DNA of 64,000 bases from Natronosalvus amylolyticus (GTDB lineage: Archaea > Halobacteriota > Halobacteria > Halobacteriales > Natrialbaceae). The translations under genes were made by a program, and so were the position numbers. The stretch spans positions 3,224,001 through 3,288,000 of the forward strand of contig NZ_CP101156.1 of the NCBI RefSeq assembly GCF_024298845.1. The letters are read 5' to 3'. The notes under the pieces were generated by a model, which made no database searches, was not told the origin of the DNA, and worked only from the letters and a program-made list of their open reading frames with translations. Positions 1 through 64,000 of this stretch are shown here, in pieces (the stretch's first letter is position 1; each line of letters begins with the position of its first letter).

Positions 1-9
1 CGATTCATC

Positions 10-2073
10 TCAGGCCACCAGTGCCCAGCTTACGAGCGCGATCGTCGTGAGGACGAGTACGTATTTCAGGCCACTCAACAGGTCCGCATCCCGGATATAC
101 CCGCTGATGAACCCCGAGAGGATCGCCTGGAGCGTCACGGCGTGGAAGAACAGAAGCGAGAGCACGTTGATGTCGATATTCTCGCTGAAGTCTGCATCAG
201 CCAACTGGCTCGCCGCCGCCCCGCCGGCATCGACGTCGGCACCCGTATCGAGGTCGGCCATCGTGCCGATAAACTGCGTCTGGAGGATGGCGATGACGGC
301 GAGCAACGTCATGAACGTCATGATGATGATGACGACTTGCATCCGCGTCCGTGACTTCCGTTCGCGTTCGATGTCGTCGTGGTTCTCGCTCGAGCGAGCA
401 GCCGTCCGTAACACGTCCGAAATCTGGTTCGAGGCCTCCTGTGCTTTCGTGACGAGTTTGACCGTCCGGGCCATCCGCGGGATGTGATACTTGTTGTTGA
501 ACTCGACCAGAGCCTCGGAGAGGCTCATTCCGTAGTTGACTTTCGTGTGCATCATCTCGAGTTCGCGGGCGAGTTTGCCGGAGGTCGTCTCGGCGACGGA
601 CTGAAACGACTCGAGAAGCGTGAGTCCGGTTTCGTTCGCACTGGCTAGCTTTCGAAGGTCCTCGGAGAGCGTTTTGACGACAGCGTTTCTGGTATGGACG
701 TTCCACTCCCGAAATACCGAGAGGGGAATAGCGATCATATACAGGGGTACGTAAACGTAGATGAACGTCCCCCAGACGGGGTTCTGTTGCATTCCCGACC
801 AGGAGGTCGGTGCCGAGCCGTTCACCATCGCCGTGGCGACGACCACGAGCGCGGCCGGGACGGTTAGTGCGAGCGTTAACAGCGGATTATCGCGGAAGAA
901 GATGTGCGGCCGTCGCAACACCTCGATCGTCTCGTATGTCCCTTCTCGGTTTTTGATCCGGTCGAAGACTTTGTGCTTGCCCGTGTACTGTTCGACCAAC
1001 CCGAGATTGAGCAATCCCTGCTGGCGTGCGCTTTCGATCCGTTTATCGCTTTTATTCAACGTGAGATAGCCATCCCCTGGCTCGTCGTGTTTGACCGTCG
1101 AGACCAGAACGATAAACCCGACTCCAGTGAGCGGTATCAGTCCGTAGACGGCCAGATACAGGAGTTCGTCGGCAACCTCGGCGTCCGGAACCATCTGCAT
1201 AATGACCATAATAATGATCAAAAGCAAGGGGAAAAGCGAGAGCGTCATGTACATCTCGCCGAACAGCTCGAGGGTCTCGAGGGTGAGCTCCTGTTCCTGT
1301 TTGGCCGTCCGCATGTGCTTTTCTTTCTTGTCTTCGAGGAAGCTCTCCATGTCACCACCGCTGTTGACGATGGAGAGCATGTCAGTCAGAAACTGTGAGA
1401 GTTCGTCACTCGGCGTCTCGATGGCCTGGTTTCGGATCGCCGTTTTGTAGTCGACGTCGAAGTACTCCGTTTCCTGGACGATGCTCTGGAACTCCTTTGC
1501 GACTTCTCCGTAGGTGTCGTCGGCTTCGGCCATCGCCTCGAGAATCTCGAGTTGGTTCATCCCGCCGACGGAGAGCGCGTACATAAACGAGACGGAGTCG
1601 GTCAAGAGCATGTTGATCTCTCGTTTTCTGGCCGACGCCCTGGAGTATGGAATCGCGACCAGTGTGCCGAACCCGAACGCAAACCCGAGCGATCCAAAGA
1701 ATAGGCCTGTTGCCAGAACTAACGCGGGAATTCTGGTCAGTTCGATGAACTCGAGTACCGCCTGGCTCTGGACGGGGAACCCGAGGATGGTGTCGACCTG
1801 AATAACACCGGTTGCAAAGAGCCCGTAGCCAAGCATCAGGCCGATCAACCAGAGAAAGAGCCCGGTAATACAGCCGATACCGAGCGACCGGGACAGGTAC
1901 ATCTCGACCGTATCGGTCATTCGAGCCTGGGCCAGTTTCAACTCGATATCTTTGACGAACTGCCCGTCTTCGCTGAACAAGCGCTCGTACAGGGGGTAAA
2001 ACGCATCACCGAGAAAGTCGGAACTCGTCGTCACCCCTCCCTGATCGCCGGAGCCACCCGTCTGTAAACTCAT
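10..2073 (-). CDS. pilC: Type IV pilus-type membrane platform protein (T2SS GspF / PilC-like)
   Basis: 687 aa. Integral-membrane platform of an archaeal type IV pilus-like machine, expected to sit under the pilus and couple ATPase motion to pilin insertion. Several hydrophobic segments are visible around residues 65-135, 275-330, 395-450 and 570-685, with two cytoplasmic GspF-type regions; the second (about 470-570) contains the helical run LARELEMMHTKV. The start ATG overlaps the stop of the ATPase gene by 4 bp (ATGA), so the two are translationally coupled. At 687 aa it is longer than most haloarchaeal FlaJ/ArlJ archaellum platforms (about 560-580 aa, from memory), so I favour the adhesion-pilus PilC class over ArlJ. 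No pilin or archaellin gene is in view, so the substrate is unknown. Confidence 0.82.
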   Translation of the reverse strand: MSLQTGGSGDQGGVTTSSDFLGDAFYPLYERLFSEDGQFVKDIELKLAQARMTDTVEMYLSRSLGIGCITGLFLWLIGLMLGYGLFATGVIQVDTILGFPVQSQAVLEFIELTRIPALVLATGLFFGSLGFAFGFGTLVAIPYSRASARKREINMLLTDSVSFMYALSVGGMNQLEILEAMAEADDTYGEVAKEFQSIVQETEYFDVDYKTAIRNQAIETPSDELSQFLTDMLSIVNSGGDMESFLEDKKEKHMRTAKQEQELTLETLELFGEMYMTLSLFPLLLIIIMVIMQMVPDAEVADELLYLAVYGLIPLTGVGFIVLVSTVKHDEPGDGYLTLNKSDKRIESARQQGLLNLGLVEQYTGKHKVFDRIKNREGTYETIEVLRRPHIFFRDNPLLTLALTVPAALVVVATAMVNGSAPTSWSGMQQNPVWGTFIYVYVPLYMIAIPLSVFREWNVHTRNAVVKTLSEDLRKLASANETGLTLLESFQSVAETTSGKLARELEMMHTKVNYGMSLSEALVEFNNKYHIPRMARTVKLVTKAQEASNQISDVLRTAARSSENHDDIERERKSRTRMQVVIIIMTFMTLLAVIAILQTQFIGTMADLDTGADVDAGGAAASQLADADFSENIDINVLSLLFFHAVTLQAILSGFISGYIRDADLLSGLKYVLVLTTIALVSWALVA

Positions 2074-5000
2074 GTGTCGTCCTCCGACTCGTCGTCACTC
2101 GCTGTCTCACTGAACAGTGAGCCTTCGGAATCGGCATCCGAGAACGTCTCCGCATCATCGTCGCTGAAGATGGACGACCCCTCCTCGTTGGTCCCATCCG
2201 ATTTCTCGCTCGGTTCGTCACCCGTTGACTCGTCGTCACTGAAAATCGACCCAGCGGAGTCATCGAATAACGAGTCTTCGTCCGCGCTCGAGGGTGCAGG
2301 CTCCGTCGAAGCCGACTCGGTTGTCTTCGAATCGGATCCAAAGATCGCATCGAGGTCCCGATCGGGGAACATCTCATCGAAATCGGACGTGTCCGGCCCT
2401 GCATTCAGTGAGCCTGCCGCTTCTTGCCCATCGAACGCTGTATCTTCGGCCGGCCGTCCGGGCGTTTCATCACCAGTAGCATCGGCCTGCTCGAGGGTTT
2501 CGAGCGTCGAGTCCATGTTCGAGAACAGTCCCTCGAGGGTACCGTCATCTTCGCCGTCCTGTTTGCCTTCCGGTTGTGGTGGCGCGTCGTTTGAACTTGC
2601 GGAAGGCGTCGGCTCGGTATCGGCTTGAGATGTCGCTGGTGACTTATCCAACTGTGGCGTCTCGGGGGTTGTGGCTGGTGAATCAGCCGCTTGTCCTGTC
2701 GGTGACTCGGGGTCGTCACCAATCGGTTCTCCACCAGTGTCGGCGTTTGCCGCTGCCCCACCAGTGTCGGCGTTTGCCGCCGCTTCGAGTGCGGGGCGTG
2801 TCTGGTCATCAACTGGTTGGCTGTCGGCTGGCTCCGCATCTGCACCCGAGGCCTCCGCCGGTTGGCCTTCCTGATCGCCTACGCCGAAATCGTCATCCTC
2901 CTCGAGCCAGGCCGGTCCGTCTCCGGATTCGAATGAAGACTCGGCCGATCCGTCGCCGAGATCCCAGGCGTCACCTGTAACGGATTCATCGACTTCGCCC
3001 CCGAAGTCGAAGTCGTCGACGTCAGCTCGATCGACCTCGATCGGTTCGGCCGATTCGACGTCACCCAGTGCGGACGAGAGGCCGGGCGTCGATTGTCCCC
3101 TATATTCGTCGAACAGGGATTCTTCAGCCCGCTCGAGGATGTCCATCGAGAGATTGTACGTCTCGCTCGTCGAGTCCGGTCGGGGGACCAGTTCCTCCTT
3201 TTCGGGGTCGACGTCGATGAGGACGCTCTCCATCTCCCGCAGGTCTTCCAGACTCGCCTCGAGTTGGCCGTTCGCGATCAGGGTCAAGATTGTATCGGGA
3301 TCGTTGATGAACGCCTGGACGGTCGCGGCCACCTGTGCGTAGGTGTTGAGATCATTTTTGATCAGGTATGCGAGTATCGCCTGGCGTTTGAACAGTTCTT
3401 TCTCGAGTTTTTCGTGGTTCCATCCGCGGTCGAACTGGATCTCCTGGAGGGTGTTCGAATCCCCCATCTTCAGGTACTCGTCCGTTTCCGCCTGCCACTG
3501 GTAGACGTCCTGTACGTTGATCTCGTCGTGTTCGGCTTCGTAGTGGTTGATCTCGGTCAGAGACTTGTTACGACGCACTTTCTGTCCCTGGACACGGGTC
3601 TGTGTCTGAATCGACACCAGATCGAGCGCCGTAAACATCGTCTTCGAGACGTTGATCGGGTCGGTGGTAAACCGCTTCAACACCTCGTCTACGGAGTCGG
3701 CGTGGAACGTCGTGTACGTCGTGTGCCCCGTCGACATCACCTGGAAGAGTGTTCGTCCTTCCTCACCACGGATCTCACCCATCACGATGTAGTCAGGGCG
3801 TTGACGCAGTGCGGCCTCGAGCAAATCGAACTCGTCGACGTCACCTTGATCGTCGTCAGAAAACGAAGGTCGAGTGACCGACGCGATCCAGTTTCGCTGT
3901 GGTAACTCGACCTCTCGCGTGTCCTCGATGGAGACGATCTTGGTGTTGCTTGGAATGAACAGGGAGACGGCGTTCAGGCTCGTCGTCTTCCCCGAAGCCG
4001 TCCCGCCAGCGAAGATGAGGCTCTTGTGGTTCTCGATGGAGAGCCAGAGGAAGGCCATCTCGTCCAGGCTGAACGTGTTCCAGTTGATGAGGTCGATCGG
4101 AGTGAACGGGACGTCCTTGAACTGACGGATGGTGTAATTTGTCCCGTGGTCTGAGACTTCCTTCCCGAGTGTTAGCTGGGCACGGGAGCCATCCGGGAGG
4201 GTTGCGTCCACTTGCGGGAGTCGCTTACTGATCCCTTTACCGGATCGCTGGGCGAGTTTTACGACGAAGTCGTCGAGTTCGTCCTCACCGTGGTAGATAT
4301 TCGAAATGATCTGTTCGTATCCAGAGTGATAGACGAACACCGGCGAGTGGTACCCGTCACAGGAGATGTCCTCGACGTTGATGTCGTGTTTGATCGGGTC
4401 TATGCGTTCGTACCCCAGGAAGTTACGTTTGAGCTGATAGAGCAGTTTTTCGACCTGATACTCACTCAGTGTGTCGGCGTCGTCGGCCAGTACGGCCGGT
4501 TCGGGTCTGGCTTCGATGCCATCTAACTGGATGGGGCCGTCTTCGTCTTCGACTTCCTCGTCGTCGTCCAGCAATGTCCGCAGAGACTCGATGAACCCTT
4601 TTTTGGTCTTTCCGCCCGACTTCTTGAAGAGATCGTATCGTTTGAGCAATCGTCGAGTTTCCTCTTCGATAACTTCCCGTCGTCCCTCCTCGTTGGCCTT
4701 GTGTTTGAGGCCGTCGTCAGAGTACTTGATCGCCGTTCGAAGCTTTCCGGAGAGGAAATCTTGTAGATCCGTTTCGATTTCGTTGAGATACGGTTCGACG
4801 GCGTAGTACTTTTTCTCGTTTTCTTTCTCCGAGTGGAAGATGATGACGAACGCATAGGGTTTATTTACCCAGTAGCGTTCGACCTCGCGGAAATGGAGCT
4901 TTTTCTGCATCGGAACGGCTTTCTCGAGGTCGTATCGGTTCGAGACAGTCGTTCCACCGTCTTCGGTCGAAAAAAACTCGTCCTCGTCGATGTCTTCGCT

Positions 5001-5612
5001 GACGTTGACCGTTCGTTCCTCGATGATGTCGTCGAGTTCCATCGCTGCGGCGCCACCCGCATGCAGTCTATTTCGCACGTCATCCGGCTCGAACCCGAGT
5101 GCTTCCTCCTCGTCGAATCGGTCCACTGTCCCCTCCTTGGTTCGTGGCCGGCTGCCGTCGTCGTCGTAGTAATACTCCCATTTGTAGTGTTCCCAGGTAT
5201 AGACGTCTTTGACGACCGGTGTCGTCTCGGGGTCGACGTACTCGAGAAACGCGTCGTTGAGCACGTTCGCGTTCGGGACGAACGTCTGTGCGAGTAGCGA
5301 AGGGAGTTCATCCGGGTGATAGCCAAGAAACGCCTCGGGATCGAACTCGACGCGGTTCCAGTCGTCGCCGCTCGGGACGGTCGCGCCCGTTTCGTCCGTA
5401 TCCAGGCCAAGCTGGTCGTCAGGTCCGCTCGTTCCGTGAGGATAGAGAAGCGATATCTCGTCGTCGTACCCGTACTCAGCCATGAGATCAGCCCAGGTGT
5501 ACGCGCCGACTCGAACGTCAGCTCCGGCTGCTGTTTCGTCGGATGCCGCCGCTGACGTCCCCGCTTCAGCATAGTCTGCGGGGTCGGATTGGTCGCCCTC
5601 GTCAATAGCCAT
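2070..5612 (-). CDS. pilB: Type IV pilus-type secretion ATPase (PilB-like) with long acidic C-terminal tail
   Basis: 1180 aa. Hexameric GspE/VirB11-family ATPase that would power pilus assembly at the cytoplasmic membrane face. Residues 1-480 hold the N-terminal domains. Walker A is AGGTASGKTT (K542), followed by the Asp box EDTREVELPQ and Walker B region YIVMGEIRGEEGRT near 610. The conserved core ends near residue 810; residues about 830-1180 are a low-complexity tail rich in Asp, Glu, Ser and Thr, with a small internal repeat around ADTGGAAAN. FlaI/ArlI proteins are about 550-600 aa, so this tail is unusual and supports a PilB-type rather than archaellum assignment. The ATG is preceded at 5 nt by a perfect GGAGGT, so this message probably has a leader. 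Overlaps pilC by 4 bp. Confidence 0.85.
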   Translation of the reverse strand: MAIDEGDQSDPADYAEAGTSAAASDETAAGADVRVGAYTWADLMAEYGYDDEISLLYPHGTSGPDDQLGLDTDETGATVPSGDDWNRVEFDPEAFLGYHPDELPSLLAQTFVPNANVLNDAFLEYVDPETTPVVKDVYTWEHYKWEYYYDDDGSRPRTKEGTVDRFDEEEALGFEPDDVRNRLHAGGAAAMELDDIIEERTVNVSEDIDEDEFFSTEDGGTTVSNRYDLEKAVPMQKKLHFREVERYWVNKPYAFVIIFHSEKENEKKYYAVEPYLNEIETDLQDFLSGKLRTAIKYSDDGLKHKANEEGRREVIEEETRRLLKRYDLFKKSGGKTKKGFIESLRTLLDDDEEVEDEDGPIQLDGIEARPEPAVLADDADTLSEYQVEKLLYQLKRNFLGYERIDPIKHDINVEDISCDGYHSPVFVYHSGYEQIISNIYHGEDELDDFVVKLAQRSGKGISKRLPQVDATLPDGSRAQLTLGKEVSDHGTNYTIRQFKDVPFTPIDLINWNTFSLDEMAFLWLSIENHKSLIFAGGTASGKTTSLNAVSLFIPSNTKIVSIEDTREVELPQRNWIASVTRPSFSDDDQGDVDEFDLLEAALRQRPDYIVMGEIRGEEGRTLFQVMSTGHTTYTTFHADSVDEVLKRFTTDPINVSKTMFTALDLVSIQTQTRVQGQKVRRNKSLTEINHYEAEHDEINVQDVYQWQAETDEYLKMGDSNTLQEIQFDRGWNHEKLEKELFKRQAILAYLIKNDLNTYAQVAATVQAFINDPDTILTLIANGQLEASLEDLREMESVLIDVDPEKEELVPRPDSTSETYNLSMDILERAEESLFDEYRGQSTPGLSSALGDVESAEPIEVDRADVDDFDFGGEVDESVTGDAWDLGDGSAESSFESGDGPAWLEEDDDFGVGDQEGQPAEASGADAEPADSQPVDDQTRPALEAAANADTGGAAANADTGGEPIGDDPESPTGQAADSPATTPETPQLDKSPATSQADTEPTPSASSNDAPPQPEGKQDGEDDGTLEGLFSNMDSTLETLEQADATGDETPGRPAEDTAFDGQEAAGSLNAGPDTSDFDEMFPDRDLDAIFGSDSKTTESASTEPAPSSADEDSLFDDSAGSIFSDDESTGDEPSEKSDGTNEEGSSIFSDDDAETFSDADSEGSLFSETASDDESEDDT

Positions 5613-5617
5613 TACCG

Positions 5618-5623
5618 ACCTCC
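5618..5623 (-). promoter_or_regulatory. Shine-Dalgarno site of the pilB-like gene
   Basis: GGAGGT on the minus strand, 5 nt before the ATG at 5612. It stands out because many genes in this window appear leaderless, and it fixes the start of the long ATPase. Confidence 0.7.
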
Positions 5624-6152
5624 ACTAATTCAGCAGTCAAAAAATTCATGCAGAAATTACCATCTTTGATAATCTCGACCCGCCACGACGGTAGCTCCGT
5701 GTCGACGGTCGATTGATTCGGCTTCATCACACTCTTGCACATCCTTACTCACCCAGGTAGTCGACTATCATTTCTCCCATGATCATTTTTATTTTGTGGT
5801 TTCTATCAAGATACTAACACTGCGGTGAACGTGGCGTCATTTCAACTAGTATCACTCACACGATGACAGATATGTCTCTTTCGGCTGTTCGACTCGAACG
5901 TCTCGTCTGACTTCTTCGTCCGTTCGAACCGACCCCCTTCGCTCGAGATACCGAGCACCGACGAGATTGTGGGCGTCGAAGGTATCGTCGAATTACTCGA
6001 GTGTACAGCTTACGGTGTACTCTTTCACTCAACACTCGGCGGTCGCTACACCGCGACTATATGATGCGTACATGTTGGCGGACGACACGGGAGTGAGCGA
6101 ACGCCCGCGGTCTCGAGCAACGTCGCGCCGAGAAGACGAGTCTCGTGAGTCG

Positions 6153-6177
6153 AACAGGCGAGACGGAATTCGAACCA
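6153..6177 (-). repeat. Partial duplicate of the tRNA-Arg 3' end (T-arm remnant)
   Basis: These 25 bases match 6251-6275, the 3' end of the tRNA plus 2 flanking bases, at all but 3 positions, in the same orientation and exactly 98 bp away. A second, weaker T-arm-like string (GATCCGAACCCGC) lies near 6200-6216. Such 3'-end copies are left by tRNA-targeting integrases or by decay of a duplicated tRNA; no integrase is nearby to decide. Confidence 0.5.
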
Positions 6178-6252
6178 CAGTCGCGGCGAAGCCGCTCCCT
6201 GATCCGAACCCGCTGTGTCGTTTTCACTGCTCACGTGTCGTTCACAGGAAAA

Positions 6253-6325
6253 CGGGCGAGACGGGATTCGAACCCGCGATCAGAAGGTTAGGAACCTTCT
6301 GCCCTCTCCGCTAGGCCACTCGCCC
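6253..6325 (-). tRNA. tRNA-Arg (anticodon CCU)
   Basis: On the minus strand the acceptor arm GGGCGAG pairs with CTCGCCC. The D arm contains GTGGCCTAGCGG, the anticodon stem-loop is GAAGG-TTCCTAA-CCTTC, and the T arm is CGGGTTCGAATCCCG, followed by discriminator G. The loop places CCT at 34-36, reading AGG (Arg). There is no intron and CCA is not encoded. It ends just upstream of tatA's stop, on the same strand. Confidence 0.95.
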
Positions 6326-6335
6326 AGAGAAAAAA

Positions 6336-6641
6336 TTAGTTGGCCTCGGTTTCTTTTTCGGTGTCCGAACTCGACTCTTCGTCGGTAACAGATTCGGTAT
6401 CGACGAACTCGTCGTCTTCTTCCTCGTCGAGGTCGTAATTCCCCGTCTCGCGCATTTCATCCAGTTCCTTTTCCACTTTCTCCTGCCCTTTCTTGAACTC
6501 ACCCATGGCCTCCCCCGTCGAGCGCGCCAGTTTCGGGATTTTGTTCGCCCCGAACAGCAAAATGGCGATGAAAAGGATGATCAGGAGCTCCGGACCCCCG
6601 GGAACGCCGGGGATGACAAGCGGTGCGATTTCGGCTACCAT
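6336..6641 (-). CDS. tatA: Sec-independent (Tat) translocase subunit TatA/E
   Basis: 101 aa. Single-span membrane protein of the twin-arginine translocase, the dominant export route in haloarchaea. One hydrophobic helix at about residues 18-35 (ELLIILFIAILLFG) ends in the family's FG hinge and is followed by an amphipathic helix (NKIPKLARSTGEAMGEFKKG) and an acidic disordered tail. I start at ATG 6641 rather than the in-frame TTG at 6668, because the TTG overlaps a TATA box (6668-6676) placed about 31 bp upstream of the ATG, as in a leaderless transcript. No tatC is in view. The Tat lipoproteins encoded later in the window are likely clients of this pathway. Confidence 0.92.
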   Translation of the reverse strand: MVAEIAPLVIPGVPGGPELLIILFIAILLFGANKIPKLARSTGEAMGEFKKGQEKVEKELDEMRETGNYDLDEEEDDEFVDTESVTDEESSSDTEKETEAN

Positions 6642-6667
6642 CTCTGTGCAAGGATTATCCGCTGGCA

Positions 6668-6676
6668 ATTATAACC
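6668..6676 (-). promoter_or_regulatory. TATA box of tatA
   Basis: GGTTATAAT on the minus strand, centred about 31 bp before the chosen ATG. It decides the tatA start. Confidence 0.6.
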
Positions 6677-6820
6677 TTTTTGGACCGGCAAGTGAACTCC
6701 CAGTTTGGTCTGAATGTGCTCGAGAAGGCCTCTTGCTCGAAATTTCTTCTCGTGGAATAGGCAATGTCGGTGCTCGATGGGAACTCGTTGGTATGACTGG
6801 CAAATTCGCCGACGTTGCCC

Positions 6821-6904
6821 AGTGGTTTCCCAAACCTGCAGTTGTGAGTGAAATCACGCAGTGCGGTTCGCTTTCACTCACCGGTCGACGTTTGGGAAGA
6901 GACT
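6821..6904. repeat. Family-1 hairpin repeat, copy A
   Basis: 84-bp element. The outer arms (TTCCCAAAC near 6827-6835, GTTTGGGAA at 6890-6898) pair, and an inner stem GTGAGTGAAA/TTTCACTCAC pairs across a loop with GTGCGGTTCG. The copy at 22558-22641 has the same length and about 80% identity, and its inner stem changes an A:T pair to G:C, so pairing is preserved. Function unknown; could be a mobile-element end, a small RNA or a protein-binding DNA. Confidence 0.75.
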
Positions 6905-6906
6905 AC

Positions 6907-6983
6907 AGTAGCTATTGAAACGCATTTTACACCTAACGCAAGACTGCGTCGCGATAGGTGTGTAAACCGTTCCAATAGCTACT
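6907..6983. repeat. Family-2 hairpin repeat, copy A
   Basis: 77-bp element bounded by perfect 11-bp inverted arms AGTAGCTATTG and CAATAGCTACT, with an inner pairing around TACACCTA/TAGGTGTGTA. A related element with the same architecture but different outer-arm sequence lies at 32300-32375. Confidence 0.7.
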
Positions 6984-7145
6984 ATCGCGCTGTGAACTGC
7001 GCCTGAGCACTCCGTCAAGCGTTGACGTGTAAACCGAACCCATCGGTTCGGCTTCCATGCGCAGGCTCGACGAACCACTGAGGGAACCACCTGTGACTTT
7101 CTCTAAAACGAAACGGTCATGCTTGTCCTACCGAAGACCAAAGCG

Positions 7146-7625
7146 ATGGTAGACGTAGGCGACATTGCGCCCGACTTTACTGCACCGCTCACAACAGGTG
7201 ACATCGAATCGATCACGCTTTCGGACCGACTCGAGGCAGAAGCTCCGGTGGTCCTCGCGTTTTTCCCCGGCGCGTTCACTGGGGTTTGTACGACCGAAAT
7301 GTGTACGTTCCAGGACCGACTCTCCGCCTTCGAGGCAGTCGATGCGACCGTTTACGGTGTCAGCGTCGATTCCCCGTTCTCGCTCAAGGAGTTCCGTTCG
7401 CAGAACGACCTCAGCTTTGACCTGGTAAGCGATTTCGAGAAGGAAATAATCGACCAGTACGGCGTCCGGATGGACTTTGAAGAACTTGGTGTCTACGGCG
7501 TTGCCAAACGGTCGGTGTTCGTTGTCGAAGCGGACGGAACGATCAGTTACGCGTGGGTGAGCGATGATCCGGGCGTCGAACCCGATTACGACGAAATCGA
7601 GGCTGCTGTCGACACTGGAAACTGA
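7146..7625 (+). CDS. Peroxiredoxin (AhpC/TSA, Bcp-like)
   Basis: 159 aa. Thiol peroxidase reducing H2O2 and organic hydroperoxides in the cytoplasm. The thioredoxin-fold start is followed by the peroxidatic site FFPGAFTGVCTTEMC (first Cys peroxidatic, second Cys four residues on), and later by GVAKRSVFVVEADG. Length is normal for the family. I chose ATG 7146 (MVDVGDIAPDF) because homologues begin there; an upstream in-frame ATG at 7119 would add nine residues without family support. Flanked upstream by the hairpin-rich gap; no reductase gene is adjacent. Confidence 0.93.
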   Translation: MVDVGDIAPDFTAPLTTGDIESITLSDRLEAEAPVVLAFFPGAFTGVCTTEMCTFQDRLSAFEAVDATVYGVSVDSPFSLKEFRSQNDLSFDLVSDFEKEIIDQYGVRMDFEELGVYGVAKRSVFVVEADGTISYAWVSDDPGVEPDYDEIEAAVDTGN

Positions 7626-7766
7626 TTGGTCGTCGCTAAAATTCGAACGACACGACGCCCGCTCGAGGTTTTGCACACGTTCGAAACCTGGTGCGTGCAT
7701 CGGTCGCCGTTTCCCTTTCGAACGACGGACGGAGGGCTTTTTTGTATCCCCGCCGAGTTCAAGCGT

Positions 7767-8600
7767 ATGAGCGATAGTGAACAGCCAGAGCAGCCGATCG
7801 GCGAGGCGGGTGACCGTCGGGTGTACGATCCGGACAACGAGCACCACTTTCCCGACGAGAAGGTAAACGCCGTCCTCGAGTGGCTCGATGGCGACGAGGA
7901 GGTACAGACCTATCTCAGAGCCCAGAACGTCAATGCTGTCGACCGAAAACGCTACAACGATCACGGCGCAAAACACATCGAAATCGTCCGCAATCGGGCG
8001 CTGTGTCTCTACGATCTGTTGAAAGCCGGAAACGTCGAGTTCAATGGGGCGAACCAACAGGGTCTCGAGGAGGCTGACGAGGCGGTGATCGTCGCGCTGG
8101 CGGCGACCTTACACGACGTGGGCCACGTGGTCCATCGCGACCAGCACGCGTACTACTCGATTCCGCTCGCTGCGGACTTACTAGACAAGATTCTGCCCGA
8201 ATTTTACGACGTCTCCGACAGCGTTCGTGTCAAAGGTGAGGTGCTACACGCGATTTTGTGCCACCACACGGCGGAGACGCCGCTGACGACTGAGGCCGGT
8301 GTCATTCGAGTCGCTGACGCACTCGATATGGAACGCGGGCGTTCACGCATCCCGTACGAACAGGGTGGCCGCGGAATCAACACGCTCTCGAGTCAAGCGA
8401 TCGACCGCGTCTCGCTTCACGAGGGCGAAGGGACGCCGGTGATGGTCGAAATCGCGATGACCAACGCCGCAGGGGTCTATCAGGTGGACAATCTGCTCAA
8501 GGCGAAACTCAACGGCTCGGGTCTCGAGGACCTGATTCGCATCGTCGCGGTCAACACGAACGAGAAACGCGAACAACTGGTCGAGCGAATCGAACTGTAG
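7767..8600 (+). CDS. HD-domain metal-dependent phosphohydrolase
   Basis: 277 aa. The HD signature is visible: a first His in AKHIEIVRN, the HD pair in AATLHDVGH, further His residues in HAILCHHTAE, and a distal Asp in RVADALDMERGR. The family hydrolyses phosphomono- or phosphodiesters, often nucleotides; the substrate here is unknown. The C-terminal third (about 205-277) is a small alpha/beta domain after the HD core, usual in archaeal members. Start ATG 7767 follows a T-rich TATA-like stretch near 7737-7746; the frame stays open upstream but lacks haloarchaeal protein character there. Confidence 0.85.
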   Translation: MSDSEQPEQPIGEAGDRRVYDPDNEHHFPDEKVNAVLEWLDGDEEVQTYLRAQNVNAVDRKRYNDHGAKHIEIVRNRALCLYDLLKAGNVEFNGANQQGLEEADEAVIVALAATLHDVGHVVHRDQHAYYSIPLAADLLDKILPEFYDVSDSVRVKGEVLHAILCHHTAETPLTTEAGVIRVADALDMERGRSRIPYEQGGRGINTLSSQAIDRVSLHEGEGTPVMVEIAMTNAAGVYQVDNLLKAKLNGSGLEDLIRIVAVNTNEKREQLVERIEL

Positions 8601-8641
8601 GGACCACACGTTTCAAGCCCTTCGCTTCCCCCCTCTCGAGT

Positions 8642-8947
8642 ATGACTGCGAACGATGGCAACGGGGCAGACGACCGCGAGTGGCCCGACCCGTCACCCGG
8701 CTTCGACCTTCGGTTCGACCGCCGGGAACTGGCCGTACGACTGGCGTGTGCGGGTGGTGTATTTTTCGTTCTCGTGCTATTCAGCCGCGATTTTTTGGCC
8801 GAGGCAATCCCGCTGCTCTGGCCGCCGACCGACCCGATCACGCAGTGGTCGATGCTCGTGATGCTCCACGCCTTTGGCTACGTTATTGTGCCGTTGTTTC
8901 TCGGGTCGATTATCGCGACGGTGCTGCTCGAGCGCGTGCTGGAGTGA
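8642..8947 (+). CDS. Small membrane protein, unknown function
   Basis: 101 aa. An acidic cytoplasmic-type N-terminus (about 30 residues) is followed by two predicted membrane spans, one around LACAGGVFFVLVLFS and one around GYVIVPLFLGSIIATVLL. No family recognised with confidence. It lies 41 bp after the HD hydrolase gene on the same strand and could be cotranscribed; codon use is typical of the window. Confidence 0.7.
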   Translation: MTANDGNGADDREWPDPSPGFDLRFDRRELAVRLACAGGVFFVLVLFSRDFLAEAIPLLWPPTDPITQWSMLVMLHAFGYVIVPLFLGSIIATVLLERVLE

Positions 8948-8975
8948 GTCTACAGAAGGCGAATGGGTTTTCGTC

Positions 8976-9212
8976 TCACTCGAGAACGTGATACCGTCCG
9001 TCTCGTCGTTCGACGTAGCCACGTTCGCGCAACGTGGCCAGGATCGAGAGTGCAGCGCCTTTATCGACGTTGAGATTACAACAGAGGTCGTCGACCGTCC
9101 GTGTCTCGGAATCGTCCCTCAGTGAGAGCGAGAGATAGATGAGCTTCGCCTGTGCGGACTCGAGTTCGGCTGGTATCGATACCGGGGGGTGCTGTCGCGT
9201 GTTTGCGTGCAT
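8976..9212 (-). CDS. Small winged-helix transcription regulator
   Basis: 78 aa. One helix-turn-helix domain: a helix (AELESAQAKLIYLSLSL), then TVDDLCCNLNVDKGAALSIL as the HTH core and ERRDGRYHVLE as the wing, resembling stand-alone MarR/TrmB-type DNA-binding domains. No sensor domain. Start ATG 9212 is preferred over TTG 9218 because a TATA-like box TTTTAATATC lies about 28 bp upstream. A perfect 14-bp palindrome sits 8 bp beyond that box, consistent with self-regulation. Confidence 0.75.
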   Translation of the reverse strand: MHANTRQHPPVSIPAELESAQAKLIYLSLSLRDDSETRTVDDLCCNLNVDKGAALSILATLRERGYVERRDGRYHVLE

Positions 9213-9234
9213 ACTCAATCCCCATTTCTTCGAC

Positions 9235-9244
9235 GATATTAAAA
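9235..9244 (-). promoter_or_regulatory. TATA-like box of the small HTH regulator
   Basis: TTTTAATATC on the minus strand, about 28 bp before ATG 9212; fits a leaderless start. Confidence 0.5.
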
Positions 9245-9251
9245 CTGTGTA

Positions 9252-9265
9252 TCGTCAATTGACGA
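9252..9265. promoter_or_regulatory. Perfect 14-bp palindrome, candidate operator
   Basis: TCGTCAATTGACGA, self-complementary, between the small HTH regulator (minus) and the XapX-like gene (plus), 8 bp upstream of the regulator's TATA box. A dimeric regulator bound here could control the HTH gene and perhaps the downstream plus-strand gene. Confidence 0.5.
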
Positions 9266-9372
9266 AAATTGGTGACGGACGTCGATTCACACGGTGTCGG
9301 TCTTGGCTAACGAAGGCGAAACGGATTCGAGGATACCAGAGCGTTTTTGTCATCGCTTTCCCCTGCAACGGT

Positions 9373-9567
9373 ATGGGATTCAAACTGATTGCACTCGGCT
9401 TGCTCACCGGCCTGTTGACGGGTGCGTTTTTTGCGCTGTTCGACGTTCCTATTCCTGCACCCCCGGAGCTTCCAGGATTGATGGGAATCGTCGGTATCTA
9501 TCTGGGGTATAAAGCTGTCGAGGCCGCCGATCTCTCCGTTCCGGTACTCGAGTCACTCGGTTTTTGA
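9373..9567 (+). CDS. XapX-domain small membrane protein
   Basis: 64 aa with two hydrophobic helices separated by VPIPAPPELPG and ending in GIVGIYLGYKA, the signature layout of the XapX/DUF1427 family. These are short membrane proteins of unknown role found in bacteria and archaea. Start ATG 9373; the upstream continuation of the frame is not protein-like. The divergent small HTH gene is the only candidate regulator nearby. Confidence 0.8.
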   Translation: MGFKLIALGLLTGLLTGAFFALFDVPIPAPPELPGLMGIVGIYLGYKAVEAADLSVPVLESLGF

Positions 9568-9624
9568 AGATAGCACCATTGATGCCCGGGGACGAAAGCA
9601 GCGACAGTAAAACAGGTGGCGGAT

Positions 9625-10929
9625 TTATGGCGCACACTCGAGTCCCGACGCGATTTCTCGAGCGCGTTCCCTGATTGCCTTCGGATCGGCGTGTTGCACT
9701 TCGCCATCGTCGACGAGCACGCGACCGTCGACCATCGTGAAGCGAACGTCGTCGCCGTGAGCCGAAAAGACGAGATGGGAGAGCACGTCGTGAATCGGTG
9801 TGGCTCGCGTCAAATCGGTCTCGAGGCCGATCAGGTCTGCTTTCCAGCCCGTTCGGAGGGTACCGACGTCCTCGAACCCGGCCGCCTTTGCGCCGTTGAT
9901 CGTCGCCATTTCGAAGACGGTTCGAGCCGGCAGGGCGGTCGGCTCGAGGCGGTCGACCTTCTGTAGCAGTGAGGCCTGTCGCATCTCGGTAAACGGGTCG
10001 AGCGTGTTGTTACAGGGCGGACCGTCACTGCCGAGGGCGACGTTGATACCCCGATCGAGGTAGTCCTGAACGGGCGCGACACCACTGGCGAGTTTCATGT
10101 TCGAAGAGGGGCAGTAGGTGACGTGCGTACCCGTTTCGGCGAGCACCTCGCGTTCGCTCTCGTCGGTCCAGACGCAGTGAGCCAGCACGACGTCTTCGCC
10201 GGTGAGACCGACTTCGTCGAGCCAGTGGACGTTTCGCATTCCCGTTTCGGCTTCGACTGTGGCGATCTCGTCGCGGTTCTCGCTCGCGTGCGTATGAATT
10301 CGGACCCCGTCGTAGGCATCTACTAACGCTCGAGTTCCGCGCAGGCAGGCTTCACTACAGCTGACGGCAAACCGGGGTGTGACGGCGTACTGGATTCGAC
10401 CATCGTCGATACCGTGATAGCGTTCGATCAGGCGTTCGCTTTCGGCCAGTGCGTCGTCGGTATCCTCGAGCAAGCCGGACGGGGCGTCCTTGTCCATCAA
10501 CACCTTCCCGAGCCGACCACGGATTCCCAGCTCTCGTGCAGCCTCGAAGGCCTGCTCGGCGTGAGACACCGAGAGGTGGTCGATGCAGGTCGTCGTCCCG
10601 CTCTCGAGTAACTCGAGATAGCCCAGTTCGGCGGCGACGCCCATCGCTTCGGCGTCGAGTTCGGCTTCCATCGGGAGAACGTACTCGAAGAGCCACTCGA
10701 GCAACTGGGTGTCGTCGGCGATACCCCGGCCGAGGCTCTGGACGGAGTGAACGTGTGCGCCCACGGTTCCCGGCGCGACGAGGTCGTACGTGCGCCGTTC
10801 GTGGTCCGGATAGCGCTCGAGACAATCGGATCGCTCGCCGACGGCGACGATTCGGTCGTCGACAGTGACGACAGCACCGTCTTCGATTACGGTCTCGGCG
10901 TCGACGACGACGGTTCCGGACACCAACAT
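9625..10929 (-). CDS. Amidohydrolase, SAH/MTA/5'-deoxyadenosine deaminase-like
   Basis: 434 aa, about normal for the TrzA/MtaD/DadD group of metal-dependent deaminases that act on S-adenosylhomocysteine, methylthioadenosine or related adenosines. Metal ligands are visible: HVH (H59, H61), RIHTHASEN, VLAHCVW and the aspartate in LGSDGPPCNNTLD. The SSNMKL segment is also typical. The canonical HTH metal motif reads HVH here, a conservative change. Cytoplasmic; probably purine salvage from SAM by-products. Deamination of guanine or chlorinated triazines by relatives means the substrate remains a family-level inference. Single gene, ending just past the XapX gene. Confidence 0.82.
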   Translation of the reverse strand: MLVSGTVVVDAETVIEDGAVVTVDDRIVAVGERSDCLERYPDHERRTYDLVAPGTVGAHVHSVQSLGRGIADDTQLLEWLFEYVLPMEAELDAEAMGVAAELGYLELLESGTTTCIDHLSVSHAEQAFEAARELGIRGRLGKVLMDKDAPSGLLEDTDDALAESERLIERYHGIDDGRIQYAVTPRFAVSCSEACLRGTRALVDAYDGVRIHTHASENRDEIATVEAETGMRNVHWLDEVGLTGEDVVLAHCVWTDESEREVLAETGTHVTYCPSSNMKLASGVAPVQDYLDRGINVALGSDGPPCNNTLDPFTEMRQASLLQKVDRLEPTALPARTVFEMATINGAKAAGFEDVGTLRTGWKADLIGLETDLTRATPIHDVLSHLVFSAHGDDVRFTMVDGRVLVDDGEVQHADPKAIRERAREIASGLECAP

Positions 10930-11057
10930 ACCGCTCCAGCATATACGGGCGAGCCGCTTAGGTGTAACGTTCCCTGTGTTGCTGTATGTCGACTGGTTGT
11001 GTCACCGTCGAACGGTGCCACTCCAGTGGTCACACCCACAGCCAGGTGTGAGTCCGT

Positions 11058-12422
11058 TCAGCTCGAGCGCTGGTGTAATCGCCACCGGTCGACCAGCAAC
11101 TCTCGGCCGGTATCGGTTTCTGCGAACTGTACGGGTTGTCGCTCCCCGGCCGGCGTCAGTATCGAAAACGTTCCCTTCTCGAGGTCATCGGGAATCAGTG
11201 TCGTCCAGTTCCCGTCACCGATCGGGCCGTCGATACGCAGGCGCAGGGTGCCGCCTTCGGGCTCCACCGTCGCCGTTTTGATGCCGCGATAGGACTCGTA
11301 CTCGCCGCTGAGTTCATGAAACCGTTTCTTTCGGGCGAAAAACGGACGTTCTTCCGGGTCCTCGCCACACAGCGTACCGAAGACACCTTTCCCGAGTTCC
11401 GCGAGGCCGTACCCCGGTGCCGTGTTCGCCAGCAGGACGATACCGAGGTCGTGCTCCCTGCTGAACCCCGCGTAGGCCGTCGAAACGGCGATCGAACCGC
11501 CGTGACCGACGAGCGACTCGCCGGCCACCGTTCGCGTCCGCCAGCCGTAGCCGTACGGGCCCGACGGCGTCTCCGCGTAGGCCCCGTACGCTTTCTCGAG
11601 CGTCGATTCCTCGAGCAGGCGATTCCCGTTGTAGCGTCCACCGCGCAGGTGAAGTTGCAGATACGACGCCATATCGGTCACGGGGGCGAGCAACCCGCCC
11701 GCGGCCGCGCTCTGTTCGCGGACGGGAACCGGTTTCGGCTCGAGGCCGTCGTCCGTCTTGTGATACGGCGTCATGCGGTCGTCGAACGCCTCGTACGTGG
11801 CTTCGTCGTAGGTCGAACGGTCCATCCCGAGTGGCTCCAGGATTCGTTCGGTCACGAAGTCGGTGTACGGAGTGTTGGTACACTGTTCGATCAGCCACCC
11901 GATGAGGGTGTACCCCGAGTTGCAGTACATCCAGCGCTCGCCTGGAGATTTGGTTTCCTCACGTGCGCCCTCGATGTGGGCACGGACGTCGGCACGAGTT
12001 CCGAGCGGGACGCCGGTTTCGCCGACTTCCATCTGTCTGGCGATGAGCGCTTCACTGGTAGCGAGCGAGGGGTAGCCGGAGGTGTGGCTCAGGAGTTGGT
12101 GGACGGTCACGTCCGCCGGGACGTCGACGTCGAGTTCGTCTGTCACCGGCTGGTCGAGGTCCAGTTCCCCCGTATCAACCAACAGAAGGGTCGCCAGCGA
12201 GGCGAACGATTTCGAGACCGAGCCGATGCCGTACACGGTTTCGGGCGTCGCGGGAGCGTTCGAGGACAGGTCTCGCGAGCCGTAGCCTCGAGCGTAGCAA
12301 ACCCCGTCGCTGTCGGTGATGGCCAGACTTAGCCCCGGAATGTCGTCTTCGTGGAGTCGTTCCCGGAGGAGCGAATCGATCCTGTGGCGGGTTTCGTCCT
12401 CGAGTGTGTGACCGTTGGACAT
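11058..12422 (-). CDS. Beta-lactamase/penicillin-binding-type serine hydrolase
   Basis: 454 aa. Class-C beta-lactamase fold: SxxK motif SVSK in GIGSVSKSFASLATL, the tyrosine motif YCNSGY, and the third motif HGG in VGHGGSIAVS. Haloarchaea lack murein, so the natural role is probably esterase or peptidase rather than cell-wall synthesis. A C-terminal beta-rich domain (about 355-454) follows the catalytic one. No signal peptide is evident at the chosen start. ATG 12422 has an AT-rich box (AAAGAATTCTC) about 30 bp upstream; a longer frame back to 12464 lacks that support. Confidence 0.85.
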   Translation of the reverse strand: MSNGHTLEDETRHRIDSLLRERLHEDDIPGLSLAITDSDGVCYARGYGSRDLSSNAPATPETVYGIGSVSKSFASLATLLLVDTGELDLDQPVTDELDVDVPADVTVHQLLSHTSGYPSLATSEALIARQMEVGETGVPLGTRADVRAHIEGAREETKSPGERWMYCNSGYTLIGWLIEQCTNTPYTDFVTERILEPLGMDRSTYDEATYEAFDDRMTPYHKTDDGLEPKPVPVREQSAAAGGLLAPVTDMASYLQLHLRGGRYNGNRLLEESTLEKAYGAYAETPSGPYGYGWRTRTVAGESLVGHGGSIAVSTAYAGFSREHDLGIVLLANTAPGYGLAELGKGVFGTLCGEDPEERPFFARKKRFHELSGEYESYRGIKTATVEPEGGTLRLRIDGPIGDGNWTTLIPDDLEKGTFSILTPAGERQPVQFAETDTGRELLVDRWRLHQRSS

Positions 12423-12446
12423 GGATATGACGTCACACTGGCCCAA

Positions 12447-12457
12447 GAGAATTCTTT
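12447..12457 (-). promoter_or_regulatory. TATA-like box of the serine hydrolase gene
   Basis: AT-rich AAAGAATTCTC centred about 30 bp before ATG 12422; it supports the shorter start. Position also allows a role for the divergent MATE gene. Confidence 0.4.
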
Positions 12458-12536
12458 TGGTCACACACTCGAGTTTCCGGCAACGCCAACGCAGACGTGA
12501 GGCCTTTTGGGGGCTGGCCGACGAACACCAACGACG

Positions 12537-14216
12537 GTGGAGACGAACGGTTCTGACGACGCGGCTGGCTCGAGGACTGGGTCCGCCAGCGGTGGGGTCG
12601 ATGCATGTGATTCGGCAGGTAATAGTGGCGAAGCCGGCAATCGCGATTCGGCCGACCTCAGCGATGAAGTCGACAATCGCGATTCGGTGGCCACGACCGA
12701 GTCGGCATCCCTCGAGTCGACGCCACCCGACTCAACGCCCCTCGAGCCAAGTGAGCCGTCGGGCGAGCCAGTAACTGACGGTGGCGTCGACCAGCGAAAG
12801 GGAATCGACATGACGACCGGGTCGATTCCACCGAAACTCGCGCAGTTGGCCTGGCCGCTCGTCCTCGGCAATCTCCTCCAGACGTTTTACAATCTGGCAG
12901 ATATGTTCTGGGTCGGGCGCGTTAGCGCCGAAGCCGTTGCAGCCGTCTCCCTGATGTTCCCGCTCTCGTGGATGTTCGTCTCGACAGCGATGGGATTGAC
13001 TGCCGCAACTATCGCACTCGTCTCCCAGCACGTCGGAGCGGGCGACCAGCGCGCGGCTGACCGGGTCGTCGGGCAGACGATTTTGCTCGCGATAGCTGTC
13101 TCGAGCGTGCTCGCGACGCTCGGTCTGGTATTTCGACGGCCGTTGCTCGAACTCATCGGTGCGCGTGACCAGGTGTTCGTCGAGGCGCTCGCGTACATCG
13201 AGGTCATCTTTCTGGCGCTGCCGTTGACGTTTCTGTTTTTCGCGTTTCGCTCGTCTCTGCAGGGCGCCGGAGATACGAAAACCGCCATGTGGCTGGTCCT
13301 GATTTCGGCGGGCATCAACGTCGTGCTCGATCCGTTCTTTATCCTCGGTATCGGGCCGTTTCCCGAGATGGGAACTCGAGGCGCAGCCGTTGCGACCTTT
13401 ATCGCCCGCGCGGTTGCGACCCTGGCTGGGGTGTATCTGTTGCTCGATGGGCGATACGGCGTTCGACTCAGACTTCGTGACCTCAAACCGAACCTATCGA
13501 TACAGCGGCAACTGATCGATATCGGCTATCCGGCGACACTCGACGGCTGGGCGCGCAGTTTCGCCGCCGTCGCGATGGCGGGATTCGTCGCCAGGTTCGG
13601 AGCCAACGCGACGGCGGCGTACGGCATCGTCGTCCGTTTGATGTCGGTAACGTGGTCTGTCGCAGGGGCGGTCGGCGACGCGACAGCGACCGGCGTCGGC
13701 CAGAACCTGGGTGCGAAGACGCCTGACCGCGCGGCCGCCGTCGCCAAAACGGCGACGGCCGGTACGTTCCTCTTTATCGCCGCGATTGCAGGAGTTATTC
13801 TGGCGTTCCCTGCACAGGCAATCGGTATCTTCGTCGATGATCCCGCGGTCATTGCAGAAGGCGTCGTTTTCTTACGAATCAACGCCCCATTTTGGGCACT
13901 CTTCGCCGGGGTCATGGTAATTCAGGGTGCGTTCCGTGGTGCCGGGAATACGCGTGAGGCGATGGTGCTTTCCATGCTCTCGCGGTGGGTATTTCGCGTC
14001 CCCGTCGCACTCGTACTCGCGTTCGCGTGGACGGTCACGATTCCCGTCATCGGCATCACGCTCAGTGCCTTCGACTGGGGTGTTGCAGGTATCTGGTGGG
14101 CGTTCTCCGTCGGCATGGGCCTCTCGTTCGTCGTGGCGGTGCTCTGGTTCCGCCTGGGCACCTGGCGTGAGCGGGTCATCGACGAGGAAGGGACGCACGG
14201 TTCACCCACACAGTGA
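12537..14216 (+). CDS. MATE family multidrug/Na+ efflux transporter
   Basis: 559 aa. Residues about 90-559 form a 12-helix MATE transporter: the first helix contains KLAQLAWPLVLGNLLQTFYN and MFWVGRV, and the family's repeated half appears again from about 325. Expected to export drugs or metabolites in exchange for Na+ or H+. Unusually, the first roughly 90 residues are acidic, Ser/Thr/Asp-rich and disordered. The start is uncertain: GTG 12537 is chosen, TTG 12507 and the internal ATG at 12810 (MTTGSIPPK, giving a normal-length MATE) are alternatives. The extension shows codon-periodic acidic composition and so may be real. Confidence 0.85.
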   Translation: METNGSDDAAGSRTGSASGGVDACDSAGNSGEAGNRDSADLSDEVDNRDSVATTESASLESTPPDSTPLEPSEPSGEPVTDGGVDQRKGIDMTTGSIPPKLAQLAWPLVLGNLLQTFYNLADMFWVGRVSAEAVAAVSLMFPLSWMFVSTAMGLTAATIALVSQHVGAGDQRAADRVVGQTILLAIAVSSVLATLGLVFRRPLLELIGARDQVFVEALAYIEVIFLALPLTFLFFAFRSSLQGAGDTKTAMWLVLISAGINVVLDPFFILGIGPFPEMGTRGAAVATFIARAVATLAGVYLLLDGRYGVRLRLRDLKPNLSIQRQLIDIGYPATLDGWARSFAAVAMAGFVARFGANATAAYGIVVRLMSVTWSVAGAVGDATATGVGQNLGAKTPDRAAAVAKTATAGTFLFIAAIAGVILAFPAQAIGIFVDDPAVIAEGVVFLRINAPFWALFAGVMVIQGAFRGAGNTREAMVLSMLSRWVFRVPVALVLAFAWTVTIPVIGITLSAFDWGVAGIWWAFSVGMGLSFVVAVLWFRLGTWRERVIDEEGTHGSPTQ

Positions 14217-14356
14217 CGCGAGTCGCCTGTTTGAATGTCGTTCACTCGAGCGATTTCTACCACTCCCAAGCGTGATCATAGTCGGATGTCGACGGTACTG
14301 CCGAACCTAACAGGTTCCCGAATGCGGCGTACGGACAGCTTGCAGCGGCCACAGAT

Positions 14357-14366
14357 GTTATATAAC
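14357..14366 (+). promoter_or_regulatory. TATA box of the 7TM histidine kinase gene
   Basis: GTTATATAAC, itself a 10-bp palindrome, centred about 30 bp before ATG 14392. One of the clearest haloarchaeal TATA elements in the window. Confidence 0.65.
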
Positions 14367-14391
14367 CCGACCGCCGTCTTTCAAGAAACGG

Positions 14392-16848
14392 ATGGTCGAA
14401 GGGTCGTTGTTTACCGCTGGGCTCGTGATGGCGACAGTTTTCTCGCTCGTTCTCGGCGGGATGACCTGGCAGTATCGCGAACGGCCCGGTGCAAAACCGT
14501 TTCTGTTGTTGGTTGCGGGGCTCGCCATCTGGAGCGGCGGCACGTTTCTGGCCAGCATCGACCCCTCGTTCGAACGGACGCTCATCTGGTATCGACTCAC
14601 CTATGCGGGTATCCCGACCGTCGTGCTCGGCTGGTTCCTGTTCGCCCTCGAGTTTACGGGCCGCGGAAACTGGATCAACCGTCGAACGTTGTCCTTGCTA
14701 GCGATCGAACCCATTGCCGTCCAGTTCGTCGTCTGGACACACGGCTGGCACGACTTGTTCTGGCGCGACGTCTCGAGTAATCCGCTCGAGCAGGCGGTGT
14801 ACGGCGACCTGTTCTGGATACACGCGCTGTATTCGTACGGACTCTTGCTCGTCGGGACGATTCTCCTTCTTTCGTTCGTGTTGTACTCGAAAACGCTGTA
14901 CAGAGATCAGGTACTCGCGATCATGGTTGCCATCACCATTCCGTGGGGTGCCAACATGGTCTATCTGTTTACCTCATTCCAGTCCGATCTCACCCCGCTG
15001 GCTATCGGCGTCTCCGCCGGTGCATTCGCCTGGTCGATGTTCCGGTACGGCTTCATGGACGTCGTTCCCGTCGCTCGAGAGACCGTCATCGACGAAATGA
15101 ACGACGGCGTACTCGTCCTCGACCTCGAGGGACGGATCGTCGACCTCAATCGTGCGATCGTCCCGCTGCTCGAGACTGGTGAATCCGATGCCGTCGGCGC
15201 TTCAGTCACGTCGACGTTAGCACTGTCTCGGATGCGAGCGCTCGATTTCCAGACGCACACCACTTCGTGGTCGACGCCAGTTGACCTCGCTGATGACCCG
15301 CACGCGAATGCTGGCGCACTCGAGGCGTTTTTCGACGGCGACGTCCGGTCTGAACGGACGATCGAAATCGAGGTCGAACCACAGGGGCAGGCGAACGCCG
15401 ATACCGACGCCGACTGGGCGTCGGATGCTGCCACTGCACTTCGATACGATGCGGGCGCGCCGGGCGACCGACCACCGTCACCGGGTGTCGGGGAGGGAGG
15501 AAAGAAAAGCGACATTCGGCGCGATATCGAGGCTGAAACGCCGGAATGCAGAAACTATGCGCTGACGCTCTCACCGTTTTACGCCCAAAAAGAGTCTCTC
15601 ACCGGACAGTTACTCGTGGCCCAGGACATCACCATCCGGAAACACCGCGAGCGCCAACTCGAGCGCCTGGCTGATGAACTCGAGCGCCAGAGCAAAGAAC
15701 AGGCAGCACTCATCGAAAACCTGCCCGGAATCGTCTACCGATTACCGTCGGTGACTGCGGATTCGTGTTCGTTCGTCAGCCAGGCCGCCGAAGCGGTGAC
15801 TGGCTATGGGCCAGAGACGTTCGAGTCGGGTGAGCGGTCCTTGCACGAACTCGTTCACGGCGACGACCGCCAGCAGGTACTCGAACAGAAACGAAGCGCG
15901 GTAGCCAACGGGGAGCGTTACGACGTGACATATCGCATACGAAGCGCAGGCGACGGTCAACGCTGGGTTCGGGACGTTGGTGAAGGAATCGTCACGGGTG
16001 ACGGCGAACTGGCCTCGGTCGTTGGCGTCATTCTGGACGTGACCGAAAACAAAGAACGGGAGCAGTTGCAGGTCCTCAACCGAGTGTTACGTCACAATAT
16101 CCGCAACGAGATGAACGTCATCAAGGGGTACGCGTCGATGGCGGCCAAACAGACGAGCGGGGAGGTACGCGACGGACTCCACATCGTCGAGCGCAAATCC
16201 GAGATGGTGATGCGAATGAGCGAAAAAGCGCGTATCGTCCAGCAACTGCTCGGGACACCGGCCGGTGCGAATCGTGGCGTCGACGTGTTCGGCGCGCTTT
16301 CGGACGCGCTGTACCGCCTCGACGACCAGCACGGTGACCGCATCCGCGGTCGCGTTTCCGTCACGGCGAATGGAGAACTCGATGCCCGTGCCGACGGCGA
16401 TGATCCGCTCAAACATTCCCTGCACGTACACGGCTGTGACCTCCTCGCACTCGGATTGTACGAACTCCTCGAGAACGCCGTCGTCCACGGCGGAGACAGC
16501 CCAACGATCGATATCACCGTTACCAGTGACGCCGAGACGGCCGAACTTCGAATCGCCGATTCCGGCTCCGGGATTCCTGACACCGAGCGCGACGTGATCG
16601 ACGCCGGTCTCGAGTCGCCGCTCGAACACGGCAGCGGCATGGGACTGTGGATCAGCCAGTGGATTTTGACTCCCTACGCCGACCTCACGTTCGACAGCGA
16701 CGACGACGGCACGGTAGTCACCGTCTGCTTCGACCGATTCGATGACGAATCCTCGAGCGACGAGCAGACGAGCGATTCCGAGAACACGGCGCGGTTGACC
16801 TGGCCGCTCTCGAACGAGGGCGACGTGGACGGCGCTGATCGGCTGTGA
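14392..16848 (+). CDS. 7TM-PAS-PAS sensor histidine kinase
   Basis: 818 aa. Seven membrane helices fill residues 1-215 (7TM histidine-kinase sensor type). A PAS domain from about 222 is interrupted by an acidic low-complexity insert (about 300-385). A second PAS lies at about 430-550, then a phosphoacceptor helix with LRHNIRNEMNVI (H568) and an HATPase domain (N box ELLENAVVHGG, G boxes DSGSGIPDTE and HGSGMGLWI). It would sense a membrane or intracellular signal and autophosphorylate. The acidic C-terminal tail (about 780-818) is disordered. No response regulator gene is adjacent, so the partner is unknown. Start fixed by the TATA box 30 bp upstream. Confidence 0.88.
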   Translation: MVEGSLFTAGLVMATVFSLVLGGMTWQYRERPGAKPFLLLVAGLAIWSGGTFLASIDPSFERTLIWYRLTYAGIPTVVLGWFLFALEFTGRGNWINRRTLSLLAIEPIAVQFVVWTHGWHDLFWRDVSSNPLEQAVYGDLFWIHALYSYGLLLVGTILLLSFVLYSKTLYRDQVLAIMVAITIPWGANMVYLFTSFQSDLTPLAIGVSAGAFAWSMFRYGFMDVVPVARETVIDEMNDGVLVLDLEGRIVDLNRAIVPLLETGESDAVGASVTSTLALSRMRALDFQTHTTSWSTPVDLADDPHANAGALEAFFDGDVRSERTIEIEVEPQGQANADTDADWASDAATALRYDAGAPGDRPPSPGVGEGGKKSDIRRDIEAETPECRNYALTLSPFYAQKESLTGQLLVAQDITIRKHRERQLERLADELERQSKEQAALIENLPGIVYRLPSVTADSCSFVSQAAEAVTGYGPETFESGERSLHELVHGDDRQQVLEQKRSAVANGERYDVTYRIRSAGDGQRWVRDVGEGIVTGDGELASVVGVILDVTENKEREQLQVLNRVLRHNIRNEMNVIKGYASMAAKQTSGEVRDGLHIVERKSEMVMRMSEKARIVQQLLGTPAGANRGVDVFGALSDALYRLDDQHGDRIRGRVSVTANGELDARADGDDPLKHSLHVHGCDLLALGLYELLENAVVHGGDSPTIDITVTSDAETAELRIADSGSGIPDTERDVIDAGLESPLEHGSGMGLWISQWILTPYADLTFDSDDDGTVVTVCFDRFDDESSSDEQTSDSENTARLTWPLSNEGDVDGADRL

Positions 16849-16874
16849 TAGCGGTCTCGAGTAAAAACCGAAAG

Positions 16875-16926
16875 CCAGTCGCGTGCTCCAGGCCAGTCGT
16901 GTGCCCCAAACCAGTCGCGTGCTCCC
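16875..16926. repeat. Three tandem copies of an 18-bp repeat
   Basis: CCAGTCGCGTGCTCC-type units begin at 16875, 16893 and 16911, period 18, with 2-4 differences between units. They fill the gap between convergent genes (histidine kinase and gatB) up to the gatB stop. Confidence 0.7.
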
Positions 16927-18408
16927 TTACTCGAGTTCGGCGCGCAACAGGCCGTTGACGTCGCCCGGGTCGGCGCTGCCACCGGTTTTCTGCATGACCT
17001 GCCCAACGAGGAAGTTGATTGCGCCGCCTTCGCCGGCCTCGTAGTCGGTGACTGCGTCGGGGTTTTCCTCGATTGCTTCGAGGACGGCTGCCTGCACCGC
17101 ATCGTCGTCGGTTTTCCCCAGCCCTTCGCGGTCGACGATGGTTTCCGGATCGTCGCGCTCGTCGAGCATCCCTCTGAGAACGACTTCCTTGGCGTTTTTC
17201 GCGGTGATTTCGTCGGTTGCGACCAGTTCGACGAGTGTCGCGATCTCCTCGAGGCGCCCCTCGATGTCGGTGATCTGCATGTCGCGGTAGTTGAGTTCGC
17301 CGAGCAGTTCGTCGGCCACCCAGGTCGCCGCCAGGTCTGGGTCGAACTCGCTGGCGACGTCTTCGTAGAAGTCGGCGACCTGTTTCGTCGAGGTGAGTTT
17401 TGACGCGGCTTCCTCGCCGAGGCCGTACTCGCTGGCGAAGCGCTCGCGGCGGGCTTTGGGCAGTTCCGGAATAGCGATTTCGTCTTTCCAGTGGGCAACT
17501 CGAAGCGGCGGGAGGTCGGCCTCTCGGAAGTAGCGGTAGTCCTTTTCGGCTTCCTTCGAACGCATCGAAACCGTGATACCGCGACTCTCGTCCCAGTGGC
17601 GAGTCTCCTGTTCGACCGCGCGACCGCGACGGACGGCGTTTTTCTGGCGCGTTTCCTCGTAAGCGAGCGCTTTCTCGGCCCCTTTGTGACTCGAGATGTT
17701 CTTGACTTCGGTTCGGTTGGCCGCCTCGAGGTCTGCGAGTTCGATCGAGCCGTCGTCACTGACGCGGTCGCCGTCGATGATCGAGAGGTTGGCGTCGACG
17801 CGCAGACTGCCGTCACGGCCCGCGTCGAACACGCCCAGGTACTCGAGGACTTCCTCGAGTTCGGCCAGGAACGCCCGGACCTCCTTCGGGCTGCGGAAGT
17901 CGGGGGCGGTGACGATCTCCATCAGTGGTGTCCCCGCACGGTTGTAATCGACGAGGGTGTACTCTGCGGTGTCGATGGAGCCACCGACGTGCTGGAGACT
18001 GCCGGGGTCTTCCTCGAGGTGGGCGCGTTCGATAGCGATGGTGTGGCGCTCGCCCTCGAGGGAGATTTCGAGTTCGCCGTCCTGACAGATCGGTTCGTCG
18101 TACTGGGTGATCTGGAAGTTCTTGGGCAGGTCGGGGTAGTAGTAATTTTTCCGGTGGAACCGCGTCTCTTCGGGAATCGTCGCGTCGATCGCCTTCCCGA
18201 TTTTGACGGCGGCTTCGACGGCGGCCTCGTTGAGAACGGGCAACGCACCGGGAAGGCCGAGACAGACGGGACAGACGTGTTCGTTCGGCCCGTCGGCGGG
18301 CGAGGTCGAACAGCCACAGAAGATCTTGGTGTTGGTCTCCAGCTGGACGTGCACCTCGAGGCCGATGACGGTGACGAGGTCCCCCTGCTGGACGGTTTGT
18401 GCGGTCAT
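16927..18408 (-). CDS. gatB: Asp-tRNA(Asn)/Glu-tRNA(Gln) amidotransferase subunit B
   Basis: 493 aa, normal length. GatB binds the misacylated Glu-tRNA(Gln) or Asp-tRNA(Asn), phosphorylates the side-chain carboxylate and hands it to GatA-made ammonia. The family signature is complete: VIGLEVHVQLET, the Cys-rich zinc site (CGCSTSP and CPVCLGLPGALPVLN), and RVDANLS. The C-terminal YqeY-like tail domain (about 345-493) is intact. gatA and gatC are not adjacent, as is common in haloarchaea. Start ATG 18408. Confidence 0.96.
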   Translation of the reverse strand: MTAQTVQQGDLVTVIGLEVHVQLETNTKIFCGCSTSPADGPNEHVCPVCLGLPGALPVLNEAAVEAAVKIGKAIDATIPEETRFHRKNYYYPDLPKNFQITQYDEPICQDGELEISLEGERHTIAIERAHLEEDPGSLQHVGGSIDTAEYTLVDYNRAGTPLMEIVTAPDFRSPKEVRAFLAELEEVLEYLGVFDAGRDGSLRVDANLSIIDGDRVSDDGSIELADLEAANRTEVKNISSHKGAEKALAYEETRQKNAVRRGRAVEQETRHWDESRGITVSMRSKEAEKDYRYFREADLPPLRVAHWKDEIAIPELPKARRERFASEYGLGEEAASKLTSTKQVADFYEDVASEFDPDLAATWVADELLGELNYRDMQITDIEGRLEEIATLVELVATDEITAKNAKEVVLRGMLDERDDPETIVDREGLGKTDDDAVQAAVLEAIEENPDAVTDYEAGEGGAINFLVGQVMQKTGGSADPGDVNGLLRAELE

Positions 18409-18507
18409 TGCAGGCGGCTTTGACCCGCGGGCGCTAAAGGATAACGGAGCGTCACTCGCGAGACCGGCAGATTGTTTCGGGTCGAGGGTGCCTGGGGCGT
18501 CCAGGAA

Positions 18508-18735
18508 TCACTCGTCCGATTCGTCCTCGGCCACCGCACGCTCGAGGCTCATCACGAACCCGAAGTAGGCGACGATGCCGGCGAGCATCAGCAGATAATA
18601 CGCCAGGTCGGGTCCCTTGAGGACGCGAAAGAGGAGGTCCACGAGGGTTACCCAGGCGATGGCAAACACGAGGTCCATGAGGATGCCCCACCGCTGTTCG
18701 CGGGCGGTCGTAATCCAGGTTCGGAGGTCGGTCAT
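18508..18735 (-). CDS. Small two-helix membrane protein, unknown function
   Basis: 75 aa. Two hydrophobic spans (about 18-36, LMDLVFAIAWVTLVDLLF; and 44-63) connected by a short loop, with a basic N-terminus and an acidic C-terminus (AVAEDESDE). It resembles conserved short haloarchaeal membrane proteins, but I cannot name a family with certainty. Located 100 bp upstream of gatB on the same strand. Confidence 0.7.
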   Translation of the reverse strand: MTDLRTWITTAREQRWGILMDLVFAIAWVTLVDLLFRVLKGPDLAYYLLMLAGIVAYFGFVMSLERAVAEDESDE

Positions 18736-18971
18736 TCTCTCAAATACGGGTGGGTAATCCTGGTGAAAAAGTCTACCGACGGGGCGCCCCGGTACTCGAG
18801 CACCTTACTATGGAACGTGAAGTAATAAGAAAATTCTTACTACGAAAAGTGGAGCAAAGAGCGCTTCTTGCTATGGTCTTTGAAGCGAACGGACTCCCAG
18901 CGTCGAAAACCGATGTCCCTCGAGACACCGAAAACGAAACCGCCTAACCGGCCCCGGCGGTGAGTAGGGGT

Positions 18972-19526
18972 ATGCACGGACACGACACCCCCGAGGTCGT
19001 CGTCCTCCGACTCGGTCATCGACCTGGCCGGGACGAACGGATGACGACCCACGTCGGCCTGACCGCTCGAGCGCTCGGTGCCGACCGCGTCCTGTTGCCG
19101 GACAACGCCGGCCAGTCACTCGAGACCGTCGCCGATATCACCGACCGCTTTGGCGGGCCGTTCGACGTCGAACTCACCGACTCCCCTCGAGGTATCGTCC
19201 GCGGGTGGGACGGCGTCGTGGTCCATCTCACGATGTACGGCGAGCGCGTTCAGGACGTCGAAGCCGACATTCAGTCGGCCCATTTCGAGGCGGGACAGCC
19301 ACTCCTGATCGTCGTCGGCGCGGAGAAAGTTCCCTTCGACATCTACGAAGAGGCCGACTGGAACGTCGGGGTCACCAACCAACCCCACTCCGAGGTCGCC
19401 GGACTGGCCGTCTTTCTCGACCGCCTGTTCGAGGGCCGCGAACTCGAGCGTGAGTGGGAAGACGCCGAAAAACGGGTCTTTCCGACGGAGACGGGAAAGC
19501 GGGTCGAGTCCGTGTCCGAGGAGTGA
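18972..19526 (+). CDS. trm56: tRNA (cytidine(56)-2'-O)-methyltransferase
   Basis: 184 aa. Archaea-specific SPOUT methyltransferase that 2'-O-methylates C56 in the tRNA T-loop using SAM. Family features: VVVLRLGHRPGRDERMTTHV near the N-terminus, LLIVVGAEKVPFDIYEEADWN and VGVTNQPHSEVAGLAVFLDR, the SPOUT knot segment. I use ATG 18972 (MHGHDTPEV) rather than GTG 18960. The gap upstream (18736-18971) is relatively AT-rich around 18800-18850 and holds no clear gene. Confidence 0.9.
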   Translation: MHGHDTPEVVVLRLGHRPGRDERMTTHVGLTARALGADRVLLPDNAGQSLETVADITDRFGGPFDVELTDSPRGIVRGWDGVVVHLTMYGERVQDVEADIQSAHFEAGQPLLIVVGAEKVPFDIYEEADWNVGVTNQPHSEVAGLAVFLDRLFEGRELEREWEDAEKRVFPTETGKRVESVSEE

Positions 19527-19575
19527 TCGCGCGACAGAGGAGTAATCTCTGAGGTGAGAGGGTTCGTTCGTTCCC

Positions 19576-20226
19576 TCATTCCGAACGCTCAGGCGGGCCG
19601 CTGAACGGTCGCCACAGTCGGGCGAGGGCATCCTCGAGTAGGCTCGAGGCGCCCATTTTCGATTCCTCGACGGTGTATCGCTCACCAGCCCGACTGATCG
19701 GACTGTCGGGCTCGAGTTCTCGAAGCCGCGTCTCGACCGTTGCACTCGAGAGGTCGGTTCGGTCGGCGATCTGTCCCGGGGTGAGCGGCGTGTCAGCTGC
19801 TCGGAGTGCGGCGACGATGATCCGGCCATCCTCGAGCAAATCCTTCGTTTCTGTGCCGCTCAGATCGTCGTTCGTCGCTCGTTCGGCCGACTCCTCGGTG
19901 TCGATGTACCGATAGGTGTAGAGCGAGTCAGCGACGACCCAGATGGCGGGTGGAATCAGCACGGTCAGTAACCACGACCGAAGGATGACCGCGAGGGTAA
20001 CAATCGCTAGCCCGCCCACTAGAGCGATTCCTACACTGAGGAGCGCGTCGTCGTAGCCACGAACCGACCAGATTGCTCGAGTCACGCCGAGGCCCACGAG
20101 GACGGCGACCACGATCAGTACGGTGAGCCAACTGGTTTCGAAGACGAGTACTAGAATTGCGACGACGAGGGCGAGCGAGAGGAGATTGAGTTCCTCGAGG
20201 AGAGCTGGGCCGAACGACTGGGTCAT
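19576..20226 (-). CDS. Membrane-anchored winged-helix protein
   Basis: 216 aa. Four hydrophobic helices in residues 12-110 are followed by a cytoplasmic region with a predicted winged HTH (about 135-185: RIIVAALRAADTPLTPGQIA, then DLSSATVETRLRELE). This layout suggests a membrane-bound transcription regulator, a recurrent haloarchaeal type, but the signal and targets are unknown. Starts ATG 20226, about 140 bp from the divergent tfe gene. Confidence 0.72.
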   Translation of the reverse strand: MTQSFGPALLEELNLLSLALVVAILVLVFETSWLTVLIVVAVLVGLGVTRAIWSVRGYDDALLSVGIALVGGLAIVTLAVILRSWLLTVLIPPAIWVVADSLYTYRYIDTEESAERATNDDLSGTETKDLLEDGRIIVAALRAADTPLTPGQIADRTDLSSATVETRLRELEPDSPISRAGERYTVEESKMGASSLLEDALARLWRPFSGPPERSE

Positions 20227-20331
20227 ACAGGAGGCGTGTGTCGTCTCGGCTGAAAAGGTATCGTCTCTGCTGTGAGTCTCACCGTACCGTCACCATCACG
20301 GGACGGAGTGCTCCCCGAACCGAGTGACAAG

Positions 20332-20339
20332 ACTTAATG
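20332..20339 (+). promoter_or_regulatory. TATA-like box of tfe
   Basis: ACTTAATG, centred about 29 bp before ATG 20364; it selects that start over an earlier in-frame codon at 20337, which overlaps the box. Confidence 0.55.
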
Positions 20340-20363
20340 GCTGTATGCGATTATTACAGGCTA

Positions 20364-20891
20364 ATGGCTTTTGAGGACCTGCTCGAGGATCCGGTCATCC
20401 AGAAGTACTTACACGAGCTCGTCGGTCCAAAGGGGATGCCCGTCGCGGCGGCACCGCCGGACGGGGAAGTAACCGACGAGGAACTCGCCGAAGAGCTGGA
20501 TCTCGAGCTCAACGACGTTCGACGCGCGCTGTTTATCCTGTACGAGAACGATCTCGCCACCTACCGCCGACTGCGTGATGAGGACTCGGGGTGGCTCACC
20601 TATCTCTGGACGTTCGAGTACGGCAACATCCCAGAAAACCTCGAGGAGGAACTGTATCGCCTCCACGAGGCGCTCGAGGAACGGCGCGAGTACGAACAGA
20701 ACCACGAGTTTTACCTCTGTGAGATCTGCTCGATTCGATTCGAGTTCGGCGAAGCGATGGACTTCGGATTCGAGTGTCCCGAGTGTGGATCGCCACTCGA
20801 GTCGATGGACAACAACCGACTCGTTCACGCGATGGACTCGCGACTCGACGAACTCGAGGACGAACTCAACATCGACGTACGGGCGAACTAA
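20364..20891 (+). CDS. tfe: Transcription initiation factor E, alpha subunit (TFE)
   Basis: 175 aa. TFE helps open the promoter and stabilises the archaeal RNA polymerase clamp. The N-terminal winged helix (about 1-90) contains TDEELAEELDLELNDVRRAL and LYENDLATYRR. A coiled linker (ENLEEELYRLHEALEERR) leads to the C-terminal zinc ribbon with CEIC and CPEC at the expected spacing. Length is normal. The ATG lies one TATA spacing downstream of 20332-20339, so the mRNA is probably leaderless. The stop overlaps the DUF2110 start by one base (TAATG), indicating an operon. Confidence 0.96.
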   Translation: MAFEDLLEDPVIQKYLHELVGPKGMPVAAAPPDGEVTDEELAEELDLELNDVRRALFILYENDLATYRRLRDEDSGWLTYLWTFEYGNIPENLEEELYRLHEALEERREYEQNHEFYLCEICSIRFEFGEAMDFGFECPECGSPLESMDNNRLVHAMDSRLDELEDELNIDVRAN

Positions 20892-21565
20892 TGGTCGTTC
20901 TCGCAACCAAACTGTACGTCGACGGTGATGCTCGCGATCGATCGCTCGACTCGCTGCGCTCGCTCGTACAGAACGATATCGGCGAACTCGACGTCGAGTT
21001 CACGCTAGGTGTCCGCCACGACGATTTCCCGTCGGTGACGATCGAGGGCGAGGACGCCGTCGTCGCTCGGAACGTCTTGCGCGAGGAGTGGGGGGAAATT
21101 CTCCCCGATCTCGAGGCCGGTAAAACCGCCGTCGGGACGCTCGAGCAATGGGACGAGGACGGCTTCATACTCGATGCGGGTCAGCCGGTCCGGATTCCGA
21201 CCGACGAACTTGGGCTTGGACCCGGAAACCCGGCCCAGATTCGCGAGCGCTTCGGACTCGTCCAGCACCTGCCGATGTCGTTCGTCTACGGTGGCGAGGA
21301 CGAGCCATCGCGACTGAGCGAGGCTGAACGTGACCGACTCTTCGAGTGGACGCGCGGCGATGGCCGACTCAACGTCAACAGTGCCACTCGAGCGGAGGTT
21401 CGGGCGACGCTCAACCGGGCTGGCCACGCCCAGGATTACGTCACCGTCGAGCGACTCGGCTTGCTCGAACAGAGCGTCGTCTGTACCGAGGATACGGACC
21501 CACCGGGCCTGCTCGCGAGCATCGGCTCGTATCTCCCGGCCGAGCTACGCTGTGTCGTCCCCTGA
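20891..21565 (+). CDS. DUF2110 family protein
   Basis: 224 aa. Matches the archaeal DUF2110 family as I know it, which often sits directly behind tfe. The N-terminal part (ATKLYVDGDARDRSLDSLRS) is a small alpha/beta region. The central part may be a small RNA-binding-like beta barrel (WDEDGFILDAGQPVRIPTDE) and the C-terminus carries NVNSATRAEVRATLNRAGHA, which looks helix-turn-helix-like. No catalytic motif seen. Translational coupling to tfe hints at a role in transcription or RNA metabolism, which is inference only. Confidence 0.85.
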   Translation: MVVLATKLYVDGDARDRSLDSLRSLVQNDIGELDVEFTLGVRHDDFPSVTIEGEDAVVARNVLREEWGEILPDLEAGKTAVGTLEQWDEDGFILDAGQPVRIPTDELGLGPGNPAQIRERFGLVQHLPMSFVYGGEDEPSRLSEAERDRLFEWTRGDGRLNVNSATRAEVRATLNRAGHAQDYVTVERLGLLEQSVVCTEDTDPPGLLASIGSYLPAELRCVVP

Positions 21566-21575
21566 CCGAACACGT

Positions 21576-22373
21576 ATGGACCTGACCGTCAACCGCCGAC
21601 TCGTTCTCGCGACAGCCGCCGTCGCCGTGCTCTTGATTACAGCGGGCTGTATGTCGATGATCTTCGGCGGTATCTCGGACGAAACGCTCGACGAAGAACA
21701 GGACTACGAGGACCTCCGGCACGCCGACAACGACGCCAACGTGACCATCGAAGTCGGCAGCGGGTCGCTCATCTCGAGCGGCGAGTTTCGTGCGGTATAC
21801 AATCTGAGCGATACCGAGGAACTCTCGCTGTATCGCTCGACGTTCTATCGGGAGAACGCCCTCGACATTCGGGCGGTTCGCTACTGGTATCCCAACGGGA
21901 CGGAACTGACGGGTTCGGAACTCGATATCGATCAGAGCCGCTCGAGCACCGAGGTTCGGGTCCCCGATGGCAACGGCACCCTCGCGTTTACGGGTGGCGC
22001 TAGCCAGCGCACCTTCTACCTGCCCGCGTACGTTTCTGACTCTTACGAGGTCATCCTTCCCGAAGGATACCGGACGACGAACTATCTGTTCGGCGCGGTC
22101 AGTCCGAGCGGCTACGACCGGACCACGGTCGACGACCAGGAGCATCTCCACTGGGAACGTCTCGATAGCTCCCTCTCGATACGGTTTTACAACAGCCGAG
22201 ACGTCCCCATCTTCGCCGGCATCGTCCTGCTGGTCGTCACCGTTGGTGGGGCCGGCGTCGCGTACTACTACCGACAGGTAAAATCCCTCGAGGAAAAGCG
22301 ACAATCGATGGGGCCCGATGACGTGGACACCGATATCGACGACGACTCGAAAGGCCCACCACCAGGGATGTGA
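21576..22373 (+). CDS. DUF5803-like Tat lipoprotein with C-terminal membrane helix
   Basis: 265 aa. The N-terminus has a twin-arginine signal (NRRLVLATAAV) and lipobox ITAGC, so it is predicted to be exported by Tat and lipid-anchored. The exported part (about 25-210) is beta-rich and acidic. A transmembrane helix (VPIFAGIVLLVVTVGGAGVA) near 215-235 is followed by a charged cytoplasmic tail, giving an anchor at both ends. The family is conserved in haloarchaea and of unknown function. It starts 10 bp after the DUF2110 stop, so tfe-DUF2110-DUF5803 is likely one transcript. Confidence 0.8.
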   Translation: MDLTVNRRLVLATAAVAVLLITAGCMSMIFGGISDETLDEEQDYEDLRHADNDANVTIEVGSGSLISSGEFRAVYNLSDTEELSLYRSTFYRENALDIRAVRYWYPNGTELTGSELDIDQSRSSTEVRVPDGNGTLAFTGGASQRTFYLPAYVSDSYEVILPEGYRTTNYLFGAVSPSGYDRTTVDDQEHLHWERLDSSLSIRFYNSRDVPIFAGIVLLVVTVGGAGVAYYYRQVKSLEEKRQSMGPDDVDTDIDDDSKGPPPGM

Positions 22374-22557
22374 GTAGCGCGCGATTGGGAGTTTCCGTGT
22401 GTCTCGGTTCCGGCCCCTCTTGACGGCTATGTACGGGGGAGTCCACGGAGCGTCGCGATAGCCTGAAAGCTGCCGTAGCGGTTTTGGGCGTTTCCGGGAA
22501 TTTGACCGATTCGTGGCACGGGCCACTCGAGTGAAGGTGGCACCGCTCGAGTGTTCT

Positions 22558-22641
22558 AGTGGCTTCCCAAACCTGAACTGGTGGGTGAAATCAGGCGGTG
22601 CGATTCGATTTCACCCATGAGTCGCCGTTTGGGAGGGTACT
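22558..22641. repeat. Family-1 hairpin repeat, copy B
   Basis: 84 bp, same length as copy A and about 80% identical. Outer arms CTTCCCAAAC / GTTTGGGAG and inner stem GTGGGTGAAA / TTTCACCCAT. Versus copy A one inner pair changes from A:T to G:C and another from G:C to G:T. It ends about 20 bp from the cheR stop, at the downstream end of the chemotaxis operon; nothing else codes in 22374-22661. Confidence 0.75.
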
Positions 22642-22661
22642 ATATCTTCCACGAATCGCTC

Positions 22662-23498
22662 TTACTCGAGGCTTGCTGCCGTCTGGGTGGCGGTATCCTC
22701 GAGTTGGTAAATCCGCAGTCGACCTTCAGTGACGGCAAAAGCCGTCTTGAGCGCCGGGGGAATCGTCTCGGCCTTGCCGATGACCAGATAGCCAGACGGT
22801 TGCAGTGACCGGGCGATGGTCTCGAGCATCGACTGTTTGTACTCGTTGTCGATGTAGATGAACAGGTTGCGACAGATCACCAGGTCGAACCCCGATTTGG
22901 GATCGTCGTTGATCAGGTCGTGGCGCTCGAAACTGATGTTCTGGCCGACTTCCTCTCGAACCGTGAACGTCCGGTCGTCGTGATCGACGTACCGTTCGTA
23001 CTCCTCGAGAAACGCCAGTTGGTCGCTCAGGTCGACCGTCCGTGATTCGGTGTAAACGCCCTCTCGAGCCGTCTCGAGGGCCGGTTCGCTGATGTCGGTT
23101 GCCGTAATGTGGATCGCGGACTCGTCGATTTCGGGGTCGTCGTGGGCGAGCATCGAGAGCGAGTACGGTTCGCGCCCGTCAGCACAGGCAGCGCTCCAGA
23201 CGTGGATCGATTCTCTGGTTTCCGACAGTTCACGAAGCACGTCCCGAATCCCTTCCCAGACGTCCGGGTTTCGGAAAAAGCCCGTCACGTTGATACTCAG
23301 CGAATCGAGCAACGCCGTCTGTTCCTCGGCGTCGTCCTCGAGCAACTCGAGATACGCTTCGTACGTGTCGGATTCGGTTCGACGCATCCGAGAGGAGACT
23401 CGCCGGTCGAGGTAGCTTTCGTTGTAGTGACTCGTCGCAAATCCTAACTCGTCTTCGACGAACTCGAGGAGGGTAAAAAACGTCTGGTCACTGCTCAC
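22662..23498 (-). CDS. cheR: Chemotaxis protein methyltransferase CheR
   Basis: 278 aa. Methylates glutamates on chemoreceptors with SAM, opposing CheB. N-terminal helical domain (about 1-75) with YLDRRVSSRMRR, then the SAM-binding domain: IHVWSAACADGREPYSL (motif I), ATDISEPALETAREGVY, and FDLVICRNLFIYID. Length is normal. The GTG start overlaps the cheD stop by 4 bp (GTGA). It is the last gene of the che operon; a family-1 hairpin lies just downstream. Confidence 0.96.
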   Translation of the reverse strand: MSSDQTFFTLLEFVEDELGFATSHYNESYLDRRVSSRMRRTESDTYEAYLELLEDDAEEQTALLDSLSINVTGFFRNPDVWEGIRDVLRELSETRESIHVWSAACADGREPYSLSMLAHDDPEIDESAIHITATDISEPALETAREGVYTESRTVDLSDQLAFLEEYERYVDHDDRTFTVREEVGQNISFERHDLINDDPKSGFDLVICRNLFIYIDNEYKQSMLETIARSLQPSGYLVIGKAETIPPALKTAFAVTEGRLRIYQLEDTATQTAASLE

Positions 23499-24010
23499 AA
23501 CTCGGACACTCCATGGTCTTCGTTAGCCGTTCGAACAATAAGTTTACCGGTATCTGGTGTAAATTCAACGGTTCGTCCGTGTTTCCCACCGACGTCTTCG
23601 GCGACCAGCGGGACGCCGAGTTTCTCGAGTTCCTTGCGGGCGGCATCGATGTTTCGTTTGCCGACGCCGTCACCGAAACTCTCGAACTCGAACATGTCAC
23701 TCCCGCCGGCGATTTTGGCTTCGACGGAGGTGTAGCTTGCGCCGCGTTCGACCATTCGGCGCAAGAGGGCTCTGATCGCGGTATCGGCGTACTTTCCGGG
23801 TTTGACGTCGCTGTTGTCCGAGGCGTCCCCGTCGGGAAGCATAACGTGGGCGAGACCGCCGATATCGCTGTCGGGGTCGTACAGCGCGACGGCGAGACAC
23901 GACCCCAGTCCGTACGATTTCAGCGTGTCGTCGCCTTCGGTGACGACCAGTTCGGAGATGCCGACCTGCACCGGTTCCGGGATGCCCGGTTCGGTACCGT
24001 ACGTTTTCAT
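23495..24010 (-). CDS. cheD: Chemoreceptor glutamine deamidase CheD
   Basis: 171 aa. Deamidates receptor glutamines and partners with CheC to tune receptor output. The catalytic Cys is in GLGSCLAVALYD, the His in LAHVMLP, and the conserved AKIAGGSDMFE and GKRNIDAARKEL segments follow. Its start overlaps the preceding cheC by 4 bp and its stop overlaps cheR, so expression is tightly coupled. Confidence 0.96.
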   Translation of the reverse strand: MKTYGTEPGIPEPVQVGISELVVTEGDDTLKSYGLGSCLAVALYDPDSDIGGLAHVMLPDGDASDNSDVKPGKYADTAIRALLRRMVERGASYTSVEAKIAGGSDMFEFESFGDGVGKRNIDAARKELEKLGVPLVAEDVGGKHGRTVEFTPDTGKLIVRTANEDHGVSEL

Positions 24011-25242
24011 TCGACCTCACCAAACTCTGCTGTCGTCGGGGTCTCTTCGATTCGGTCTACGTCCAGGTCGTTGAGCGCTCGCTCGAGGTCGGCTTCGTCG
24101 GGGATGGCATAGATGTCGCAGTCGAACGCCTGGCCGTCGGCGACGACCTGTGTGTCGAAGACGAACGCAAACTCCTGGTCTTCGCCCAGCTGGATGACTA
24201 CGGGGTCGATGACAGCGGCACCGATATCGTGGATAAACTCCGGCGGTGAGTGGTCGATGGTCGTATCGAGGACGTTGGCCCAACCATCGAGAAAACCACT
24301 GGCCATAATGTTGCCCAGTTCTTTGATCGCGCTGGTCCCCATCTCACCAAAGCCGTCTCCGTCGTGGTCGACCTCCATCGGTACCATCGCGTCGACGATT
24401 TCGTGTGCGGAGTCTTCGTCGAACAGGAACAGGAGGTAACCACTCGGTGTCCCGTCGAATTCGAACGCGACACCGACCAGCGGATCGTCCGCAATCTGCT
24501 GGGGAATCGCCTCGAGCGAGACGAAATTCAGCCGCCGGATTTCGACGTTCGTCTCGATACCGGTCAGCGTCGTCGCCGTTTTGGCGACCTCCGTCGCCCC
24601 CTGTTCGGCCATCCGGTCGAAGCCCTCGAGTTTGTCGTACTCGATACCGTCGCTTGATCGAAGCTCCTCGAGAAGTTGGGCCATCGATTCGCGTCGAGGG
24701 AACAGGTAGTGGCTGAAACTGATCTCGGTGCCAACGGCCTCGATGTGGCTCTGAAAGAGCAATGCGAGGTCCTGGTCGTCGGGTGCTTCCTCGAGGTCGC
24801 CGAAGAATGGGTCGACGGTTTTCGCCTCGATGAACTCCGGGGTTGAGACGTCGATGACGGTCTCGAGGACGTCCGCCCAGCCGTCGATGAAGCCGCTGTT
24901 CATCACCTGTCCGAGTTCAGTTGCCGCACTGCGACTCATCTCGTCGAACTCGTCGCCAGCTGAATCGGCGAGCAGCATTTCGACGACCTGAAGGGCGCTT
25001 TCGCGGTCGAATACGATGACTGAGTGCCCATCGAGGCCGCCAGTCACCTCGACTCGGATGCCGACTTTCTCGGTTCCGTCTTCGAAATCGGCGCGGATCT
25101 CCTTACCCCGCATGAAGTTAAGCTTCGTGACGCCAACCTGTGTCTCGACGCCGGTCATCTTGCTCAGCCGACCGGCGGCTAACCCGGCCCCCTCACGGGC
25201 CATTCGGTAGAACGTTCCGAGGGCGTTAACGTCGAGTTTCAT
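24007..25242 (-). CDS. cheC: Double CheC-domain chemotaxis protein
   Basis: 411 aa, twice the usual CheC length (about 200), formed by two fused CheC modules (about 1-200 and 205-411). CheC proteins dephosphorylate CheY-P and bind CheD. The second module keeps the Glu/Asn site (IKELGNIMASGFLDGWANVL); the first reads TELGQVMNSGFIDGWADVL, with Gln in place of Asn, so it may be weak or a binding-only module. It sits between a single-module cheC and cheD, with 4-bp overlaps on both sides. Confidence 0.93.
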   Translation of the reverse strand: MKLDVNALGTFYRMAREGAGLAAGRLSKMTGVETQVGVTKLNFMRGKEIRADFEDGTEKVGIRVEVTGGLDGHSVIVFDRESALQVVEMLLADSAGDEFDEMSRSAATELGQVMNSGFIDGWADVLETVIDVSTPEFIEAKTVDPFFGDLEEAPDDQDLALLFQSHIEAVGTEISFSHYLFPRRESMAQLLEELRSSDGIEYDKLEGFDRMAEQGATEVAKTATTLTGIETNVEIRRLNFVSLEAIPQQIADDPLVGVAFEFDGTPSGYLLFLFDEDSAHEIVDAMVPMEVDHDGDGFGEMGTSAIKELGNIMASGFLDGWANVLDTTIDHSPPEFIHDIGAAVIDPVVIQLGEDQEFAFVFDTQVVADGQAFDCDIYAIPDEADLERALNDLDVDRIEETPTTAEFGEVE

Positions 25243-25844
25243 GCAGTGTGGACTTCGATTCCGTTGACCATCTCGACGAACTCTTCGAGGTCAGGAAATG
25301 CGTAAATTTCGGCTTCGATCTGATAGCTCGGAACCGAGAGATCCGAGTCGAAAAACAGGGCGAGGTCGTCGCCTCCCAGACCTGCTGTGCGGACGACGAT
25401 ATCGCCGGCCGGTGCGTACACCAACTGTGGGGCGGCGATATCGATTGCCCGGCCGAGGACGTCTGCCCAGCCGTCGATGAAGCCACTGGCCATCATATTC
25501 CCCATCTCTTCGACGGCGCTACGGGCCATCTTCCCTGACACGTTCGACATGTCGTCGACGACGTCACGAAGCATGATCGCGGTAATCTTCTTCGCGCTCG
25601 CTTCGGGGAACAGGATGAGGATGTGCCCGTGTGGCGGATCGAGCAACCGAACGCGGACGCCGACCCGTTTGCCCGGCTCGAGCTGGGTTTCGATGTCGTC
25701 GACGTCGATGAAGTTCGTTTTCGTGACCTCCATCTGCGCGTCTTCACCGGTCAGTTTGCTCATGTTGTCGGCGACGCCGTTCGTCCCGACCTTTGCCATT
25801 TCGTTGATAAAGCTCAGCTTGCGAATGTCGACCATCAGCGTCAT
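25239..25844 (-). CDS. cheC: CheC-like CheY phosphatase/adaptor
   Basis: 201 aa, normal CheC size. The second active-site helix is intact (VEEMGNMMASGFIDGWADVL: Glu and Asn). The first site (NEMAKVGTNGVADNM) has Lys where the family has Asn, as if only one of the two usual sites works. It lies 37 bp behind cheA and overlaps the double cheC by 4 bp. Likely a CheY-P phosphatase or a CheD partner. Confidence 0.93.
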   Translation of the reverse strand: MTLMVDIRKLSFINEMAKVGTNGVADNMSKLTGEDAQMEVTKTNFIDVDDIETQLEPGKRVGVRVRLLDPPHGHILILFPEASAKKITAIMLRDVVDDMSNVSGKMARSAVEEMGNMMASGFIDGWADVLGRAIDIAAPQLVYAPAGDIVVRTAGLGGDDLALFFDSDLSVPSYQIEAEIYAFPDLEEFVEMVNGIEVHTA

Positions 25845-25881
25845 AGGTATCGGATTCTCCGTGGGTGTGTGTCGTTGGTGT

Positions 25882-28800
25882 TCATAGGGTCGTCACGTCC
25901 AGTATGTTGACTACTTCTCCCCGGCCACGAACGGTTGCACCGCTGAGGCCAGGAATGCCGCTCATAACCCCTTCGAAGGGTTTGACGACGACTTCCTGTT
26001 GGCTGCGCACGTTGTCACAGTGTAACGCAACCGAACGAACGTCGTCTCGAATGCGGATAACCATCCCCTCTTCGAGGTCGGTATCCGAACGGACCTCGAG
26101 CGTGTTTGCCAGGTCGATGACCGATAGCTGGTCATTGGCCGACGTCGACAGGACGGGTTCTCCGCTGTCGGTTTCGATCGATCGGCCGTCGTCGATGTCC
26201 TGTACGGTTTTGAGCGGGATGCCAAACTCTTCGTCCCCGAGTTCGAAGAACAGCACCTCCGCAATCGCAACCGTGACCGGCAACTGCATGGTCACGGTCG
26301 TCCCCTGTCCGGGTGAACTGTCGACGGTTACTGTACCGTCGAGGTCTTCTATCGTCCGTTTCACCACGTCCATCCCCACACCTCTGCCGCTGACGTCCGT
26401 GATCTCCGAAGCCGTTGAGAGACCGGGGTGGAAGATTAGTTCGTACACGTCGTTGTCTTCCATCGATTCGGCCTCGTCTTCGGCCAGGATATCCGCCTCG
26501 AGTGCTGCCGTCCGTAACTTCTCGGGATCGATTCCGCGGCCGTCGTCTTCGACCCGTATCGTCACCTGATCTCGAGCGCGCTCGGCGTACACTTCGACCG
26601 TCCCTTCGCGTGGTTTGTCGACCGCCTCACGATGGTCGGGCGCCTCGATGCCGTGATCGACCGCGTTGCGAACGAGGTGGATGAGCGGGTCGCCCATGCG
26701 GTCGAGAACCGTCCGGTCGAGTTCGACGTCTTCACCCTGGATTCTGAATGCGACCTCTTTGCCCTGCTCGCGTGCAATGTCTCGAACCGTCCGTGGAAGG
26801 CGGTTGGTCACCGTCTCGAGTGGGACGAGTCTTACGTCCATCACGGTTTCCTGGAGGTCGGACGTGAGATCTTCGAGGTCGTCGAGTTCGCGATCGATCG
26901 CCTCGAGGTCGTCTCCCTGTTCGATCGTGTGCCGAAGGCGAACGCGCGAGGTGACCAGGCCCTCGACCAGATTGAGGAGGGTATCGACTTGTTCGATGTC
27001 GACGCGGACGGACTGTCGCTGGTCGTCCGCTCGGGCCAGTTTCTCTTCTTCCGTTTCCTCCGGGATCGATATCTCCGGAATCGGCATCGGTGGGACGTCC
27101 TCGTAGACGCGCGAGGCCGCTTCGTCATCGGTCGACGATTCCTCACCGAATCCGGCAGCGTTCGAGTCGCTCGGTTGCGTTGCCTCGACATCGACTGCCG
27201 AGGCGGACACGTCTGCAAACTGGCTATCGTCGTCACCGAGGATATCTGCCGTCGCTCCGAAATCGTCTACGGAGCCGGCTTCATCCGCGAAGTCGGCGTC
27301 AGTCTCGAGATCGAGCGACTCGTCCTCGAACGCGCTGTCCGTGGCGTCGTCGGTATCTGCGACCGCTGACTCGCCGTCGAACGTTGCGTCGCTGGTGTCA
27401 TCCAGAGACTCGGCAAGACCGAGGTCGAACGTATCGCTGGGCTCGGACTCGGTTTCATCGAAACGTTCATCTCCTTCGTCGAACGCCACGAAGTCGTCTT
27501 CGTCTGTGCCCAACTCGCCTTCCGTTTCACTGAATGCCAATTCGTCGGTCGGTCCGTCGAATTCCTCCTGGTCCAGGCCGAACTCGTCATCGCCCTCGAG
27601 GTCGGCGGCTTCCGTCACGACAGGGTCGAACGCCTCGGTCTCCTCGATAGCAGTCGAATCTGCCTCGAGCGAGTCGGCCTCATCTACCTCGAGTGAGCCT
27701 GCAGCGTCAACGTCGATTGAGTCGACCTCGTCTGTGGCCGCTGGCTCACCACCTGTTTCGGGAGCGGTGTCGGCGAAATCGACGTCCTCGAGGGCTTCGA
27801 CCGAGGCAATCTCCTCGTCGCTCTCGGGGTGTTCTTCAATTTCTGTGTCCACGGCCTCCGGTTCGGTATCGAAGGCGTCGTCTGCAAACGACTCGAAGGC
27901 TTCGTCGTCGGCAACGAGGTCGTCGTCAACCGGCTCGACCGCCCCATCATCTGCATCATCCGGCTCGAGTACGTCAGCGAAGGCGTCATCGGAATCGGTA
28001 TCTTCGCCGTCCGCCGGCGCCGCTTCAACAACGTCGTCGTCCGCCTGCAGGTCCGGCTGCGAGTCTACCTCGGCGCTCAACTCCGGCATATCGAGGGGCT
28101 CTTCGCCGACGCCGAGGAACGTATTGTCCGATGTGTCGACGTCGTCACCGAGTAACTCGTCCATGTCGACCTCGTCATCGCTGTCGAACTCGTCGAACTC
28201 GAGTTCGTCGAGTTCCGACTGGAGCTCGTCGAACCCGACCATCTCCACTTCGTCTTTGAGTTCGGCAAAGACGGCGCCGGCGTCGTCGACCTGCTCGTCC
28301 TCTTCTTCGACTGGGTCGGGGGTGCCGGCGTCGACACCGGCAGGTTCGGGCTCCTCGGCGTCATCGACGTGTTCTGGCTCGGGGATTTCGGGTTCGTCCG
28401 CTGTCTCACCGAGTAAATCGTCGAACGAACCGGCATCACCCATGTCGTCGAACGCCTCGAGTTCGGATTCGTCGACGTCTTCGACCATCGCGTCGAGGTC
28501 GTCGAACTCCTCGAACTCGTCGAGTAATTCGTCGACTGAAAGGTCCTGCGGGTCACCTTCTGATAGCGAGTCCTCGTCACTGTCGTCACCGTCCGGGGCG
28601 GGCGCCGGCGCAGGCGACGCTTCGAGTTCCGCTACCTGTTCGGTCACGTCGACGATGACGAACTCTTCGACCGCATCCACCGGATCCAGGGCGGCCGAAA
28701 TAGCTGCCTTGCCGACGGCACTGGCGAACACTGCATCGAAGCGCGTACCGTACTGATCGTTTTCGATTGCTTCCTGTGAGGGCTCTGTTCCGATCAAATC

Positions 28801-29355
28801 GAACGCATCGATCAGTGCTTCGACAACCAGTTGTCCGTTGTTCACCGACTCGTGTTCGACGACCGAGAGTCGAACCAGGTAGACGTTGCCCTCGATATCG
28901 CTGGGCGGTTCAAATCTGGCAAGCACCGTCTCGGTCTCCTCGACTGTCGGTTCCCGGATGGGCTGCTGGGAACCCGCCGACCGTCCCTCGAGCGGGCTCC
29001 GAAGCGACTCGATTGTCGCTCCGGGATCGCTGTCGATCTCGCCCCTCGCCGCTGCCTCATCGAGCATCGCCTCGAGTTCGTCGACGCCGTCGAAGATAAC
29101 GTCCATCACGTCGCTCGTGATCTCGATTTCGTCGCTTCTGATGGCCTCGAGCAGATCTTCGATCGCGTGGGCGAGGTCGCTTGCGCGTTTCAACCCCATT
29201 GCGCCGCAGTTGCCCTTGAGGGTGTGTGCGGTTCTGAAGATCGACTCCATCGCTTGTTCGTCGTTCGGATTCTGCTCGAGAGTCAACAGCGAGTTGTTCA
29301 GGCTCGTGATGTGTTCGTCGCTCTCTCGAGCGAACTCAGTCCAGTAATCAGTCAT
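25882..29355 (-). CDS. cheA: Chemotaxis histidine kinase CheA with giant acidic linker
   Basis: 1157 aa versus about 650-700 for a typical CheA. HPt domain (about 1-110) with phosphoacceptor H44 in RTAHTLKGN; a P2-like domain (about 125-245); a low-complexity Asp/Glu/Ser/Thr linker (about 250-770); P3 dimerisation (VDTLLNLVEGLVTSRVRL, about 785); HATPase (HLVRNAVDHGIEAP, DDGRGIDPEKLR, GRGVGMDVVK); and a C-terminal CheW-like P5 domain. It autophosphorylates on receptor input and passes phosphate to CheY and CheB. I start at ATG 29355, overlapping the cheB stop by 8 bp, rather than GTG 29364. The linker is encoded with normal haloarchaeal codon bias, so it looks like a real part of the protein. 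Confidence 0.95.
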   Translation of the reverse strand: MTDYWTEFARESDEHITSLNNSLLTLEQNPNDEQAMESIFRTAHTLKGNCGAMGLKRASDLAHAIEDLLEAIRSDEIEITSDVMDVIFDGVDELEAMLDEAAARGEIDSDPGATIESLRSPLEGRSAGSQQPIREPTVEETETVLARFEPPSDIEGNVYLVRLSVVEHESVNNGQLVVEALIDAFDLIGTEPSQEAIENDQYGTRFDAVFASAVGKAAISAALDPVDAVEEFVIVDVTEQVAELEASPAPAPAPDGDDSDEDSLSEGDPQDLSVDELLDEFEEFDDLDAMVEDVDESELEAFDDMGDAGSFDDLLGETADEPEIPEPEHVDDAEEPEPAGVDAGTPDPVEEEDEQVDDAGAVFAELKDEVEMVGFDELQSELDELEFDEFDSDDEVDMDELLGDDVDTSDNTFLGVGEEPLDMPELSAEVDSQPDLQADDDVVEAAPADGEDTDSDDAFADVLEPDDADDGAVEPVDDDLVADDEAFESFADDAFDTEPEAVDTEIEEHPESDEEIASVEALEDVDFADTAPETGGEPAATDEVDSIDVDAAGSLEVDEADSLEADSTAIEETEAFDPVVTEAADLEGDDEFGLDQEEFDGPTDELAFSETEGELGTDEDDFVAFDEGDERFDETESEPSDTFDLGLAESLDDTSDATFDGESAVADTDDATDSAFEDESLDLETDADFADEAGSVDDFGATADILGDDDSQFADVSASAVDVEATQPSDSNAAGFGEESSTDDEAASRVYEDVPPMPIPEISIPEETEEEKLARADDQRQSVRVDIEQVDTLLNLVEGLVTSRVRLRHTIEQGDDLEAIDRELDDLEDLTSDLQETVMDVRLVPLETVTNRLPRTVRDIAREQGKEVAFRIQGEDVELDRTVLDRMGDPLIHLVRNAVDHGIEAPDHREAVDKPREGTVEVYAERARDQVTIRVEDDGRGIDPEKLRTAALEADILAEDEAESMEDNDVYELIFHPGLSTASEITDVSGRGVGMDVVKRTIEDLDGTVTVDSSPGQGTTVTMQLPVTVAIAEVLFFELGDEEFGIPLKTVQDIDDGRSIETDSGEPVLSTSANDQLSVIDLANTLEVRSDTDLEEGMVIRIRDDVRSVALHCDNVRSQQEVVVKPFEGVMSGIPGLSGATVRGRGEVVNILDVTTL

Positions 29356-30532
29356 CGGTCTCACCGTCCGTGGTAAACGCGTCTACGATTCGGTCGACGA
29401 GTGCTGACGCGGGCACTATCTCGTCGACACAACCGGTTTCGATCGCCTGTCGGGGGATACCGAATACCGGGCTCGTCGCTTCGTCCTGGGCTATCGTGTG
29501 GCCGCCGGCGGCATTGATAGCCTCGATACCGGCCGCCCCATCTTTACCCATTCCAGTCAACACGACGCCACAGAGGGGGTCGGTGACCGTCTCCGCTGCA
29601 GTCTCCATCGTAACGTCGATCGACGGTCGAACGCCGTGGACGCGGGGGCCGCTCGTCAGTGCGACGTCGAGTGCACCGCCGTCGTTGTCGGTAACGGTCA
29701 GGTGATGGCCGCCTTTAGCGATTACCACGTCACCAGCACGGACGCGGTCGCCGTCGCTCGCTTCCCTGACGTCGTATTCGCTGGCGGAATCCAGCCGGTC
29801 TGCCAGTCGCTTCGTGAAGTCTGGCGGCATGTGCTGTACGATCAGGACCTTCGCTTCGAGTGCTGACGGCAACCCCGCCACCACCCGCTCGATGATCTTC
29901 GGGCCTCCAGTCGAGGCACCGATCACTATCGTCGGATGCTCCAGAAGCGGACCCTCGACAGGGGTTTTTGTGCCCGGTGTGTCGGCGCCCGACACACGTC
30001 TGCTCGTTCGAGGACTGGCGGTAGCTGTGTTTGCCCCGCCTGCTGTCACACTCGAGACAGGGGCATGGCGGTCCGGATCGGGTACCTGCCGTTTCGTCGC
30101 GTGAACCGCCGCCGTCGCCCGAGCGAGCGCGAGTGACGATACTGTTGCTTCCGAAAGCGCATCGACTTTTTCGACGACGGCGTCGGCGAGATGGGCGATA
30201 TTCTGCTCGCTCGAACTGGCCGATTTCGGCAGAAAATCCAGGGCACCCCGTTCGAGTGCCTCGAGCGTCGCTTTCGCGCCGCGTTCTGTGTGTGCGCTGA
30301 GCATCAAGATTGGCGTCGGGTTTCGTGACATGATGCGTTCGACGGCTTCGAGGCCACCCATACCGGGCATCTCGACGTCCATCGTGATGACGTCCGGCTC
30401 GTTTGCCTCGACGAGTTCGAGTGCTTCATCGCCAGTACGTGCCGTACAGACGTCGTATCCTGCGGCTGTGAGCGCGTTACCGACGACCGTCTGCATGAAC
30501 TGCGAGTCGTCGACAACGAGTACACACGTCAT
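29348..30532 (-). CDS. cheB: Chemotaxis glutamate methylesterase CheB
   Basis: 394 aa. Receiver domain (1-125) with phosphorylation site D52 (VITMDVEMPGMGG), a Ser/Thr/Pro linker, then the methylesterase/deamidase domain (about 198-390) with catalytic S207 (VIGASTGGP), H234 (IVQHMPPDFT) and D331 (GMGKDGAAG). It removes receptor methyl groups when phosphorylated by CheA. Overlaps cheY by 4 bp and cheA by 8 bp. Confidence 0.97.
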   Translation of the reverse strand: MTCVLVVDDSQFMQTVVGNALTAAGYDVCTARTGDEALELVEANEPDVITMDVEMPGMGGLEAVERIMSRNPTPILMLSAHTERGAKATLEALERGALDFLPKSASSSEQNIAHLADAVVEKVDALSEATVSSLALARATAAVHATKRQVPDPDRHAPVSSVTAGGANTATASPRTSRRVSGADTPGTKTPVEGPLLEHPTIVIGASTGGPKIIERVVAGLPSALEAKVLIVQHMPPDFTKRLADRLDSASEYDVREASDGDRVRAGDVVIAKGGHHLTVTDNDGGALDVALTSGPRVHGVRPSIDVTMETAAETVTDPLCGVVLTGMGKDGAAGIEAINAAGGHTIAQDEATSPVFGIPRQAIETGCVDEIVPASALVDRIVDAFTTDGETDD

Positions 30533-30891
30533 GCCGCAACGACGTCAGCAAGGGCTTTCCGTACGCTGGGTTCTTCGAACGGCTTCGTCACGTAGCCGTC
30601 TGCCCCAGCCTTTACGGCGAGTTTCATCTTCTCTCGTTGCCCGACACTCGTACACATGATGACGCGGGACTGCGGATCGAGTTTCTTGATCGCAGCCGTC
30701 GCCTTAATACCGTTACATTTCGGCATCACGATATCCATCATGACGATGTCGGGATTCTTTTCCTTATACAGTTTGACTGCTTCAGCGCCGTTCGACGCCT
30801 CTCCGACGATATGGTAATCCTGCTCGAGAATCTGTCGCAGTAAATTACGCATAAAATGAGAGTCGTCTACGATGAGCACCCCTGTCGACAT
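30529..30891 (-). CDS. cheY: Chemotaxis response regulator CheY
   Basis: 120 aa, single receiver domain. Phosphorylation site D53 (VMMDIVMPKCNG), acidic pair VDD at 8-10, switch Thr in MCTSVGQ and Lys in YVTKPFEE. In haloarchaea CheY-P acts on the archaellum motor through adaptor proteins (not in this window). First gene of the seven-gene che operon. An AT-rich box TATTTCTA (about 30914-30921) is centred about 27 bp before its ATG, suggesting a leaderless operon mRNA; a palindrome lies farther upstream. Confidence 0.97.
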   Translation of the reverse strand: MSTGVLIVDDSHFMRNLLRQILEQDYHIVGEASNGAEAVKLYKEKNPDIVMMDIVMPKCNGIKATAAIKKLDPQSRVIMCTSVGQREKMKLAVKAGADGYVTKPFEEPSVRKALADVVAA

Positions 30892-30913
30892 TCAGTTGTA
30901 CACCAAACTTCGA

Positions 30914-30921
30914 TAGAAATA
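30914..30921 (-). promoter_or_regulatory. Probable TATA box of the che operon
   Basis: TATTTCTA on the minus strand, about 27 bp before the cheY ATG at 30891. A second AT-rich candidate is ATTTATGG near 30929-30936. Confidence 0.45.
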
Positions 30922-30947
30922 CAACTACCATAAATGCTGTCTCCTGA

Positions 30948-30963
30948 TTATCACACGTGATAA
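30948..30963. promoter_or_regulatory. 16-bp inverted repeat upstream of cheY
   Basis: TTATCAC-AC-GTGATAA: perfect 7-bp arms, 2-nt spacer, 27 bp beyond the presumed TATA box in the 124-bp gap between cheW and cheY. It looks like a dimer-binding operator or activator site; no regulator is known to me for it. Confidence 0.5.
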
Positions 30964-31015
30964 ATGACGCGAGCGGATGTGAGCGATCCGTCTCCTCGAG
31001 TCTCGTGCGTGTTTG

Positions 31016-31759
31016 TTACGACTTGTGTCCGGATGCTAACAACAGTCGTTCGACGTCGACGAGTCCAGTTGCTTCGACGATGATCTCCGGTGGTTGCTCG
31101 GATTCTGGTTCTTCCTCGGTTTCCTCTTCGAGAACGAACTCGTCGCTGACAACGTCGTCGTCGGCCTCTTCGGTCGGGAGCGACAACGATTCGTCGGGTT
31201 GATTCGTGCCTCCGAACCGACTCTCGCGAGTCGTGGTCCCTCGAGTGCTTCGCTCGGCCTGTCGTTCTTGCTCGACGAGGGCGACGATAAGCGGGTGGTT
31301 GATCGCGCCGCCCGCGACCGTCGGATCCTCCACGTCTTCTGGCCCGTGAACGTCTGTCTCGGGCACCGTCTGAACGCCCAGTACCTCGTCGACGGTGATC
31401 GCAGCCGACTGCTGGTCGGTCGGGCGGTCGAACACGAGTAAACGCCCTTTCGCTGCCGGCGGTTCGTCCGCCGGAAAGTGGACTCGTGGGTCGACGAGTG
31501 CCGTAATTTCTCCGCGGATGTCGACGAGTCCGTCGACGGCCGGCGGTGCTCGAGGAACGGTGGTGATATCGGCTGACTCGGGTGGGTCAGTGATCGTTTT
31601 GACGTCGTCGACCGGAAACGCCAGACGGTGTTCCCCGATAGCGACGTAGACGAACCGCTCGAGTTCCTCCGGTTCGTCTTCTTCGGGTGTCGATGGTTGC
31701 CGGTCGCCCGGGTCGTCGATACTGACGCCGAGCATTCGTTCGGAGAGGTCCGGACTCAT
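31016..31759 (-). CDS. cheW: Chemotaxis coupling protein CheW with acidic C-terminal insert
   Basis: 247 aa; classic CheW is about 150. The CheW fold is recognisable from ERFVYVAIGEHRLAFPVDDV (about 34-53) through PPAVDGLVDIRGEITALVDPR to ITVDEVLGVQTVPETDV, then GGAINHPLIVALVE. Between about 165 and 230 there is an acidic, Ser/Thr-rich insertion before the final strand (IIVEATGLVDVERLLLA). It couples receptors to CheA. On the same strand as the che operon, 124 bp upstream of cheY, and probably transcribed separately or as a readthrough. Confidence 0.92.
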   Translation of the reverse strand: MSPDLSERMLGVSIDDPGDRQPSTPEEDEPEELERFVYVAIGEHRLAFPVDDVKTITDPPESADITTVPRAPPAVDGLVDIRGEITALVDPRVHFPADEPPAAKGRLLVFDRPTDQQSAAITVDEVLGVQTVPETDVHGPEDVEDPTVAGGAINHPLIVALVEQERQAERSTRGTTTRESRFGGTNQPDESLSLPTEEADDDVVSDEFVLEEETEEEPESEQPPEIIVEATGLVDVERLLLASGHKS

Positions 31760-31910
31760 ACGTTGGTCGACTATCTCAGTCCATCCCTAAAACGTTGACT
31801 CTCAGAGAGGATGTCAGATTGCGGGCGACTACCGATTGCTCCGGTCGAGGGGGTCAGTGTGGCGACGACTGTTCCAGGAACACGCGGCCGCGAACCCGGA
31901 GACGAAAGGC

Positions 31911-31917
31911 CCTTAAG
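31911..31917 (+). promoter_or_regulatory. Promoter TATA box of the SRP RNA
   Basis: CTTAAGG, centred about 25 bp before the predicted 5' end of the 7S RNA. Confidence 0.5.
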
Positions 31918-31937
31918 GGGTGGGCAGCTAAAGCCAA

Positions 31938-32246
31938 TTGGACTAGGTCGGGCAGTTAGGCCCTGCTCACAACTCACCCTATGGCCTTCAGTGAGGACCG
32001 AAGCCCGCGGGCGTCCGGTCTGACCGGCCGGGGCCCCGGGAGCTAACGTGGAAGCCTCGTCCGTCGGGGACAGCGGTCTACGGTGACCGTCCGCAGGGAC
32101 GACTCATCGTGGTTAATCGGCGACAGCCCATCAGGCGCGGAAGCGAGCAGTGGACCGCCGAACACCTGTCGCTCGACGGGTCGCGGGGTGGAGAAGGCAA
32201 CCGGGATTCCCCCGTCCGGAACGCCGGGCAATCGCGGGGTCCGCAT
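31938..32246 (+). ncRNA. Signal recognition particle 7S RNA
   Basis: About 309 nt, the usual archaeal size. Elements seen in order: helix 1 (TGGAC with GTCCG near 32240); helix 2 (GGTC/GACC); helix 3 (GGGCAG-loop-CTGCTC); helix 4 (CTCAC-loop-GTGAG), with GGCC in both loops as needed for loop-loop pairing; helix 5 (GCCCG...GTCCGG with CCGGAACGCCGGGC); and the SRP54-binding helix 8 with CATCAGGCGCGGAAGCGAGC. It directs membrane and secretory proteins to the translocon. Ends are accurate to a few nucleotides. Minus-strand open frames across it are spurious. Confidence 0.93.
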
Positions 32247-32299
32247 TCATATCGATTTTCACAGTTCAACCAGTCTCATCACCATTAGCAGTGATGACA

Positions 32300-32375
32300 T
32301 AGCCAGTGAACGTCATTGCACACCCTACACAAAGATTGCGCAGCGGTAGGCGTGTCAATCGCTTCACTGGCTACT
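32300..32375. repeat. Family-2 hairpin repeat, copy B
   Basis: About 76 bp, 54 nt behind the SRP RNA. Outer arms TAGCCAGTGAA / TTCACTGGCTA are perfectly complementary; the inner stem is TTGCACACCC with GTAGGCGTGTCAA. Compared with copy A (6907-6983) the length and inner sequence are shared, while the outer arms changed on both sides so pairing is kept. Confidence 0.7.
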
Positions 32376-32452
32376 ACAGTTGGTGCGTCGGTACCCACTC
32401 GAAAACAGTTCCAACGTCGAGGAGAACAGTCCGGTCGATGGCAAAAGAACGT

Positions 32453-33400
32453 TCAGGGCTCTTCAGCGGCGATGAGGTACACCCCTGCGGCCATAACGAC
32501 CCCACCGACGACGAACAACGACCCGAGTTGCTCGCCGAGGAACGCGGCCCCCAGTAATCCGCCGACCACCGGCTGGGCGAAAAAGAACACCGAGATGATG
32601 CTCGCGTCGACGTACTCGAGGCCTTTGTACCAGAGATACCACGCAGCGGCGGTTCCGAAGAGACCAAGATAGCCGATGGCGACGAGAACCGGGAGCGAAA
32701 GCGGGATACTCGAGAGCGTGGTGTCGGTAACCGCGAGTTCGATTGGGACGATGAACGCCAGCATCGGCACGGCTGCAACCGTCGAGTACGTCGCCGTCTC
32801 GAGGGCCGAGTAGCGCTCGATCAGGGGCTTGCCGTACACCGTGTACCCCGCCCAGGTGACACTCGCCACGATCAACAACAGAATCCCCGTTGTCGCCGCG
32901 CCGGCGAGTGACGTGAGGTCGTACTGTCCGGAGAGGACTAGCAGCGTGCCCACGGTGGCGACACCGATGCCGATGACCGCTCGAGCGGACAGCCGTTCGC
33001 CGAGGAAGACGACGCCGAGCAGGACGGTAAATACGGGTGTCGAGACGGTAATCAACGACCCCTGGCTTGCCGTCGTCAGGTCCGTCCCGAGGAACTGGGT
33101 GACGAGAGAGCCACTGACGAGCACGCCGAGTCCGGCGAACGCAAGCAGATCTCGTCTGGTAAACGAGCGACTGGGGTACGTGAGTCGAACGACGACCCAC
33201 AGCGCGGCCGCACCGACGGCCACCCGGGCGAACGCCAGGGTGACCGGTGGAACGGCTTCGAACCCCCACTTGCTGACGACGTAGAGGCCACCCCAGAGGG
33301 TAGCAGCGGCCAGTGGCGCGAGCGCAAAGAGGTATCTCGAGAGGAAATCGTTGGGCGAACTCGACTCGGAGGATTCTCCCCCGTCAGATGCTACTGTCAT
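32453..33400 (-). CDS. EamA/DMT-superfamily transporter
   Basis: 315 aa with ten hydrophobic helices arranged as two EamA repeats (about 20-150 and 165-310), each with the usual Gly/Pro pattern; ATLWGGLYVVSKWGF opens the first and ASVTWAGYTVYGKP the second. Likely an exporter of small metabolites or amino acids, direction and substrate unknown. The first 15-20 residues are Ser/Glu-rich and cytoplasmic. I use ATG 33400; an in-frame GTG at 33415 is possible. Confidence 0.88.
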   Translation of the reverse strand: MTVASDGGESSESSSPNDFLSRYLFALAPLAAATLWGGLYVVSKWGFEAVPPVTLAFARVAVGAAALWVVVRLTYPSRSFTRRDLLAFAGLGVLVSGSLVTQFLGTDLTTASQGSLITVSTPVFTVLLGVVFLGERLSARAVIGIGVATVGTLLVLSGQYDLTSLAGAATTGILLLIVASVTWAGYTVYGKPLIERYSALETATYSTVAAVPMLAFIVPIELAVTDTTLSSIPLSLPVLVAIGYLGLFGTAAAWYLWYKGLEYVDASIISVFFFAQPVVGGLLGAAFLGEQLGSLFVVGGVVMAAGVYLIAAEEP

Positions 33401-33460
33401 TGATTCACCGGTCACGCCATTGCTTTGGGCTGGAGCGCTATCCGACTTGACGTTAGGATC

Positions 33461-34165
33461 TTAACCCCATTCGGGACGACGCACGGACGGCGGAAGGAGT
33501 TTCGATTCCGCCCGACGCAGCGTTTTGGACACGGCCGCGTCGGAAACGCCAAGTGAGTCGGCGAGTTCGCCGAGCGTCGTCGACCGCGGCACCTCGTAGT
33601 AACCCGCTTCGAGTGCTCGCTCGATGGTCTCTCGTTCGGTCGACGTCAGGTGGCGGTGGGCCTCGAGTAGCCGCGTTCCGACGGCGTCGGCACGGACGTT
33701 TTCGAGGGCGTCCGATGGCGTCACCGCTTCGTGGCGAGTCACCGTACACTGGTCGTCGGTGTTTCCCTGGAGCGACGAGAGCGCACCACGAGTTGCGGCT
33801 TCGGTGTCGAATCCGAGCGACCAGCGTTCGATGCCGTCGACGTTCCGGAAGGGGCCTGTCAGGTAGCCGTCGTGGTCGACGACCGTTCCCATCGCCGTCG
33901 TCGTTCCCATCGTCAGCCGTGATCGGGCAGTTTTTTCCTGTTTGGCGAGCAACTCGAACGAGGTTGTCGAGGGGTGGTTACGAACGGTTTCGAGCCCCGC
34001 CTCCAGCGCCGCGCGACTCGAGGCATCGACGAGCATGCGTAACTCGAGGCGAGCGTCGTCGCGGTGGTACTGCCAGTGTGGGGTGACGAAGGCGACGTCG
34101 TAGGCCGCCGATGCAGCGCTCAAGGGGCAGTCGGCCTGGCGTAGAGAGAGTTCGACGCCGATCAT
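33461..34165 (-). CDS. Bat-type HTH-10 transcription regulator
   Basis: 234 aa. The N-terminal part (about 1-165) is the bacterio-opsin-activator-associated domain; the C-terminus (about 170-230) is the HTH-10 domain: LTSTERETIERALEAGYYEVP, then TTLGELADSLGVSDAAVSKT. These one-component regulators are abundant in haloarchaea and control mostly unknown targets. Its stop is 60 bp from the EamA gene start and both read in the same direction, so it may control that transporter. Confidence 0.88.
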   Translation of the reverse strand: MIGVELSLRQADCPLSAASAAYDVAFVTPHWQYHRDDARLELRMLVDASSRAALEAGLETVRNHPSTTSFELLAKQEKTARSRLTMGTTTAMGTVVDHDGYLTGPFRNVDGIERWSLGFDTEAATRGALSSLQGNTDDQCTVTRHEAVTPSDALENVRADAVGTRLLEAHRHLTSTERETIERALEAGYYEVPRSTTLGELADSLGVSDAAVSKTLRRAESKLLPPSVRRPEWG

Positions 34166-34291
34166 ACGGGTACCGCGATAGCAGGGGGCAATGGTGTTTC
34201 GGTTACGGCAGCCCCGAGCAGTGAAAACAGTCGACGTTCGTCTTGATCACCGATTGCAGACACGGTTGGCGAAAACGCTGATGAGCTCGTA

Positions 34292-35209
34292 TCAGTCGTC
34301 GGCGGCTTCGAGTCGGTCTGCGTTCTGGATACCAATCCCACCATCCAGCGTGCGGATTGGGTACGGAATGTCGATCCCTTCCTCGTCGAAGCGCTGTTTG
34401 ACGCTGGTGACGTACTCGCCGCGAATGCGGACGAAGTCGGCTCTCGAGGGGTCGTCGATCCAGATACGCGACTGGAGACCGACGTCCGAGTCGTTGAGTT
34501 CGGTCAGGCGAACGGACGGGGCCGGGTCGTCCATGATCTCCGGGTGATTTTCGGCTTCCTCGACGATGATCTCGGAGGCCTGTTCGATGTCGTCGTCGTA
34601 GCCGATACCGAAGACGAACTTCAGTCGAAGGCGCTCTTTCGCGACGGGGTTTTTGATAACGCCACCGGTCAAGGTGGAGTTCGGCACCGTCAGCAGTTCG
34701 TTATCGAACGTTCTGACTCGCGTGACACGGAGACTGATGTCTTCGACGACGCCGGAGTGATCGTCCCACTCGATCCAGTCGCCGATGCGGAACGGTTTGT
34801 CGGTGTAGATGAACACGCCAGCGACGAAGTTCGCGATGACGTTTTGCATCGCAAAACCGATTGCCAGTGCCCCGGCCGCGGCGATACCGGCCATCGATAC
34901 GAGGAAGTTACCGTAATCGGCCGCTCCGAACGCGACGGCGATCCCGACGAACAGGACGCCAAACTTTGTGAGTTTGAGTAGCGGTATCTGTGCGTGTTCG
35001 TCCAGGTCTCGCCGTCGCATTCCGCGTCGAACGAGCGGGACGACGATCACGCGGCCGAGCAGCCAGACGACGACCAGTGTGAGGACGAAGATGATCGCAC
35101 CTTCGAGGGTCCCTGCGAGTGCGTTATCGATGCCGCCGATGGCCTCGAGTTGCTCACCGATCGGACCCAGGTCTTCCTGGAGCGGTGCCGGAAGCACCGT
35201 GCCCATCAT
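34292..35209 (-). CDS. MscS-family mechanosensitive ion channel
   Basis: 305 aa. Three membrane helices in residues 30-130, the pore-lining one being GIAAAGALAIGFAMQNVIAN, followed by the MscS beta domain (KPFRIGDWIEWDDHSGVVEDI, NELLTVPNSTL) and a C-terminal alpha/beta domain. It would release solutes on hypo-osmotic shock. It overlaps the YhbY-like gene by 4 bp, forming an operon rnp4-yhbY-mscS. Confidence 0.93.
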   Translation of the reverse strand: MMGTVLPAPLQEDLGPIGEQLEAIGGIDNALAGTLEGAIIFVLTLVVVWLLGRVIVVPLVRRGMRRRDLDEHAQIPLLKLTKFGVLFVGIAVAFGAADYGNFLVSMAGIAAAGALAIGFAMQNVIANFVAGVFIYTDKPFRIGDWIEWDDHSGVVEDISLRVTRVRTFDNELLTVPNSTLTGGVIKNPVAKERLRLKFVFGIGYDDDIEQASEIIVEEAENHPEIMDDPAPSVRLTELNDSDVGLQSRIWIDDPSRADFVRIRGEYVTSVKQRFDEEGIDIPYPIRTLDGGIGIQNADRLEAADD

Positions 35210-35454
35210 CGATGGATCACGGCGGTGTGCCCGCGCGTCTCAACGAGCGTGCCGTTCACTTCCTCGGCGAGTGACTGTGCTTTGCTCTCGGTGGAGTCCC
35301 CGGCTCGAGCAGCCCGAAGAAACTTCACTTTTACCAGATTCTCGTTTGCGAGCTGGTCGTTCAACTCGTCGACGACGGCGTCGACGCCGCTTTTACCGAC
35401 CCAGACGGTTACGTCGAGGTCGTGGGCTCGCTTTTTCAGTTCCTGTGTATCCAT
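35206..35454 (-). CDS. YhbY/CRM-domain RNA-binding protein
   Basis: 82 aa. One CRM domain: the N-terminal helix ELKKRAHDLDVTVWVGKSG with the conserved loop GKSG, then VKVKFLRAARAG and a C-terminal strand VETRGHTAVIHR. CRM proteins bind structured RNA; bacterial YhbY is linked to the large ribosomal subunit. I start at ATG 35454; the upstream frame is not protein-like. It lies between rnp4 and mscS in one operon. Confidence 0.9.
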   Translation of the reverse strand: MDTQELKKRAHDLDVTVWVGKSGVDAVVDELNDQLANENLVKVKFLRAARAGDSTESKAQSLAEEVNGTLVETRGHTAVIHR

Positions 35455-35530
35455 AGGGCGTCGTAAGGAGGCCGATGGTTTCAATCTTCGCGAATCGATA
35501 TTCGAATTCGACCGCTTGTGGCATGCACGG

Positions 35531-35806
35531 TCACTCGTAGGGGTACCGAGCGTGGTGTCCACAGTCACAGGTGATCACCACGTGGCCATCCTGGAGGCGA
35601 ACGCGAGCGTTCACGCCCGGGCGGAGATACGCATCACACGCGTCGCAGGTGAACCGTTTGAACGTTCGAGGGAGCGACAGTCGGTTCCGTTCGGCCACGC
35701 GACGGGCCAGCCTGACGTAGTGTTTGGCCCGCTCGTCCTCACCGTCGGCAGCCGCCGCTCGAGCGAGGTCGTGGAGCCGATCGATTCGCTCTGCGGCGAT
35801 ATTCAT
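35531..35806 (-). CDS. rnp4: RNase P protein component 4 (Rpp21)
   Basis: 91 aa. Archaeal/eukaryal Rpp21/Rpr2 subunit that binds RNase P RNA for tRNA 5'-end maturation. Helical N-terminus (ERIDRLHDLARAAAADGEDE, then AKHYVRLARRVAERNR) and a C-terminal zinc ribbon with FTCDACDAYLRPG and ITCDCGHHARYPY. Start ATG 35806; the longer upstream frame reads into a region without coding features. First gene of the rnp4-yhbY-mscS operon; the divergent glycosyltransferase starts about 105 bp away. Confidence 0.92.
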   Translation of the reverse strand: MNIAAERIDRLHDLARAAAADGEDERAKHYVRLARRVAERNRLSLPRTFKRFTCDACDAYLRPGVNARVRLQDGHVVITCDCGHHARYPYE

Positions 35807-35911
35807 TACTCCCGTTTGTCGTGGCCGACGTATTGGTGTTTTGTTTACTGGGCACTCGAACACCGCTATCGAAACCGCTATCTGGCTCTTGGCTGACCGT
35901 TCGACACGAGC

Positions 35912-36976
35912 GTGCGCGTACTCAACTACCTCGAGCTGGAGGGGCCGCTCGAGCGAAGCGGTATCGGGACGGCGGCGGAGCATCAGCGACGGGCGCTGCT
36001 AGGCGAGCCCGCTCACTCTGCGGATCACGACATCGAACTCCGCACCGACCCCTGGGGTGGCTCGCCGCGTTCGGTGTTGAGACGCCTTCGCCGGGAGCGC
36101 TCACCGACCGTCGAGTACGACATCGCCCACTGCAACGCGATTGGGCCGGGTTCGCTGATCGTCGCTCGTGATGCCCTGCGGACGGACACGCCGCTCGTGT
36201 TGCACGCACACGTCACCCGCGAGGACTTCCGCGACAGTTTTCGCTGGTCGAACGCGCTGTCCGGCCCCCTCGGAGGCTATCTCAAACGGTTTTACTCGCA
36301 GGCCGACCTCGTGTTGTGTCCGAGCGAACAGACCAGACGCCATCTCGAGGCGTATCCGGTGTCGGCCCCGATCGAACCGATCACCAACGGCGTGGACCAT
36401 CGCTCGCTCGAGGGGGTCGATGCTCGACGAGAGCGCGCTCGAGAGCGATTCGACCTCGATGGATTGGTTGCCTTCGCCGTCGGCAACGTGTTCGAACGCA
36501 AAGGGCTGACGACTTTCTGCCGACTCGCCGGCCGAACGCCGTACTCGTTCGTCTGGTTCGGCCCCTACGACCGAGGTCTACAGGCGAGCTCGACCGTGCG
36601 ACGGCTGACGGGGAACCCACCGCCTGACGTCCGATTTACGGGCTGGATCGAGGACAAACGCGACGCCTTCGCCGCCGGCGACGTGTTCGTTTTCCCCACC
36701 CACGCCGAAAATCAGGGCATCGCCGTCCTCGAGGCGATGGCCTGCGGGAAGCCGGTCGTCCTCCGGGATCTCCCCGTATTCAGGGAGTTTTACACTGACC
36801 GCGTCGACTGCCTGTTGTGCTCGACCGAGGACGAGTTCTGTGCAGCACTCGAGATGCTCGCAACGAATCCGGGCCGGCGTCGAGAACTGGGTGAGAACGC
36901 ACGGGAAACGGCGGCCGAACACTCCCTCGAGCGGGTTCGAGCGCGACTGCTCGAGGTGTACGATCGGGTCTCGTGA
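35912..36976 (+). CDS. GT4-family glycosyltransferase
   Basis: 354 aa. GT-B fold. N-terminal acceptor domain with HAHVTREDFRD; the C-terminal donor-nucleotide domain starts near FAVGNVFERKGLTTF and carries the retaining-GT4 motif ENQGIAVLEAMACGKPVV. It probably transfers a sugar from a nucleotide donor to a lipid or glycan at the cytoplasmic membrane face. GTG start. It opens a same-strand cluster with a solute-binding lipoprotein, a PAP2-like enzyme and another GT4, though a 229-bp gap and a promoter separate it from them. Confidence 0.88.
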   Translation: MRVLNYLELEGPLERSGIGTAAEHQRRALLGEPAHSADHDIELRTDPWGGSPRSVLRRLRRERSPTVEYDIAHCNAIGPGSLIVARDALRTDTPLVLHAHVTREDFRDSFRWSNALSGPLGGYLKRFYSQADLVLCPSEQTRRHLEAYPVSAPIEPITNGVDHRSLEGVDARRERARERFDLDGLVAFAVGNVFERKGLTTFCRLAGRTPYSFVWFGPYDRGLQASSTVRRLTGNPPPDVRFTGWIEDKRDAFAAGDVFVFPTHAENQGIAVLEAMACGKPVVLRDLPVFREFYTDRVDCLLCSTEDEFCAALEMLATNPGRRRELGENARETAAEHSLERVRARLLEVYDRVS

Positions 36977-37075
36977 TTCGGTCAATTATCGAGTGGCTCG
37001 AGTGGAGCCAGTACCGCTCGAGCGTCTCGGGACCTCCACGAATCGCTATCACTCCAGTGACGTGGCTCACAAAAT

Positions 37076-37095
37076 CTCGGGGGCAAACCCCCGAG
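37076..37095. other. Strong GC hairpin in the gap before the solute-binding protein gene
   Basis: CTCGGGGG / CCCCCGAG with loop CAAA, in the 229-bp gap 36977-37205. No T-run follows on either side, so it is not a classic intrinsic terminator. It may be a transcription pause or the relic of a mobile-element end. Confidence 0.45.
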
Positions 37096-37172
37096 CAGCC
37101 GTGGGCAACTCTCCGGCCCGACAGGACGGCGGTTCTGACTGTACGTTTTGCCTGGTCGATGACGCAATACTG

Positions 37173-37180
37173 TTATATTT
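37173..37180 (+). promoter_or_regulatory. TATA box of the solute-binding lipoprotein gene
   Basis: TTATATTT centred about 30 bp before GTG 37206; supports a leaderless GTG start. Confidence 0.55.
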
Positions 37181-37205
37181 CCCACAGCGAAGTACCCACG
37201 AGAAC

Positions 37206-39110
37206 GTGCACGACGATTCATCGGCCACCTCGAGCGACGTACGGCCCGGGTCACGCCAATCGGCCGCAAACTCGAGCGATTCTAGCGCAGATACTCGTCT
37301 CCCGATACCAAACGGTACTGTATTTGAACCGAAAGCTTCGGAACCAATAGTAAGTGAACCTACCGCGGATGAGGACACTGGCGCCTCGAGTTCGGGCCGA
37401 CGAGCATTTCTGGCCAGTGCTGGCGTTGGCCTCTCTGTGGCGACCGCGGGCTGTCTCCGGGAGTTCCGGAGCGCAGTCAACCGCACTCGACTCGAGCAAC
37501 TGTCGGTGTCGATTACGACGCAACCGGCCGACGGCGACCGGCAGGCGATTCAAATCGCCCGGCGGTTGGCGGACAACCTCGAGGCCGTCGGCATCGACGT
37601 TTCTGTCCCACTGCGCTCACGCGAGGAGTTCCTCCGTGACATCCTGATCAACCACGACTTCGATATCTACGTCGGTCGTCACCCCGGCGACACTGACCCC
37701 GACTTTCTGTACGAGACGCTCCACTCACGCTACGGCGAAGAAGCCGGTTGGCAGAACCCCTTTGGCTACGCAAACACGATCGTCGACGACTTGCTCGAGA
37801 CCCAGCGAACCACCGATGGCGACCAGCGCCAGCAGGCAGTCGGCGACCTGCTCGATGCCGTCGCAGCCGAACAACCGTTCGTCCCCATCTGTCGGCCGAC
37901 TGATGTCAGGTTGGTCCGCACCGACCGGTTCGATGGCTGGCATGCCGACGCACTTTCGACACGGATTGGGTATCTCGACCTCGAGCCAGTCGATGACGCG
38001 AGCACGCTTCGGGGGACGGTGATCGACGCACGGGTGTCGAAAAACCTCAACCCGATTTCGGCCGAATACCGGGGGAAAGACCCGCTCGTCGATCTGCTAT
38101 ACGACTCGCTGGCAACCCGCGACCACGAGGGAACCCTCATTCCGTGGCTCGCGACCGACTGGGAGTGGGACGGTGACGCCCTCCTCGTCTCGCTTCGGCG
38201 CGGGCACACGTTCCACGACGGCGAACCCGTCACCGCCCACGACGTCGCCTTTACGTACCGATTCCTCGAGGATACGTCACTGGGCTCGAGCGACGTACTC
38301 GCTCCCACGCCTCGATACCGCGGGGCGATTGCCGCGGTCGATTCGGTTGACATCGAGAGCGATCACGAACTGCGGATTGGCGTCACCACGGGCGAAGCCG
38401 TCGCCCAGCGCGTACTGGCCGTCCCAATTTTGCCCCGGCATCGCTGGGAACCACGGGCCGAACAGGCGACCGTTCGGGGGGTTCGTATCGCACAGGGGAC
38501 GACCGAGGCGCTGATCACGGACAACGTCCCGCCGGTCGGGAGCGGTCCGTTCGAGTTCCACGACAGAGCCGAGCGCGAACACCTCACACTCGAGCGATTT
38601 GGCGATCACTTCACCGCTCGAGATGACGTCTCGCTTCCCTCGGCCACGGTCGACCGACTGCGGGCCCAGATCGATCCGCGGAGTCCGTCTGCGATTTCGT
38701 TGCTCGAGACGGGCGATTCCGATATCACGATGTCGCCGCTCGAGGCGTACGTGTACGACGATCTCGAGGAGTCAGCGGAGAAACGGGTGTTGGAGACGCC
38801 CTCTGAGGGTTTCTATCACGTCGGTTTCAATACGCGATCTGCACCCTTCGCCAACCCGTACGTCAGACGGGCGGTGGCGCGTCTGATCGACGAGGCGTGG
38901 CTCGTCGAAACCGTGTTCGAGGGCTACGCCGAACCGCTTGCCACGCCAGTCGCAGACGAGTGGACACCGGACTCGCTCGTCTTCGAGGAGGCCGATCCAG
39001 TGGTACCGTTTTTCGGCGAGGACGGTGACCTTGACGTGAGCGCGGCGCGGTCGGCCTTCGAAGCGGCGGGCTATCGGTACGATGGCGACAAACTGGTGGT
39101 GAGAGAATAG
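37206..39110 (+). CDS. Orphan ABC-type solute-binding lipoprotein (SBP_bac_5)
   Basis: 634 aa. Substrate-binding protein of the peptide/nickel/oligosaccharide class (TFHDGEPVTAHDVAFTYRFL, then GVTTGEAVAQRVLA and FYHVGFNTRSAPFANPYVRR). A twin-arginine plus lipobox signal (SGRRAFLASAGV ... ATAGC) sits unusually far in, about 60-95 residues from the start, behind an acidic Ser/Asp-rich stretch. The GTG start is supported by a TATA box; no later in-frame start is obvious before the signal. No permease or ATPase genes are adjacent, so it may serve a remote transporter or act as a sensor. The stop overlaps the PAP2 gene start by one base. Confidence 0.85.
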   Translation: MHDDSSATSSDVRPGSRQSAANSSDSSADTRLPIPNGTVFEPKASEPIVSEPTADEDTGASSSGRRAFLASAGVGLSVATAGCLREFRSAVNRTRLEQLSVSITTQPADGDRQAIQIARRLADNLEAVGIDVSVPLRSREEFLRDILINHDFDIYVGRHPGDTDPDFLYETLHSRYGEEAGWQNPFGYANTIVDDLLETQRTTDGDQRQQAVGDLLDAVAAEQPFVPICRPTDVRLVRTDRFDGWHADALSTRIGYLDLEPVDDASTLRGTVIDARVSKNLNPISAEYRGKDPLVDLLYDSLATRDHEGTLIPWLATDWEWDGDALLVSLRRGHTFHDGEPVTAHDVAFTYRFLEDTSLGSSDVLAPTPRYRGAIAAVDSVDIESDHELRIGVTTGEAVAQRVLAVPILPRHRWEPRAEQATVRGVRIAQGTTEALITDNVPPVGSGPFEFHDRAEREHLTLERFGDHFTARDDVSLPSATVDRLRAQIDPRSPSAISLLETGDSDITMSPLEAYVYDDLEESAEKRVLETPSEGFYHVGFNTRSAPFANPYVRRAVARLIDEAWLVETVFEGYAEPLATPVADEWTPDSLVFEEADPVVPFFGEDGDLDVSAARSAFEAAGYRYDGDKLVVRE

Positions 39111-39988
39111 TGCTGGTCGAAGTTCTCACTCGGTTAGCGCTCATCGTCGCGCTGATGGTCGTCCTCGGCGTTGGCGTCTTCGCGGGCCGCCAGCGACTGG
39201 TTCGAACCGTTCGCGAGTGGCCCACTCGAGTGAAGGCGATCGCTCCGATTACGGTACTTCTGGCGACCGTCCTGTTGTTCAACAGTGTCGCCAGACAGGC
39301 GGTTCCCGAACTCTCCTGGCTGCGGCTGATTCGAAAGGAAATTACCTGGACGATATACGAAACCGAAGGCGACCTCATCCTCTGGTTGCAGGCACAGGCA
39401 ACCCCCGAGGTGACGGCGTACTTTTCGTTCATCTACATATACGGCTACGTGTTCTTGCTGATCTTCCCCGTCGTGGTCTACTTCCTCCTGCCGAATACGC
39501 GCCCGCTCAGGGAACTGTTCACCGCGTACACCCTCAACTACACGCTCGGGCTCGTGTGTTACATCCTCATTATCGCGTACGGCCCACGAAACCTCGAGCC
39601 GGAGCTGATTCAGGCGCTCCTGTACGACACGTATCCGCAGTACCAGCACCTGACGCGACAAGTCAACCGGAATACCAACGTGTTTCCATCCCTGCACACC
39701 TCGCTGGCCGCGACGGTAGCGTTTCAGGCCTATCGCACTCGAGAGATCTACTTCGGGTGGTATCTCCTCACTATCCCACTGGCACTGAGCGTCGCGCTTT
39801 CGACGATGTATCTCGGCATCCACTGGGCAATCGACGTCCTCGCCGGTATCGTACTCGGCTGGATTGCAGTCGTACTCGCTGCTCGACTCGTCGGTCGCTG
39901 GTCGATTTACGACGCATTCGCGGACGCCGGCGGCCTCGAGGCGATACCTGGTGGTAATCGACTTCGTTCGCTGTTCGGTCGGCGGTAG
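39110..39988 (+). CDS. PAP2-superfamily membrane phosphatase/transferase
   Basis: 292 aa. Six or so membrane helices. The active-site motifs are FPSLHTSLAA (C2, with the PSLH variant typical of Aur1/inositol-phosphorylceramide-synthase-like proteins) and STMYLGIHWAIDVLAG (C3, His and Asp). A clear C1 KxxxxxxRP motif was not seen, though an RP pair precedes the third helix. It may remove a phosphate from a polyprenyl or lipid phosphate, or transfer a headgroup, matching the glycosyltransferases around it. GTG start coupled (TAGTG) to the solute-binding protein gene. Confidence 0.82.
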   Translation: MLVEVLTRLALIVALMVVLGVGVFAGRQRLVRTVREWPTRVKAIAPITVLLATVLLFNSVARQAVPELSWLRLIRKEITWTIYETEGDLILWLQAQATPEVTAYFSFIYIYGYVFLLIFPVVVYFLLPNTRPLRELFTAYTLNYTLGLVCYILIIAYGPRNLEPELIQALLYDTYPQYQHLTRQVNRNTNVFPSLHTSLAATVAFQAYRTREIYFGWYLLTIPLALSVALSTMYLGIHWAIDVLAGIVLGWIAVVLAARLVGRWSIYDAFADAGGLEAIPGGNRLRSLFGRR

Positions 39989-39995
39989 GTACTGT

Positions 39996-40114
39996 CTCGA
40001 GTCCAGACACTCACCGACTCAGCTCGTACTCGAGTCCAGACACTCACCGACTCAGCTCGTACTCGAGTCCAGACACTCACCGACTCAGCTCGTACTCGAG
40101 TCCAGACACTCACC
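39996..40114. repeat. 33-bp tandem repeat, about 3.6 copies
   Basis: Units starting CTCGAGTCCAGACACTCACC recur at 39996, 40029, 40062 and 40095 with essentially no divergence; the last copy is truncated after about 20 bp. Period 33 is divisible by 3, so frames stay open through it, but no gene uses them. It lies right behind the PAP2 stop and ends before the next glycosyltransferase's TATA box (about 40157-40164). Confidence 0.9.
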
Positions 40115-40188
40115 TCCGTCAGACCCTGCAGCCACGCCAGCCGCCGAAATCGCCACTGCTTAACGCTGTGAGCGAAAACCGCCAGCCA

Positions 40189-41349
40189 ATGGTCGAGCAG
40201 GTCGCCGCGTTCACCGATACCTATCTTCCGACGGTCAACGGCGTGACCTACACCGTCCGGAGTTGGCGTGAACGCTTTCGGCGGCTCGGTGGCAGGATGC
40301 CCGTCGTGTTTCCGGCCAGTTCCTACGATCCCGGCCCGGCCGAACATCCCGTCGGAAGCGTTCCGTTTCCGTTCTACGACGGCTTTCGACTCGGCGGGCC
40401 ACGCGTTCCGCGAGCGCTCTCGAACGGCGACGATATCGAGGTCGTTCACGCCCACACACCGTTCGCGCTCGGCCTCGCCGCCAGCCGGTTCGCGAGGAGC
40501 CACTCACTGCCGCTGGTCGCAACTTATCACACCCCAGCGGCCGCCTACGCCGAGTATCTCGCCCCACACGAACGCGTGGCCAACGGAATCAGGCGACTCG
40601 CCACCGGATACGAACGCTGGTTTTACGAGCGAGCCGATCTGGTCGTGGCCCCCTCGAGCACGGCTCGGCGCCACCTCCGCGAACGGGTCGGCGTCTCAAC
40701 GCCGATTCGAGTCGTCTCCAACGGCGTCGATCTCGAGCGGTTTCACCCGCGAGAGGTGACCGACTTTCGAGCTCGACACGGTCTCGAGGAGGACCGTCCA
40801 CTAATCGGCTACACCGGCCGTCACGGCCAGGAGAAGCGACTCGAGGAACTGATCGACGCCGTTGCGAGGCTCACCGAAACTCGCCGATCGAACGGGCTCG
40901 CCGAGCCGTTGCTCGTTCTCGGTGGCGATGGACCGGCCCGGGAGGCGCTCGAGCAACGGGCTCGCGACCACGGGCTCGAAGCGCGCTTTCTCGGCTTTCT
41001 CGAGCGTGCCGATCTTCCGTCGCTGTACGCGGTCCTCGACGTATTCGCCCATCCGAGCCCGGTCGAAACCCAGGGGATAGTCGCCCTCGAGGCGATTGCA
41101 TCGGGGACGCCCGTCGTCGCTGCTGCTGCCGGCGCACTCAACGAAACCGTCGACGCTGGTGTCACGGGCCTTCACTACGACCCCGGAGACACCGGGTCGT
41201 TTGGCCGGGCTTTGCAGACTGCACTCGAGGGACGGTCGACGCTCGAGGCCGGTTGTCTCGACGTTCGGCCGACACTCGGTGTCGAGCGGTCGGTCGAACA
41301 GGTCCGCAGGCTGTACGCGTCGCTGGTCGAGTCGGGTACTCTCGGGTAA
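40189..41349 (+). CDS. GT4-family glycosyltransferase (second)
   Basis: 386 aa. GT-B retaining transferase: N-terminus AAFTDTYLPTVNGVTYTV with the Gly-rich acceptor loop; YTGRHGQEKRLEELIDAV opens the donor domain; ETQGIVALEAIASGTPVV is the catalytic E-x7-E segment. Resembles archaeal membrane glycolipid or polyisoprenyl-sugar enzymes. ATG 40189 is chosen over GTG 40168 because a TATA-like CTTAAC box lies 27 bp before it and homologues start at this motif. Together with the PAP2-like enzyme it suggests lipid or glycan modification at the membrane. Confidence 0.88.
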   Translation: MVEQVAAFTDTYLPTVNGVTYTVRSWRERFRRLGGRMPVVFPASSYDPGPAEHPVGSVPFPFYDGFRLGGPRVPRALSNGDDIEVVHAHTPFALGLAASRFARSHSLPLVATYHTPAAAYAEYLAPHERVANGIRRLATGYERWFYERADLVVAPSSTARRHLRERVGVSTPIRVVSNGVDLERFHPREVTDFRARHGLEEDRPLIGYTGRHGQEKRLEELIDAVARLTETRRSNGLAEPLLVLGGDGPAREALEQRARDHGLEARFLGFLERADLPSLYAVLDVFAHPSPVETQGIVALEAIASGTPVVAAAAGALNETVDAGVTGLHYDPGDTGSFGRALQTALEGRSTLEAGCLDVRPTLGVERSVEQVRRLYASLVESGTLG

Positions 41350-41367
41350 AACGGCGTCTGTGGGGTT

Positions 41368-41745
41368 TTACTCGTCTTCGAGCGCGTCAGCGATACGGTT
41401 GAGCGCTCGCGTCTGGTCGCGCAGTTCGTCTCGGACTTGACGGACCTCGCGAACGAGTTCTTCGTTGCCGACGCCGGAGTCGCCACCGGCACCCGGACCG
41501 CCGGGGCCGCCGGGTCCACCGCCCATCATGCCGCCCATCATCTGTGCCAGCGGGTTGCCGCCCATGCCGGGGCCACCGGGGCCGCCACCGCCGCCGAACG
41601 GGCTCTCCGGTGGGCCTTCGCCTTCAGCGGCTTCCTGTTCGCGTTTCTCGCGAATTTCTTCGACGCGCTCGCGGAACGATTTCTCCTCGCCGTCGTCGCC
41701 GTTTTCGGCTTCGTCTTCGGCACCGCTTTCGTGTTCGTCTGCCAT
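41368..41745 (-). CDS. Gly/Pro/Met-rich conserved haloarchaeal protein
   Basis: 125 aa. Acidic coiled region (FRERVEEIREKREQEAAE), then a striking Gly/Met/Pro-rich stretch (about 50-92: PFGGGGGPGGPGMGG, MMGGMMGGGPGG), then a short C-terminal coiled coil (RQVRDELRDQTRALNRIADA). No catalytic motif; function unknown. The C-terminal helix suggests oligomerisation. A TATA-like TTATAGC about 30 bp before ATG 41745 suggests leaderless expression. Confidence 0.8.
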   Translation of the reverse strand: MADEHESGAEDEAENGDDGEEKSFRERVEEIREKREQEAAEGEGPPESPFGGGGGPGGPGMGGNPLAQMMGGMMGGGPGGPGGPGAGGDSGVGNEELVREVRQVRDELRDQTRALNRIADALEDE

Positions 41746-41955
41746 ACCCGACCTTCTCGAGCGGGCCGGAAAAGGATTGTTATAGCTGCTGTCGAAAGGC
41801 CCCACGTGTCCCCATCGATCACGTGTGTCGCCTCTGCTGGTCGCCCTCTTGAGCCTTGAGCCGTGACGTTGCCTCGAGCCCTTCGACACTGATTTCCAGC
41901 GTTGGATCACTCTCCGTACACAAACGCTTTGGCAGATTCGGTCTTCGAGATTCGT

Positions 41956-42081
41956 ATGGGTCTGTCTGAGAGGGTGACGGACGTGTTCGCGCCGGAATTT
42001 CTCGAGGTACTCCTGATGTTCGCCATCGCTGTCGTGTTCGTCCTCAGCGTGATCGGATTACTTCTCATCGTCCTTCGGTAA
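41956..42081 (+). CDS. 41-aa single-span membrane microprotein
   Basis: Short acidic N-terminus (MGLSERVTDVFAPEF) followed by a 24-residue hydrophobic helix (MFAIAVVFVLSVIGLLLIV) and a terminal Arg. Codon use matches the window (GTC, CTC, ATC). A TATA box is not obvious. It sits alone in the 452-bp gap between the Gly-rich gene and the DUF2797 gene. Homologous microproteins would be needed to confirm it. Confidence 0.55.
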   Translation: MGLSERVTDVFAPEFLEVLLMFAIAVVFVLSVIGLLLIVLR

Positions 42082-42197
42082 GCCATCCCTGCGTTGCTCG
42101 GGTACAGGGCCAGGGGGTCCCCGGTGCAGCATCCGTTTTCGGACGATGAAGTGTGCGCCCCCCTCGAGAGGTGGGGCGTCACGCCCACCGTACCCAC

Positions 42198-43076
42198 TCA
42201 ACCGAACGAACCCAGCGACGACTGCAGGTCGCCAGCGTCGTCGCCCGTCCCGCGCTCGAGTTCGTAGCCGACCAGGTCGCGGAGGTCGACGGCGTACGTC
42301 GTCCCCTGGCGCTCGAGAACGAGAAGTCGGCCTTTCGTGCCGACGACCGTCCCCGACAGGTGTGTCTCCGCGATCGGCTGGCGTTCGAGGTCGATTCCGT
42401 ACTCGAACGTGAAGCGCTCGATGACGTCGAAGGCGTCGCGCTCGAGCAGCGCGTTCCACGCGGCACCGTCGATTCTCTCGGCGAGACTCGAAACCTTCGC
42501 GGGTGTGCGGACGCGGTCGACGAGCCCCTGTTCGTCGGCAATCGTGGCCTCGAGTTCTCGGGCGATGCGGCCGTCGGCCACCGTATGAACGTGCGCAGCG
42601 ACGTCGGCTCCTTGTTCGCGAAGACGAGTCTCGAGTCGCCACTCGCGGGTGACGCCGACTTTGAAGGTGTCCGGGGCGAAGCCAGCGAGGTAGACGACGT
42701 GGGTTTCGAAACAGTCCATCTCGTCTTTCAGGCAAGTGCCCGTACAGCGCGCACAGACCCACGTGCTTGTGTGGTATGGACAGTGTGGGGCCGCCTCCCG
42801 GTCACATGGGTGGTGTCGGTCCCCGTCGAAGACGCCGGCACAGTGTCGGTTCTCGAGGGTATACTCGAGCGTGGTGCCTGGCTCGAGCGCGATAGTCGTG
42901 ATTTCGGACAGGGGCCCGTGACCGGAATCACCATCGTCACCCCTCCTAACACGGCTCGAATCGCTACAGAACACGATCGCGTGCTCGTCCGAATCGGGGG
43001 GAGAGCGCTTCGGTTCGTAGCCGACGATTTGCACAGGTAACCCGTCGCGTCCACGGTAAAAAGTCGTACCGTTCAC
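42198..43076 (-). CDS. DUF2797 family protein
   Basis: 292 aa. The conserved CxxC-type region (HCPYHTSTWVCARCTGTCLKDE) is followed by HVVYLAGFAPDTFKVGVTREWRLETRLREQGA, similar to nuclease-like GIY-YIG cores but without experimental annotation known to me. A beta-rich C-terminal domain (ETHLSGTVVGTKGRLLVLER) resembles a small barrel. GTG start. Function unknown; metal binding by the Cys pairs is plausible. Confidence 0.8.
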   Translation of the reverse strand: MNGTTFYRGRDGLPVQIVGYEPKRSPPDSDEHAIVFCSDSSRVRRGDDGDSGHGPLSEITTIALEPGTTLEYTLENRHCAGVFDGDRHHPCDREAAPHCPYHTSTWVCARCTGTCLKDEMDCFETHVVYLAGFAPDTFKVGVTREWRLETRLREQGADVAAHVHTVADGRIARELEATIADEQGLVDRVRTPAKVSSLAERIDGAAWNALLERDAFDVIERFTFEYGIDLERQPIAETHLSGTVVGTKGRLLVLERQGTTYAVDLRDLVGYELERGTGDDAGDLQSSLGSFG

Positions 43077-43171
43077 GGTCGTCTCGAACAGACCCGTGGC
43101 GTTTCCGGGTGCCTCGAGTTAATTTCTGCTATCCCGCAAAGAATATAGTATGCCCGAGCGAACCGACGAGT

Positions 43172-43504
43172 ATGACACTCGAGGGGACGCTCGACGTGAC
43201 AGTTTCTGACGGGACGCCGTCGTTCGCACTCACGGTCGAAAACACGGGCACAGAGCCGGTAACGTTCCAGTTTATGACCGGATGCTCGGCAGATTTCGCC
43301 GTCGAAGCCGATGGCGCAGAGGTGTGGCGACTGACCGAGAACCGGATGTTCACCCAGGTGATCTCCTCTGAATCGCTCGAGCCAGGTCAACAGCGGACCT
43401 ACGAGGCGACCGGAGACTCGCTCGAGCCGGGGGAGTACACGGCTGTAGGCGAACTCGCTGCGAACGATCACGACTGTACGGCGCGAACCGACTTTTCGGT
43501 CTGA
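43172..43504 (+). CDS. BsuPI-like intracellular proteinase inhibitor domain protein
   Basis: 110 aa. One immunoglobulin-like beta domain (LEGTLDVTVSDGTPSFALTV, ENTGTEPVTFQFMTG, GQQRTYEATGDSLEPGEYTA), matching the BsuPI family of putative proteinase inhibitors. No signal peptide is seen, so it is probably cytoplasmic. ATG 43172 is preceded at 27 bp by an AATATAG box (about 43142-43149), giving a leaderless start; the earlier in-frame start at 43109 lacks family support. Confidence 0.82.
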   Translation: MTLEGTLDVTVSDGTPSFALTVENTGTEPVTFQFMTGCSADFAVEADGAEVWRLTENRMFTQVISSESLEPGQQRTYEATGDSLEPGEYTAVGELAANDHDCTARTDFSV

Positions 43505-43582
43505 ACGCTGGTCATCGATCAAACTCGATCAGAACTGCCCGCCGTCAGAACGTTTATTCGTCTTTCGACCATCGCTATCGGT

Positions 43583-45541
43583 ATGGACCGAGAGACTGTC
43601 GACGAGGCGACAGGCGTCACGCGACAGTCACCGCCGTCGTCGTTCCTCGAGGGAGCCAACGTCACCGACGGGTCGATCAGGGAGACGTTTGCGAGCGAGT
43701 GGCCCGAGTGCTGGGACCGAGCGGGCGCGTCCCTCGACTGGATGGAACCCTACTCGAGCGTCCTCGACGAGCGAAACCCGCCGTTTTATCGCTGGTTTCC
43801 GGATGGGACGCTCAACGCCTCTTATAACTGTCTGGATCGCCACCTCGAGTCGGGGCGAAAGAATCACGCGGCGATCAGGTGGGAGGGAAAAGACGGCGAA
43901 CGTCGTACCTACACCTATCGGGAACTGTTCGTCGAGGTAAACGAGTGTGCGGCCGCCCTGCGAGCGCTGGGTGTGGGCGAAGACGACGTGGTGACGATTT
44001 ACTTGCCGATGATCCCCGAACTGCCGATCGCGATGCTCGCGTGTGCCCGGCTTGGCGCACCGCATTCGGTCGTGTTTGCGGGCCTGTCTGCTGCCGCGCT
44101 CGCTACGCGGATGGAGGCTGCAGACAGCGAGTACCTGATTACCTGTGATGGGTACTACCGTCGTGGCGATGCGTTCAACCAGAAGAGCAAAGCGGACAAT
44201 GCCCGGTTCTCGATCGAGACCGACGTGACGACCGTCGTGGTCGACCGACTCGGCGAGGCGCTCCCGCACGTCCTCGGGGACGGCGAACACGATTACGGCG
44301 ATCTGCTCGAGGCCCACTCGAGGGAAACGGTCGAGCCGGTTCCTCGAGACGCCGAGGACATGCTGTTTTTGATGTACACGTCGGGGACGACGGGCGAACC
44401 CAAAGGAGTCGTCCACTCGACGGGTGGCTATCTCGCCTACGCCGCCTGGACGAGCCAGGCCGTACTCGATATCAAACCGGATGACACCTACTGGTGTGCG
44501 GCCGATATCGGCTGGATTACGGGCCACAGCTACATCGTCTACGGGCCGCTCGCACTCGGGACGACCACGGTGATGTACGAGGGGACGCCCGATTATCCCG
44601 ACCGTGACCGCCTCTGGGAGATCGTCGAACGGATGGCCGTCGACGTCTTTTATACCGCACCGACGGCTGTTCGGGCGTTCATGAAGTGGGGAACGGAGTA
44701 TCCGGACGCTTACGATCGCTCGAGTCTACGCTTGCTCGGGACGGTGGGCGAGCCGATCAACCCGCGTGCCTGGCAGTGGTACCGTGATCACATCGGCGAT
44801 GGCGAGTGCCCCATCGTCGACACCTGGTGGCAGACCGAAACCGGCGGGATCACCATCTCGACACTGCCGGGGGTCGACGACATGAAACCCGGCGCGGCCG
44901 GTCCACCACTCCCCGGTATCGAGGTCGAGCTACTCGGCGGGGACGGCTCGTCGGTCGACGTCGGCGAACCCGGCTATCTCACCCTCACGAAACCCTGGCC
45001 CGGCATGGCCAAGACGCTGTATGACGGCGACGACCGTTTTTTCGAGGAGTACTGGAGCCAGTTTTCCGATCCCGAGGCGGACGACTGGCGCTACGCGAGC
45101 GGTGACGCCGCTCGGATGGACGACGACGGCTATCTGACGATTCTGGGCCGGGTCGACGACGTGATCAACGTCGCGGGCCGGCGATTCAGCACGATGGAAA
45201 TCGAGAGCGCTATCGTCGGCGTCGATGGCGTCGCCGAGGCGGCGGTCGTCGGCGGGCCCGACGGTGCAGCGGTGTACGCTTACGTGAGCACCGAGGGGCA
45301 CACCGAACCGGACGACGCTATCGAGTCCCGCGTTATCGACGCCGTGGAGACGGCTATCGGCCCGATCGCTCGTCCGGAACGGATCGTGTTCACGCCCGAA
45401 CTGCCGAAGACCCGGTCGGGAAAGATCATGCGCCGACTGCTCGAGGACGTGACCAACGGCGAATCGTTGGGTGACACGAGCGCGTTGCGGAACCCGGAAA
45501 TCGTCGGGGAGATACAGTCGGCCATCGGGACTCGAGACTGA
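43583..45541 (+). CDS. acs: AMP-forming acyl/acetyl-CoA synthetase (paralogue 1)
   Basis: 652 aa. Activates acetate or a related short acid with ATP and CoA. Adenylation motifs: MYTSGTTGEPKGVVHSTGG, YGPLALGTTTVMYEGTPDYP, TWWQTETGG, and the C-terminal catalytic K614 in PKTRSGKIMRR. It differs from canonical Acs in the mobile C-domain: INVAGRRFSTMEIE instead of the usual VSGHRLGT(M/A)E, and GGPDGAAVYAYV lacks the usual DxxKG loop. Substrate may therefore differ from the next paralogue. Read in the same direction as the regulator and second acs. Confidence 0.92.
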   Translation: MDRETVDEATGVTRQSPPSSFLEGANVTDGSIRETFASEWPECWDRAGASLDWMEPYSSVLDERNPPFYRWFPDGTLNASYNCLDRHLESGRKNHAAIRWEGKDGERRTYTYRELFVEVNECAAALRALGVGEDDVVTIYLPMIPELPIAMLACARLGAPHSVVFAGLSAAALATRMEAADSEYLITCDGYYRRGDAFNQKSKADNARFSIETDVTTVVVDRLGEALPHVLGDGEHDYGDLLEAHSRETVEPVPRDAEDMLFLMYTSGTTGEPKGVVHSTGGYLAYAAWTSQAVLDIKPDDTYWCAADIGWITGHSYIVYGPLALGTTTVMYEGTPDYPDRDRLWEIVERMAVDVFYTAPTAVRAFMKWGTEYPDAYDRSSLRLLGTVGEPINPRAWQWYRDHIGDGECPIVDTWWQTETGGITISTLPGVDDMKPGAAGPPLPGIEVELLGGDGSSVDVGEPGYLTLTKPWPGMAKTLYDGDDRFFEEYWSQFSDPEADDWRYASGDAARMDDDGYLTILGRVDDVINVAGRRFSTMEIESAIVGVDGVAEAAVVGGPDGAAVYAYVSTEGHTEPDDAIESRVIDAVETAIGPIARPERIVFTPELPKTRSGKIMRRLLEDVTNGESLGDTSALRNPEIVGEIQSAIGTRD

Positions 45542-45632
45542 TTTCGCCATACCAAATACTACGAAACGGCTATTCGACCTGTTACTCCAATTTCACCGCC
45601 ATTCTGGTCGCTATCGCCGTCAAGAGCAACAT

Positions 45633-45641
45633 CTTTATTTT
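45633..45641 (+). promoter_or_regulatory. TATA box of the recombinase-like regulator gene
   Basis: CTTTATTTT, centred about 28 bp before ATG 45665. Confidence 0.55.
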
Positions 45642-45664
45642 CGAGCTACTCGATATCGCGAAAC

Positions 45665-47515
45665 ATGAACGGCCACGACTCGAGTGAGGGTCCGCTCGAT
45701 TCGACGGGATACGACGCGATTCTCGACGGGGCAGACACTTTTCGAGAGGCACTGGTCGTTCGCCTGTGCGGCGAAGTCGGCTTGCGCCCGGCAGAAATCG
45801 CAGCCCTGACGCCCGATTGTCTGCGGCTTCTGCAGGAGGAACCGCCACGGTATGGGCTGGACGTCCGGATGGTCGACCACGGCGGACCGTCGGCTTCACG
45901 AGAGGTGGACCGAACGGCCTACGTCCCGGTTGACCTCGAACGATCGCTACGACGGTACGCGACCAGCAACGATATCGGCGGAGATTCGCGCCTGTTTCCA
46001 GTGACGCCACGACGCCTCCAGATGCTGGTCTCCGAGGTGACCACTCGTGCAAGCGAGAAATACGATAATCCGTCGCTCGAGACCGTCTCCTCGAGTGAAT
46101 TACGCCGGTATTTCGCCCGACAGGCGCTGGTGGAACACGAGATCAACCCGCGAGTGGTCAAAGCCGTTGGCGGGTGGCACAGTTTCGAGGCGCTCGAGCC
46201 GTACCTCGAGCCGCCGACAGCCGACCGAATCGTCGGCGCGTTCGCCCCTCTCGAGCCTGCGAGCCAGGGGGCTGCTGTCGGCGGGAATCGAACCCCCCAA
46301 ACTCCCGATGACGAAACTGGGGGTGGCGGTACCGCCGATTCGGCGTTCGACCCACGCGAGTGCCACCAGTCGCTGACGACAGCGCTTCTGGAGGCACCGA
46401 CCCACGAAGGTATCGAGACCGCTGTCTGTGACGTCCTCACCGACTTTGCCTACGAACTCGCGTGGATAGATCGGTCGACCATTTCGGGTGACAGTCGAGA
46501 GCAGCGGACCGTTAGCGGCGAACCCGAGGAACTGATCGAGGCAGCAGGGGTACGAGTCGACGGTCCTGGCTCCGATATCGAGGCCCCTTCTCTCGAGTCG
46601 AACGTGAGGATAGAGCGCGATAGCGTCGCGGACTCGACGCTCGAGGGCGGGATCGCCACGATACCGATTCTCTACGGCGATTCCGTCTACGGCGTTCTCG
46701 GCGTCGGAACCGAGCGGCCGAACGCGTTTGGGGAAGACGAACGTGCCTGGCTCGAAACCGTCGCTCGTCAGGTCGGGCACGCTATCGCGGCCGTCCGTCG
46801 CCGGAACCTCCTCTTTTCGGATACCGTCGTCGAACTCGAGTTCCACTCGCGAGACAGCCGGTCGTTTTTCGTCGACACCTCGCGAGCGCTCGAGTGTCGC
46901 TTCGCGCTCGATTCACTGGTGCCGGTCGAAGAGGGAACACACCTCTATTACATGCGCGTTACGGGCACCACGCCCGACGCCGTGTTCGATCGGGTTGCCA
47001 ACACCGAGCGGATCCAGGATTGCCGGGTTATCGACACCTACGAAGATGGCAGCCGCCTCGAGTTCGTCGTCTCCGGGGCGTCACCGACTCTGACACTGAT
47101 GGAGTACGGTGTGACGATTCTCGAGTCGGTGACCGAAGCCGGGTCCACGACGATCACCGCCGAGTGTGCGAGCGACACGGATATTCGGACCATCGTGGGC
47201 GGCCTTCGCCGATCCTTCCCTGACTCGGAACTGGTCAGCAAACGAACGCTCGAGCGGTCGGTACAGACTGCACAGGCGTTCCACACGGGCCTCGAGGAGC
47301 GATTGACGGACCGTCAGGAGGCCTCGCTTCGGGCGGCGTACTTCGGCGGGTACTACGACTGGCCGCGGGAGAGTACGGCCGAAGAAATCGCCGACGCGAT
47401 GGGTGTCTCCTCCCCGACGCTACACAACCATCTCCGGAAGGGACAACACGAACTCCTACGGACGTTTTTTGACGCCGACACGGTCGAAGAGCCCTCGAGG
47501 CGCAGTTCTCGGTGA
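45665..47515 (+). CDS. Regulator: tyrosine-recombinase-like domain fused to GAF and HTH-10
   Basis: 616 aa. Residues 1-195 have a tyrosine-recombinase fold: GEVGLRPAEIAALTPDCL (R41), then ELRRYFARQALVEHEINP (R147), W171 in GGWHSF and Y180 in EALEPYL; the His of HxxR is Ser144. Next come a GAF domain (about 225-375), a bacterio-opsin-activator domain (about 385-540) and a C-terminal HTH-10 (STAEEIADAMGVSSPTLHNHL). The N-terminal module may recognise DNA rather than recombine it. Its position between two acs genes implies regulation of acetate metabolism. Leaderless-type TATA 28 bp upstream. Confidence 0.85.
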   Translation: MNGHDSSEGPLDSTGYDAILDGADTFREALVVRLCGEVGLRPAEIAALTPDCLRLLQEEPPRYGLDVRMVDHGGPSASREVDRTAYVPVDLERSLRRYATSNDIGGDSRLFPVTPRRLQMLVSEVTTRASEKYDNPSLETVSSSELRRYFARQALVEHEINPRVVKAVGGWHSFEALEPYLEPPTADRIVGAFAPLEPASQGAAVGGNRTPQTPDDETGGGGTADSAFDPRECHQSLTTALLEAPTHEGIETAVCDVLTDFAYELAWIDRSTISGDSREQRTVSGEPEELIEAAGVRVDGPGSDIEAPSLESNVRIERDSVADSTLEGGIATIPILYGDSVYGVLGVGTERPNAFGEDERAWLETVARQVGHAIAAVRRRNLLFSDTVVELEFHSRDSRSFFVDTSRALECRFALDSLVPVEEGTHLYYMRVTGTTPDAVFDRVANTERIQDCRVIDTYEDGSRLEFVVSGASPTLTLMEYGVTILESVTEAGSTTITAECASDTDIRTIVGGLRRSFPDSELVSKRTLERSVQTAQAFHTGLEERLTDRQEASLRAAYFGGYYDWPRESTAEEIADAMGVSSPTLHNHLRKGQHELLRTFFDADTVEEPSRRSSR

Positions 47516-47656
47516 GTCCCTGTATCCTGGAGAATTTCGTATGCGCGCTTCGGCCGTATTCTAAGCTTCTAGAGCGCCCATCGAATTCGAACCTCCACAC
47601 TTTGTACACCTAGATTCGGTATTTACCCCGTTACTACTACACTGGTATACTGTCAC

Positions 47657-49630
47657 ATGTCACAGGAAGAACCGGCCCTCGAGGCGCGACTTGCTGACGG
47701 AGAGAGCTACGAACCACCACAGTCGTTCGTCGAGCAAGCGAACGTGTCGGACCCGGCGATTTACGACGAGTTCGAAGAGCACTGGCCCGAGTGCTGGGAA
47801 CGAGCCGCCGATCTGGTCTCGTGGTCCGAAGAGTACGACACGGTCCTCGAGGAGGACGATGCACCGTTCTACCGATGGTTCACCGGCGGCGAGCTCAACG
47901 CGTCGTACAACTGTCTGGACCGCCACGTCGAGGAGGGGCGAAAGAACCAGGCGGCGATCAAGTGGGAGGGCGAACTCGGCGAGACGCGCACCTACACGTA
48001 CGGCGACCTGCTGAACGAGGTCGAGGCGTTCGCCGCCGGATTGCGGGAGCTGGGCGTCGAGGAGGACGACGTCGTCACGCTGTACATGCCGATGATCCCC
48101 GAACTCCCGATCGCGATGCTGGCGTGTGCGCGTCTGGGCGCGCCGCACTCGGTCGTTTTCGGCGGCTTCTCGGCGGATGCGTTGGCGACGCGGATGAACG
48201 CGGCAGACAGCGAGTATCTGGTCACCTGTGACGGCTACTACCGCCGTGGCGACGCGCTCGATCACCTCTCGAAGACCAACGACGGTCTCGCCGACGTCGA
48301 ACACGGCGTCGACACCGTCGTCGTCGACCGACTGGGGGACGAACGCTCTCACAATTTGACCGAAAGCCAGCACGATTACGGCGAACTCGTGGCCGCCCAC
48401 GAGGGCGCATCGGTCGAGCCGGTCGCTCGAGACGCCGAAGACATGCTGTTTTTGATGTACACGTCGGGGACGACGGGGCAGCCGAAGGGCGTCAAGCACA
48501 CGACGGGGGGCTACCTCTCGTACGCGGCGTGGACGAGCCACGCGGTCTTGGACATCAAACCGGAGGACACCTACTGGTGTGCGGCCGACATCGGCTGGAT
48601 TACGGGCCACAGCTACATCGTCTACGGGCCGCTGACGCTCGGGACGACGACGATGATGTACGAGGGGACGCCCGACTACCCGGAGAAAGATCGCCTGTGG
48701 GAACTCATCGAGAAAAACCGCGTCGACATCTTCTACACCGCACCGACGGCCATCCGCGCGTTCATGAAATGGGGCAAACAGTACCCCGAAAGCCACGACC
48801 TCTCGAGTCTTCGCCTGCTCGGCACCGTAGGCGAGCCGATCAACCCCCGCGCGTGGCAGTGGTACTACGACACCATCGGTGGCGGCGAGTGCCCGGTCGT
48901 CGACACCTGGTGGCAGACCGAAACCGGCGGCATGATGATCACCACGCTCCCCGGCATCGGGGAGATGAAACCCGGCGCGGCCGGACCGCCACTGCCGGGT
49001 GTCGACGCGAGGATCGTCGACGCTGCTGGCAACGACGTCGATCCCGGAAACGCGGGCTACCTGACCGTCCAGAAACCCTGGCCAGGCATGCTCCGCACGC
49101 TATACAACAACGATGACCGCTTCCTCAACGAGTACTGGCGCGAGTACTCCGACGAAAACGCCGACGAGTGGGTCTACTTCCCCGAAGACGGTGCGAAAGT
49201 CGACGAGGACGGCTACATCACCATCCTCGGACGCGTCGACGACGTGATCAACGTCTCCGGCCACCGTCTCGGGACGATGGAGATCGAAAGCGCCATCGTC
49301 GGCGTCGAAGGGGTCGCCGAAGCCGCCGTCGTCGGCGGCGACCACGAGATGAAAGGCAAAGCCGTCTACGCCTACGTCATCCCGGAAGACGGCTACGAAG
49401 ACAGCGACGATCTCGAGGCCAGAATCGTCGAGGGCGTCGAAGAGGGTATTGGGCCGATCGCTCGCCCCGAAGCGGTCGTCGTCACTCCCGAACTACCCAA
49501 AACCCGCTCGGGAAAAATCATGCGTCGACTGCTCGAGGACATCGCTTCCGGCAACGAACTGGGCAACACCTCGACGCTCCGGAACCCCGAAATCGTCGAG
49601 GAAATCGCCGCACAGGTAGAAAACGAGTGA
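47657..49630 (+). CDS. acs: Acetyl-CoA synthetase, AMP-forming (paralogue 2)
   Basis: 657 aa, with the full canonical motif set: MYTSGTTGQPKGVKHTTGG, YGPLTLGTTTMMYEGTPDYP, TWWQTETGGMMITTLPG, NVSGHRLGTMEIESAIVG, DHEMKGKAVYAYV and K620 in PKTRSGKIMRR (the usual acetylation/catalytic Lys). It converts acetate to acetyl-CoA. Very similar to paralogue 1 throughout, so the pair probably arose by duplication. An AT-rich GGTATTTACC box lies near 47618-47627. Followed by the acetate-type symporter genes. Confidence 0.96.
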   Translation: MSQEEPALEARLADGESYEPPQSFVEQANVSDPAIYDEFEEHWPECWERAADLVSWSEEYDTVLEEDDAPFYRWFTGGELNASYNCLDRHVEEGRKNQAAIKWEGELGETRTYTYGDLLNEVEAFAAGLRELGVEEDDVVTLYMPMIPELPIAMLACARLGAPHSVVFGGFSADALATRMNAADSEYLVTCDGYYRRGDALDHLSKTNDGLADVEHGVDTVVVDRLGDERSHNLTESQHDYGELVAAHEGASVEPVARDAEDMLFLMYTSGTTGQPKGVKHTTGGYLSYAAWTSHAVLDIKPEDTYWCAADIGWITGHSYIVYGPLTLGTTTMMYEGTPDYPEKDRLWELIEKNRVDIFYTAPTAIRAFMKWGKQYPESHDLSSLRLLGTVGEPINPRAWQWYYDTIGGGECPVVDTWWQTETGGMMITTLPGIGEMKPGAAGPPLPGVDARIVDAAGNDVDPGNAGYLTVQKPWPGMLRTLYNNDDRFLNEYWREYSDENADEWVYFPEDGAKVDEDGYITILGRVDDVINVSGHRLGTMEIESAIVGVEGVAEAAVVGGDHEMKGKAVYAYVIPEDGYEDSDDLEARIVEGVEEGIGPIARPEAVVVTPELPKTRSGKIMRRLLEDIASGNELGNTSTLRNPEIVEEIAAQVENE

Positions 49631-49893
49631 GCGGCGGTCGGGCAACATGAGTGGTTCGATACGCCTGTACGCGTGACTGAGTGCGTCGACACCTGACGGA
49701 GTACTGAGTCACGGGTTGGCCGTGTCGATGCCGGTGCACCCACGTTTTCGACCGACGCTCAGACCGCTACAGAACGGGATTCGTGACAGGACCTCGGGCC
49801 ACATCACGAAAATCCCGAGTCAAGTCACGCCACACTCGAGCGATTCCATGACACGAACACAGGACATTCCGACAGACGGTGACGAACACAGTT

Positions 49894-50313
49894 ATGACAG
49901 AGAATAACAGCCACGAAACGACGGACGACGGTGCGAACGCCCTCGAGACGGATGGGGGTGTCAGCACTGACGCCTATCTCGACAACGAGATCAATATCTT
50001 CAAACCGGCGACACCGTTCATGCGGGACCACCTACTGGTCATCTGGGCTGCGTTTTTCGCCTGGATACTCGTCGTATTCGGCCCCGTTACGGGTGCGCTC
50101 CTCGCGCCCGAGATATTCGTCGAAACGACGGTTCTCGGCGGTTTCCCACTGCACTTCTTCCTGGCGGCCATCGTCACCCCACTGGGAGCGCTGGTCCTGT
50201 CGGTCGCGTATGCGATCCAGCGTGACCGACTCGATACGAAATACGGCATCGAACACGAGACGGAGACGGCGGAGGACGCGGGAACCGTCGCGGCTGACGG
50301 AGGTGACCAATGA
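49894..50313 (+). CDS. DUF4212 small subunit of a sodium:solute symporter
   Basis: 139 aa. Two membrane helices (about 45-68 and 82-105) with the family's INIFKPATPFMRDHLLVIWA ahead of the first. DUF4212 proteins pair with SSS-family transporters such as acetate permeases. The stop overlaps the next gene's start by 4 bp (ATGA). ATG 49894 is chosen over GTG 49879. The first 35 residues are acidic and disordered. Confidence 0.9.
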   Translation: MTENNSHETTDDGANALETDGGVSTDAYLDNEINIFKPATPFMRDHLLVIWAAFFAWILVVFGPVTGALLAPEIFVETTVLGGFPLHFFLAAIVTPLGALVLSVAYAIQRDRLDTKYGIEHETETAEDAGTVAADGGDQ

Positions 50314-52013
50314 TCGGTGGGTTCGCCGGCTTGCTCGAGCCAACCCTCCTGCAGTTGCCGTTCGATCCAGTGACGCTCGAGACGGCGCTCGACGTCGGTG
50401 AGTTCAAGCTCATTCCGGCGTTGACGGTCGCGCTCATGCTGGCGCTGTTCCTCGGCGTCGGCTACTTCTTCCGGGTGGCCGCAGTCGACGAGCTGTGGGT
50501 CGCCGGCCGCTCGATTGGCAGCATCGAGAACGGGATGGCTATCGGCGCGAACTGGATGAGTGCTGCCTCGTATCTGGGTGTTGCCGCACTGGTCGCGACG
50601 GCCGGCTACTTCGGCCTGGCGTACGTCGTCGGCTGGACGACGGGCTATTTCATCCTGCTCATCTTCATGGCCGCGCAGTTCCGTCGGTTTGGCAAGTATA
50701 CCGCACCCGACTTCGTCGGCGACCGGTTTTACTCCGACTGGGCCCGCGGCATCGCCGCGTTCACGACGCTCGCCATCGCGTTCACCTACGCCATCGGGCA
50801 GGCCAGCGGGATGGGGCTGATGGCCCAGTACATCTTCGGTATCTCGTACGAAGCCGGGGTCATCCTGTTGATGGGCGTTACCATCGGCTACGTCGCCCTC
50901 TCGGGCATGCTCGGGACGACGAAGAACATGGCCATCCAGTACGTCATCCTGATCATCGCGTTCACGCTCGGACTGTACGCGACGGGCTGGAGTCAGGGCT
51001 GGTCGACGGTGTTGCCCTACCTCGAGTTCGGCCCCGAAGTAGCCGAAGCGGCGAGCATCGAGGCACAGTTCATCGAACCGTTCGCCAACGCGGGCTACTA
51101 CGCCTGGGTCGCCCTTGCGTTCAGCCTGATCGTCGGCACCTGCGGGCTGCCACACGTGCTCGTTCGATTCTACACGGTGGACAACGAACGAACCGCTCGC
51201 TGGTCGACGGTCTGGGGACTGTTTTTCATCTGCCTGCTCTACTGGGGCACGGCGACGTACGCTGCCTGGGGCGGCCTGCTATACAACCGCGAGGTGACCG
51301 GTGGAGGTGGTTTCGCCGGCGAAGGTGGCATGTCGGGTGAGGAAGCCGACGCACTGGTCGTGTTGACGACACAGTTGGCCGACCTGCCGACCTGGCTCGT
51401 GGGCCTCGTCGCCGCTGGCGCAGTCGCGGCAGCGCTGGCAACGACGGCAGGGCTGTTCATCTCGGCGTCCTCCGCGGCCGCACACGACATCTACACGAAC
51501 CTCTACAAAGAAGACGCCACCCAGCGCGAACAGCTGATCGTCGGCCGGTCGACGATTCTCGGTATCGGCATCCTGGTGACCCTGATCGGGCTCAATCCCC
51601 CGGCACTCATCGGCGAACTCGTCGCGATGTCCTTTGCTATCGCCGGCACCGTCTTCTTCCCCGTCTTCTTCCTCGGACTCTGGTGGGAGAACACGACTCG
51701 AGAGGGTGCACTCGCCGGGATGGTCACCGGGATCGCCCTCTCCTTTGGCGCGATCCTCAACGATACCGCCATCCCGATGTACACGGGGGTCGAAGACGCC
51801 GTTATCCCGGCACTGGCAACGTGGCTCCCCGGGACATCCTCGGCACTCGTCGGGGTTCCGGTCGTGTTTGTGGTTATCATCGTCGTCTCGGTGTTCACCG
51901 CAAACCCGCCACAGGACGTCAAACGCCTCGTTCGACAGTGTCACAGCCCAGAACCGATGCGTCGAATGGAATCCGCGGAAGACGCCGCGAGCACCACCCA
52001 AGCAGATGACTGA
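50310..52013 (+). CDS. SSS-family sodium:solute symporter, acetate permease-like
   Basis: 567 aa, about 13 membrane helices. N-terminal ELWVAGRSIGSIENGMAIGANWMSAASYLG is typical of ActP-like acetate/monocarboxylate Na+ symporters; GTCGLPHVLVRFYTV and SAAAHDIYTNLYK are also conserved. It imports acetate or another carboxylate for the nearby acetyl-CoA synthetases. Coupled to the DUF4212 gene upstream, and the UspA gene begins 3 bp after its stop. Confidence 0.93.
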   Translation: MIGGFAGLLEPTLLQLPFDPVTLETALDVGEFKLIPALTVALMLALFLGVGYFFRVAAVDELWVAGRSIGSIENGMAIGANWMSAASYLGVAALVATAGYFGLAYVVGWTTGYFILLIFMAAQFRRFGKYTAPDFVGDRFYSDWARGIAAFTTLAIAFTYAIGQASGMGLMAQYIFGISYEAGVILLMGVTIGYVALSGMLGTTKNMAIQYVILIIAFTLGLYATGWSQGWSTVLPYLEFGPEVAEAASIEAQFIEPFANAGYYAWVALAFSLIVGTCGLPHVLVRFYTVDNERTARWSTVWGLFFICLLYWGTATYAAWGGLLYNREVTGGGGFAGEGGMSGEEADALVVLTTQLADLPTWLVGLVAAGAVAAALATTAGLFISASSAAAHDIYTNLYKEDATQREQLIVGRSTILGIGILVTLIGLNPPALIGELVAMSFAIAGTVFFPVFFLGLWWENTTREGALAGMVTGIALSFGAILNDTAIPMYTGVEDAVIPALATWLPGTSSALVGVPVVFVVIIVVSVFTANPPQDVKRLVRQCHSPEPMRRMESAEDAASTTQADD

Positions 52014-52016
52014 CTC

Positions 52017-52481
52017 ATGTACGATACCATCCTCATTCCCACTGACGGCAGCCAGGTTGCACAACACGCGGTCGAACACGCTATCGACATCGCCACGAAG
52101 TACGACGCCAACGTCCACACCCTGTACGTCGTCGATACCGGTGCGATGGACGTCGGCCTCGGGACCGAACAGGTCGACCGTCTCAGACAGGGTCAGTTCG
52201 GTTCGATGCCAGAAGTGCGCGAACGAGCCGAATCCGCCACGAACGCCGTCGTCGAAGCCGCTCGAGCGAGCGGCTACGACCTCGAGGTCACCGAGGCGAT
52301 CACCGCAGGGCAACCGCACCGCCAGATCGCGAGCTACGCTGACGAGCACGATGTCGACCTCATCGTGATGGGCTCTGCCGGTCGTGGTGGGATCAAACGG
52401 GCGCTGCTGGGGAGCGTCGCCGAACGGACGCTTCGAACAACCCATCTGCCGGTTCTCGTCGTCGACGTGCACGAACAATAA
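52017..52481 (+). CDS. Universal stress protein (UspA family)
   Basis: 154 aa. One Usp domain: ILIPTDGSQVAQHAVEHAID opens it, and the nucleotide-binding motif IVMGSAGRGGIKRALLGSVAE (G-2x-G-9x-GS) is intact, so ATP binding is likely. Close to the symporter (3 bp), as in many haloarchaeal transporter-Usp pairs where the Usp may regulate transport. Confidence 0.94.
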   Translation: MYDTILIPTDGSQVAQHAVEHAIDIATKYDANVHTLYVVDTGAMDVGLGTEQVDRLRQGQFGSMPEVRERAESATNAVVEAARASGYDLEVTEAITAGQPHRQIASYADEHDVDLIVMGSAGRGGIKRALLGSVAERTLRTTHLPVLVVDVHEQ

Positions 52482-52718
52482 GATGGGTATGTTCGCCTCC
52501 ACGGAGGAGGAGAGTACCTCACTGACCCCCGATCCGTGGCTCTCGAGGCAGTATTCTGGAAGTCCGACGCCCATTCGAGAAGCGGTCACTGAGCCATCCC
52601 GTACGGTTCGGCCGGTCCGCTCGAGTGGATGTGTCCACTGAACTCCCCTCGAGCAGTCTCGTTCCCATCTGCGACTGGCTCCCCGTTCCACGCATCTTGA
52701 AAACGTTGGACGTATTTC

Positions 52719-52741
52719 CAAAACATTTCACGTATGTTTTG
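52719..52741. promoter_or_regulatory. Distal inverted repeat upstream of tfb
   Basis: CAAAACAT, 7-nt spacer, ATGTTTTG: perfect 8-bp arms, 32 bp before the TATA box. Confidence 0.5.
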
Positions 52742-52748
52742 AATATGA

Positions 52749-52769
52749 TGTGTCTGTCAAACAGACACA
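52749..52769. promoter_or_regulatory. Proximal inverted repeat upstream of tfb
   Basis: TGTGTCTGT-CAA-ACAGACACA: perfect 9-bp arms, 3 bp before the TATA-like CTTAATG. It would overlap the TFB-recognition (BRE) region, so a bound protein could block or recruit TFB. Confidence 0.6.
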
Positions 52770-52772
52770 GTG

Positions 52773-52779
52773 CTTAATG
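52773..52779 (+). promoter_or_regulatory. TATA-like box of tfb
   Basis: CTTAATG, centred about 33 bp before ATG 52809; fits a leaderless or nearly leaderless start. Confidence 0.5.
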
Positions 52780-52808
52780 TCGCCCATCGCTTCGATTGGG
52801 GTGAACCG

Positions 52809-53804
52809 ATGATACGCCCCAGCCGCGAGAGAGAGGGAGCCGCGCAGACCGCGACTGAAACGGCACTCGAGGAGGACCAAACGGAGCGGACTCCTGAAGT
52901 GGACGAGGAGGGCGTGAGACGCTGCCCGGAATGTGCGTCTGACTCGCTGGTGACCAGCGCCAACGGCAGCGAAGTCAGCTGTGAAGACTGTGGCCTGATT
53001 CTCGAGGAAAGTAGCATCGACCGCGGGCCCGAGTGGCGTGCGTTCAACCACAGCGAGCGCCAGAACAAATCCCGCGTCGGCGCGCCGACGACCCAGACGA
53101 TGCACGACAAGGGGCTGACCACGGCTATCGACTGGAAAGATCGGGATGCCTACGGCCGGTCGCTGTCCTCGGAAAAGCGCAGTCAGATGCACCGACTGCG
53201 CAAGTGGCAAGAGCGTATTCGGACCAAGGACGCGGGCGAACGCAACCTCCAGTTTGCGCTTTCGGAAATCGACCGGATGTCCTCGGCGATGGGCATTCCG
53301 CGCTCCGTTCGTGAAGTCGCCTGTATGATCTATCGGCGTGCGCTCACCGAGGACCTGATCCGCGGTCGCTCCATCGAAGGCGTCGCGACGTCGGCTCTGT
53401 ACGCTGCCTGTCGGATGGAAGGCATTCCGCGGAGCCTCGAGGAAGTCGCCGGCGTCTCCCGTGTCGACCGCAAAGAGATCGGCCGAACGTATCGATACGT
53501 CGCCCAGGAACTGGGCCTCGAGATGGAACCGGTCAACCCGAAAAAGTACGTCCCGCGATTTTGCTCCGAACTCGAACTCTCCGAAGAGGTACAGAGCAAG
53601 GCCAACGAAATTATCGACGTCACGACGGAGAAAGGCTTACTTTCGGGGAAATCACCGACCGGATACGCAGCCGCAGCCATCTACGCCAGTTCGCTGTTGT
53701 GTAACGAAAAGAAGACCCAGCGGGAGGTAGCCTCCGTTGCACAGGTAACGGAGGTCACGATTCGGAACCGGTATCAAGAACAGATCGAAGCGATTGGTCT
53801 GTAG
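52809..53804 (+). CDS. tfb: Transcription initiation factor IIB (TFB)
   Basis: 331 aa. Recruits RNA polymerase to TBP-bound promoters. N-terminal zinc ribbon ([25 protein letters not shown]; the Cys pattern is intact), B-reader/linker ([20 protein letters not shown]), then two cyclin folds (about 130-235 and 240-331: [19 protein letters not shown]). Haloarchaea carry several TFBs; this one belongs to that expanded set. The ATG at 52809 fits the TATA spacing and the family N-terminus (MIRPSRERE). Inverted repeats upstream suggest regulated expression. Confidence 0.95.
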
Positions 53805-53810
53805 GAGTTT

Positions 53811-55061
53811 TCATACAGCCTCGAGCGGTTCCCGTAACGTCCACCGGTCCTCGAGCGGGTCGAGACGGTTGGGTTCGGCTCCGCGCTCGGTGAGCAGTCC
53901 GCTGTGATACAACATTGCCTTGAGCTGGAAGACCGTCGGTGAGTGATAGATTGCCCCGTCCTCGAGCTGGCTGGCGAGCAGATTGCCGTCTTCGGTCAGC
54001 GCTCGAGCGCGTACGTCGTCGGTACCACGGAGGAACAACTCGACGGCGAACGTGGGCTGCTGGACGTGCAACCACTCGACGAGATCGACGAGCGAGGGGT
54101 CGGTAATGCCGTCTTCGTACATCGTCTGGAGTTCGGTCACCAACAACTTCGTGGCGGGGTACGCCCAGATGACGCGTCTGGTCACCAACCCCCACTTCGG
54201 CGCTATCGAACAGAAGCGCTTTCTCGAGCCGCTCCACGCGGCAAACGAACGGATAGCGGCGTCGACAGACCCGTATTCGGTGTGCGCAAAACGAACGACT
54301 TCTCGGCCCAGCGGTGTGAGACTCGTCCCGGTTGGCGACTCGCTAACGAGTCCGAGAAACGTCGCCCCCTGCCGGGCCCCGTCGACGGCCCGGACGACGT
54401 GTTCGGCCAGCAGTTCGTCGGTCGGGTCGGGATGATACAGTGCCAGGGGGTACGCGAGGTAGTTCTTCGGGTGGTTCAGGCTGAAGGATTTGTCGGCGAC
54501 ACCCTGGGCCGTCGCCTGAAACCGTATCGCACTGGCGTCGCCGGTCGTTCGGTTCCCGACGACTCGAGGTACTTCGAGCGGTTCGACGACGCCGTCGGCT
54601 TCGACGCCGAGGACGCCGACGTTGAGTTCGCGAGCGAGCGTGCGCACCGAGGGCGCAATCGAGTCGGTGGGCGCAGCGACGTAGGCGGCGTTGGCCTCGT
54701 GCAATCGGTCGTACGCCTGGAGGACCCCGCGTTCGACGTCGACGCCGCCGCTTTCGGTGTAGCCTTTCGCTTCGACGGCGATCAACGGCGGCTGGGAGCC
54801 GAAGCGTTCGACGGCGAGGAGCTCCGACTCGAGCGAGCGAACGCCTACCAGATCGGGGTACCCCGAGCCAACCTCGACGTGATTGAACGGAGCCAACTGC
54901 GTTCGGACATCGGCCGGAATCGGTCGGCCGGGGAGCCACTCGTCTTTCCCAAACTGGGTATCGCTGACGACGTAGCTGTTCGGTTCGGACGCCTCCGGAA
55001 ACAACCGCTGTTTCGTGTGGGCGAGCACCTGCGGTTCGGTCAGCGTGGCGACGCCGGCCAT
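53811..55061 (-). CDS. PD-(D/E)XK nuclease-like protein of unknown function
   Basis: 416 aa. An N-terminal segment contains YPDLVGV (P69-D70), then LIAVEAKG (E97-x-K99) and a helix with VLQAYDRL (Q115): the order and spacing of a PD-(D/E)XK nuclease core. The rest (about 130-416) is helical with a possible winged-helix region near the C-terminus (QLKAMLYHSGLLTERG). No methylase or specificity partner is adjacent, so this is not an obvious restriction system. Its stop is 6 bp from the tfb stop (convergent). Confidence 0.68.
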   Translation of the reverse strand: MAGVATLTEPQVLAHTKQRLFPEASEPNSYVVSDTQFGKDEWLPGRPIPADVRTQLAPFNHVEVGSGYPDLVGVRSLESELLAVERFGSQPPLIAVEAKGYTESGGVDVERGVLQAYDRLHEANAAYVAAPTDSIAPSVRTLARELNVGVLGVEADGVVEPLEVPRVVGNRTTGDASAIRFQATAQGVADKSFSLNHPKNYLAYPLALYHPDPTDELLAEHVVRAVDGARQGATFLGLVSESPTGTSLTPLGREVVRFAHTEYGSVDAAIRSFAAWSGSRKRFCSIAPKWGLVTRRVIWAYPATKLLVTELQTMYEDGITDPSLVDLVEWLHVQQPTFAVELFLRGTDDVRARALTEDGNLLASQLEDGAIYHSPTVFQLKAMLYHSGLLTERGAEPNRLDPLEDRWTLREPLEAV

Positions 55062-55116
55062 ACGTCACGATTGCGGAGAGTCCGTATAAATGTGGTCTCG
55101 AGGGTGCAGTACTCGG

Positions 55117-55620
55117 CTATCCGTCTGATTCTCGAGCCAGTTCGGACGAGTCGGTTTGCTCGAGTTCGCTCGAGTCGGTGTATTCGGTGGGTTCAGTCGG
55201 CGACGTACTGTCTGGAGGTTCTCGTTCGGCCTCGAGACAGGCCGGGCAGTAGACGTTCTCGCCCCACTCTGGCACCGCGACGGTGGTCCCGAACAGCACC
55301 CGTCGAGTCGCGTAGCGGCGACGCTCGCCGCCGTCGGCGGGACGTCCACACTCGTCACAGGAAACCGTCTCGTCGGTCACGGCCGCGGTCGACACCGAAC
55401 GCCGTGTGCCGATCACGGAGACTGGATGGGTCGTCGCACTCGCCGCCTGCCAGCAGATCAGCAAGCCTACGGCGAACAACAGCGTCCCGACCCACCAGTA
55501 GCCGAGCCAGGTCGGTACGAAAAACAGCGAAATCAGTATCCAGCCCCAGAGGAGCGCGAACCCGAGGCTGTCGGCGACCCGTCGGAGCCGTCGGTCGAGA
55601 CTTCTCGGTGGCTCGCTCAT
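55117..55620 (-). CDS. Zinc-ribbon membrane protein (paralogue 1)
   Basis: 167 aa. Two membrane spans in residues 20-65 (LLWGWILISLFFVPTWLGYWWV, VGTLLFAVGLLICW), then a four-Cys site: CDECGRPADGGERRRYATRR ... VYCPACLEAE, and an acidic Thr/Ser-rich tail. The next upstream gene encodes a protein with the same layout and Cys spacing, so the two are tandem paralogues. Function unknown. Start ATG 55620, 1 bp after the paralogue's stop. Confidence 0.78.
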   Translation of the reverse strand: MSEPPRSLDRRLRRVADSLGFALLWGWILISLFFVPTWLGYWWVGTLLFAVGLLICWQAASATTHPVSVIGTRRSVSTAAVTDETVSCDECGRPADGGERRRYATRRVLFGTTVAVPEWGENVYCPACLEAEREPPDSTSPTEPTEYTDSSELEQTDSSELARESDG

Positions 55621-55621
55621 C

Positions 55622-56122
55622 TTATCCCTCGAAGGCCCGCTCGAGTTCGCGTTCGGCGCTTTCGTCGTTTTCTTGCACTCGCTTGACCGCCTCCGTCTCG
55701 TGGACGCCCGGTCCGCCACCGGGTCGCGCACACTCCAGACAGTAGTCGTTGATTCCCCACTCGAGGGTGTGCAGCGGAATCCCGAAGACGACGAACTGGC
55801 GGGTGTAGCGTCTGCGTAGCCCCTGTGTCGCCGTCGTGCCACACTCCGTGCAGTGTTTTCGTGGCCCGTCGAACGTGTCCTCGTCGATGCGGTGTTCGAC
55901 GCCGAAGGTGTGCGCGGGGTACAGGGGGATTCCCCTGGCGATCCAGATAACGAACCCGCCGATGAAGAAACTGACCCAGCCGAGCAGGGCTCCCCACGGC
56001 GGGTCGAAGACGACCATCGGCCAGATGAGCAGAAAACAAAGCAGGACCGCTGGGAGTATCTTTCGTAGGAGGGCGAAAGCTCCCACTCGAGTGCGATAGA
56101 GGACGTCGTCGGGTCTAGACAT
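55622..56122 (-). CDS. Zinc-ribbon membrane protein (paralogue 2)
   Basis: 166 aa. Two hydrophobic spans (about 22-40 and 44-65), then CTECGTTATQGLRRRYTRQF and DYCLECARPG, the same spacing as in paralogue 1 (CDECG ... CPAC), with shared phrases such as RRRY and (P/L)EWG. Upstream partner in a two-gene operon. Function unknown; a membrane-bound metal-site pair is suggested. Confidence 0.78.
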   Translation of the reverse strand: MSRPDDVLYRTRVGAFALLRKILPAVLLCFLLIWPMVVFDPPWGALLGWVSFFIGGFVIWIARGIPLYPAHTFGVEHRIDEDTFDGPRKHCTECGTTATQGLRRRYTRQFVVFGIPLHTLEWGINDYCLECARPGGGPGVHETEAVKRVQENDESAERELERAFEG

Positions 56123-56189
56123 CTACGCACATGTTCACCAGGTAACAGTAAAACCGTTCTGATCGTCCATCGTTCGTGGGAAGGGTGTA

Positions 56190-56338
56190 TCGACGAATCT
56201 CGAGGTGATTGCACCGACTCGAGTTTACTATTGCGTCTATACTGAATATTTAGTAAATTTGTTCTGACATACTATCAATATAGCACCAACTCACTACCAA
56301 CTCACCACCGGTATACTACAAATATGCTACCAATAATT
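56190..56338. other. AT-rich segment downstream of scpA
   Basis: About 150 bp of markedly lower GC than its surroundings, with repeated CTACCAAC/CACCAACTC-like words and ACTATCAATAT, ATACTACAAATATG. No ORF. It lies between the zinc-ribbon operon start and the scpA stop and could hold the promoter of the zinc-ribbon operon, terminator-like T-runs or a foreign scrap. Confidence 0.4.
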
Positions 56339-57298
56339 TCAGTCGGCAATCGCTTCACTGGTTTCCGTCTCCGGAACCGCTCGCTGGATCCAGAGATCGC
56401 CGAACAGTTCGTCCTGCTCGAGGACGAGCCGACCCCGGTGGGCGAGAAAGAGCAAGGCCAGATAGGTCATGACGCGTGAGCCGCCTACCTCTTCGATTTC
56501 GGCGTACAGCACCTCCTCGCGGCCCCTGTCGTAGTGTTCGGTGAGGACTTCGTCGACGTCGTCGATCACGGTCTCGATATCCTCCTCGTGGGCCGTGTGC
56601 GTCACGTCGCTCGCCGTCGGTTCGTCGTCCACGCGGAAGTCGTCGCCCGAGTGGTAGTGTAACTCCTGGGTCCCGCGACCGTAGCCGCTGGGCGAGTCGC
56701 TCGTGTCGTAGCTGCGCGAGGACTTCCACCAGGTGCCGCGTTCGGCATCGCGTAACTCCCTGACGAGTTCGTCCAGCGTTTCGGGCTTGCCACGGGCGTG
56801 CTTGCGCTCGAGGCGACGGTCCATCTCCGCCTCGAGGCCCGCGACGGGGTCGAATCCCGGTTCGACGTCGTCCATAGCGCCATCGTCCGCGAACGGGGCT
56901 TCCCAGGGCGGCAGTTCCTCTTCCTCGGGCTGGTCAGGGGCGAACAGTTCGTCGCTTTTCATCCGCAACAGGACGCTCGCGTAAAACAGCGCTCGCCCCG
57001 AGGTTCTGAGGTCGGCGTCGTCGAGTGCCTCGAGGAAACGGTCGGTGACGGTGACGATGTCGATGTCCCAGGGGTCGATCTCGCCGTCTTTGGCGAGTTG
57101 GACCAGCAGTTCGACGGGTTCGACGTCCTCGTCGTCGCCATCCGCTTTCTCTCCCTCGCTTTCCAACTCATCGACGTCCATCTCCGCTTCGTGGAACTCG
57201 AGAGTCGTGTCACCGCCCGGCGGCGACCGCTCTTTCGTTCCCGGCCGTTCGCGGTCTTCGTGACCCGCAATCTGGAGCGGGATATCGTCCTCAGTCAT
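56339..57298 (-). CDS. scpA: Kleisin ScpA-type chromosome segregation protein
   Basis: 319 aa. Kleisin that bridges SMC heads. The N-terminal helices start after an acidic stretch (EPVELLVQLAKDGEIDPWDIDIVTVTDRFLEAL), followed by a disordered Gly/Asp-rich middle (about 165-235) and a C-terminal winged helix (YAEIEEVGGSRVMTYLALLFLAHRGRL). Its ATG overlaps the smc stop by 8 bp (ATGACTGA), so it is coupled to smc. No scpB follows. ATG 57298 is used; longer in-frame options upstream lie within smc. Confidence 0.93.
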   Translation of the reverse strand: MTEDDIPLQIAGHEDRERPGTKERSPPGGDTTLEFHEAEMDVDELESEGEKADGDDEDVEPVELLVQLAKDGEIDPWDIDIVTVTDRFLEALDDADLRTSGRALFYASVLLRMKSDELFAPDQPEEEELPPWEAPFADDGAMDDVEPGFDPVAGLEAEMDRRLERKHARGKPETLDELVRELRDAERGTWWKSSRSYDTSDSPSGYGRGTQELHYHSGDDFRVDDEPTASDVTHTAHEEDIETVIDDVDEVLTEHYDRGREEVLYAEIEEVGGSRVMTYLALLFLAHRGRLVLEQDELFGDLWIQRAVPETETSEAIAD

Positions 57299-60200
57299 CG
57301 GCCGGCACCTCGGTTTCGTCCGGGTTGTCGCCGTCGTCCCCGCTCGAGTCGGAACCACTCAGGTCGATGCCGGTCACCGCGGAGACGTTGTCCTGTTGCA
57401 TGGTCACGCCGATTGCCCGTTCGGAGCGATCGAGCATCGCCGAGCGATGGGAGACGACCACGAACTGGGCGCGACCGGCGAGTTCGTCGACCATCTGACC
57501 GACCCGTTCGGCGTTGACCGCGTCGAGGAAGGCGTCGACCTCGTCCAGTGCGTAGAACGGCGCGGGGTTGTGTCGCTGGATGGCGAAGATAAACGCCAGT
57601 GCGGTCAGCGACTTTTCGCCCCCGGACATCGCATCGAGACGCTGAATCGGCTTGTCGCCGGGCTGGGCTTTCATCGTCAGGCCGCCGTCGAACGGGTCGT
57701 CCTCGTTCTCCAGATGGAGCGTCCCCGTCCCCTCGGAGAGTTTTTCGAAAATTTCGGTGAAGTGGGCGGCGATTTCGTCGTAGGCGTCCATGAACGTCCG
57801 TTTCTTCTGGGTTTCGTACTGCTCGATGCGCTCCCGGATGCCGTCGGCTTCCTCCACCAGCGTGGCCTTCCCCTCTTCGAGCGTCTCGAGGTCCGACCGC
57901 ACCTCGTCGTACTCGTCGATGGCGAGCATGTTGACCGGTTCGAGCGCTTCCATGTCCGCCTCGAGCAACTCGATCATCTCGGTGACGGTATCGTGGTCGG
58001 GAATCTCCTCGGGGTCGTACTCGCCGACGTCGGCCTCGAGGGAGTCGACCTCCCACTCGAGCGCGTCGGCCCGTTCTTGGGCGGACTCGAGTTTGTTCTC
58101 GACAGTGTTCACCCGGTCCTGTTGCTGGTCGCGAGCGGTTCGGGCCTCCGCGACAGCCTCTTTGCACTCGCTTCGTTCGGCTTTGAGTTCGGCGAGTTCG
58201 TCCTCGAGTTCTTCGACGGCCTCGCGTTTGGCTTCGAGTTCCTCCCGTTTGTCGTCGATAGCGGCCTCACAATCCTCGATCGTCGATTCGAACTCCGCGA
58301 TCCGGTTCTGGGCGGTTTCGATGTCGTCGTGGAGGTCCTCGATGGCGTCCTCGGCGTACTGCTTTTCGAGACTCAACTCGTTGAGCGAGCTATCGAGGTC
58401 GTCCATTCGATCTTCGCGTTCGTCGATCTCGGCGTCGAGTTCCTCGATCTGTGCCGTGAGCTCGGGAATCTTCGAGTCCGCCAGTTCGGCCTCGAGGTCC
58501 GAAATCTCGGCTTCGATAGCGTCGATCTCGTCGTTTTTCGTCTCGATTTCGCTTGCAAGTTCGGTCATCCGCTCGTCGACGGTCTCGCGTTCGTCTTCGA
58601 GATCGTCGATTTCGTTCTCGAGCGTCTCGATTTCGCCTTCGACGCGACCACGTTTCTCCTCGAGTTTCTCGAGTTCGTTCTCGATGGAACGCACCTCGTC
58701 GGCGGCATCTGTCTGGCGATCTCTGGCGTCCTCGAGGCGGTCGTCGACGCCACGCAGGTCGCCTCGGACCGACTGCTTGCGGTCCTGTAACTGGGTGATT
58801 TCGGTCGCGACGCGCTCGAGTTGGCCTTTCCCGCCGCTCGCAAAGGAGTACCGGGAACCTTTGCGCGATCCGCCGGTCATCGCGCCGCTCTTTTCGACCA
58901 GATCACCGTCGAGGGTGACCATGCGGTAGTCGCCCATGTAGGCACGTGCCGTCTCGATATCTTCGACGACGAGGGTGTCGCCGAGGACGTACGAAAAGAC
59001 GCTCTCGTACTGGGAATCGAAGTCGACGAGATTGTACGCGAAGTCGACGACGCCTGGATCCGATGGCGCGTTTGGCAGCCCACGACTGCGCATTTTCGTC
59101 ATCGGAAGGAACGTCGCTCGGCCGGCGTTTCGCGATTTCAGGTACTCGATACACTGCTGGCCGACGACGTCATCGTCGACGACGACGTTCGCCAGCCGGC
59201 CACCGGCAGCCGTCTCACAGGCGACGGCGTACTCGCCCGAGACGCTTCCAAGTTCGGCCACCGGGCCGTGAACGCCCTCGATGCTCGCGTTGTTGATGGT
59301 GGTGACCGCGCGGCCGTACGACGAGTCACCGCTCTGGCCAGCGTTGGCCTCGAGTTCGGCGTACTCGGCCTGTTTGGCCTGCAACTCGTCGTCGATATCG
59401 TCGAGTTTCGTTTGTAACTCGCGTTTTTCCTCCCGGAGGTCATCGACGACGTCAGTGATGTTCTTTCGATTGGTCGTCGCCTTCTCGAGTTCGCGCTCGA
59501 GGTCGTTTCGCTCGGTTTCGACTTCGGGCAGCGTCTCGCGTTTGGCTTCGATGGCGTCTTCTTTCTCGCTGACGGCGTTCGACCGTCTGCGGGCTTCGTC
59601 TAATAACCGGTCTTGTTCTCGCTGGAGGTCGTTTTTCGCGGTTTTGGCCGCCTCGAGGTTGTCTTTTTCCGCCTGAAGGGCGGCTTTGACCTCGTCGTAC
59701 TCGGTGTCGACGTTCTCGATTTCGGTCTCGAGACGCTCGCGTTCGGCCTCTCGCTCCCCAATTTCGGCTTTGAGCGAAGCTTTCTCGAGTTTGTACTCGC
59801 GCATCTCGCTCTCGAGGTCAGCGACCTGTTCCTGTTTGCGGTCGATCTGGACGAACGCTTCTCGTCGCGTTGATTCGGCCTCATCGATGCGTTCTTCGGT
59901 CGCATCGATCCGATCCTCGAGTCGTGAGATTTCGCCTTTGACGGACTCGATTTCGCTTTTGATCTGGAGCTGTTCGTCCTCGCCTTTGCGCTCGATTTCG
60001 GCGTTCAGGTCCTCGAGGTCTTCTTCGAGGCGCAACACTTTCCCCTGGCGTTCGTCGAGTTCGCGCTGGAGGTCCGCGAGGTCGTCTTCGAGCGTTTCGA
60101 TGCGGGACTGGACCCGTGTCAGGTCGTCGCGTTTGTCCTCGAGTTCGCTGGCTTTCAGATACCCCTCGTACTCGTCTTTCTCGTCTTTGAGACGGCGATA

Positions 60201-60902
60201 GCGAAGGGCCATCCGACGTTCGTCTTCGAGCTGGACGAGACGGTCGCGTTTCTCTTCGATGCGGAGGGTGGCTTCGTCGATTCGTTCCTGAACGACCTCG
60301 AGTTCCTCGAACGCGTCTTCCTTTTTCGCGTCGAACTCGGCGACGCCGGCGATTTCGTCGATGATCTGACGCCGGTTGTACGGCGTCATGTTGATGATTT
60401 CGGTGACGTCACCCTGCATGACGACGTTGTAGCCTTCGGGGGTGACACCGGCCTGCGCGAGGAGGTCCTGGATATCGGAGAGGTTGACCGAGCGGTCGTT
60501 GAGGTAGTAATACGAGTAGTAGTTGTCCTCGGTGCGTTTGATACGCCGCCGGATGCGGATCTCTTCGCAGTCGCCGACGTCGTCGCTGCCGGCGGCGTTG
60601 ACGACCTGCGAACGGGTCAGGGTTTCGTCGCTGTTGTCGAGAATGACTTCGACGATAGCCTCTCGCGGCCCCATCGAGTCGCCGTCGCCGTCGTGACCGG
60701 GGTTGTAGATCAGGTCGGTCAGTTTTTCCGCGCGGATGCCACGCGTTCGGGCTAACCCGAGGGCGAACAACACGGCGTCGATGATGTTGGATTTCCCCGA
60801 CCCGTTCGGGCCCGTAACGACGGTAAAATCCTCGTAAAACGGGATTTTCGTCTTCCGGCCGAAACTCTTGAAATTGTCTAAGACGAGCGCCTTGATGTGC
60901 AT
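57291..60902 (-). CDS. smc: Chromosome segregation SMC protein
   Basis: 1203 aa, normal SMC size. Walker A GPNGSGKSN (K37, S38), a long coiled coil, hinge around residues 515-680 (VHGPVAELGSVSGEYAVACE, AYMGDYRMVTLDGDLV), second coiled coil, ABC signature LDAMSGGEKSLTALAFIFA and Walker B FYALDEVDAFLDAVN near the C-terminus, then an acidic tail. It organises and segregates the chromosome as a dimer bridged by ScpA. The gene upstream encodes a small coiled-coil protein on the same strand, and scpA overlaps its stop. Confidence 0.98.
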   Translation of the reverse strand: MHIKALVLDNFKSFGRKTKIPFYEDFTVVTGPNGSGKSNIIDAVLFALGLARTRGIRAEKLTDLIYNPGHDGDGDSMGPREAIVEVILDNSDETLTRSQVVNAAGSDDVGDCEEIRIRRRIKRTEDNYYSYYYLNDRSVNLSDIQDLLAQAGVTPEGYNVVMQGDVTEIINMTPYNRRQIIDEIAGVAEFDAKKEDAFEELEVVQERIDEATLRIEEKRDRLVQLEDERRMALRYRRLKDEKDEYEGYLKASELEDKRDDLTRVQSRIETLEDDLADLQRELDERQGKVLRLEEDLEDLNAEIERKGEDEQLQIKSEIESVKGEISRLEDRIDATEERIDEAESTRREAFVQIDRKQEQVADLESEMREYKLEKASLKAEIGEREAERERLETEIENVDTEYDEVKAALQAEKDNLEAAKTAKNDLQREQDRLLDEARRRSNAVSEKEDAIEAKRETLPEVETERNDLERELEKATTNRKNITDVVDDLREEKRELQTKLDDIDDELQAKQAEYAELEANAGQSGDSSYGRAVTTINNASIEGVHGPVAELGSVSGEYAVACETAAGGRLANVVVDDDVVGQQCIEYLKSRNAGRATFLPMTKMRSRGLPNAPSDPGVVDFAYNLVDFDSQYESVFSYVLGDTLVVEDIETARAYMGDYRMVTLDGDLVEKSGAMTGGSRKGSRYSFASGGKGQLERVATEITQLQDRKQSVRGDLRGVDDRLEDARDRQTDAADEVRSIENELEKLEEKRGRVEGEIETLENEIDDLEDERETVDERMTELASEIETKNDEIDAIEAEISDLEAELADSKIPELTAQIEELDAEIDEREDRMDDLDSSLNELSLEKQYAEDAIEDLHDDIETAQNRIAEFESTIEDCEAAIDDKREELEAKREAVEELEDELAELKAERSECKEAVAEARTARDQQQDRVNTVENKLESAQERADALEWEVDSLEADVGEYDPEEIPDHDTVTEMIELLEADMEALEPVNMLAIDEYDEVRSDLETLEEGKATLVEEADGIRERIEQYETQKKRTFMDAYDEIAAHFTEIFEKLSEGTGTLHLENEDDPFDGGLTMKAQPGDKPIQRLDAMSGGEKSLTALAFIFAIQRHNPAPFYALDEVDAFLDAVNAERVGQMVDELAGRAQFVVVSHRSAMLDRSERAIGVTMQQDNVSAVTGIDLSGSDSSGDDGDNPDETEVPADD

Positions 60903-60955
60903 AGTTACTCCCTTCTGCCACGGGGTCCCGGCCGTCGAAACGCGGTCGGAACGTA

Positions 60956-61264
60956 TTATGCGACGATAATGTCGTCGGTACCTGAGTCTTCTGGTTCGTC
61001 CTCGAGGTCGGCGTCGTCTTCGGCTTCGGCGGCGGCTTCGTCCACGTCGTTCTGTGCGGCTTCGGGCGTTTTACCGTCGCTCTCGCCGTCGATAACGGCC
61101 GATGAGCGGCGTTCCGGTACCCGTGTGGGTACCTCGGCATCGAGTTCGGCCTCGAGAATGCGGATACGCTCTTTCGATTCGACGAGTTCCTCGGTGAGCC
61201 CCTCGACTGTGGACTCCAGTTCCTTGACGGTCGCCTCGAGTCGCTCGACACGGTTTTTCGACAT
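60956..61264 (-). CDS. Small acidic coiled-coil protein upstream of smc
   Basis: 102 aa. Residues 1-45 form a heptad-rich coiled coil (RVERLEATVKELESTVEGLTEELVESKERI, in part), the rest is disordered and acidic (EAEDDADLEDEPEDS). No family function known; similar proteins precede smc in other haloarchaea (from memory). The 53-bp gap to smc and the shared strand suggest a smc-scpA operon with this gene first. Confidence 0.75.
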   Translation of the reverse strand: MSKNRVERLEATVKELESTVEGLTEELVESKERIRILEAELDAEVPTRVPERRSSAVIDGESDGKTPEAAQNDVDEAAAEAEDDADLEDEPEDSGTDDIIVA

Positions 61265-61428
61265 ACCTACTAGGGACCAGTCACGACACTTAAACGTACG
61301 TCAGACACTGGTATCGAATCTGAAATGTTTTGGACCCCCGATATCGGCTGCCCAGTTGTCGTGCGTCCCGGAACTGGCGAGGGCAACCACCCAGCAGTAT
61401 TTAGGGAGGTTGCCGTCGTAAGAGTACC

Positions 61429-61854
61429 ATGTATCGTGTGTTACTTCCCGTCGATACGAACGAAGGCAGAGCGATAGCCCAGGCCTCCTACGTGACTGAC
61501 CTCCCCGCAGCGAGCGAGGCGGTGGAAGCGATCATCCTGTTCGTCTTCACGGACGAGAGTGCGGACCTGCCGGACGAACTCCAGCCGTTCAAGTCGGCAC
61601 TTCGGGTCGGTTCCGTCCGCCGAGCGAAAGAGATCTTCGACGAGCACGACGTCGAAACCACGATTCTGGACGAGAGTGGGGATACCGTCGCCGACATCCT
61701 GCAGGAGGCAGACGAGTTCGACGTCGATGCCATCGTCCTCGGCGGGCGCAAGCGTTCGCCCGTCGGAAAGGCAATCTTCGGAAGCGTTACCCAATCTGTC
61801 ATCCTCGAGGCCGACCGTCCGGTCGTCGTCACCGGTGGGCCGGAAGAACGCTGA
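61429..61854 (+). CDS. Universal stress protein (UspA family), second
   Basis: 141 aa. N-terminal strand YRVLLPVDTNEGRAIAQASY and the binding-motif region IVLGGRKRSPVGKAIFGSVTQSVI, a G-x-G...GS pattern. The usual Gly after Arg is replaced by KR, so ATP affinity is uncertain. Single gene, reading away from the coiled-coil gene. Confidence 0.9.
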   Translation: MYRVLLPVDTNEGRAIAQASYVTDLPAASEAVEAIILFVFTDESADLPDELQPFKSALRVGSVRRAKEIFDEHDVETTILDESGDTVADILQEADEFDVDAIVLGGRKRSPVGKAIFGSVTQSVILEADRPVVVTGGPEER

Positions 61855-61962
61855 TCGGAAAGAGGCGACAACAGTCCGTCTCATATGGTCTGCTGTAACT
61901 GTTTACCGGTGATTGCTCATACCGGGTCGGCAAACACCGGGAAGAGACCACAGTAAACCGTA

Positions 61963-62008
61963 TCAGTGTTGCTCGAGCGTCGTAACCTCAGTGTTGCTCG
62001 AGCGTCGT
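61963..62008 (-). repeat. 25-bp tandem duplication of a gene 3' end
   Basis: The last codons of the adjacent sensor gene (encoding TTLEQH and stop) are repeated immediately after its stop: 61988-62008 and 61963-61983 share 21 identical bases with period 25. Both copies include the TGA. Confidence 0.8.
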
Positions 62009-64000
62009 CACGTCTCGTATTTCGATACGGGTGCCGCCGTGTTGGCCCCGTTTGACGAGAAGTTCCCAGTCGTGGGCTTCCGCGATGGCTCGAGCCAGCG
62101 TGAGACCGAGCCCGCGCTCCGAGCGGTCGTCTGGACGCAGGGCTGGCGTCCCCTCGGTTTCGATTTCGGTGGCTTCGGCGGACTCGGCAGTTTCATCTTC
62201 GACAGTGACCGCGGCGTCCGGCTCCTCGAGTGCCAGTTCGTTTGTCGGCGGGCTGATAAAGCCCACGGTGCTCGGTGATCGTTGCTCGCGGTCGGCCAGA
62301 TTCTCGTTTTCGGTTGGTGGTACCTCGGCCGCATCGTCCATCAGGAAAAATCCGCGTGTCTCCGTCCGTGGCGTCGAAAAGCCAATGAGCCCGACCTGAA
62401 TCGTGACGAGTCCGTCAGCACGGGCGGCCACGTCGTTGAAGACGGTCTCGAGCAAGTTGTGGAACCGTTCGTGGTCAGCACGTAAGGTCGCATCGGCGTC
62501 GACGACGATGGACGGACGCTCGAGCCTGGAGTCGGCGAGCGCCGCATCGATAGCTTCCTCGAGATCGATTCGCGTCCGCGGACCGACGGCCGTCGCGTTG
62601 CGGGCAAACTCCTGGACGTCGTCGACGAGTCGTTCGGTTCGGTCGAGCGTCGTGGTGACGGTGTCTTCGGCGAGCGGGAACTCCCACTCGGTGGCCTCGG
62701 TTCGCTGTTCTTCTTCCAGCGCCGTCGCCACCGCCTCGAGCTGGTCTTTGAGATCGCTCGAGAGGACGTTCGCGACGGCTTCCAGGCGATTGGTCTGGCG
62801 CTCGAGCGCGTCGCTTCGCTCTCGAAGAACCTGCTCGCGGATGGCGCGGTCGAGGGCTGCACGGGTGTTTTCGACGAGCATCGAGATGAGGTCGATGTCG
62901 GTTTCGCTGAACTGGTCGGGGCGTTTGGCCCCGGTCATCATGATGCCGTGGGTCCCGATGGGAGCGATAATTTCGGAGTGAATGGGGGTGTCGGGATTGT
63001 AAACCCCTTCGACCGAGTGCAGGTCTTCGAAGTACTCGAGGTCGCCGCTCTCGAACACGTCCCAGACGAGGCCCTCGCCGGGGCGAAACCGGGGGAGGCC
63101 GCCGAACTCTTCGTGAGCACCAGCCGTGCCGGCGACGGGGTCGAGATAGCCGTATTCGTCGTCGAGCAGCCAGACACCGCTGATCGGTAAGTTGAGCAGG
63201 TCGCTGCCGGCGTGGACGGCTATCGCACAGATCTCCTCGGGTTCGTCGGATTGTAACAGCCAGCGGGTGACCTCGTGCAGCGAGGTAACGACGCGCTCGT
63301 ATTCGCGCTGATCGGTGATGTCGCGGGCGATACACGCCACGTTGGCCGACCCGTGATCGATAGGAACGACCCTGATATCGACGACGCCGCTGTCACCAGC
63401 TGCGTTGGTGTAGGGGACCTCGACCGATCGGAACGAACCAGTCCCCACACCGACGTCGCTAATGGCCCGGCCGACGCGGACGGCGTCCTCGGCGTCGATA
63501 GAGGCGATGTCGAGCAGGGTTTCGACGTGTTCGCCCCGCAGTTCGCCCGCGTCGACGTCGAACGTCTCCTCGAGCGTCGTATTGACCGACAGGATGCGGG
63601 TATTATCATCGAGGGTGACGATGCCGTCCTGGACCGCCTCGACCACCGCGGTGTTTCGTGCCAGTTTCGTCTCGCGCTCCTTTCGCTCGGTGACGTCACG
63701 CATGTAGACCGAGAGGCCACTCTCGTCGGGCCAGGCTCGCGTCTCGAACCAGGTCTCGAGTGGCGAGTGATACACTTCGAAACTGACGGGAACCTGTTCG
63801 TCCATCGCCTGATAAAAGCCGTCGGGGAACTGGGTTTCGACGGTTTCGGGGAACTCATCCCACATGACGCGGCCCAGCAGGTCCTCGCGCGAGCGACTGA
63901 GCAGGGACTCGGCGCGTTCGTTGACGTACGTGAACCGAAAGTCGGTATCGAGGGCGAAAAAGGCGTCTCGAACCCGGTCGACGATGGGGATGTGTCGCGG
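61988..64000 (-). CDS. Multi-PAS/GAF sensor with degenerate histidine kinase core (5' end outside window)
   Basis: At least 670 aa; the frame is open to the window edge, so the start is missing. PAS domains: the edge-truncated first (RDAFFALDTDFRFTYVNERA), then about VVEAVQDGIVTLDDNTRILS. A GAF domain follows (WLLQSDEPEEICAIAVHAGS, GIMMTGAKRPDQFSETDIDL). The phosphoacceptor helix reads VLSSDLKDQLEAVATALEEE, with Ser where the family has His, although the HATPase N and G boxes (NLLETVFNDVAA, GLGLTLARAIAEAHDW) remain. It may be a non-phosphorylating ATP-binding sensor or a partner kinase. Confidence 0.83.
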   Translation of the reverse strand, partial: PRHIPIVDRVRDAFFALDTDFRFTYVNERAESLLSRSREDLLGRVMWDEFPETVETQFPDGFYQAMDEQVPVSFEVYHSPLETWFETRAWPDESGLSVYMRDVTERKERETKLARNTAVVEAVQDGIVTLDDNTRILSVNTTLEETFDVDAGELRGEHVETLLDIASIDAEDAVRVGRAISDVGVGTGSFRSVEVPYTNAAGDSGVVDIRVVPIDHGSANVACIARDITDQREYERVVTSLHEVTRWLLQSDEPEEICAIAVHAGSDLLNLPISGVWLLDDEYGYLDPVAGTAGAHEEFGGLPRFRPGEGLVWDVFESGDLEYFEDLHSVEGVYNPDTPIHSEIIAPIGTHGIMMTGAKRPDQFSETDIDLISMLVENTRAALDRAIREQVLRERSDALERQTNRLEAVANVLSSDLKDQLEAVATALEEEQRTEATEWEFPLAEDTVTTTLDRTERLVDDVQEFARNATAVGPRTRIDLEEAIDAALADSRLERPSIVVDADATLRADHERFHNLLETVFNDVAARADGLVTIQVGLIGFSTPRTETRGFFLMDDAAEVPPTENENLADREQRSPSTVGFISPPTNELALEEPDAAVTVEDETAESAEATEIETEGTPALRPDDRSERGLGLTLARAIAEAHDWELLVKRGQHGGTRIEIRDVTTLEQH

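Follow-up and report, generated by a model that had tools for sequence, protein, structure and literature searches.

The locus discussed here lies in a stretch of 64,000 nucleotides from Natronosalvus amylolyticus, which we call the window and whose positions we use for all coordinates (Table 1). The locus contains a gene for a probable regulator of 616 amino acids, placed between two genes that both encode acetyl-CoA synthetases (acs), each with AMP-binding, AMP-binding_C and ACAS_N domains. An initial reading made from the DNA letters only (hereafter the sequence-only reading) had described the protein as a tyrosine-recombinase fold fused to GAF, Bat and HTH-10 domains, lying between two acs genes. 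The Pfam matches agree with this description: the BAT domain is matched at E 4e-47, HTH_10 at E 2e-17 and GAF_2 at E 3e-9, each scoring over its cut-off, and BAT (PF15915) with a C-terminal HTH_10 (PF04967) is present in all 44 orthologues searched. In a model of the full-length regulator, confidence is low for the way the domains are arranged and for the HTH_10. In 40 of the 44 orthologues a PAS domain also separates the recombinase-like part from the GAF part. It is absent from the window protein (the region of residues ~200-232) and, judged by length, from L001-L003, which suggests that the sensed signal may have changed in these proteins. Elsewhere in the window, at about 39990-40115, an antisense open reading frame contains four SVWTRVRAE-like units, a sign of a short tandem DNA repeat just upstream of a glycosyltransferase gene.

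Table 1. Features of the acetate locus in window coordinates, with the basis of each assignment
Feature	Position	Strand	Basis
Upstream acs (acetyl-CoA synthetase gene)	43583..45541	+	domain matches
Dyad 1, TTTCG-N15-CGAAA, directly 3' of upstream acs stop codon; proposed distal operator	45542..45566	+	sequence conservation
TATA-like box of regulator gene, CTTTATTT, abuts dyad 2	45633..45640	+	by sequence
Dyad 2, TTTCG-N15-CGAAA, TATA box to 1 bp before regulator ATG; proposed proximal operator	45639..45663	+	sequence conservation
Int-Bat regulator gene, 616 aa (recombinase-like + GAF + BAT + HTH_10)	45665..47515	+	ORF and Pfam
Tyrosine-recombinase catalytic fold, N-terminal, residues ~1-199, catalytically incomplete	45665..46261	+	Pfam, AlphaFold2, Foldseek, profile, alignment
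GAF-like sensor domain	46352..46816	+	Pfam GAF_2 match, residues 322-375; limits inferred from full-length model
BAT domain, residues 386-540	46820..47284	+	Pfam
HTH_10 DNA-binding domain, residues 547-598	47303..47458	+	Pfam
UAS-like element TTTGTACACCTAGA upstream of second acs; candidate HTH_10 site	47601..47614	+	sequence conservation
TATA-like box of second acs, TATTTACC	47620..47627	+	sequence
Downstream (second) acs (acetyl-CoA synthetase gene)	47657..49630	+	domain matches
DUF4212, small subunit of acetate symporter	49879..50313	+	domain matches
Sodium:solute symporter, ActP-like acetate permease	50310..52013	+	domain matches
Universal stress protein gene, conserved cluster end	52017..52481	+	domain matches

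The Phage_integrase match in the window protein (residues 17-181, E 3e-5) reaches 24.2 bits, which is below the Pfam cut-off of 27.1. All 44 Natrialbaceae orthologues match the same domain at E <= 0.001, the best of them at 1e-13. AlphaFold2, run on residues 1-200 with an alignment of 44 rows, gave a model with pLDDT 88 and pTM 0.86. Among PDB entries Foldseek ranks archaeal XerA (4a8e, E 3e-5) first, then Tn1549 Int and Cre, with MrpR and YopR lower down, and a sequence profile search also matched XerA 4a8e at E 9e-8. Because the orthologue Pfam matches, the AlphaFold2 model, the Foldseek result and the XerA profile match all point the same way, we regard the tyrosine-recombinase catalytic fold of the N-terminal domain as well supported, and the structure prediction that the sequence-only reading had proposed as a check comes out in its favour. 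In the model the fold begins at residue ~13 and ends at ~196, with no N-terminal core-binding (SAM-like) domain; the stand-alone relatives, of about 200 amino acids, are likewise too short to hold one.

It had further been noted that R41, R147, W171 and Y180 are present in the window protein and that Ser144 replaces the His of the HxxR motif. Indeed, all of this is seen in our alignment; what had been overlooked is that the catalytic Lys of the beta-hairpin is absent as well. We compared the catalytic residues in 81 Natrialbaceae orthologues, in 46 fused proteins of other families and in stand-alone relatives (16, and a wider non-redundant set of 57). The complete R-K-H-R-W-Y set is found in none of the 127 fused proteins, whereas every one of the stand-alone relatives has it (16/16 and 57/57). 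The hairpin Lys is lost in all fused proteins; one Natrialbaceae row has a Lys, but only in an unrelated long loop. As to the two residues whose conservation had been put in question, Tyr180 is kept in 80 of the 81 Natrialbaceae orthologues, but position 144 is variable, being Ser in 70 and otherwise G, R, D, N or A. R41 is found in 79 of these orthologues, and R147 and W171 in all 81. In the other families R147 is present in 46/46 fused proteins, W171 in 43/46 and R41 in 40/46, position 144 is Arg in 23 and His in 6, and Tyr180 is kept in 27 and lost in 19. Taken over all fused proteins, position 144 is occupied by S, R, G, H, Q, A, D, N or T. The loss of Lys throughout, the variability of position 144 and the loss of Tyr180 in 19 of 46 proteins speak against the conditional strand breakage that had been suggested. 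Judging from these residues, strand breakage by the fused proteins is unlikely, and their recombinase-like domain appears to be a catalytically incomplete, retained module.

Another part of the domain is conserved without exception. R116 and R117 are invariant in 127 of 127 fused proteins, and Q119 and M120 are found in nearly all of them; this motif is poorly shared by the stand-alone proteins. It sits in residues 115-132 of the predicted model, a helix whose counterpart in Cre and Xer makes contact with DNA.

The recombinase-like domain has a match in 301 of 391 sampled Halobacteria genomes. Where a locus has enough flank, the fused gene adjoins acs with few exceptions. Both the fusion and its linkage to acs extend through the class. 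The usual gene order is acs-regulator-acs-DUF4212-SSF symporter-Usp; the same order, again with twin dyads, is found in Haloferax alexandrinus. In loci L002-L043 the DUF4212/SSF acetate symporter falls into two diverged groups, one with about 55-62% and the other with 73-93% identity to that of the window, and both occur in otherwise conserved acs-pair loci, which suggests that the acetate transporter was replaced in some of them. Within its own genome, which has 24 BAT-domain matches, the recombinase-like profile matches the window gene only. Stand-alone integrase genes are not located at acs, and a search of phage records returned no match to a stand-alone integrase; one apparent stand-alone protein, L139, is actually a fused gene cut by the end of a contig. 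In the domain tree, one clade (99) holds the stand-alone proteins and a second (99) the Natrialbaceae orthologues. In a first tree the stand-alone clade fell within the fused rows, though not with strong support, and a single fused clade is compatible with the AU test (p 0.60), so that monophyly of the fused proteins is only permitted. The simplest account would be that a recombinase domain and a Bat protein were fused once, at an acs locus and early in Halobacteria, and that the chemistry was lost afterwards.

In the 123-bp intergenic region 5' of the regulator gene, TTTCG-N15-CGAAA occurs twice without mismatch, at a distance of about 100 bp, and the second copy fills the interval from the TATA box to the start. 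In the window alone, two exact copies would be noteworthy by their placement only, and the case rests on conservation. Dyad 1 is present within one mismatch in 43 of 43 Natrialbaceae loci and is exact in 37, always with a spacer of 15, where shuffled controls gave 0.58 exact and 6.5 within one mismatch; in many loci it directly follows the acs stop codon. Outside Natrialbaceae the spacer is mostly 16, and 45 of 46 loci have at least one dyad within one mismatch, 33 of them two. Both dyads are found within two mismatches in 123 of 127 fused genes, a count that includes close relatives. Of the 19 loci in which the fused protein no longer has Tyr180, 18 keep an exact dyad, in line with a site that is bound and not cut. 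Since dyad 2 reaches from the TATA-like box to the start codon, it would cover the transcription start if the transcript is leaderless, and by position it may well be a repressor site.

The sequence-only reading had offered DNA recognition as one role for the domain, and this part gains support from its retention, from its strong conservation (the invariant R116-R117) and from the conserved dyads upstream of the gene. It had also imagined that the protein loops the acs promoters, which does not agree with the arrangement seen here: the two dyads frame the promoter of the regulator itself, and neither the region upstream of each acs nor the regulator-acs spacer has an exact copy. A wider regulon was considered and set aside. 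The genome holds 13 exact dyads, 2 at the regulator locus and 11 elsewhere; the latter number is in the chance range for a pattern of ten bases, these copies are GC-rich, and most of the 10 that we inspected are inside long open frames. The gap between the two dyads clusters in helical phase (R 0.6 near 10.5-10.75). This phasing is suggestive only, as the fit is equally good with a period of 8.75 and many gaps are shared by descent.

The catalytically complete stand-alone relatives also have repeats in front of their genes. When one mismatch is permitted, 39 of the 57 non-redundant stand-alone genes have an upstream inverted repeat of 9 bp or more, compared with 9.6 in shuffles and 16 downstream. 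Many of these repeats are near -108, such as CCGACTTGT-nnn-ACAAGTCGG, in which 15 bp separate the outer CG pairs, just as in the sites of the fused Natrialbaceae genes. By eye, a second and more degenerate element abuts the start codon; loci L176, L199, L122, L158 and L153 are examples of genes with both. The two elements of one stand-alone gene are alike beyond chance (p 2e-6), although modestly so, with a mean of 14.5 vs 13.4 of 24 positions. The half-sites differ from TTTCG, and the spacings vary (N15, N17 and others). In position and geometry, the stand-alone dyads match those of the fused genes, which speaks for the recombinase-like domain as the part that recognises the dyads. A possible history, to which we would give slightly less than an even chance, is a joint domestication of the recombinase and its paired core-type sites: the twin repeats flanking the promoter of a stand-alone gene would, after fusion to a Bat sensor, have become the double operator of a regulator of acetate use across the Halobacteria.

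The promoter of the second acs has an element of its own. At a fixed position, -47, most Natrialbaceae loci have TTGYACANCTAGA, followed ~7 bp later by TTTACTA; other families have a degenerate form, and the element is absent from most acs promoters that have no regulator. Because it is directly upstream of the TATA box, it occupies the place of an activator site, and we treat it as a candidate HTH_10 site. The window has two CTAGA elements upstream of the second acs, at 47567-47575 and 47601-47614, and the one beside the TATA box keeps a fixed distance in nearly all Natrialbaceae. We take ACTAG to resemble the bop UAS, a likeness that is not used as evidence here.

In our opinion, the window protein is rather likely to be a transcription regulator of the acetate locus in which a former recombinase domain, descended from a small tyrosine recombinase, has lost its cleavage chemistry and is kept as a predicted sequence-specific DNA-binding module, while HTH_10 acts on acs promoters and no DNA is cut. 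The recombinase-like domain would bind both dyads, perhaps cooperatively or by a short loop, and dyad 2, when occupied, would throttle transcription of the regulator's own gene. GAF (with PAS in most orthologues) and BAT would relay a metabolic signal, and the most likely target of HTH_10 would be the UAS-like element immediately in front of the TATA box of the second acs. Going by sequence comparison, the recombinase-like domain of the fused protein probably grips the conserved pair of dyads at its own promoter, as the intact relatives seem to do; we count in favour of this the own-promoter dyads that persist without Tyr, the invariance of R116-R117 and the stand-alone dyads. Several points go against our explanation as a whole: the half-site CGAAA is similar to CGAAC, a motif discussed below, the stand-alone half-sites and some of their spacings are different, Tyr180 is nearly always kept in Natrialbaceae, there is no exact dyad upstream of acs, and the trees permit a single fused clade rather than demonstrate it.

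A serious competitor, although we think it unlikely, is that the dyads are operators of a dimer of the C-terminal HTH_10, with the recombinase-like domain being merely a structural or dimerisation module or binding something else. HTH_10 is, after all, the canonical DNA-binding domain of Bat regulators, and in the fused family it is nearly invariant. The Bat-type regulator NarO is presumably linked to the motif CGAACATGTTCG. This motif occurs in haloarchaeal denitrification promoters, and the dyad half-site CGAAA resembles the CGAAC within it (PMC10062603). However, the stand-alone relatives have upstream dyads at matching positions and no HTH_10 at all. Nor do the dyads behave as a general site of the Bat family, as 22 of 23 paralogue genes in the same genome, whose products have related HTH_10 sequences, have none, and the remaining one has a copy with one mismatch. 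The invariance of R116-R117 in fused proteins only also implies a constrained surface on the recombinase-like domain itself.

The dyads could instead be the sites of a different regulator, or a 3' element in the transcript of the upstream acs, being tied to the Int-Bat gene by synteny only. The position of dyad 1 right behind the acs stop codon in many loci is what one would then expect, but dyad 2 is at the start of the regulator, and an RNA stem-loop is unlikely given that the inner dyad positions are not complementary, pairing no more than shuffled columns. Furthermore, in 15 genomes that have acs without the regulator as neighbour, no exact dyad is found up- or downstream of acs (0/15), and 4/15 have one within one mismatch, which is about chance. 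Hence we judge this reading improbable. We give very little credence to the notion, inherited from the sequence-only reading, that the domain can still cleave or nick DNA under some conditions by means of an altered active site. Four catalytic residues are indeed almost invariant in Natrialbaceae, and the dyads are similar in size to a dif or core-type site. Yet the fused proteins have all lost the hairpin Lys, most have lost the His and 19 of the 46 non-orthologues the Tyr, while the dyads persist; Cre, XerH and lambda Int become inactive when the Lys or Tyr is replaced (PMC10516654).

The domain architecture has already been published. Family fam30-04 of archaeal tyrosine recombinases, delimited with SiLiX at 30% identity over 60% of length, is described in the accessible part of its source as comprising larger proteins with Phage_integrase, BAT and HTH_10, some with GAF_2 (Badel et al. 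2021, PMC8371274). The window protein fits it by domain make-up, its Phage_integrase score being sub-threshold in this member alone. That part of the description covers domain make-up only, and catalytic loss, acs linkage and operator-like dyads are absent from it. A repressor with a recombinase fold is also known already, namely MrpR/YopR, the master repressor of the Bacillus prophage SPbeta (PMC10516654; PDB 8A0A, 8BJ6), which became a DNA-binding regulator without catalysis, as we propose for the window protein. MrpR keeps the Lys and Tyr and is without the first Arg and the His; unlike the window protein, it has a core-binding domain and neither sensor nor HTH_10 domains. MrpR-like repressors bind specific sites without catalysis, and what we have here, from sequence, is conserved sites that persist without the Tyr. 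Haloarchaeal regulators of the Bat and NarO/DmsR type, shown or proposed to regulate transcription, likewise combine BAT and HTH_10 with a GAF or PAS sensor, but they have no recombinase-like domain, and those of the same genome have no twin dyads. Archaeal XerA (PDB 4a8e, 5hxy) shares the catalytic-domain fold, two arginines and the tyrosine with the window protein, but it has the Lys, the His and an N-terminal core-binding domain, none of which are found in the latter.

Catalytic decay, class-wide acs linkage and paired sites were not found in the literature that we searched, which covers few subscription journals. In the papers that we read, no regulator of acetate activation in Haloferax is assigned. 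The homologous acs pair of H. mediterranei, HFX_5129/HFX_5131, is induced about threefold on acetate (PMC11784441), and the passages of that paper that we searched contain no mention of the gene between them; a literature search for HFX_5130 returned nothing.

The protein is apparently a clear example of how an enzyme that recombines DNA became a regulator of host metabolism in archaea, and the survival of catalytically intact relatives, together with matching DNA sites, allows the two to be compared. For the acetate locus it provides a binding-site hypothesis of 25-26 bp that is testable in Haloferax. It also raises the question of what the small stand-alone integrases do with the twin sites at their own promoters, which may serve as a recombination site, in autoregulation, or both.
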